IMG/VR virus record: IMGVR_UViG_3300046376_000205
Coordinates: 1-23,204 of that record
Direction: 5' to 3' (one strand)
Source: a virus
DNA: 23,204 nt
Shown: piece by piece, positions 1 through 23,204 of the stretch
Numbering within the stretch: the first letter of the stretch is position 1
How the letters are laid out: every line of letters begins with the position of its first letter
Program-made: the position numbers and the translations under genes
Notes under the pieces: generated by a model
What the model saw: only the letters and a program-made list of their open reading frames with translations
Databases searched by the model: none
What the model was told of the DNA's origin: nothing

Positions 1-577
1 GAGGCGAAGGCCTGGGCGCGGCCGTGCCGACCGAGCGGCGCGAGGCTTCCCCGTCATCGTCCTCGTCGGACAGGGTGACGTTGAAAACCATGGCCAAGAG
101 ATACCGGCGCAAATACGTGACGGCCGAGCCGACGCCCTGCACGGGCGTGGTCTGGGTTCTGCCACCCTGCGATCCGGCCGTTGAAAGCGGCGCGTCGAGG
201 TAGTTTTCCTCGAAATATCCGGCGCTGTGCGCGACGGTACACGTGATGCGGATCTGCCCTTCGCCGGCCGGAGCCGAGCCGTATCTCACCGAGAAACCGT
301 GCCTTGTATAGATCGGGCGGATTGCCGCATCGATCGCCTCCAATTTGGCGTAGCGATTCTGCAGGTGCTTATTCTCGGCGCTGCGCACGACTGGCAACAT
401 TTCAGACTGCGCCTCGGACATCGCGGCGTTGAAGGCCTGCCGCGCGATGTCGTGCTTCATCTCTCTTTGCAAGCGAAGCAGCTCGCCGAATTTCGCAACG
501 TCAAATCCTGGGTCGATCGCGGCGCGTTCGATGAAGGTCATGAGCGCGTTGTTGCCGGCCGGTACGATCTCGTTCAT
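1..577 (-). CDS. erf: ERF-family single-strand annealing recombinase (3' end outside window)
   Basis: About 192 residues are visible and the gene runs off the left edge. Reading leftward from ATG at 577 the protein begins MNEIVPAGNNALMTFIERAA and contains the ERF-type core: QREMKHDIARQAFNAAMSEAQSEM, then NKHLQNRYAKLEAIDAAIRP, then a C-terminal block VQGVGSAVTYLRRYLLAMVF followed by an acidic DDDGE stretch. ERF proteins anneal complementary single strands in phage recombination and genome circularisation. The start lies one base after the stop of the Gp157-like gene, so the two are probably co-translated. The pairing of Gp157-like and ERF genes is common in temperate-phage recombination operons. 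Residues after the DDDGE segment are Ser/Pro-rich and incomplete here. Confidence 0.88.
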   Translation of the reverse strand, partial: MNEIVPAGNNALMTFIERAAIDPGFDVAKFGELLRLQREMKHDIARQAFNAAMSEAQSEMLPVVRSAENKHLQNRYAKLEAIDAAIRPIYTRHGFSVRYGSAPAGEGQIRITCTVAHSAGYFEENYLDAPLSTAGSQGGRTQTTPVQGVGSAVTYLRRYLLAMVFNVTLSDEDDDGEASRRSVGTAAPRPSP

Positions 578-578
578 G

Positions 579-1109
579 TCATTTTGTCCTAATGGAAAGG
601 CCCGTGCCGGCGTTGCCGAATTGCGCGCCGGGGATCTCCTGGCCGGCGTCGAGGGCGTCGCGGATCTCGCCGCGCATCGGCTCGCGCTTGGTCTTCCACC
701 ATTCTGACGGGAGCCACGCCTCGTCGATCAGGAGGGGGGCCTGCTGGTGTCTGATCCAGGCGGTGAAGTGGGGCCGCTCGAGCTTTTTGACGCCGATCGC
801 CTCGAGTGCCTCCAGGGCGACGGTGCGGTAGGCATCCCTGCGCCGTTCGAAACGCGCCTTGCGCTGGGTCAGGTCGGCCAGGCGTGCTTTGGTCAGGTCG
901 GCCAGGTCGTCCGCCGCGATCGACGCGTCGACCAGGCGCTCGATGACGCCGAGCGCGTCGCCGGCCTCGCCCTCGAGCATGTCACTGAACAGTTGTTCGT
1001 CCTGCTCGATATCCGGACAGAGGGCGAGCAGGCGCTCGCGCGTCTGCTGTAGCGTGGACACGGCGTCCATCACTGCAAAGCCGCTCAACAGGCGGTTGGT
1101 GTTCGGCAT
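579..1109 (-). CDS. Gp157-like (siphovirus Gp157 family) protein
   Basis: A 176-residue protein starting MPNTNRLLSGFAVMDAVSTL. The N-terminal half is helical and acidic (TRERLLALCPDIEQDEQLFSDMLEGE), a Lys/Arg-rich helical middle follows (LTQRKARFERRRDAYR), and the end reads KREPMRGEIRDALDAGQEIPGAQF, the usual C-terminal shape of Gp157-family proteins. Members accompany phage recombination genes, and the function is not established. The frame stays open 41 codons further upstream, but the ATG at 1109 is preferred because it overlaps the stop of the preceding gene (TGATG). The stop is one base before the ERF start. An inner ATG (MDAVSTLQQ) is a possible alternative start. Confidence 0.75.
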   Translation of the reverse strand: MPNTNRLLSGFAVMDAVSTLQQTRERLLALCPDIEQDEQLFSDMLEGEAGDALGVIERLVDASIAADDLADLTKARLADLTQRKARFERRRDAYRTVALEALEAIGVKKLERPHFTAWIRHQQAPLLIDEAWLPSEWWKTKREPMRGEIRDALDAGQEIPGAQFGNAGTGLSIRTK

Positions 1110-1330
1110 CAGTCCCGCGCGCGCCCTGAGGCACGGAACATGCTGGCGAGCATACGGCACGCAGTCGCGCCGTCGACTGGCAGCTCGTCGCTCTCGATCT
1201 TCAGGGCCAGGTTCTCGGCACTCTCGGCGCACACCGCGAACGTATCGCGCGATGCACGCTTCATGAATGCCAGGGCTGCGGCACGGGCGTTCTGTTGCTC
1301 GCTGTCATCATTCTGTCGCAAATCCGTCAC
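1109..1330 (-). CDS. Small hypothetical protein, first gene of the recombination operon
   Basis: A 73-residue protein, MTDLRQNDDSEQQNARAAAL, probably started by GTG at 1330 with a GTGAGG ribosome-binding sequence just upstream. It is mostly helical with alternating acidic and basic residues (FMKRASRDTFAVCAESAENLALKIES) and has no recognisable domain. The stop overlaps the start of the Gp157-like gene by one base, so it looks like the translational leader of the three-gene minus operon. Function unknown. Confidence 0.6.
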   Translation of the reverse strand: MTDLRQNDDSEQQNARAAALAFMKRASRDTFAVCAESAENLALKIESDELPVDGATACRMLASMFRASGRARD

Positions 1331-1537
1331 GCCTCACTTCTTCGCCCGGGATAACGACGCTGTAATGCCAGGTTCACGTTATGGGCTTGCACATGCTACC
1401 TGTCGCTTTCTACAGTGCCTAGGCCGGCGAGTGCCATACGTTGCGAAATTCAGGAAAACCGCAGCTGGCAGCTTATGGAATTTGAGAAGGGTGTAAGGCG
1501 CGCCGCGCGTGCTCGGCCGTGCCGTGATGGGGGAAGC
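1331..1537. promoter_or_regulatory. Divergent intergenic region between the recombination and replication operons
   Basis: About 200 bases separate the minus-strand recombination operon from the plus-strand early operon, so both promoters should lie here. On the plus strand TTGCAC at about 1389 is followed after roughly 18 bases by TACAGT, a possible weak -35/-10 pair. No strong dyad and no copy of the GTCCCC operator found at 7492 and 8639 is visible. The promoter call is an inference from gene orientation. Confidence 0.4.
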
Positions 1538-1720
1538 ATGGCCAAACGGAAACCTGTGGTGCGTGGGGCCTTGCCGAAAATCGCCGCGGTGACGGTGGTT
1601 CCTCCGAAGCCGCCGCGGATGTCCGGACCCTTGGTGTGGTCATTCGGCTGCAAGCACTGCGCGAGGCGGCTATTTGGTCCGGACCAGTGCGCCGCTCGCC
1701 TGCTGGCGGAGGCGGCATGA
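1538..1720 (+). CDS. Small Cys-containing hypothetical protein
   Basis: A 60-residue protein, MAKRKPVVRGALPKIAAVTV, with a basic Pro-rich N-terminus and the motif FGCKHCARRLFGPDQCAARL near the end. The CxxC plus a third cysteine could bind a metal, but only three Cys are present. The ATG at 1538 is chosen over upstream in-frame starts because a purine-rich GGGGGAAG sits at the right distance before it. The stop overlaps the next start (ATGA). It is the first gene of the plus-strand early operon. Function unknown. Confidence 0.55.
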   Translation: MAKRKPVVRGALPKIAAVTVVPPKPPRMSGPLVWSFGCKHCARRLFGPDQCAARLLAEAA

Positions 1721-1920
1721 GGCACAAACCTGACCACGAGCTTCAACTCATGCAGCGAGTGCTGCGCGACCTGGAAAAGCTGCCCCCGCTCGGACGGCGC
1801 CGGGTTGTGGCCTACTGGTCGGCGCGCATCGATCAGTTGCCCGTGCGGGCTGATGGTCATGGCGAACAGCAGCTCGACCTCGAGGACGCGTTCATCCAGC
1901 TGCGGCAGGCTGCGCAGTGA
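1717..1920 (+). CDS. Small hypothetical early protein
   Basis: A 67-residue protein (MRHKPDHELQLMQRVLRDLE) predicted to be helical: a coiled N-terminal helix, a basic LGRRRVVAYWSARID segment, then an acidic DLEDAFIQLRQAAQ tail. Its ATG overlaps the previous stop (ATGA), and its own stop overlaps the GTG of the VRR-NUC gene (GTGA), so it lies within a translationally coupled operon. No domain recognised. Confidence 0.6.
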   Translation: MRHKPDHELQLMQRVLRDLEKLPPLGRRRVVAYWSARIDQLPVRADGHGEQQLDLEDAFIQLRQAAQ

Positions 1921-2360
1921 GCAGGGCGGCGCCATTCCGCCTGACGTCGCCTCGCGTCGAAGAGACGCCATTGCACGAGGCGGTGGCGAAGATGCTGGAG
2001 CTTGTGCTGCTGCCGCCGGCCGAGTGGACGTGCTTCCCGGCCGGGAACATTCCGCTCGAGCCACGCTTCGCTGCCAAGTTGGCACGCATGGGGCTCCGCG
2101 CCGGCTGGCCGGATTTTCTGGTGGTTCACCGGTGGGTCTACGGGATCGAGCTGAAGGGGACCGGCGGCACGTTGTCGCGCACACGCGTGGTGCGCTCCGT
2201 GCGTGGCGCCATGCGCGTGGTCGAGGGGCAGGTGGACATGTTTCCGCGCCTGGTGAGCGCTGGGATGAACATCGCCGTGTGCCGGTCGGTCGATGAGGTG
2301 GTGACGGCTCTGGGGGACTGGCAGGTGCCAATGCGCGTGCGCAAGGATCATGCGGCGTGA
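1917..2360 (+). CDS. VRR-NUC domain nuclease
   Basis: A 147-residue protein. The core reads LHEAVAKMLELVLL at residues 19-32, then LARMGLRAGWPDFLVVHRWVYGIELK, then a Gln-containing helix GQVDMFPRLVSAGMNIAVCRS. The GWPDF Asp and the ELK pair give the PD-(D/E)xK catalytic set of VRR-NUC proteins. In phages these stand-alone nucleases lie in replication modules and are thought to cut branched DNA. It begins with GTG overlapping the previous stop and ends on a GTGA overlap with the next gene. It lies two genes before the helicase, consistent with a replication or recombination role. Confidence 0.82.
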   Translation: MSRAAPFRLTSPRVEETPLHEAVAKMLELVLLPPAEWTCFPAGNIPLEPRFAAKLARMGLRAGWPDFLVVHRWVYGIELKGTGGTLSRTRVVRSVRGAMRVVEGQVDMFPRLVSAGMNIAVCRSVDEVVTALGDWQVPMRVRKDHAA

Positions 2361-2698
2361 GCACGATTGCCAAATCGGGCGACTCTCTGCCAGAAATGGA
2401 AACGCCGCCCGGCGGGAACCGTGCGGCGTTGGAACTTAACTCTCGCAGCGGAAGCTGTGTGCGAAAAGCGGTGCCTGTGCAAGCACCCGTTTCGCACATG
2501 ACCTCCGCGGCGTCAAGCGGAGGTGTGCCATGTCTCCAGACATTCATTCGCGATCGGCAGCGCATGCTGCGGTCCTGGCGGTCCCTGCAGCGTCACCTGT
2601 CGCCCGGCGTCCTGGAGGACGAGGAACGCGCCACCCTCTCGGCCATGCGCCAGCTGCGCCTGCTCCGCGGGGAGGGCGCCGGCCATGACAAAGGGTAA
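2357..2698 (+). CDS. Small hypothetical protein upstream of the helicase
   Basis: The frame opens with a GTG that overlaps the VRR-NUC stop (GTGA) and encodes 113 residues, overlapping the helicase start by 14 bases. The first 47 residues are low-complexity and contain a large DNA inverted repeat (2458-2498). An ATG at 2498 directly after that hairpin gives a compact 66-residue version, MTSAASSGGVPCLQTFIRDR. The C-terminal half is convincingly helical (RMLRSWRSLQRHLSPG, DEERATLSAMRQLRLLRGE). The start is therefore uncertain between 2357 and 2498. No known domain. Confidence 0.5.
   Translation: MSTIAKSGDSLPEMETPPGGNRAALELNSRSGSCVRKAVPVQAPVSHMTSAASSGGVPCLQTFIRDRQRMLRSWRSLQRHLSPGVLEDEERATLSAMRQLRLLRGEGAGHDKG
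2458..2498. other. Two-tier stem-loop upstream of a possible internal start
   Basis: TGTGCGAAA (2458-2466) pairs perfectly with TTTCGCACA (2490-2498). Inside it GGTGC (2470-2474) pairs with GCACC (2483-2487) around an 8-nt loop. The right arm ends on the A of an in-frame ATG. It could control translation of the downstream small gene or be a protein-binding dyad. Confidence 0.55.
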
Positions 2699-4202
2699 TG
2701 GCAACGGCAAAGGCCTCGCCTGGGACGGTCTGGGGGAAGATGTTCGCAATTTCATGTCACAGAATCGGCAGCACGGACCAGGGGAGGAGGAGGGTTTACC
2801 TCCCCCCGATCCGCGCTCGCAGAGCGATTTCCGTGACGTGTGGGACGCCGTAGCGACGTCTCCCGCTACCGCACGCATCATCGAATACATCAACGGCAGG
2901 CCGTGCGACCCGATCCCGACGCTGACGGAGATCGTCGCGGCGTTCTACCGAGCGGGCCAGACCAAGGCCATCTGGCCGGAACAGATCTCCACCGTCATCG
3001 CCATCTGCGGCGGGCAGATGTCGCGCCACATCAATCTGCGCAACGATGTCATCGCAGAGTGGGGCAAGCTGCATTACGAGACCACGTTCGCCGCGCAGAT
3101 GCAGCAGGAGGCGCGCAACGAGACCGGCGTGCCGTATGCGCAATCGGTCGGCGCCTTCATCCGGTCGCAGAAGCCACCGGAATACCTCGTCGAGCCGCTC
3201 ATCCAGCGAGCCAGCCTCTACACCCTGACCGCCCTGACCAGCCACGGCAAGACCGCTGTCCTGCTGTACATCGCGCTGTGCATCGCGAGCGGTCGGCCGG
3301 TTGCCGGCAAGCACACCGTGAAGGGGCGCGTCGTGTGGTTCGCCGGTGAGAACCCCTCGGACTTCGCGCAGAAGATCTACACCGCCTGCGAGCACTGGGG
3401 CATCGACCCTGACGAGCTGGACATGGTCGTGCTGGCCGGCGCGTTCGACCTGGCCAGCATGCCGCAGGAGGCGGTGAAGATGGCCGCGGCTGGCGGCGAG
3501 ACGGCCCTGGTGGTGATCGACACGTCTGCCGCGTATCGCTTCGATGATGACGAGGACAGCAACGCCAACGCCATCACCTGGGCCAGAATGCTGCGGCAAC
3601 ACTTCCCGGTGATGCCCGGACGACCGGCGGTGATCATCGCCACGCACCCGACCAAGCACGCGGACTGCGACAATCTGCTGCCGCGCGGCGGGGGCGCCTT
3701 CCTCAACGAAGTGGACGGGAATCTCACCCTGTGGGCCGACGAGGAACAGAACACGACCACGCTGCACTGGTGTGGCAAACTGCGCGGCATGTCGTTCTGT
3801 CCGCTCCAGTTTGCCCTACAGCCCTGCCCGCACCCGACTTGGACGTTCAAGAACGGCGATCCGGTGCTCATCAAGCTGGCCGTTCCGGCCGGCGATGGGA
3901 CCAAGCCGAGGCCGACAGGCGGGAAGGGCGGCAGGCCAGACGGCGGCAAGGCGTTCATCGCCCGCAAGATCCTCGCCGATCTGCTGGTGACCGAGGGGCA
4001 GTATGGCTACGCCCCAGCAAACCTGCCCGCCGTGTCCGAATCGCGCTGGCGTGAGGAGTTCTACAGTCGAGCCTGCGTCGAGGACGCTAAAACCGATACG
4101 AAACTCAAAAGTTTCCAGCGCACAGTCGACCGATTACTGACCGCAGAAACCATCGCGAAACGCAACGAATGGGTCTGGCTGATACATCCGGAGGTTGAGT
4201 AA
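2685..4202 (+). CDS. RepA/AAA_25-type replicative helicase
   Basis: A 505-residue protein starting MTKGNGNGKGLAWDGLGEDV. The ATG at 2685 has a GGGGAGGG sequence upstream, and the in-frame extension back to 2523 is rejected because it overlaps the preceding gene. Residues 1-170 form an N-terminal domain. A RecA-like fold follows, with Walker A LTSHGKTAV near residues 184-191 and Walker B LVVIDTSA with Asp 279, then IATHPTKHAD and GAFLNEVDGNLTLW as in hexameric RepA/AAA_25 helicases. A Gly/Lys-rich linker (TKPRPTGGKGGRPDGGK) joins a C-terminal winged-helix-like segment. It probably unwinds phage DNA during replication. The stop is followed at once by the GGACAAAACC repeat cluster. Confidence 0.85.
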   Translation: MTKGNGNGKGLAWDGLGEDVRNFMSQNRQHGPGEEEGLPPPDPRSQSDFRDVWDAVATSPATARIIEYINGRPCDPIPTLTEIVAAFYRAGQTKAIWPEQISTVIAICGGQMSRHINLRNDVIAEWGKLHYETTFAAQMQQEARNETGVPYAQSVGAFIRSQKPPEYLVEPLIQRASLYTLTALTSHGKTAVLLYIALCIASGRPVAGKHTVKGRVVWFAGENPSDFAQKIYTACEHWGIDPDELDMVVLAGAFDLASMPQEAVKMAAAGGETALVVIDTSAAYRFDDDEDSNANAITWARMLRQHFPVMPGRPAVIIATHPTKHADCDNLLPRGGGAFLNEVDGNLTLWADEEQNTTTLHWCGKLRGMSFCPLQFALQPCPHPTWTFKNGDPVLIKLAVPAGDGTKPRPTGGKGGRPDGGKAFIARKILADLLVTEGQYGYAPANLPAVSESRWREEFYSRACVEDAKTDTKLKSFQRTVDRLLTAETIAKRNEWVWLIHPEVE

Positions 4203-4206
4203 TGGG

Positions 4207-4443
4207 CCGGACAAAACCCCCGGACAAAACCCCGGACAAAACCCTGCCGGACAAAACTCCCGGCATGATCCGATCAGGACGGACAAAACCCTTTAGGGGT
4301 TTTGTCCGGCCCGGATGCCCAACCGCCGGACATCCGGAAAGCCGCAGCCAGCCTGGGGTTTTGGCGGCTGGGTTCAGCGGGAAAGGGGGCCGGACAAAAC
4401 CCCCGGACAAAACCAGTTATGTCCGGCTTTGGGTTTTGTCCGG
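4207..4443. repeat. Iteron-like cluster of CCGGACAAAACC repeats, candidate replication origin
   Basis: Seven direct copies of CCGGACAAAACCC or a close variant start at 4207, 4220, 4232, 4247, 4280, 4390 and 4403. Two inverted copies lie at 4297-4309 and 4431-4443. Copy 5 (4280-4291) and the first inverted copy form a perfect 12-bp stem with a TTTAG loop. The first copies are spaced 13, 12 and 15 bases apart, not multiples of three, so they do not encode a peptide repeat. Direct repeats with hairpins directly after a helicase gene fit an origin, but an RNA role or a terminator function is possible. Confidence 0.6.
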
Positions 4444-4470
4444 ATCAACACCAATAGGTTGTGGAGTGCC

Positions 4471-4632
4471 ATGAACGATCTGCCAGACTGGATGGACGAG
4501 GCTGGTGTCGTCCTGTCGCTCCGCGTAATGACCGAGGCCGAGGCAAGGCAGTGGGGGATCCCGCTCGACGAACGGCACAACTACGTCTGCCTCGAGCAGC
4601 TCAAAGGGCTGGACGACGAGGCTCCGCCATGA
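4471..4632 (+). CDS. Small hypothetical acidic protein
   Basis: A 53-residue protein, MNDLPDWMDEAGVVLSLRVM, followed by TEAEARQWGIPLDERHNYVC. It starts at ATG 4471, 27 bases after the repeat cluster. It is acidic, with one short helix and a beta-like end. A frame opening further upstream is not used because it would run through the repeats. No known domain; its position suggests an early or middle gene. Confidence 0.5.
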   Translation: MNDLPDWMDEAGVVLSLRVMTEAEARQWGIPLDERHNYVCLEQLKGLDDEAPP

Positions 4633-4647
4633 GCTGCGGTTGATGCG

Positions 4648-5253
4648 GTGGCGGAATGTCTCATTACTAAGATAGGGCCGATTCGCGACTTTCGCACTTT
4701 CATAATGATTGACGGGAACATGTTGAGCACTTTAGTGATGAAACCGCAGGATGGTGTGGGGCGAGTGGCTAAACCCGCACTTTCCTGCGGTAGCCGTGGT
4801 GGGATTCGGTGGTTTTGTGTGTGGTGCCACCCTGGCGAAGAGCACAAAGCGCTCAGCAGCCTCACCAATCTCGGTTTCGAGGCGTATCTGCCGCTCCACC
4901 TCGCTCGCGATCGGCACTGGCACAGCAGGATTGGCCCACTTTTCCCGCGATATCTGTTCGTGCGCTTCGATGCTGCCCTGGACGCGTGGGGCGCCATTCG
5001 CAGCGCTCGCGGTGTCGGCGATCTGATCCGCCATGAGCCTGGCCAGCCGACGCCATTGCCGGATGCTGCCATCCACGAGCTGCTGTCGCGCACCTCGAGC
5101 CGCGGCATCGTCGATGATCCGGGTCAGAACAGGCCTCAGGAGGCGCCAGGCGGCGCGAAGCAGCTCTGGAGGGGCATAACAGCGCTCAGCCCCGAGGACC
5201 GCTGTAGGCTGCTCTGTAGGCTCTTCGGCGATAGCGTCTCGGCGGCAGCATGA
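4648..5253 (+). CDS. NusG N-terminal-domain (RfaH/NusG-like) transcription factor
   Basis: Up to 201 residues. The NGN fold begins at IRWFCVWCHPGEEHKALSSL (residues 53-72) and continues LTNLGFEAYLPLHL, then GPLFPRYLFVRFD and AIRSARGVGDLIRHE, the classic NusG/RfaH pattern including the FPRYLF core. There is no C-terminal KOW domain. The end is a helical stretch with SPEDRCRLLCRLFGDSVSAAA. NusG-family proteins bind the RNA polymerase clamp and prevent pausing or termination, so this is a candidate phage antiterminator. The start is unclear: GTG 4648, ATG 4705, ATG 4720 and GTG 4765 are all in frame, and the fold needs nothing before residue 50. The stop overlaps the next start (ATGA). Confidence 0.75.
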   Translation: MAECLITKIGPIRDFRTFIMIDGNMLSTLVMKPQDGVGRVAKPALSCGSRGGIRWFCVWCHPGEEHKALSSLTNLGFEAYLPLHLARDRHWHSRIGPLFPRYLFVRFDAALDAWGAIRSARGVGDLIRHEPGQPTPLPDAAIHELLSRTSSRGIVDDPGQNRPQEAPGGAKQLWRGITALSPEDRCRLLCRLFGDSVSAAA

Positions 5254-5468
5254 GGAACCACGTGAGGAACGGCACGAACGACGAGCCGTGGGAGCCATTG
5301 CGCGGCATGAGCAAGCTGCGGTGTCACGACTGCCGCTACTGGTTCGCCGCACCGAACCCGCACGTCGAGCGCTGTCCCGACTGCGAGTTGTTACGACAGC
5401 GAGCCGAGAACGCCCGGGATTCCGATGTTCTCCGTCCGGAAACACATCTTATCGGACGTAACCAATGA
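5250..5468 (+). CDS. Small zinc-ribbon-like protein
   Basis: A 72-residue protein starting MRNHVRNGTNDEPWEPLRGM. It carries a four-cysteine motif LRCHDCRYWFAAPNPHVERC followed by PDCELLRQRAE, that is CxxC-x14-CxxC, which should hold one zinc ion. The ATG overlaps the NusG-like stop (ATGA), so the two are likely co-translated. This suggests a small nucleic-acid- or protein-binding partner, though the link to NusG function is an inference. Confidence 0.6.
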   Translation: MRNHVRNGTNDEPWEPLRGMSKLRCHDCRYWFAAPNPHVERCPDCELLRQRAENARDSDVLRPETHLIGRNQ

Positions 5469-5717
5469 CGCTGGTTGTCTAGGCTCAGCAGCTGGCTAGC
5501 CAGCCAGCCAGCCAGCCGTCAGAGTCACGAACCGAACGTGAACAGCTGGGCGCGAACCGGGCGATGTGCACCAGCGATATCAGGGGCCTGGCGATCGACC
5601 CCCCCCTACCCCGGCACCCCCGGGGGGCATGGGCAAGTCCCAAGGCCTCGGCCCCCACCGCAGAACCCTCCCGCACATTTTCCACCCCGCACGACCTCCA
5701 TTCGTTACGGAACGATC
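5469..5717. other. Intergenic stretch with palindrome, CCAG tetranucleotide run and poly-C
   Basis: No convincing gene. It holds a perfect 14-bp palindrome GCTGGCTAGCCAGC at 5491-5504, which runs into four CAGC/CCAG tetranucleotide repeats up to about 5517, and a C-rich block at 5600-5630. The open frame across it encodes Ser/Pro/Arg low-complexity sequence typical of non-coding GC-rich DNA. A promoter for the following gene may lie near its end, where TCGTT and AACGA form a small dyad (5702-5715). Confidence 0.45.
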
Positions 5718-5978
5718 ATGCGGCCACATCACTACGCCAGCCAGTATCAGGTCGTTACATCGCCGACGACGGGGAAGGTGCGGTGCATGGATGTTGCGTT
5801 GATCAAGAAGAACGCTGCGGGGTCGGGCTTCAAGCAGACGGTGCAGACTGTGCGCGCCTGGCGTGGGCGAGCTGTGGGCGATGGCAAGCCGGGCAATCCC
5901 TACGACGTTGCGTTGGGGGAGGCCCACGCCTTGCGCGCCTCGCTCGATGCGTATGTGCAGTATCTACGCCGCCGATGA
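5718..5978 (+). CDS. Small hypothetical protein
   Basis: An 86-residue basic protein starting MRPHHYASQYQVVTSPTTGK. It continues with VRCMDVALIKKNAAGSGFKQ, an Arg-rich RAWRGRAVGDGKPG loop and a C-terminal helix ALGEAHALRASLDAYVQYL. The longer frame back to 5475 is rejected because its N-terminal part is low-complexity. An inner ATG at MDVALIKK is a possible shorter start. It is the last plus-strand gene before the convergent minus operon. Function unknown. Confidence 0.5.
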   Translation: MRPHHYASQYQVVTSPTTGKVRCMDVALIKKNAAGSGFKQTVQTVRAWRGRAVGDGKPGNPYDVALGEAHALRASLDAYVQYLRRR

Positions 5979-5993
5979 CCGGGAAGGCCGGCG

Positions 5994-6036
5994 TGTCGGA
6001 GTTATGTCGCGGTTTGTCGGAGTTATGTCGGAGTTG
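5994..6036. repeat. Four short tandem repeats of TGTCGGAGTTA
   Basis: TGTCGGAGTTA occurs at 5994, 6015 and 6026 (the last ending G), with a degenerate 10-nt copy TGTCGCGGTT at 6005. The array sits in the gap between two convergent genes. A GC-rich imperfect stem (CCGGCGG 6071-6077 with CCGCCGG 6096-6102) further along may act as a terminator. Confidence 0.6.
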
Positions 6037-6110
6037 CGCCAGCGCCCCCGTGCTGGTGACGACGGCGGCCCCGGCGGTGCGGCAGTAGGCCTCCGCCGCC
6101 GGCCCGACCG

Positions 6111-6320
6111 CTAGTCGTCGTAGTCCGTGCACATGGCGAGCACGAGCGTCAGGGTGGCGCGGACGTTGCTGGCGGAGATGGCGTCCAGTGTCATGCCGCC
6201 AGCCTCCAGCAGCTTGCGCGCCTTGTCCATGTCCGGTTCCGGAAACACCTCGAGCGGGTAGACGCTGACCCAGTGCTTGAGCTGCGTCACCAGCGCCGCG
6301 AACTTCGCCTCGTCGCCCAC
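6111..6320 (-). CDS. Small hypothetical protein, last gene of minus operon
   Basis: A 69-residue protein starting with GTG at 6320: MGDEAKFAALVTQLKHWVSV, then YPLEVFPEPDMDKARKLLEA and a helical end SNVRATLTLVLAMCTDYDD. It lies 18 bases after the stop of the membrane-protein gene and is the last of six minus-strand genes. No domain recognised. Confidence 0.55.
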   Translation of the reverse strand: MGDEAKFAALVTQLKHWVSVYPLEVFPEPDMDKARKLLEAGGMTLDAISASNVRATLTLVLAMCTDYDD

Positions 6321-6338
6321 TTCAGTATACTCCGCCAG

Positions 6339-6626
6339 TCAGGATGCGACGAAGACCGCGATCACGCCCGCCGCGAACAGCACGAGCAGCGGGAATATCC
6401 ACCGCGCCTCGCGCGCCACGCCAGTCGGCCTCAGGCGCTCGAGGCGTATCTGTTCTGTCCGCGCTGCCTGTTCTGCCCGCCACTGGTGCTCCCACGCTTG
6501 GCGGTGGATGTCACGCAGGAGCCGGCGTTCAGCCAGCCAGTCAGCCAGCCACGGACGCCAGATCGGCCGCCACACGAACACGTAGAACAGCAGGCCCAGG
6601 ATGAGGCCGAGTAGGAAGTGCGTCAC
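6339..6626 (-). CDS. Small protein with two membrane segments
   Basis: A 95-residue protein from GTG at 6626, preceded by GGAGAT: MTHFLLGLILGLLFYVFVWR. The first hydrophobic segment covers residues 4-18, a charged amphipathic middle follows (LAERRLLRDIHRQAWEHQWR), and a second hydrophobic segment is near the C-terminus (WIFPLLVLFAAGVIAVFV). A hairpin topology with the charged part on one side is likely. It could be a holin-like, exclusion or spanin-type membrane protein; nothing in the sequence decides. The start overlaps the HTH gene stop (GTGA). The 140-residue longer frame is not needed. Confidence 0.6.
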   Translation of the reverse strand: MTHFLLGLILGLLFYVFVWRPIWRPWLADWLAERRLLRDIHRQAWEHQWRAEQAARTEQIRLERLRPTGVAREARWIFPLLVLFAAGVIAVFVAS

Positions 6627-6835
6627 GAGGATCTCCTTCGCCAGTCCTGTGGTGCCCCGTGGCGCCCGTGGAACGCGGCCAGGGCTGTCAGCCAGCGCCC
6701 GATCGGCACTGGCACCAGCAGCTCGCCCGACGCCCACCGGCGCACCATGCGGTGGTCGCATGACAAACGATCGGCCAGCCCCCTCTGGGACCAGCCGATC
6801 GAAGCCAGCGCGGCACGGAAGGCTGCTGGTGTCAC
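6623..6835 (-). CDS. Helix-turn-helix DNA-binding protein
   Basis: A 70-residue protein from GTG at 6835: MTPAAFRAALASIGWSQRGL, then ADRLSCDHRMVRRWASGELL and VPVPIGRWLTALAAFHGRHG. GWSQRGLADRL-x5-MVRRWASGE is the turn and recognition helix of the XRE/Cro-like fold, and it fills almost the whole protein. It could be a Cro-like regulator acting on the dyads at 7492 and 8639, which control this operon's own promoter region. Both ends overlap neighbours by GTGA. The target assignment is inference. Confidence 0.68.
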   Translation of the reverse strand: MTPAAFRAALASIGWSQRGLADRLSCDHRMVRRWASGELLVPVPIGRWLTALAAFHGRHGAPQDWRRRSS

Positions 6836-7095
6836 CGCCGCCGAATACCCATGGCGTCCATCGCCCGCTCGACCCAGCGCTCCACCGTGATGCCGCGTTC
6901 CCACTCGTTGTTCAGCGCGTCCTTGATCGACTTGTGTATCTGTTCGTAGGCCCCGGGCAGGAGGTTGATGTAGACGAATCCCATGCGTTCATCGAACACG
7001 GCGCATGCCAGAGCCAGATCGTCGTCATAGTTACGCACAGTCGTGCGCCGCATCTGCCGCGGAATCTCGCCCACCGCGAGCTTAGTTTTGGTCAT
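6832..7095 (-). CDS. Small hypothetical protein
   Basis: An 87-residue protein, MTKTKLAVGEIPRQMRRTTV, followed by RNYDDDLALACAVFDERMGF and VYINLLPGAYEQIHKSIKDA. It has mixed alpha/beta character with a basic C-terminus (VERWVERAMDAMGIRRR). The stop overlaps the HTH start by GTGA and the start is three bases after the stop of the zinc-finger gene. Function unknown. Confidence 0.55.
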   Translation of the reverse strand: MTKTKLAVGEIPRQMRRTTVRNYDDDLALACAVFDERMGFVYINLLPGAYEQIHKSIKDALNNEWERGITVERWVERAMDAMGIRRR

Positions 7096-7098
7096 CGC

Positions 7099-7296
7099 TC
7101 AGCCCTTCCTCGTCGGGGGTTCGCCGCCGGGCGCCCAGCTGTCGGTGTCGCGGCCGAACACCAGGGCGGACGTGGAAGCACCGGGCTTGCGCCCGGTGCA
7201 GTGCCGGATGTGGGCCGCACGGCCCAACGCGTTGCGGGTGATGCGGTCGCCGCACTTGGGGCAGGTTACCCTGCCCCAGTTGATCTTGCGGGTCAT
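7099..7296 (-). CDS. Small zinc-finger-like protein
   Basis: A 65-residue protein: MTRKINWGRVTCPKCGDRIT then RNALGRAAHIRHCTGRKPG. Cys12, Cys15, His29 and His32/Cys33 form a C2HC-type zinc knuckle. The C-terminus is Gly/Pro-rich and probably disordered. The ATG overlaps the TGA of the preceding 48-residue gene (ATGA), which fixes the start far inside the longer open frame. Nucleic-acid binding is an inference from the finger. Confidence 0.6.
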   Translation of the reverse strand: MTRKINWGRVTCPKCGDRITRNALGRAAHIRHCTGRKPGASTSALVFGRDTDSWAPGGEPPTRKG

Positions 7297-7439
7297 GACC
7301 GCAGCCACTCCTCGTAGGTCTTCACCGGCTTTCCGAGGTCGGTGACGCAGCGGACGTAGATCGCGTAGCGATCGTCCTTCGTTTCGCTGCTGTTGATCTC
7401 CTGGACGGTGCGCGGAGCGGTCTTCGGGGTCTTGGTCAT
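7293..7439 (-). CDS. 48-residue hypothetical protein, first gene of minus operon
   Basis: Reading leftward from ATG 7439 gives MTKTPKTAPRTVQEINSSET then KDDRYAIYVRCVTDLGKPVK and TYEEWLRS, with a GAGG ribosome-binding sequence seven bases before the start. The stop overlaps the next start (ATGA). Its sequence is balanced and globular (DDRYAIYVRCVTDLGKPVKTYEEW), unlike a random frame. It directly follows operator module A, so it is the leader gene of the six-gene minus operon. Confidence 0.6.
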   Translation of the reverse strand: MTKTPKTAPRTVQEINSSETKDDRYAIYVRCVTDLGKPVKTYEEWLRS

Positions 7440-7440
7440 C

Positions 7441-7516
7441 GGAAATCCTCACACTGGCTGGGAACCATTCCCCACGCCAGGCCACACCCTAGTCCCCATA
7501 TTGGGGACCTGTCAAT
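7441..7516. promoter_or_regulatory. Divergent promoter/operator module A
   Basis: Two dyads lie here: GGGAACCATTCCC (7460-7472) and GTCCCCATATTGGGGAC (7492-7508), centres 34 bases apart. On the minus strand TTGACA (7515-7510) is a perfect -35, and the second dyad fills the spacer to a weak -10 (TAGGGT or CTAGGG). A repressor bound there would block leftward transcription of the six-gene operon. The rightward gene begins 17 bases past the dyad. Almost the same arrangement recurs at 8590-8663. Confidence 0.7.
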
Positions 7517-7525
7517 GGAGACGAC

Positions 7526-7762
7526 ATGACGGACCAACAAGCCCTGCAGGCGATCGACGAGGCGCGTGCCCAGATCAAGACGCTCGCCGCGGGCGTGCTG
7601 ACGATCCGGGGGCAGGTGTCCGTGGGCGAGGCTATCGCCAACGTGACGCTGGCATACCGACACCTCGAGGACGCGAGCATGCGCCTGGGCAAGGTCATCC
7701 AGGCGCTCGATGGCGGCGTCTCGGTCTACGACAAGCGCACCGCGGTGGGCGCACCTGACTGA
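7526..7762 (+). CDS. Small helical protein, possible Acb2/Tad1-like nucleotide sponge
   Basis: A 78-residue, almost wholly helical protein: MTDQQALQAIDEARAQIKTL, then an SVGEAIANVTLAYRHLEDAS helix and MRLGKVIQALDGG. The pattern LAxxxLExAxMxxGK with a Gly after the helix recalls the Acb2/Tad1 helical hairpin, whose members sequester cyclic nucleotides and block CBASS or Thoeris defence. Size and helix layout also fit. The likeness is from memory and not measured, so this is a hypothesis; a generic phage helical protein is the alternative. GGAG precedes the ATG. It shares promoter module A with the leftward operon and converges on the PAPS-reductase-like gene. Confidence 0.42.
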   Translation: MTDQQALQAIDEARAQIKTLAAGVLTIRGQVSVGEAIANVTLAYRHLEDASMRLGKVIQALDGGVSVYDKRTAVGAPD

Positions 7763-7797
7763 CGGCCAAGATCCTGTGGGTGAGGCCAGACGGCGGG

Positions 7798-7830
7798 CCT
7801 GCTGCGGTCCCGGCCAATGGCCGCAGCAGG
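7798..7830. terminator. Bidirectional stem-loop between convergent genes
   Basis: CCTGCTGCGG (7798-7807) pairs perfectly with CCGCAGCAGG (7821-7830) around a 13-nt loop. It lies between the convergent stops at 7762 and 7838, as expected for a shared terminator. There is no T-run on either side. Confidence 0.6.
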
Positions 7831-7837
7831 GATCGCC

Positions 7838-8584
7838 TCAGGCGGCGGCGATCTCGTCGAGGAAGCGACGCTCGCCACCCTTGGCGGGCATCATCATCGA
7901 CTGCCCCAGGCGACGCTCGGTCGAGGCGATGCGCGCCAGCAGGTCGGGGCGCAGCCTGGCGGCGGTCTTGATGTCGGCCTTGGACGACATGATGCAGAAG
8001 CAGCAGCTCAGGCGCGACATGCCGGCGGCGTAGGCCCAGTGAGCCACCTGGCCAGCCATCTCGATGGCGGCGAACACCTGGGTGGTCGTCCAGTGGTGGA
8101 TCGGCAGCCAGGTGTAGATCTCGCGGCCCGCCTTGCTGTTCTTGGCGTCAAACTTGAACACCTTAGCCTTCGCGCGGCTGCTGCTCTCTTCCGCGCGCAG
8201 TCCGACGCAGTCCACGAACAGCTTCTGGCCGGTTGCTGCACTGATCGCGCGGATGGTCCGCTCGATCGGGGTGCGCTTCAGGTCGCTGGTGCATTGCCGG
8301 TTGGTCGGGCTGGGGAACATTCCGCGCCGCTCGACCATCTGGAAGAACGTCGAGGCCGCGGTGCAGTAGTGGACCGGCAGCCCACCGACCGTCGCCTCGA
8401 TATGCTCGCGGATGCCGTCCCAGTCGACCTCGGGCAGCTCGGCATGCACCACGACGAGCTGCGCTGCCGGAATGATCTGGCGCAGGAAAATCGTCTGTGC
8501 CTGGCTGTCCTTGCCGCCGCTGTGGTTGATCACGAAAACCGCGCCACGAGCGATCAGGGTCTGAATTTCGGCCGGAATGCTCAC
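7838..8584 (-). CDS. PAPS-reductase/DndC-like PP-loop protein
   Basis: A 248-residue protein from GTG 8584, preceded by GAGGG at good spacing; the frame extends five codons more but without that site. A PP-loop ATPase motif HSGGKDS lies at residues 21-27. Further family marks are RQCTSDLKRTP (Cys98), GLRAEESSSR from 128, the WLPIHHWTTTQVF stretch, and CCFCI (Cys194, 195, 197). Cysteines at those places can hold an iron-sulfur cluster in DndC and assimilatory relatives. The family activates substrates by adenylation for sulfur or related transfer. Phage members have been linked to DNA or tRNA modification and counter-defence, but the role here is unknown. It is transcribed leftward from module B. 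Confidence 0.8.
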   Translation of the reverse strand: MSIPAEIQTLIARGAVFVINHSGGKDSQAQTIFLRQIIPAAQLVVVHAELPEVDWDGIREHIEATVGGLPVHYCTAASTFFQMVERRGMFPSPTNRQCTSDLKRTPIERTIRAISAATGQKLFVDCVGLRAEESSSRAKAKVFKFDAKNSKAGREIYTWLPIHHWTTTQVFAAIEMAGQVAHWAYAAGMSRLSCCFCIMSSKADIKTAARLRPDLLARIASTERRLGQSMMMPAKGGERRFLDEIAAA

Positions 8585-8589
8585 CTGGG

Positions 8590-8663
8590 AAGCCCTCACA
8601 CCGGCTCGGAATGATTCCCAACGCCGGACCCCCTATATGTCCCCATAATGGGGACCTGTCAAT
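8590..8663. promoter_or_regulatory. Divergent promoter/operator module B, duplicate of module A
   Basis: Contains GGAATGATTCC (8608-8618) and GTCCCCATAATGGGGAC (8639-8655), centres 34 bases apart as in module A. On the minus strand a perfect TTGACA (8662-8657), a 17-base spacer filled by the dyad and a CATATA -10 (8639-8634) make a good promoter for the PAPS-reductase-like gene. The conserved run continues as CCTGTCAAT on the right and TCACACxGGCT on the left. Confidence 0.72.
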
Positions 8664-8686
8664 CCCCATCAGCAACGGAAACGCAC

Positions 8687-9058
8687 ATGCCTGGAGGCGG
8701 CTCGAAGCCAGGTGAGCGCAGAGGTGGTCGCCAGAAGGGGACCGGCAACAAGCTCACCGCGGACATCAAGGCGATTGCCCAGAGCTTCGGCCCGGCGGCC
8801 ATTGCGCGCCTGGCGGAGCTGGCTGGACTGTTGCCCGGCAAGCCTGGCGCGGAGTCCCAACAGACCCAGGTCAGCGCGATGAAGGAGCTGCTCGACCGTG
8901 GCTACGGCAAGGCCGCCCAGGCGATCATCGGAGGCGACGCCGACAGCCCGCCGGTTGCCCTGACGTTCCGCTGGGCCGAGGCGCCGGCCGAGGAACCAGA
9001 TTCCGACGAAGCACCCCTAGACACCGGAGACGACGATCCTTCCGCCCCTGACGCGTGA
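8687..9058 (+). CDS. terS: Terminase small subunit (candidate)
   Basis: A 123-residue protein beginning MPGGGSKPGERRGGRQKGTG then NKLTADIKAIAQSFGPAAIA. The Gly/Arg-rich GGRQKGTGNK opening is typical of terminase small subunits, followed by helical repeats (RLAELAGLLPGKPG, SAMKELLDRGYGKAAQAI) and a very acidic tail (EEPDSDEAPLDTGDDDPSAP). The small subunit recognises phage DNA for packaging and recruits the large subunit. Its position directly before terL supports the call. The last codons overlap the open frame of terL. Translation starts at ATG 8687 after a weak GGAAA. Confidence 0.68.
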   Translation: MPGGGSKPGERRGGRQKGTGNKLTADIKAIAQSFGPAAIARLAELAGLLPGKPGAESQQTQVSAMKELLDRGYGKAAQAIIGGDADSPPVALTFRWAEAPAEEPDSDEAPLDTGDDDPSAPDA

Positions 9059-10352
9059 CGTTGTCCTGCCGTTTTGCCCACGGAAGTGGCAGAGACCCCT
9101 CCTCGAGGACCAGGCGCCCAGGATCGTCGCCGTGGTGCATCGCCGCGCGGGCAAATCGACCGTTTTGTTGTGGAAAGGGCTGAAAAAGGCGCTAATCGAG
9201 CCAAAACCGCTCCCGAGAGTGCTGCATATCCTGCCATTTGGCGTCCAGTGGCAGCGCACGGGCCTGTGGGACGCCCTAGCGCGCGCCGCGCAGGCCATAC
9301 CAGGTGCCGAGGTCAGACGCTCAGAGCTGGCCGTGAAGCTGCCCAACGGGGGTGTTTTCCAGGCCGGTGGAGCGGACAATCCGGACAGCTGGCGCGGTGG
9401 ATACGCAGACATGGTCGTCATCGATGAATACGACGACACGCCACGAAGCCTCGTCCCGCTGGTCATCGAGCCGATGCTCGCAGACCGCAATGGCATCCTT
9501 GTCCGCTCCGGCACGCCGAAGGGAAGGGGCCTCCTGCAAGACGCTTTCGATCGCGCAAAGACTGCGCGTGGATACAGCACGTATCTACTGGACTACACCA
9601 TGACGCATGCATTGTCGGACGAGGCGATCGAGCGATTGCGCGAAGAGATGTCGGAGGAGGAGTTTGCCCAGGAACTGGAATGCAGTTTCGACTCGCCTAA
9701 CTCGGGGAGCTATTACGGCAAGTGGATGGATGCTGCGCAACGAGACGGCCGCATCTGTCGTGTGCTGTATGATCCTGCATTGCCGGTTTTTACCAGCTGG
9801 GATCTGGGAATAAACGACTCGGGCGCGATCTGGTGGTTCCAGATCTCACCGCGCGGCGAATGGCGCTGGCTCAAATATTACGAGCACGTCGGTGTCGGTT
9901 TAGACCACTACGCGAAGCTGGTGATCGAGCAGCAGTATGTCTACCGGCGACACCTGCTGCCGCACGACGTCGAGGTTAGGGAACTGTCGCAGCAAGGTCG
10001 CAGCCGAAGACAGTATCTCCTCGGCCTCGGCCTGCGACCGATCCAGGTGGTGAAGGCATCGAACCCGGCAGATCGCGTGCAGGCGATGCGCAGCGTCCTG
10101 CCGAAGAGCTATTTCGACGCGTCTGGTTGTGATGTCGGCATCAAGATGCTGCGTGCCTACAGGCGCCAGTGGAATGAGCGCATGGGCGTGTGGGCATCCG
10201 AGCCGGTGCATGACGCGGCGAGCCATGCCGCAGACGCGGCTGGGATCGGCGTACAGGGCGCCAACGACCCGCAGGCCGAGAAGCCCAGGCGGAAGGCCCA
10301 ACAGCCTCGCCTGGTTCACGAGCGCGGCGCTGCAGAGTGGATGGGCGTGTAG
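9036..10352 (+). CDS. terL: Terminase large subunit (ATPase/nuclease)
   Basis: Packaging motor of the phage. With a start at 9036 it has 438 residues: Q-motif-like KWQRPLL, Walker A HRRAGKST (35-42), Walker B MVVIDEYDD (Asp130, Glu131) and coupling motif RSGTPKGRG. The nuclease domain has TSWDLG (Asp256), an Asp at LLPHDVEV (311) and EPVHDAASHAADAAGIG near the C-terminus. The frame is open from 9021 but the first GTG is at 9132, two codons before Walker A. That start would remove the conserved LTRDVVLPFCPRKWQRPLLE segment. Candidates are ATC 9036 (GGAG six bases before), CTG 9048, or a +1 frameshift from terS. The start given here is a best guess. Confidence 0.9.
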   Translation: MLPPLTRDVVLPFCPRKWQRPLLEDQAPRIVAVVHRRAGKSTVLLWKGLKKALIEPKPLPRVLHILPFGVQWQRTGLWDALARAAQAIPGAEVRRSELAVKLPNGGVFQAGGADNPDSWRGGYADMVVIDEYDDTPRSLVPLVIEPMLADRNGILVRSGTPKGRGLLQDAFDRAKTARGYSTYLLDYTMTHALSDEAIERLREEMSEEEFAQELECSFDSPNSGSYYGKWMDAAQRDGRICRVLYDPALPVFTSWDLGINDSGAIWWFQISPRGEWRWLKYYEHVGVGLDHYAKLVIEQQYVYRRHLLPHDVEVRELSQQGRSRRQYLLGLGLRPIQVVKASNPADRVQAMRSVLPKSYFDASGCDVGIKMLRAYRRQWNERMGVWASEPVHDAASHAADAAGIGVQGANDPQAEKPRRKAQQPRLVHERGAAEWMGV

Positions 10353-10365
10353 CGCTCGCCGACCT

Positions 10366-11373
10366 CGGTGCTCTCCGGTGAGACGGCTCGCTCATCATTC
10401 TCGGTGCTCTCGTGACGGTCGGCTCGCTCTCCGCCAACGGTACTCTCCGCACATTCGGCTCGCTCCGGACTCTCGGTGCTCTCTGGGGCGACGGCTCGCT
10501 CTTCGTCTACGGTGCTCTCATCGGTGGTGGCTCGCTCTCGTAGGACGGTGCTCTCCCGAGACACGGCTCGCTCACGTGATACGGTGCTCTTCAGCCGCTT
10601 CGGCTCGCTCGCGATTATCGGTGCTCTCACCCTCTCCGGCTCGCTCATCCGATTCGGTGCGCTCCTCGCTCTCGGCTCGCCCGTTGACTTCGGTGCTCTC
10701 ACCACTGTCGGCTCGCTCGTTTCTCCCGGTGCTCTCTTTCCAAGCGGCTCGCTCGGCGCCCTCGGCACTCTCGTGATCGTCGGCTCGCTCACGCGGATCG
10801 GTGCTCTCGCGGGGCTCGGCTCGCTCTCCCATATCGGTGCGCTGCGCTCAGACCATTCGGCTCGCTCAGCGGCAACGGCGCTCTCCCGTCAATCGGCTCG
10901 CTCGCATCTCTCGGTACTCTCTGGCATGCCGGCTCGCTCGGCGATATCGGTGCTCTCATCGCTGACGGCTCGCTCTGCTACAACGGCACTCTCCAAGCCG
11001 CCGGCTCGCTCAACTATTTCGGTGCTCTCATCGGAGCCGGCTCGCTCATGCACCCCGGCACTCTCCCGAGGATCGGCTCGCTCCCTTGATCCGGTGCTCT
11101 CCCACAGCTCGGCCTCGCTCGCCGAAATCGGTGCTCTCCCATAACACGGCTCGCTCGGCCAGTTCGGTGCTCTCTATGTGCTTCGGCTCGCTCAACCCTA
11201 CCGGTACTCTCTCCACGTTCGGCTCGCTCTAGTGGTTCGGCGCTCTCCGGTCGTGCGGCTCGCTCCGGACTGTCGGTGCTCTCATGGGTATCGGCTCGCT
11301 CGCACAAGACGGTGCTCTCATGCTGCTCGGCTCGCTCGCGTGGGACGGTGCTCTCCCGACCTGCGGCTCGCTT
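10366..11373. repeat. Array block 1: 56 half-units of 18 nt with two alternating 10-mers
   Basis: CGGTGCTCTC and CGGCTCGCTC alternate strictly, each followed by 8 variable bases, from 13 bases after the terL stop to the zinc-ribbon gene. Of 55 steps 51 are exactly 18 nt; the others are 19 (10582, 11110, 11165) and 23 (10835). The first 10-mer varies almost only by transitions, as CGGYRCTCTC; the second is nearly invariant. Among the 8-mers I see no exact duplicate; the base just before CGG is T or A in most. On the minus strand the motifs read GAGAGCACCG and GAGCGAGCCG. No reading frame is continuous across the block. Confidence 0.93.
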
Positions 11374-11507
11374 TCGTCGTTGCCCTCGAAGCGATGGCAG
11401 CGCCCGCAATAGCGCTGGCGCAGATCGTTCAGGTTATAGCTGACTGCGCCGCAGCGCGGACAGACGTAAGCCGGCGGCTCAACGCTCTCGGTGCTCTCCC
11501 TAGTCAC
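11229..11507 (-). CDS. Zinc-ribbon protein embedded in the repeat array
   Basis: A 92-residue frame from GTG 11507. Residues 10-44 are a conserved-looking zinc ribbon: EPPAYVCPRCGAVSYNLNDL then RQRYCGRCHRFEGNDE, with Cys16, 19, 34 and 37 as CxxC-x14-CxxC. This core resembles small zinc-ribbon proteins seen in phages and bacteria. The first nine residues (TRESTES) come from one array half-unit. Residues 45-92 are array translated as SEPxxxRAPxxx until a stop at 11229. The ancestral protein probably ended near FEGNDE, and repeats have replaced its stop. It may be co-transcribed with the IS110-like gene 600 bases upstream. Confidence 0.6.
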   Translation of the reverse strand: MTRESTESVEPPAYVCPRCGAVSYNLNDLRQRYCGRCHRFEGNDESEPQVGRAPSHASEPSSMRAPSCASEPIPMRAPTVRSEPHDRRAPNH

Positions 11508-12097
11508 GGCTCGCTCAATCTCATCGGTGCTCTCATCGATATCGGCTCACTCGACACCATCGGTGCTCTCTCCATGTTCGGCTCGCTCCATCGCTACGGT
11601 GCTCTCCACTGGTGCGGCTCGCTCTCCCACACCGGACGGCTCGCTCCGCTCATCCGGTGCTCTCCGCTGGTACGGCTCGCTCGGCCGATACGGTGCTCTC
11701 TCCATAGGCGGCTCGCTCCGCTTTATCGGTGCTCTCTCGATTCACGGCTCGCTCCAGAGATACGGCGCTCTCCCCGACGACGGCTCGCTCAGCTCTTTAC
11801 GGTGCTCTCCCGTCTACCGGCTCGCTCCGCAATTACGGTACTCTCGCATACCACGGCTCGCTCAGCCGTGTCGGCGCTCTCCTTGGACTCGGCTCGCTCC
11901 TCTCGCTCGGTGCTCTCTAGGAACTCGGCTCGCTCTTCAGAGTCGGCGCTCTCGTGGGGAACGGCTCGCTCAGTCATGTCGGTGCTCTCCCGCCTCACGG
12001 CTCGCTCTCCCAGTACGGTGCTCTCACTCGTGATGGCTCGCTCCATCTCCTCGGTGCTCTCACAACCACCGGCTCGCTCCGCCATGTCGGTGCTCTC
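11489..12097. repeat. Array block 2: 34 half-units of the same alternating repeat
   Basis: It continues the pattern of block 1 on the other side of the zinc-ribbon core and ends 11 bases before the stop of the IS110-like gene; a decayed CGGCTATGCC at 12106 is the last trace. Of 33 steps, 31 are 18 nt, one is 19 (11781) and one is 22 (11615), where two CGGCTCGCTC motifs are adjacent and a CGGTGCTCTC is lost. Variants are again CGGTACTCTC and CGGCGCTCTC for the first motif and rare single changes for the second (CGGCTCACTC at 11543). Confidence 0.93.
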
Positions 12098-12108
12098 AGC
12101 CTGCCCGG

Positions 12109-12963
12109 CTATGCCATCGGCCAGTTCGGCGGCGCGATGAAGTGGGTATGCCCGGCCAGTTCCGGGTGCGCCAGGTGCGCCGCGTCGGACAATATGTAAG
12201 GTTTATCCGGCGGGCGCTTGTATTCCAGCTCGTGCATGACGTGGTGCAGGTGCGCCAGGAACAGCTTCACGGCGTAACGCTCGGCGCGCAGGTGGATGCG
12301 TGCGGGTGGCAGCTTGCCCGACTCGTAGTGCTTGCGCGCGTCCGTGTCGGCCCCGAACTTCTTGGCGGCGAGTGACGCCGCAGCCTGAGCAGCGAATGCG
12401 CCTGCTTCGTTCTTGGTGATCTCGTAGGCCTTTCTGGACACATAGACTTTGCCATAGACGTCATGTTCGTTGTTGTGAACTTTGACGAACGATTCGCCGA
12501 TCAGGAAGCACAGTCGCTTCAGGCTGCCGTTCCACGGGCGTTTCTTGCCCTTGTCCCATTTTACGGTCGGGTCGAGGCCGGCAAAACGCCAGATATGACC
12601 GACTGTCGGGGCCAGTTTGATGTCTATGTGGCACAGCAAGCCCGCCGCGATGACCGGCCCGATGCCGACGATCGATCGTGCCCACACGCCGGCCGGCTGC
12701 GCCCCGGAGTAGGCGTCCAGGGCGCGGCGGATCTGTAGCTCCAGCGTCTCGCGCTGCCCGGCGAGCCAGGTCATCACGTCATGCGGCTCGCCTGACTCGC
12801 TGAGCGTGCGCTCCTGGTGCCCGGCGCGGATTCTGTCGCGCTGCATCGCGTAGTAGGCGTCGACCAGAAACCTAGCTTCGTCAGTACTCAGTGTTCGCGC
12901 GGCGTTGCGCAGATCGCGTGTCAGTCGTGCGACCGGGTCGAGCAGCTGTGCCGTTTCGCTCAT
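12109..12963 (-). CDS. IS110/IS116-type transposase C-terminal-domain protein without RuvC domain
   Basis: A 284-residue protein starting MSETAQLLDPVARLTRDLRN. Residues 1-90 are helical. Residues 95-165 match the IS110/IS116/IS902 C-terminal domain: ARSIVGIGPVIAAGLLCHID, then GHIWRFAGLDPTVKW and KRPWNGSLKRLCFLIGESFV. The GIGPV helix-hairpin-helix and FAGLDP are plain. The N-terminal DEDD/RuvC-like catalytic domain of IS110 enzymes is absent, and where those have a Ser-Gly after AGLxP this protein has WDKGKK. It is therefore more likely a DNA-structure-binding protein than an active transposase. The rest is basic and helical (LHLRAERYAVKLFLAHLHHV). The start codon overlaps the possible portal start on the other strand. 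The repeat array lies directly downstream. Confidence 0.75.
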   Translation of the reverse strand: MSETAQLLDPVARLTRDLRNAARTLSTDEARFLVDAYYAMQRDRIRAGHQERTLSESGEPHDVMTWLAGQRETLELQIRRALDAYSGAQPAGVWARSIVGIGPVIAAGLLCHIDIKLAPTVGHIWRFAGLDPTVKWDKGKKRPWNGSLKRLCFLIGESFVKVHNNEHDVYGKVYVSRKAYEITKNEAGAFAAQAAASLAAKKFGADTDARKHYESGKLPPARIHLRAERYAVKLFLAHLHHVMHELEYKRPPDKPYILSDAAHLAHPELAGHTHFIAPPNWPMA

Positions 12964-13015
12964 GTCAGACCTCGAGAGTTTCCATGCGCCCTATTCCTAC
13001 CAGCGCCGCGCTCTG

Positions 13016-15247
13016 ATGGCACGCACCAGGATTCGCGCCGGCGACGCCGATATTGTCAGCGAGGCCAAAAACCGCTTCGAGCGCTGCGAGAAGTGGGAGG
13101 CCGACGCGCGCGAAAACGCCCTCGAGGATGCCAGGTTCGCCAACGGCGACAGCGTGAATATGTGGCAATGGTCGCAGATCGTGCGCAACGCGCGCGGCAA
13201 CCGGCCCATGTTAACGATGAATAAAGCCAGGCAGCACATTTTGCAGATCGTCAACGACGCGAGGCAGCACAAGGCGCAAGTCAAGATCACCCCCACCGGC
13301 GGGCGCGCCAGCTACGAGGCGGCGCAGGTATTTGCCGGCATCATCCGACGCATCGAATATCAATCCAAAGCCGTCGATGCATACAGCACGGCGATATACC
13401 ACCAGGTCGAAACCGGGATTGGATACGTCAGGGTGGTCACGGACTTCGCTGACGATGACAGCTTCGACCAGGAGATCTTCATCCGCAGGATCGCCGATCC
13501 GCGCACCGTGTATTTAGACCCGGATGCGAAAGAATATGACAAGGCGGATATGAAGTTTGCCTTCGTATTTAATGATCACGAGCGAGACAGCTGGGAGGCG
13601 AAGCACGGCAAAGACCTGAATGCAGGTCCCGTCGCGCTCGACAACACGGACGGGTGGAATGACAAGGACCACGTCCGGGAGGCGGAGTATTGGCGTCGCA
13701 ACGAACACAATGACACGCTGCACCTGCTGACGGACGGCAGCACGGTGCGCGAATCCGACCTCGAGGACGGCGAGCTGGAGCAGCTCAAGCCGCACATTGT
13801 CAAATCGCGCGATGTCGGCCAGCCGGAGGTGGAGTGGTTTAGAATCGCCGGTGACAGGATCGTCGAGCGCAAAGTATGGCTCGGTAAATATATCCCAATC
13901 GTTCCATTTATCGGTGAGGAAGTTGTCATCGAGAACCGCATGGACCGCAAGGGCCATACCAGGGCGCTAATCGATGCGCAGCGTATGTACAATTATTGGT
14001 CGAGTGCAGCGGTCGAACAGGTCGCGTTGCAGAACAAGTCACCATACGTCGCCACGGCGCAGTCGATCGAAGGCAGGGAACGCGACTGGGAGAATGCCAA
14101 CCTCGAGAATAAATCGGTCCTGATATACAATGGTATAGACGAGACCGGACAGAAGGTAGAGCGGCCGGAACGCGCGCAGCCGCCGCAAATGGCACAGGCA
14201 TATTTGGAAGGCATGAACATCGCCCGGCAGGATATGATGATGGTCAGCGGGCAATACGAAGCTGAAATGGGCCAGCCCGGCAACGAACGCAGCGGCGTGG
14301 CAATCCAACAGAGACAGCGTCAAGGTGATAACGCTACGTACCATTACATCGATAATCAATCGAAAGGAATACGCCAGGTTGGTCGTATCTGTCTCGATCT
14401 GATTCCTAAAGTTTATGACACGGCCAGGGTTATGAAAATCATGGCGGAGGACGGATCAGACTCCGACATCCACCTGGTGCCGAATGCGCCGGTTGCGCAC
14501 CAGCAGATTGCATCGACGCAGCAAGGCCCGATGCCGGTGACGCCGCAGCAGGCCGATGCGATCAACAGCGATCCTAATCAACCAGATGTCAAAACGATCT
14601 TTAATCCGAATGTGGGCCGTTATGACGTAATGGCCGATGTAGGTCCGAGCTACGGCACGCAGCGCCAGGAGGCGGCGAATGCCTTCTCACAAATCATGCA
14701 GCAGAATCCTGCAGCATTCCAGCTCGTCGGGGACTTCTGGGCGGCAAATTCGGATTTCCCTGGCGCGGACGAACTGGCGGAGCGTTTGAAGAAAGGCCTG
14801 CCGCCGCAGTATGCGGACGGACCATCCGCGCAGGTGCAGCAGCTGCAGCAGCAAGCGCAGCAGATGGCGCAGCAAGCGCACCAGCTGCTCGGGCAGGCGG
14901 ATTCGGAGATCGCTGCACTGAAGCAGCAGCTGGCTGCGCTGCAGCTCCAGGCGAAGGACAAGGCGGTAGAGAACACCACGCGCGACTACGATGCCGAAAC
15001 CAAGCGCTTGCAGACTGTCGCGCAAGCCGACCCGGCCGCCGCGCAGGTGATCATCCGCAGCATGTTGTCGCAGCTGCTCGGCATGCCGGCCTTGCCAATC
15101 ATGCACGAACATATCGCGGCCGACACGCAACACGCGCAGTCGCTCATGCCGCCCGACCCGGAAGCTGATGGCGGTGACGGTGCCGCGGCACCCGCGCCAG
15201 CGATGCCTCCGCCGAACCCCGCCGCGCCCGCGCCGGCGATGCAGTGA
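13016..15247 (+). CDS. P22-type portal protein
   Basis: A 743-residue protein (P22 gp1 is 725) starting MARTRIRAGDADIVSEAKNR. It forms the dodecameric DNA gate at the head vertex and binds terminase and head-completion proteins. P22-portal features include FERCEKWEADARENALEDAR, GNRPMLTMNKARQHILQIVN, IRRIADPRTVYLDPDAKEYD, and FIGEEVVIENRMDRKGHTRA followed by RMYNYWSSAAVEQVALQNKS. The C-terminal third has a Gln-rich coiled coil (VQQLQQQAQQMAQQAHQLL) and a Pro/Ala tail. An in-frame ATG at 12962 (MSDLESFH) would add 18 residues. Neither start has a clear ribosome-binding site; 13016 matches the usual N-terminus better and avoids overlap with the divergent gene. Confidence 0.92.
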   Translation: MARTRIRAGDADIVSEAKNRFERCEKWEADARENALEDARFANGDSVNMWQWSQIVRNARGNRPMLTMNKARQHILQIVNDARQHKAQVKITPTGGRASYEAAQVFAGIIRRIEYQSKAVDAYSTAIYHQVETGIGYVRVVTDFADDDSFDQEIFIRRIADPRTVYLDPDAKEYDKADMKFAFVFNDHERDSWEAKHGKDLNAGPVALDNTDGWNDKDHVREAEYWRRNEHNDTLHLLTDGSTVRESDLEDGELEQLKPHIVKSRDVGQPEVEWFRIAGDRIVERKVWLGKYIPIVPFIGEEVVIENRMDRKGHTRALIDAQRMYNYWSSAAVEQVALQNKSPYVATAQSIEGRERDWENANLENKSVLIYNGIDETGQKVERPERAQPPQMAQAYLEGMNIARQDMMMVSGQYEAEMGQPGNERSGVAIQQRQRQGDNATYHYIDNQSKGIRQVGRICLDLIPKVYDTARVMKIMAEDGSDSDIHLVPNAPVAHQQIASTQQGPMPVTPQQADAINSDPNQPDVKTIFNPNVGRYDVMADVGPSYGTQRQEAANAFSQIMQQNPAAFQLVGDFWAANSDFPGADELAERLKKGLPPQYADGPSAQVQQLQQQAQQMAQQAHQLLGQADSEIAALKQQLAALQLQAKDKAVENTTRDYDAETKRLQTVAQADPAAAQVIIRSMLSQLLGMPALPIMHEHIAADTQHAQSLMPPDPEADGGDGAAAPAPAMPPPNPAAPAPAMQ

Positions 15248-15257
15248 GGACACCGAC

Positions 15258-15428
15258 ATGCCAATACTGCTGATCATCATCGTGCTGCTGCTGGTGTTTG
15301 GCCTCGGCGGCGGCGGATACTACTACGGCAGCGCGGCAGGATGGGGCGGCCCGCACTACCTGGGCGGCGGCGTCGGCCTGCTTCTGCTGGTGCTGCTGAT
15401 CCTGTTCCTGTTCGGCTATCTCCGATGA
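15258..15428 (+). CDS. DUF3309-like small membrane protein
   Basis: A 56-residue protein made of two hydrophobic helices around a Gly/Tyr-rich turn: MPILLIIIVLLLVFGLGGGG, then YYYGSAAGWGGPHYLGGG and LLLLVLLILFLFGYLR. The layout (Leu/Ile helix, aromatic WG turn, second Leu helix) is that of DUF3309. Function is unknown; phage versions lie among structural genes. It follows the portal by ten bases and precedes the next gene by seven. Confidence 0.6.
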   Translation: MPILLIIIVLLLVFGLGGGGYYYGSAAGWGGPHYLGGGVGLLLLVLLILFLFGYLR

Positions 15429-15435
15429 GGGTACG

Positions 15436-15765
15436 ATGAGGACATCACTAAACGGCGCCGCGCGCGCGAAGAAAGCGGCACCGCCACCGGGTCGCAATAA
15501 TGACCCAGTCGCGAAGCCATCGTCGGCGCCCGCAGGCGACTACACGATGCCGCTGGAGGTGTTCGCGAACCATTTCATCCAGCCGCGGCTCGATGGGTTG
15601 GTGACCCAGCTAAGGGAAGACCAGAACCGGTTCGCTTCTGAGGTGCTGGCGCGGGTCATTACAGCATTGCGCGAGCATCAGGCGGCGATAGCTGGGCTGC
15701 TCGCTCCGCCGGCCGCGCCGCTCGCGAAGGCCAAGAAGACCAAGAAGCGCAAGGGGAAGCGCTGA
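15436..15765 (+). CDS. Hypothetical protein with Lys-rich tail
   Basis: A 109-residue protein: a basic disordered N-terminus (MRTSLNGAARAKKAAPPPGR), a helical middle (MPLEVFANHFIQPRLDGLVT, then LREDQNRFASEVLARVITAL) and a strongly basic end (KAKKTKKRKGKR). GAGGG precedes ATG 15436. The stop overlaps the next start (TGATG). The tail suggests nucleic-acid contact in the virion. No family recognised. Confidence 0.6.
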   Translation: MRTSLNGAARAKKAAPPPGRNNDPVAKPSSAPAGDYTMPLEVFANHFIQPRLDGLVTQLREDQNRFASEVLARVITALREHQAAIAGLLAPPAAPLAKAKKTKKRKGKR

Positions 15766-17669
15766 TGGCGAACGCTCTCCAGCAGTCGCAGACGGACCCT
15801 GCCAACCCGTTGAGCTGGTATGGCTACGTCAATGCGCAGCTGCAGCAGCCTCCGCAGCAGAGCACTGACGACATCCCCACCATCGACGTGACGGCGCACG
15901 CCCCTCCGGCTGAGCCGAGTCCGGTCGTGCAGGCATGGCATAACTTGGCGGCCGGGCCGCCAGCGATCTGGAACAAAGACAACCCGGTCGGCACGGAGCG
16001 TGTCGGCGATCAGTCGCTGACTGTGCCGCGGGGCGACTTCGATCCGGTCGTCGACTTGCCGCACGGCGGGCGGATGAGGCAGAGCCAGCTCGACGCCATG
16101 AAGGAGGGATCGCTCACTACATTCGGCGACCTGTCGCAGATCGCCGGAGCCGAGGGCGGCGAGGGGCCGCGCGTGCCAGGCGGCAGGACCACCATGCTGC
16201 CCGCCACGCGACGAGGCAGGCCAGGACCACCGACGCGCCGGGACGTGCCGCCGCCTGTCCCGGAGGTGTCGCCCGGGCCGGCAGCGGTGCCTGCAGCGGC
16301 AGTCGCAGAGGCGCCCGCGGCAGTGCCTGCAGCAGCTGCACCGCCTCCGGCAGGGGCAGCCCCAGCAGTCCCCGTGTCGCCCGAAGCGGAGCCGGCCTTC
16401 GGCATCGGGCACAACAATCCGCCGGTGCGCAACGCCATCTGGGCGGCGCCCCAGACGCGTGGCACGGCGACGGCTGTGTTGGGCAAGATGGGGTCGAACG
16501 CGGACCAGACGCTCGAGGCGCTCGGCCTGCCGGCCTACAACGACATCGTGCCGTCGACCAACACCGGACCCGTGCCGCAGAGCATGGTGCAATCAGGATC
16601 GCCGGCGCGGCCCGGCCAGGTGTTCGACCTGTCTGATACGTGGCAAGTGCCGGCTGTACAGCAGTCTGACCTATCGCGCATCGACCCGAACGCCGGGCTG
16701 CGGAAGGGGCTTCCGCAACACATCATCGACGCGACCACCGACCCTGACATGCGCGCGAAACTGCGGACTGTCGCGGAGGCGGGACTGCGGGCCGGCGGCG
16801 CCTATTGGTATAACGCCGAACCGCTGCGCCTGGCGTTCGTCAGTGAGCTGGGACCGGCCGAGGGAAATGCGGCCTTCACGCAATATATGCGAACGATTGG
16901 CGCCGTGAGTGCCGGCTCCGATGTCGGCCAGAATATTCGGACGGCGTCCTACTATAACATCAGGGAGCGGCAGGGCAGGCCGGTGCAATCGGTCGAGGAT
17001 CTCGTCTCGCCCTACGGCCACAAGATGCAGAATACGCAATTCGGGGCTTACTCCGATATTGCCGGCGGCAATCCGCTCGACCCGGAGATGCGGCCGAAGC
17101 GGGCGAGCTTCGACGCCAATTTGTCCGGCAATCAGCAGCCGGTGACAGTGGACAAGCACAACATGCGCCTGATCGGCATGCTGTCGCAAAATCCTGAGTT
17201 CCTCAACACGACGATCGAGGCGGACGTCAACTACCCGTCGATCGGCATCAAGAAAGGCGACAAGATCAACTTCCGCGACGCGGTGAAGAGCGGGCGCATC
17301 ACGATGGATCAGGCGCTGCAGATCCCGCAGGCGTGGAAGGATGTCCCCGCGGCCAATCACTACGCGGCGCTGGAGGGTTTCCAGCAGTCGCTGGCGAATG
17401 AGATGGGGATCTCCCCCGCGCAGTTGCAGGCGGCCTTGTGGGTCGGCGGCGGGCGCGTGACGGGACTGCGGAGTCTGCCGACGTCATTCATGGGCGCCGT
17501 CGAGAGCCGGCTGCAGCGGACGGCCGCCGAGCGTGGCGGCACGCCCACCAAAGCACTGCTGGACTTCGTGCGCGGCAAGAAACCGCTCCTGACGCCGCTG
17601 GCGGCGACGGCGGGCGCGGGTGCCGCGGCTAATGCTCTGAGCCAGCCCGACGACGCAGGGCGTCAATGA
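15765..17669 (+). CDS. Large virion-associated protein of unknown function
   Basis: A 634-residue protein starting MANALQQSQTDPANPLSWYG. Residues 1-135 are acidic and partly disordered, 140-210 form a long Pro/Ala/Gly linker, and 215-600 are a globular region. That region holds ARPGQVFDLSDTWQVPAVQQ, AGLRAGGAYWYNAEPLRLAF, GSDVGQNIRTASYYNIRERQ, PYGHKMQNTQFGAYSDIAGG and PVTVDKHNMRLIGML near residue 460. It ends in a hydrophobic Ala-rich segment. Position between portal and scaffold and the large size suggest an injected or structural protein. The TVDxHxxRxLGM-like part recalls an uncharacterised phage family that I cannot name safely. Its 3' end overlaps a convergent minus gene by 41 bases. GGGGAAG precedes the ATG. 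Confidence 0.7.
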   Translation: MANALQQSQTDPANPLSWYGYVNAQLQQPPQQSTDDIPTIDVTAHAPPAEPSPVVQAWHNLAAGPPAIWNKDNPVGTERVGDQSLTVPRGDFDPVVDLPHGGRMRQSQLDAMKEGSLTTFGDLSQIAGAEGGEGPRVPGGRTTMLPATRRGRPGPPTRRDVPPPVPEVSPGPAAVPAAAVAEAPAAVPAAAAPPPAGAAPAVPVSPEAEPAFGIGHNNPPVRNAIWAAPQTRGTATAVLGKMGSNADQTLEALGLPAYNDIVPSTNTGPVPQSMVQSGSPARPGQVFDLSDTWQVPAVQQSDLSRIDPNAGLRKGLPQHIIDATTDPDMRAKLRTVAEAGLRAGGAYWYNAEPLRLAFVSELGPAEGNAAFTQYMRTIGAVSAGSDVGQNIRTASYYNIRERQGRPVQSVEDLVSPYGHKMQNTQFGAYSDIAGGNPLDPEMRPKRASFDANLSGNQQPVTVDKHNMRLIGMLSQNPEFLNTTIEADVNYPSIGIKKGDKINFRDAVKSGRITMDQALQIPQAWKDVPAANHYAALEGFQQSLANEMGISPAQLQAALWVGGGRVTGLRSLPTSFMGAVESRLQRTAAERGGTPTKALLDFVRGKKPLLTPLAATAGAGAAANALSQPDDAGRQ

Positions 17670-17826
17670 ACTCCCAGATGGCGAACGCCTCGTCGATATC
17701 CCTGGCGAGCTTCGCGATGGTTCGCAACTCTTCCAGGCTCATTCCCCAGCTCTCGGCTTTCGCGACGAACGCGTCAGCCTCTTCGGTCTGATCCCAGCTA
17801 TATTCGCGTGATACGGTGGGTGGCAT
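17629..17826 (-). CDS. Small acidic hypothetical protein, convergent to the large virion gene
   Basis: A 65-residue protein from ATG 17826, preceded by a long purine-rich GGAAGGAAGGAACGAGG. It reads MPPTVSREYSWDQTEEADAF, then VAKAESWGMSLEELRTIAKL and ARDIDEAFAIWEFIDALRRR, an acidic helical bundle pattern. It is the only minus-strand gene in the late region, and its last 41 bases overlap the end of the plus-strand gene. It may be a separately expressed accessory gene (moron). The longer frame back to 18027 is rejected. Confidence 0.55.
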   Translation of the reverse strand: MPPTVSREYSWDQTEEADAFVAKAESWGMSLEELRTIAKLARDIDEAFAIWEFIDALRRRAGSEH

Positions 17827-17862
17827 GCCTCGTTCCTTCCTTCCAAGGGGCGTGGTTAGGGC

Positions 17863-17890
17863 CGGTGTCGGTGCTGCCGCACCGATGCCG
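17863..17890 (+). terminator. 12-bp stem-loop in divergent gap
   Basis: As plus-strand RNA, 17863-17874 pairs with 17879-17890 over 12 base pairs, two of them G-U, around a TGCC loop. The wobble pairs exist only in the plus transcript, so it probably acts on rightward transcripts, about 190 bases past the large virion gene. No T-run follows. An AT-rich GTATATATG at 17922 may be a promoter for the next genes. Confidence 0.45.
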
Positions 17891-18003
17891 ACCCGCAACA
17901 TAGCATGGCTTGTTATGTGACGTATATATGAACCCCCGCGGAGTCTATTTTCTCCCGATTCACGCTGTGTAGAACTGTAGACTCCCGATAGGACGAAATC
18001 CGC

Positions 18004-18348
18004 ATGTGTGACGCCATGGGCCGACACCTCGAGCAGCTTCTGGAGCGGCTCGGGGAGCAGATGACCAGGGCCGAGGCCCAGCTCGGGCGGGCGCTCGAGC
18101 AGGAAAATCGCCGCCTGGCCGACATCGAGGTCCGACTGCGCCTGGTCGAGGCACGCGACGCGGGCGATGAGGAGGGCGGGAGGATCGAGCTGGACGACCT
18201 CGACCTCCGCGTGACGCTGCTCTACGACCAGATCGGCCGGCTCAGTGCCCAGGTCGCAATCCTCACCGGCAGCGTCGGCCTGGCGCAGGACAGCGAGCCG
18301 TGCTCATTCGATCCGCCGATCGACCGTGCCGGACACGCCGCAGACTGA
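18004..18348 (+). CDS. Coiled-coil hypothetical protein
   Basis: A 114-residue protein beginning MCDAMGRHLEQLLERLGEQM. Residues 5-90 form an almost unbroken charged coiled coil (TRAEAQLGRALEQENRRLAD, RLSAQVAILTGSVG), followed by a short Pro/Asp tail. An AGGA lies about 12 bases before the ATG; the second Met (MGRHLEQ) is an alternative. It begins a new plus-strand block after the divergent gap. No family recognised. Confidence 0.55.
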   Translation: MCDAMGRHLEQLLERLGEQMTRAEAQLGRALEQENRRLADIEVRLRLVEARDAGDEEGGRIELDDLDLRVTLLYDQIGRLSAQVAILTGSVGLAQDSEPCSFDPPIDRAGHAAD

Positions 18349-18544
18349 CAGGGTCGAATGCGACGAGCTGGCGATTATTGCCCGGGAATTTCGTTCCACT
18401 GCCGAGCGTATGCGGCGCAGTAGCTACGTATCTGTCGTGAACGGTCGACCATCCATTGCGGTGCGGTATCGCACGCGCGCCTGGGCCTACGACGAGGCTG
18501 CGCGCTGCTGCCAGGAGCAGCTGGACGCCAGCGCATCTGACTGA
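18326..18544 (+). CDS. Small hypothetical protein
   Basis: A 72-residue protein from GTG 18326, overlapping the previous gene by 23 bases: MPDTPQTDRVECDELAIIAR, then EFRSTAERMRRSSYVSVVNG and RPSIAVRYRTRAWAYDEAAR. The helix-strand-helix order with CDELAIIAREFRSTAERMR looks like a real small fold. The start is uncertain as no good ribosome-binding site is seen. Function unknown. Confidence 0.5.
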   Translation: MPDTPQTDRVECDELAIIAREFRSTAERMRRSSYVSVVNGRPSIAVRYRTRAWAYDEAARCCQEQLDASASD

Positions 18545-18561
18545 CTGACACCTGAGGAAAC

Positions 18562-19293
18562 ATGGAAGAAGACAACGACACCGCCCCGCCGGGCGGTGCG
18601 CCGGATGACGCCGGCCAGACGGCCGCGCCCGAAGGCGCATCGACGGAAGCCACCACCACCACCGACACCACCGAGACCACAGAGGCCCCGGAGACCGAAC
18701 AGCAACGGCAGAGCCGGGGGGATCGGCGCTTCGCCGAGCTGTCCGCCCGCAACGCCGCGCAGGCTGCGGAGCTAGAGCGCCTGCGCAACGCCACCCGCCA
18801 GCCGCAGCCGGGCGACCCGCACCTGACGCCGGAGGCGCAGGCCTACCTCGACCAGCGCGTCGCCGCGGAAGTGGCGCGGAGGACGATCGAGGAACGCGCG
18901 CAGAGGTTCCACGCGGAGGGCCGTGCGCAATACCCCGACTGGGCCGAGCGCGCGAAGGACTTGATGGAGATGGGCGCCGACGCCGGCTTCGCCGAGCTGC
19001 TGCTCGAGCTGCCCGATGGCGCCAAGGTCGCCGGAGCGTTGCACGACGATCCCGAAGAGCTGCAGCGCATCACCTCGTTGCGGACAGAGCGAGCACGCGC
19101 CATCGCGCTCGGCAACTACGCCGCCAGCCTCGCCCCGCGCACGAGGACACCGCGCGTGTCGAATGCGCCTGCGCCGATCAAGCCGCTCAGCAGCGGCACC
19201 GCGCGCGCCGCGTTCAATGAATATACGGCCTCGGCCGACGAGCTGGCCGAGTATTATGCCAAGCAGGCGATGGACGCGCGCCGCCGCGGCTAA
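18562..19293 (+). CDS. Scaffolding protein (candidate)
   Basis: A 243-residue acidic, Ala/Thr-rich protein. It opens MEEDNDTAPPGGAPDDAGQT with a TTTTDTTETTEAPETEQQ stretch, then helices (RRFAELSARNAAQAAELERL, AQAYLDQRVAAEVARRTIEE, FAELLLELPDGAKVAGALHD) and a short C-terminal helix SADELAEYYAKQAMDARRRG with a basic end. P22-like scaffolds are helical, acidic at the front and use a basic C-terminal helix to bind coat protein. The position directly before the coat gene supports this. GAGGAAA precedes the ATG. Scaffold guides procapsid assembly and leaves before packaging ends. Confidence 0.78.
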   Translation: MEEDNDTAPPGGAPDDAGQTAAPEGASTEATTTTDTTETTEAPETEQQRQSRGDRRFAELSARNAAQAAELERLRNATRQPQPGDPHLTPEAQAYLDQRVAAEVARRTIEERAQRFHAEGRAQYPDWAERAKDLMEMGADAGFAELLLELPDGAKVAGALHDDPEELQRITSLRTERARAIALGNYAASLAPRTRTPRVSNAPAPIKPLSSGTARAAFNEYTASADELAEYYAKQAMDARRRG

Positions 19294-19308
19294 ATTCTGC
19301 CTTGCGTC

Positions 19309-19378
19309 AACCGCCGCGCCCGGTATATGGCGCTGTGTCTACGCCTGAACCGCCGCGTCCGGTATATGACGCTGTGTC
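19309..19378. repeat. Two 31-bp direct repeats in the scaffold-coat gap
   Basis: The segments 19309-19339 and 19348-19378 differ at two positions, both transitions (39-base period). Each contains CCGGTATATGxCGCTGTGTC. TATATG could be a -10; TTGCGT 16 bases before the first copy could be its -35. The gap of 207 bases (19294-19500) holds no convincing gene. Confidence 0.7.
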
Positions 19379-19500
19379 GTGCCCACCCGCCTGCGTCGCT
19401 GTGGCTACCCAGGATTCGCGACAGACGGAAACCGCCCCAAGACCGCGCAGCTCAATGCGTGAGGGGCCTTTCCATTTCTCTGTCGCGAAAGACCCTGGCC

Positions 19501-20697
19501 ATGGCAACGAATGCCACCAATGCCTTGATCACCCCAAACATGTTGACTGCGAAGACGCTCGCAATTTTGCACCAGCGCCTAAACTTCGTCGGTAGCATCA
19601 ACAAAGAATACGACGACTCGTTCGCGCAGTCTGGCGCGAAAATCGGTCAGTCACTGCGCATCAGGATTCCGAACCAGTATTCGATCCGCTCGAATACCAT
19701 GGTGCTGTCGCCACAAAACACGACGGAACAATTCGCCACACTGACGGTTGCGAACGTCTCCGGCGTCGACATGAGCTTCAACACCACAGACCTAACGATG
19801 TCGATCGACAGGTTTAGCGAACGCTACATCGAGCCGGCCGCCGCGATCATCGCTGCGGATATTGAGAGCCGCAGTCTGCAGACGTATCTACAGGTGTATA
19901 ACCAGGTGAATGGCCAGGCGAGCCCGCAGGCGTTTAAGAACGTGCTGATGTCTCGCAAGATACTGCTCGACAACCTGACGCCACAGTCAAAAATGTGGCA
20001 GTTGAGGATAAACACACAAGATAACGTCGACATGGTCGACTCACTTAAAGGCCTTTTCCAGCAATCTACTGCAATTGCCAGCCAGTATACTGATGGCGTT
20101 ATGGGTATTACTGCCGGATACAACTGGGCGGAGAACACGCATCTTAGCACGTATCTACGCGGTGCCGGCACCGGCTACGTGCTGACAACTGGTTCCGTAG
20201 GAAACCAGATCAACGTGATCACCGGCACGGGTATCCCGACTGCGGGCGACGTGTTTACGATCGCGAACTGTTTCCGCGTGCATCCTGAGACCAAAGCGAC
20301 GACGAACGTCTTGCAGCAATTCGTGCTGTCGGTGACGCCTGGCGGCGCCGGCACACAGACCTGGACCGTCTCGCCGACCCCGGTCGGCCCCGGCAGCCCG
20401 CTGCAGAACGTGTCGGTATATCCGGCGTCTGGTTCAGCGGTGACGTTCGCCGGAACCGCCTCGACGGCAAGCGGCATTTCACTCGCGTATCACCCAGACT
20501 TCGCCACCTTCGCCACGGCGGACTTGGAGATGCCGAGGGGCGTGGATATGGCCAGCCGTGCGCAGAAGGACGGCATTTCGATCCGTTTGGTCAGGCAATA
20601 CGACATCAATAATGACTTCCTCCCGACGCGTCTCGATGTCTTGTGGGGCATTAGCGTGCTCCGTCCACAGCTCGCCTGCCGCCTGGCGGCGAACTGA
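19501..20697 (+). CDS. P22-type major coat protein
   Basis: A 398-residue protein starting MATNATNALITPNMLTAKTL (P22 gp5 is 430). Family features are the opening ITPNMLTAKTLAILHQRLNF, then INKEYDDSFAQSGAKIGQSL and RIRIPNQYSIRSNTMVLSPQ. The spine segment reads TLTVANVSGVDMSFNTTDLT and continues with SIDRFSERYIEPAAAIIAAD; the end is RLVRQYDINNDFLPTRLDVL. It has the HK97 fold and builds the capsid shell. A longer frame to 19327 is rejected because it passes through the 31-bp repeats. No strong ribosome-binding site is seen (GACCCTGGCC before ATG). A stem-loop follows at once. Confidence 0.92.
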   Translation: MATNATNALITPNMLTAKTLAILHQRLNFVGSINKEYDDSFAQSGAKIGQSLRIRIPNQYSIRSNTMVLSPQNTTEQFATLTVANVSGVDMSFNTTDLTMSIDRFSERYIEPAAAIIAADIESRSLQTYLQVYNQVNGQASPQAFKNVLMSRKILLDNLTPQSKMWQLRINTQDNVDMVDSLKGLFQQSTAIASQYTDGVMGITAGYNWAENTHLSTYLRGAGTGYVLTTGSVGNQINVITGTGIPTAGDVFTIANCFRVHPETKATTNVLQQFVLSVTPGGAGTQTWTVSPTPVGPGSPLQNVSVYPASGSAVTFAGTASTASGISLAYHPDFATFATADLEMPRGVDMASRAQKDGISIRLVRQYDINNDFLPTRLDVLWGISVLRPQLACRLAAN

Positions 20698-20704
20698 TCA
20701 CCCC

Positions 20705-20730
20705 AGGCCGGGCGCGCAATCGCCCGGCCT
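20705..20730 (+). terminator. Stem-loop after the coat gene
   Basis: AGGCCGGGCG (20705-20714) pairs perfectly with CGCCCGGCCT (20721-20730) around a CGCAAT loop. It starts seven bases after the coat stop. There is no T-run, so it may be a partial terminator or an RNA-stabilising 3' hairpin that raises coat yield over downstream genes. Confidence 0.65.
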
Positions 20731-20753
20731 CACTCGCATTGAGGAGCACGCAC

Positions 20754-21098
20754 ATGGTACTCGATCCCGGCACGCGCCTGATGGAGGCGGACGACATCAA
20801 CCGCAGCACAGCCACTGGGACGCCGCTCGTTGTCACGCCGCTGACCGGCGCCATCGTCGCGCTGACGTTCGCGCAGCGCGTGCTCTACGTGGCACCCGCG
20901 GGCACCATCGCGGCACTGACGATTCGCCTGCCTCCGTCGATCACCGTGGGCAGCGTGGTGTCGATCTCATTCGGGCAGATCGTGACCGCACTGACCGTGC
21001 AGGACGGCAACGGCGCGGCGGTGCAGAGCACGGCAGGAGCGGTCGGTGTCGGCATCGAGTATCGCTTCCTCGCCACCGGCTGGGTGCGTTGGCGCTAA
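20754..21098 (+). CDS. Beta-rich hypothetical protein, possible head decoration
   Basis: A 114-residue protein starting MVLDPGTRLMEADDINRSTA. It is rich in beta strands with small residues (GAIVALTFAQRVLYVAPAGT, AALTIRLPPSITVGSVVSIS) and ends IEYRFLATGWVRWR. The alternating hydrophobic pattern fits a beta-sandwich or trimeric head-fibre type. GAGGAG precedes the ATG, and nearly the same leader (GGAGCACGCAC) recurs before the next gene. Location after coat suggests a virion protein. Confidence 0.6.
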   Translation: MVLDPGTRLMEADDINRSTATGTPLVVTPLTGAIVALTFAQRVLYVAPAGTIAALTIRLPPSITVGSVVSISFGQIVTALTVQDGNGAAVQSTAGAVGVGIEYRFLATGWVRWR

Positions 21099-21113
21099 CC
21101 AGGAGCACGCACC

Positions 21114-21611
21114 ATGAGCGGCACGACCGTCCCGGCCAATTGCGGCACTTGCAGCTTCGCCTTCGACCCCGACGTGGGTCACCTGAAACTGTTGTGCCGT
21201 CGCTACCCGCCCATGACCTTCAGTACGTCCAGTCAGTCGGCGTTTGCGGCTGTCAGCACCAACGACTGGTGCGGCGAGTATCTGGTCTCGCCGGACGCAT
21301 CCCAGGCGCCGGTGAATGTGGACATTCCCTACGTCTCGCAGAACGGCGCGACGCTCGAATGCACGGTGGGCAACTGGACTGGCGAGCCGACGTCCTATGC
21401 CTTTAGTTGGAGCCTGGACGGCAATGTGGTGGTTGCCGCTGGCGGCCCCACCTACGACGTCACGCCAGATGAGATCGGCAGCACCGTCTGGTGCGTGGTG
21501 ACGGCGACCAATACCATCGGCTCGACCGACGCGCCGGCGTCGAACAGTGTGGTGATCGCCGAGGTGCCGCCCGACTTCATACCGCCTCCCCCGGCGCACC
21601 GGAGGCGGTGA
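21114..21611 (+). CDS. Cys-motif plus Ig-like domain protein
   Basis: A 165-residue protein with two parts. Residues 8-56 hold Cys10, Cys13, Cys28 and Cys53 in ANCGTCSFAF, KLLCRRYPP and DWCGEY, a metal- or cluster-binding pattern met in small phage proteins. Residues 68-150 form an Ig-like beta-sandwich: ATLECTVGNWTGEPTSYAFS, then SLDGNVVVAAGG and STVWCVVTATNTIGSTDAPA, with Cys83/Cys127 in the usual disulfide places. A Pro-rich tail ends in AHRRR. Ig-like domains on phage heads or tails help bind carbohydrates or cell surfaces. AGGAG precedes the ATG. Confidence 0.65.
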   Translation: MSGTTVPANCGTCSFAFDPDVGHLKLLCRRYPPMTFSTSSQSAFAAVSTNDWCGEYLVSPDASQAPVNVDIPYVSQNGATLECTVGNWTGEPTSYAFSWSLDGNVVVAAGGPTYDVTPDEIGSTVWCVVTATNTIGSTDAPASNSVVIAEVPPDFIPPPPAHRRR

Positions 21612-21614
21612 GGC

Positions 21615-22364
21615 ATGCCCCTCATCCAAACCACCGGTGACCTGATTACTTTCTGCTTGCGGACTGCCGGCATCAATGGTGTCGGGCAGACGCCGATGGC
21701 GGAGGATTCGAATACCGGCCTGCAGCTGCTGTCGAACATTTTGGCCGAGTGGCAGCGGAAACGGTGGAAAGTATACTCGCTCGTCGATACAGGCATCATG
21801 TCGACCGGCAGCCAGACCTACACGGTCGGCCCGACCGGTGACTTCGCCATCGCCAGGCCGGAGCGCATCGACGCGGCGGTGGCGAGGATGAATCCCGGCT
21901 CGCCGCAGCAGCTCGATTTCACGCTGGGGATCTTCGCTAGTTACGAAGACTACTACCGTGTTGTGGTGAAGACTCTTTCGACGTTCCCGGGTGGCGTGTT
22001 CTACGAATCGGCGTGGCCGATGGGCATTCTGCACTATTGGCCGATCCCGGCGGCCGGCGCGTTTGAACTGCGCATCCTGACCAAAACCAGCTTGCCGGTC
22101 TACACGACGCTGACCGATGCCATCGCGTTGCCGCCGGAGTATATGTCAGCGCTCACCTACTGCCTCGCGGTTGAGCTGGCGATGAATTACGGGCTCGACC
22201 CGCGTCCATCGGTCGCCGCGAAAATGCGCGTGGCACTGAACACCATCACTGTCGCGAACACCCAGGTCGGTCTTTCGCCGATGCCATCTGCTGTGCTGCC
22301 GCGCGGCGGGTCGGGGATGTCGGCGGGCAGCGATCCGTGGTTCCAGTCGGGCGGTATGGCGTAG
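21615..22364 (+). CDS. P22 gp4-like head-completion/tail accessory protein
   Basis: A 249-residue protein (P22 gp4 is 166) starting MPLIQTTGDLITFCLRTAGI. It shows the gp4-type opening DLITFCLRTAGINGVGQTPM and SNTGLQLLSNILAEWQRKRW, then YTVGPTGDFAIARPERIDAA, LHYWPIPAAGAFELRILTKT and LPPEYMSALTYCLAVELAMN. It attaches under the portal ring after packaging and provides the platform for the gp10-like protein. GGAGG lies before ATG 21615; the stop shares a base with the next start (TAGTG). Confidence 0.8.
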   Translation: MPLIQTTGDLITFCLRTAGINGVGQTPMAEDSNTGLQLLSNILAEWQRKRWKVYSLVDTGIMSTGSQTYTVGPTGDFAIARPERIDAAVARMNPGSPQQLDFTLGIFASYEDYYRVVVKTLSTFPGGVFYESAWPMGILHYWPIPAAGAFELRILTKTSLPVYTTLTDAIALPPEYMSALTYCLAVELAMNYGLDPRPSVAAKMRVALNTITVANTQVGLSPMPSAVLPRGGSGMSAGSDPWFQSGGMA

Positions 22365-23204
22365 TGGCGCAGGCTCCCGCAACGCGCCTCACCGGCGGGG
22401 CTTACGAGGCGCGGTCTCTGGTCGCCTCGGCGCAGCGCGCGGTGAACCTGTATGCCGAGCCCATGCCTTCCGCACAGGGCGAGCCGAGCCCGTTTGCGCA
22501 TTACCCAACGCCCGGCACGCGCCTGCTCTGTACGCTCCCCACATTCCCGCTGCGTGGCTGTCGGATGTGCCCGAATGGGACGCTGTATGTCGTCGCCGGC
22601 TCGACGGTCTACAGCGTGGCGCCCGACTGGACGTTTACCGCCCTCGGCACCATCACGGCGGGCTTGGTCACGCCCGTTTCGTTGAGCGACAACGGGCTGC
22701 AGCTGGTCATTGTCGACGGCTCGACGAACGCCTGGACGGTGCTGCTGAGCACCAACGCGTTCGCGCAGCTGAACACGCAGGCCTATCGCTACTGGCGTTT
22801 GAATATCAGCGCGTCGGGCTTTACCGGGAACGGCGGGTGGGTCGGCTTCGCCGAGGTGCATTTCCTGATTGCCGGCGCCTCGCAGATGGGCGGGGGAACC
22901 GCCTCGGCGACCGACCCGCCCGCCGGTAAGCCGCCGCAGATTTACGATCCCGGCCTGGCCGCGGACGGCAACCTGGCGACGTTTTGGATCGTGAACACGC
23001 CAGACGCCATTTGGACCTACGATTTCGGCCTAGCGAATGATCGGCAGATCGACGCGGTGACCATTTTCGCGCGCAGCGACGCCGGGCCGGAGATGGCGCC
23101 CTCGGCGTTCACCGTCGAGTCTTCCTACGACGGCAACATCTGGGTGCCGCAAGGCAGCTTCAGTGGCTTGAGCTGGTCGCTCGGTCAACAGCAGACGTTC
23201 TCGT
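22364..23204 (+). CDS. P22 gp10-like DNA-stabilisation protein with inserted discoidin-like domain (3' end outside window)
   Basis: 280 codons are visible. The N-terminus from GTG 22364, LTGGAYEARSLVASAQRAVN, then NLYAEPMPSAQGEPSPFAHY and PTPGTRLL, is the packaged-DNA-stabilisation signature, followed by beta-propeller-like blades (CRMCPNGTLYVVAGSTVYSV, LSDNGLQLVIVDGSTNAWTV). From about residue 141 the sequence changes to an F5/8-type C (discoidin) fold: YRYWRLNISASGFTGNGGWV, GLAADGNLATFWIVN, TYDFGLANDRQIDAVTIFAR, and FTVESSYDGNIWVPQG. This insertion would lie on the tail hub, where such domains commonly bind glycans. The gene continues beyond the window. Confidence 0.78.
   Translation, partial: MAQAPATRLTGGAYEARSLVASAQRAVNLYAEPMPSAQGEPSPFAHYPTPGTRLLCTLPTFPLRGCRMCPNGTLYVVAGSTVYSVAPDWTFTALGTITAGLVTPVSLSDNGLQLVIVDGSTNAWTVLLSTNAFAQLNTQAYRYWRLNISASGFTGNGGWVGFAEVHFLIAGASQMGGGTASATDPPAGKPPQIYDPGLAADGNLATFWIVNTPDAIWTYDFGLANDRQIDAVTIFARSDAGPEMAPSAFTVESSYDGNIWVPQGSFSGLSWSLGQQQTFS

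What the first reader, a model, noticed from the sequence alone, without database searches (positions are those of the whole stretch)
10366..12097. A 1.7-kb array of about 90 half-units: fixed 10-mer plus 8 variable bases, two 10-mers alternating
CGGTGCTCTC-N8-CGGCTCGCTC-N8 repeats with an 18-nt step. I parsed 56 half-units before and 34 after the zinc-ribbon core; 82 of 88 steps are exactly 18 nt. The 10-mers are nearly invariant while I found no repeated 8-mer. An ordinary minisatellite diverges evenly, so this split needs either strong selection on the 10-mers with free 8-mers, or a mechanism that writes new 8-mers between fixed blocks. Possible roles: a packaging or recombination site next to terL, a decoy or binding array for a dimeric or alternating protein, or a structural RNA. 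I know of no described element like it.
Basis: seen in the sequence. Interest (0 to 1): 0.92.

Follow-up and report, generated by a model that had tools for sequence, protein, structure and literature searches.

The report
TIGR guide-RNA array in a phage
The strange 1.7-kb repeat is a TIGR array, a bank of about 45 two-part guide RNAs next to its Tas protein gene, so the element belongs to a DNA-targeting system described in 2025, but it is unusually long, and its relatives offer a first candidate clue to what such phage guides aim at.

Summary
There are 90 half-units (56+34), 82 of 88 steps are exactly 18 nt, and no 8-mer repeats. The "no described element" reading is wrong. On the minus strand this is a dual-repeat TIGR array (loop GAGAGCACCG, edge GAGCGAGCCG, two 8-nt spacers, 36-nt unit). 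It starts on the stop codon of a 284-aa gene that scores 201.5 bits against NCBIfam TIGR_Tas (cut-off 100) and folds like solved TasH and TasR (Z 18-20). It has no nuclease domain, so it is a TasA. The array begins and ends with the truncated edge repeats that Faure et al. 2025 describe. Of 115 loci encoding relatives, 103 carry such arrays, almost always on the tas strand. About 45 units is long for the published family (usually 5-15) but not unique here. The 2.6-kb cassette fills the terL-portal junction, which is empty in close relatives. A zinc ribbon interrupts the array and is not a conserved component. New here: spacers are inherited as A-loop-B pairs (17 of 18 shared two-spacer blocks). 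In one isolate, a guide exactly matches the excisionase gene of a resident phage-derived element, a candidate natural target that rests on one case.

The parts
12109..12963 (-). tasA: 284-aa Nop-domain protein without a nuclease domain
   Evidence: NCBIfam NF052498 TIGR_Tas 1.6e-59, 201.5 bits vs cut-off 100; PDB profile hits TasR 9mty 1.3e-23 and TasH 21kl 1.3e-12; fold Z 18-20 to TasH/TasR
12106..12110 (-). 5'-truncated edge repeat AGCCG; overlaps the tas stop codon TAG by two bases
   Evidence: sequence; same arrangement in 72 of 110 distinct relative arrays that start with a loop repeat
11489..12105 (-). TIGR array block 1: 17 loop-centred units (loop GAGAGCACCG, edge GAGCGAGCCG, 8-nt spacers); one unit damaged near 11615-11646
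11476..11488 (-). last spacer of block 1 plus GAGCC, probable 3'-truncated edge repeat
   Evidence: sequence; the closely related L001 array ends the same way
11374..11480 (-). zinc-ribbon coding stretch (YVCPRCGAVSYNLNDLRQRYCGRCHRFEGND) between the two blocks; no start or stop codon of its own, open frame 11507..11229 runs into both arrays
10366..11373 (-). TIGR array block 2: 28 loop-centred units
10353..10365 (-). last spacer and 3'-truncated edge repeat GAGCG, ending at the base next to the terL stop codon (10350-10352)
   Evidence: sequence
9132..10352 (+). terL, left border of the cassette (context)
   Evidence: PF03237 2.6e-5, phrog_2 2.6e-25
12962..15247 (+). P22-like portal gene, right border; its likely ATG overlaps the tas start codon divergently (context)
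   Evidence: PF16510 1.3e-161; empty junction in L196 and L210

Best explanation
It is a TIGR-TasA system carried as a cassette by a P22-like podovirus. Inferred from the published family: the minus strand is transcribed through tasA and the array, the long RNA is cut in the middle of each edge repeat into about 45 guides of 36 nt (AGCCG - spacer A, 8 nt - GAGAGCACCG - spacer B, 8 nt - GAGCG), and each guide is held by a TasA dimer, spacer A pairing with one strand of a target and spacer B with the other (target strand 5'-A-rc(B)-3', 16 bp). Shown here: protein identity, array anatomy, association with tas, edge/loop covariation and pairwise inheritance of A and B. Because TasA has no nuclease, the most likely action is to bind and bend target DNA and block its transcription or replication. 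The most likely targets are competing phages or phage-derived elements in the same host (about 55% likely, against regulation of own or host genes). Target and outcome are inferred and not shown for this phage; the confidence below is for the identity of the system.
For: Protein: NCBIfam TIGR_Tas 201.5 bits, cut-off 100; PDB profile and fold matches to TasR and TasH above IS621 and Nop5; no nuclease domain found. Array: alternating 10-nt repeats and 8-nt spacers, truncated edges at both ends as published, 4022 half-repeats on the tas strand against 6 on the other in 115 sequences. Covariation: last base of edge and loop agree in 87 of 89 loci, as the published box C rule predicts. A and B inherited as a unit: 17 loop-centred against 1 edge-centred shared two-spacer block (binomial p 7e-5). 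Target lead: in Acidobacteriaceae KBS 96, unit 2 of a prophage TIGR-TasA array matches exactly, gap 0, codons 9-14 of an excisionase-like gene in a resident phage-derived element (about 0.04-0.06 exact matches expected for six units), and unit 5 matches 14 of 16 in the same element.
Against: No RNA or binding data for this phage. No enrichment of A-rc(B) sites in 2.7 Mb of tas-, terL- and portal-bearing contigs or 0.4 Mb of capsid relatives of the KBS 96 element. In Halomonas sp. NO4, of four units tested two had only chance-like matches and two had none. Five of six KBS 96 units have no exact site. The consensus scan found no promoter or plausible terminator.
Confidence: 0.93

Rival explanations
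1. The repeat encodes a hexapeptide-repeat protein (ERAxxxESTxxx or SEPxxxRAPxxx on the minus strand), with the zinc ribbon as its core.
For: 18 nt is six codons and long open frames exist (158, 131, 98 and 92 aa).
Against: The frame is broken by six irregular steps; stop codons are not significantly depleted compared with shuffled spacers in any minus frame; 10-mers are conserved at all codon positions; relatives keep the DNA anatomy and not the zinc ribbon.
Confidence: 0.02
2. A packaging, recombination or decoy site for terL or another alternating DNA-binding protein.
For: It lies between terL and portal.
Against: Closest terL relatives have terL and portal adjacent with nothing between (L196, L210); in relatives the array follows tas into other genomic contexts, for example L001.
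Confidence: 0.02
3. An IS110-like transposon with a repetitive guide RNA region, that is a mobile element and not a TIGR system.
For: Weak Pfam Transposase_20 hit and PHROGs label 'transposase'.
Against: No DEDD catalytic domain recognised in the 284 aa; TIGR_Tas scores 201.5 bits against 21.3 (cut-off 140) for IS110; fold Z 18-20 to Tas against 13.7 to IS621; IS110 has one bridge RNA and not a 36-nt array.
Confidence: 0.02
4. A real TIGR-TasA system whose guides act on the phage's own or host genes as a regulator, or assist integration, and not against competitors.
For: TasA lacks a nuclease; Faure et al. list regulation and help to integrases as options.
Against: No exact or one-mismatch self target in this contig; spacers differ almost completely between relatives with 94% identical Tas, which fits changing rather than fixed targets.
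Confidence: 0.3

Closest known systems
TIGR-TasA (dual-repeat TIGR-Tas systems; Faure et al. 2025, PMC12045711)
   Same: Solo Nop-domain protein; [quoted passage not shown] 36-nt unit; truncated edges at array ends; edge and loop share their terminal motifs; found in tailed phages.
   Different: Spacers are 8 nt (the paper gives 9 as usual, 8+8 for SpTIGR). About 45 units against the usual 5-15. Repeat motifs GAG...CCG and not UG...CCA of TasR. Array split by a zinc-ribbon stretch. No rho-independent terminator found.
TasR and TasH (nuclease-bearing Tas proteins, PDB 9mty, 21kl, 9w04)
   Same: Nop and coiled-coil fold (Z 18-20).
   Different: No RuvC or HNH domain here.
IS110/IS621 bridge-RNA transposases (PDB 8wt6)
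   Same: Shared Nop-like RNA-binding part (Z 13.7).
   Different: No DEDD domain recognised, no single bridge RNA, an array instead.
Box C/D snoRNP Nop5 (PDB 1nt2)
   Same: Distant Nop fold (Z 7.6, in the range where chance helical matches occur).
   Different: Guides RNA methylation; no array of this kind.
CRISPR arrays
   Same: Fixed repeats, unique spacers, RNA guide bank.
   Different: Two alternating short repeats, split spacers; no Cas protein among the ORFs examined here.

Membership tests
TIGR-Tas (dual-repeat type) | Nop-domain Tas protein | tested here: met
   NF052498 201.5 bits vs cut-off 100; PDB sequence hits; fold search
TIGR-Tas (dual-repeat type) | two distinct alternating 8-12-nt repeats with about 8-12-nt spacers | tested here: met
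   10-nt repeats, 8-nt spacers, 82 of 88 steps 18 nt
TIGR-Tas (dual-repeat type) | array starts with 5'-truncated and ends with 3'-truncated edge repeat | tested here: met
   AGCCG at 12106-12110, GAGCG at 10353-10357; same in 72 of 110 starts and 57 of 101 ends of relatives
TIGR-Tas (dual-repeat type) | rho-independent terminator after the array | tested here: inconclusive
   none found by a simple consensus scan
TIGR-Tas (dual-repeat type) | edge and loop repeats share and covary in box C/D-like end motifs | tested here: met
   GAG....CCG in both; last base agrees in 87 of 89 loci; loci are not independent
TIGR-Tas (dual-repeat type) | array transcribed and processed to 36-nt tigRNAs bound by Tas | not testable with these tools
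   needs RNA sequencing
TIGR-Tas (dual-repeat type) | tandem-spacer targeting of both DNA strands | not testable with these tools
   needs binding assay; one candidate site in a relative's host
TasA subtype | no HNH or RuvC domain | tested here: met
   284 aa, none found by Pfam; fold match covers model residues 24-283
IS110 transposase | IS110 family score above the curated cut-off | tested here: not met
   NF033542 21.3 bits, cut-off 140

The most novel reading that the evidence does not exclude
Phage-borne TIGR-TasA arrays are guide banks with which phages silence competing phage-derived elements in the same host. The KBS 96 prophage carries a guide exactly matching the start of the excisionase gene of a roughly 10-kb integrated element (integrase, repressor, excisionase, O-like replication gene, head genes, no terminase or portal found) whose head protein is 68% identical to the prophage's own. 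Whole A-loop-B units are gained and lost as cassettes. This would be the first natural target of a TIGR system known to me and a phage weapon against satellites or defective prophages that use related capsids.
Probability: 0.3. Interest if true: 0.8.

Novelty: new member of a known kind. Interest (0 to 1): 0.5.

Why it matters
TIGR-Tas systems are a recent class of RNA-guided DNA-binding systems related to box C/D snoRNPs and IS110, and their natural targets and the way arrays change are stated open questions. This locus is a long TasA array in a phage, and it leads to about 100 related arrays in which those questions can be asked with data. Two results bear on them directly: spacer pairs are inherited as one unit, and one guide in an isolate genome exactly matches an early gene of a resident phage-derived element. 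The KBS 96 pair can be tested at the bench.

Tried and rejected
Targets in the window, in all tas-bearing contigs and in terL/portal relatives: no excess of A-rc(B) over rc(A)-B or re-paired spacers. Capsid relatives of the KBS 96 element: none; integrase relatives: no loci. Halomonas sp. NO4: of four units tested, the only one-mismatch site lies in what looks like an ordinary chromosomal gene, and read-backwards controls gave similar numbers. Rfam: no match. PADLOC: tas not listed. Phage GenBank records: only one distant hit, Microcystis phage Mvi-JY20, 27.6%. Protein-coding reading of the array: not supported. Zinc ribbon as a system component: no counterpart within the fetched flanks of the 30 tas relatives L001-L030 (the later loci were not scanned); similar ribbons are parts of free small genes in unrelated phages, without arrays where checked. 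A weak A versus rc(B) similarity (2.2 sd) was not pursued.

Full report
Observation. I find 90 ten-base cores (56+34) from 10366 to 12097; 82 of the 88 steps within the two blocks are 18 nt; all 82 eight-base gaps are unique and look like independent random 8-mers. Spacer GC is 58% for A and 50% for B, against 64% for the contig.

What it is. Read on the minus strand, the repeats are GAGAGCACCG (loop) and GAGCGAGCCG (edge). The array starts on the stop codon of ORF 12963..12109. That protein scores 201.5 bits against NCBIfam NF052498 TIGR_Tas (cut-off 100). A profile of 16 relatives finds TasR (9mty, 1.3e-23) and TasH (21kl, 1.3e-12) among solved structures. The AlphaFold model (mean pLDDT 85) matches TasH and TasR best (Foldseek E about 1e-6; VIA Z 18-20), then IS621 (13.7). 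No nuclease domain was found, so by the published naming it is TasA.

Anatomy against the description in Faure et al. 2025 (PMC12045711). [quoted passage not shown] Here the array begins AGCCG-N8-loop and ends loop-N8-GAGCG, the last base touching the terL stop codon. Cutting each edge in the middle gives exactly 36 nt. Edge and loop share GAG....CCG. Across 89 loci the last base (G or A) of edge and loop agree in 87; these loci are related, so the figure is descriptive.

Relatives. Two IMG/VR scans and one genome scan gave 115 distinct sequences with a tas relative or the window itself, some of them overlapping extracts of the same contigs. 103 carry arrays by my pattern; 4022 half-repeats lie on the tas strand and 6 on the other. 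Of 110 distinct arrays that start with a loop, 72 are preceded by a truncated edge in the right place (chance about 1%); of 101 that end with a loop, 57 are followed by one. Some relatives have 5-6 arrays scattered between genes (L023, L024). About 45 units is long by the published norm of 5-15, but L019 is similar in size.

The cassette. In the terL relatives L196 and L210 the terL and portal genes abut. In the window 2.6 kb of tas plus array, on the opposite strand, fill that junction exactly. In L001 (Tas 94% identical, region about 81% at DNA level) the cassette sits next to other genes.

Spacer turnover. L001 and the window share two regular spacers out of 22; identical arrays occur in near-identical viruses from different samples (L012-L015). 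Between less close relatives, shared runs bounded by real differences on both sides are mostly single spacers (56, many of them expected by chance) or pairs. Of 18 two-spacer blocks, 17 are centred on the loop repeat and 1 on the edge repeat (p 7e-5 for an even split, not corrected for relatedness). So spacers A and B are inherited together as the guide RNA predicts.

Targets. From the reported 3' overhangs I derived the rule that a target strand reads 5'-A-(0-2 nt)-rc(B)-3'; this derivation is mine. No enrichment was seen in the sequences fetched. Two isolates carry a prophage tas. In Acidobacteriaceae KBS 96 (six units), one unit has an exact gap-0 site in the 6.7-Mb genome; 0.04-0.06 exact sites were expected for all six units together. 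The site covers nt 26-41 of an 86-aa excisionase-like gene (HTH_17, phrog_66) beside an O-like replication gene, a divergent repressor and an integrase. The surrounding 9-10 kb has head protein and head protease genes and a tail- or virion-like gene, but no terminase or portal was recognised. Its head protein is 68% identical to that of the tas-bearing prophage. A second unit matches 14 of 16 in the same element, one of three such matches in the genome against three for a control, so this second hit is weak alone. Halomonas sp. NO4 gave nothing convincing. I treat the KBS 96 site as a candidate, not as proof.

Zinc ribbon. The stretch at about 11374-11480 resembles small zinc-ribbon proteins of other phages. 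It lacks its own start and stop and is absent within the fetched flanks of the first 30 tas relatives, L001-L030; the later loci were not scanned. It is most likely a captured or decaying gene between two arrays, not a part of the system.

Limits. No RNA or protein data exist for this virus; the contig is an incomplete metagenome record with unknown host. The paper library holds no preprints, so prior reports of natural targets cannot be excluded.

Noticed in passing
window 7838-8599 (-): PAPS-reductase family protein with PADLOC matches to BrxP (9.6e-20), SspD (1.6e-16) and DndC; may relate to DNA phosphorothioation or to defence evasion.
   Followed up: no
window 4202-4474: 13-nt CCGGACAAAACCC repeats inside a small open frame.
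   Followed up: no
L196, L197, L198, L199, L210 terL-portal junctions: The terL-portal junction is a cargo site: empty in L196/L210, about 0.6 kb in L197 and larger inserts in L198/L199.
   Followed up: partly
L023, L024, L079, L082: Five to six separate TIGR arrays scattered between genes of one virus.
   Followed up: no
L047, L048, L069, L090, L108, L110: tas relatives with arrays of other periods (34, 35, 37, 38 nt).
   Followed up: no
G001:C1 about 6323000-6332100 (L221, L222): Compact integrated element in KBS 96 with integrase, repressor, excisionase, replication and head genes, possibly a capsid-bearing satellite or defective prophage.
   Followed up: partly
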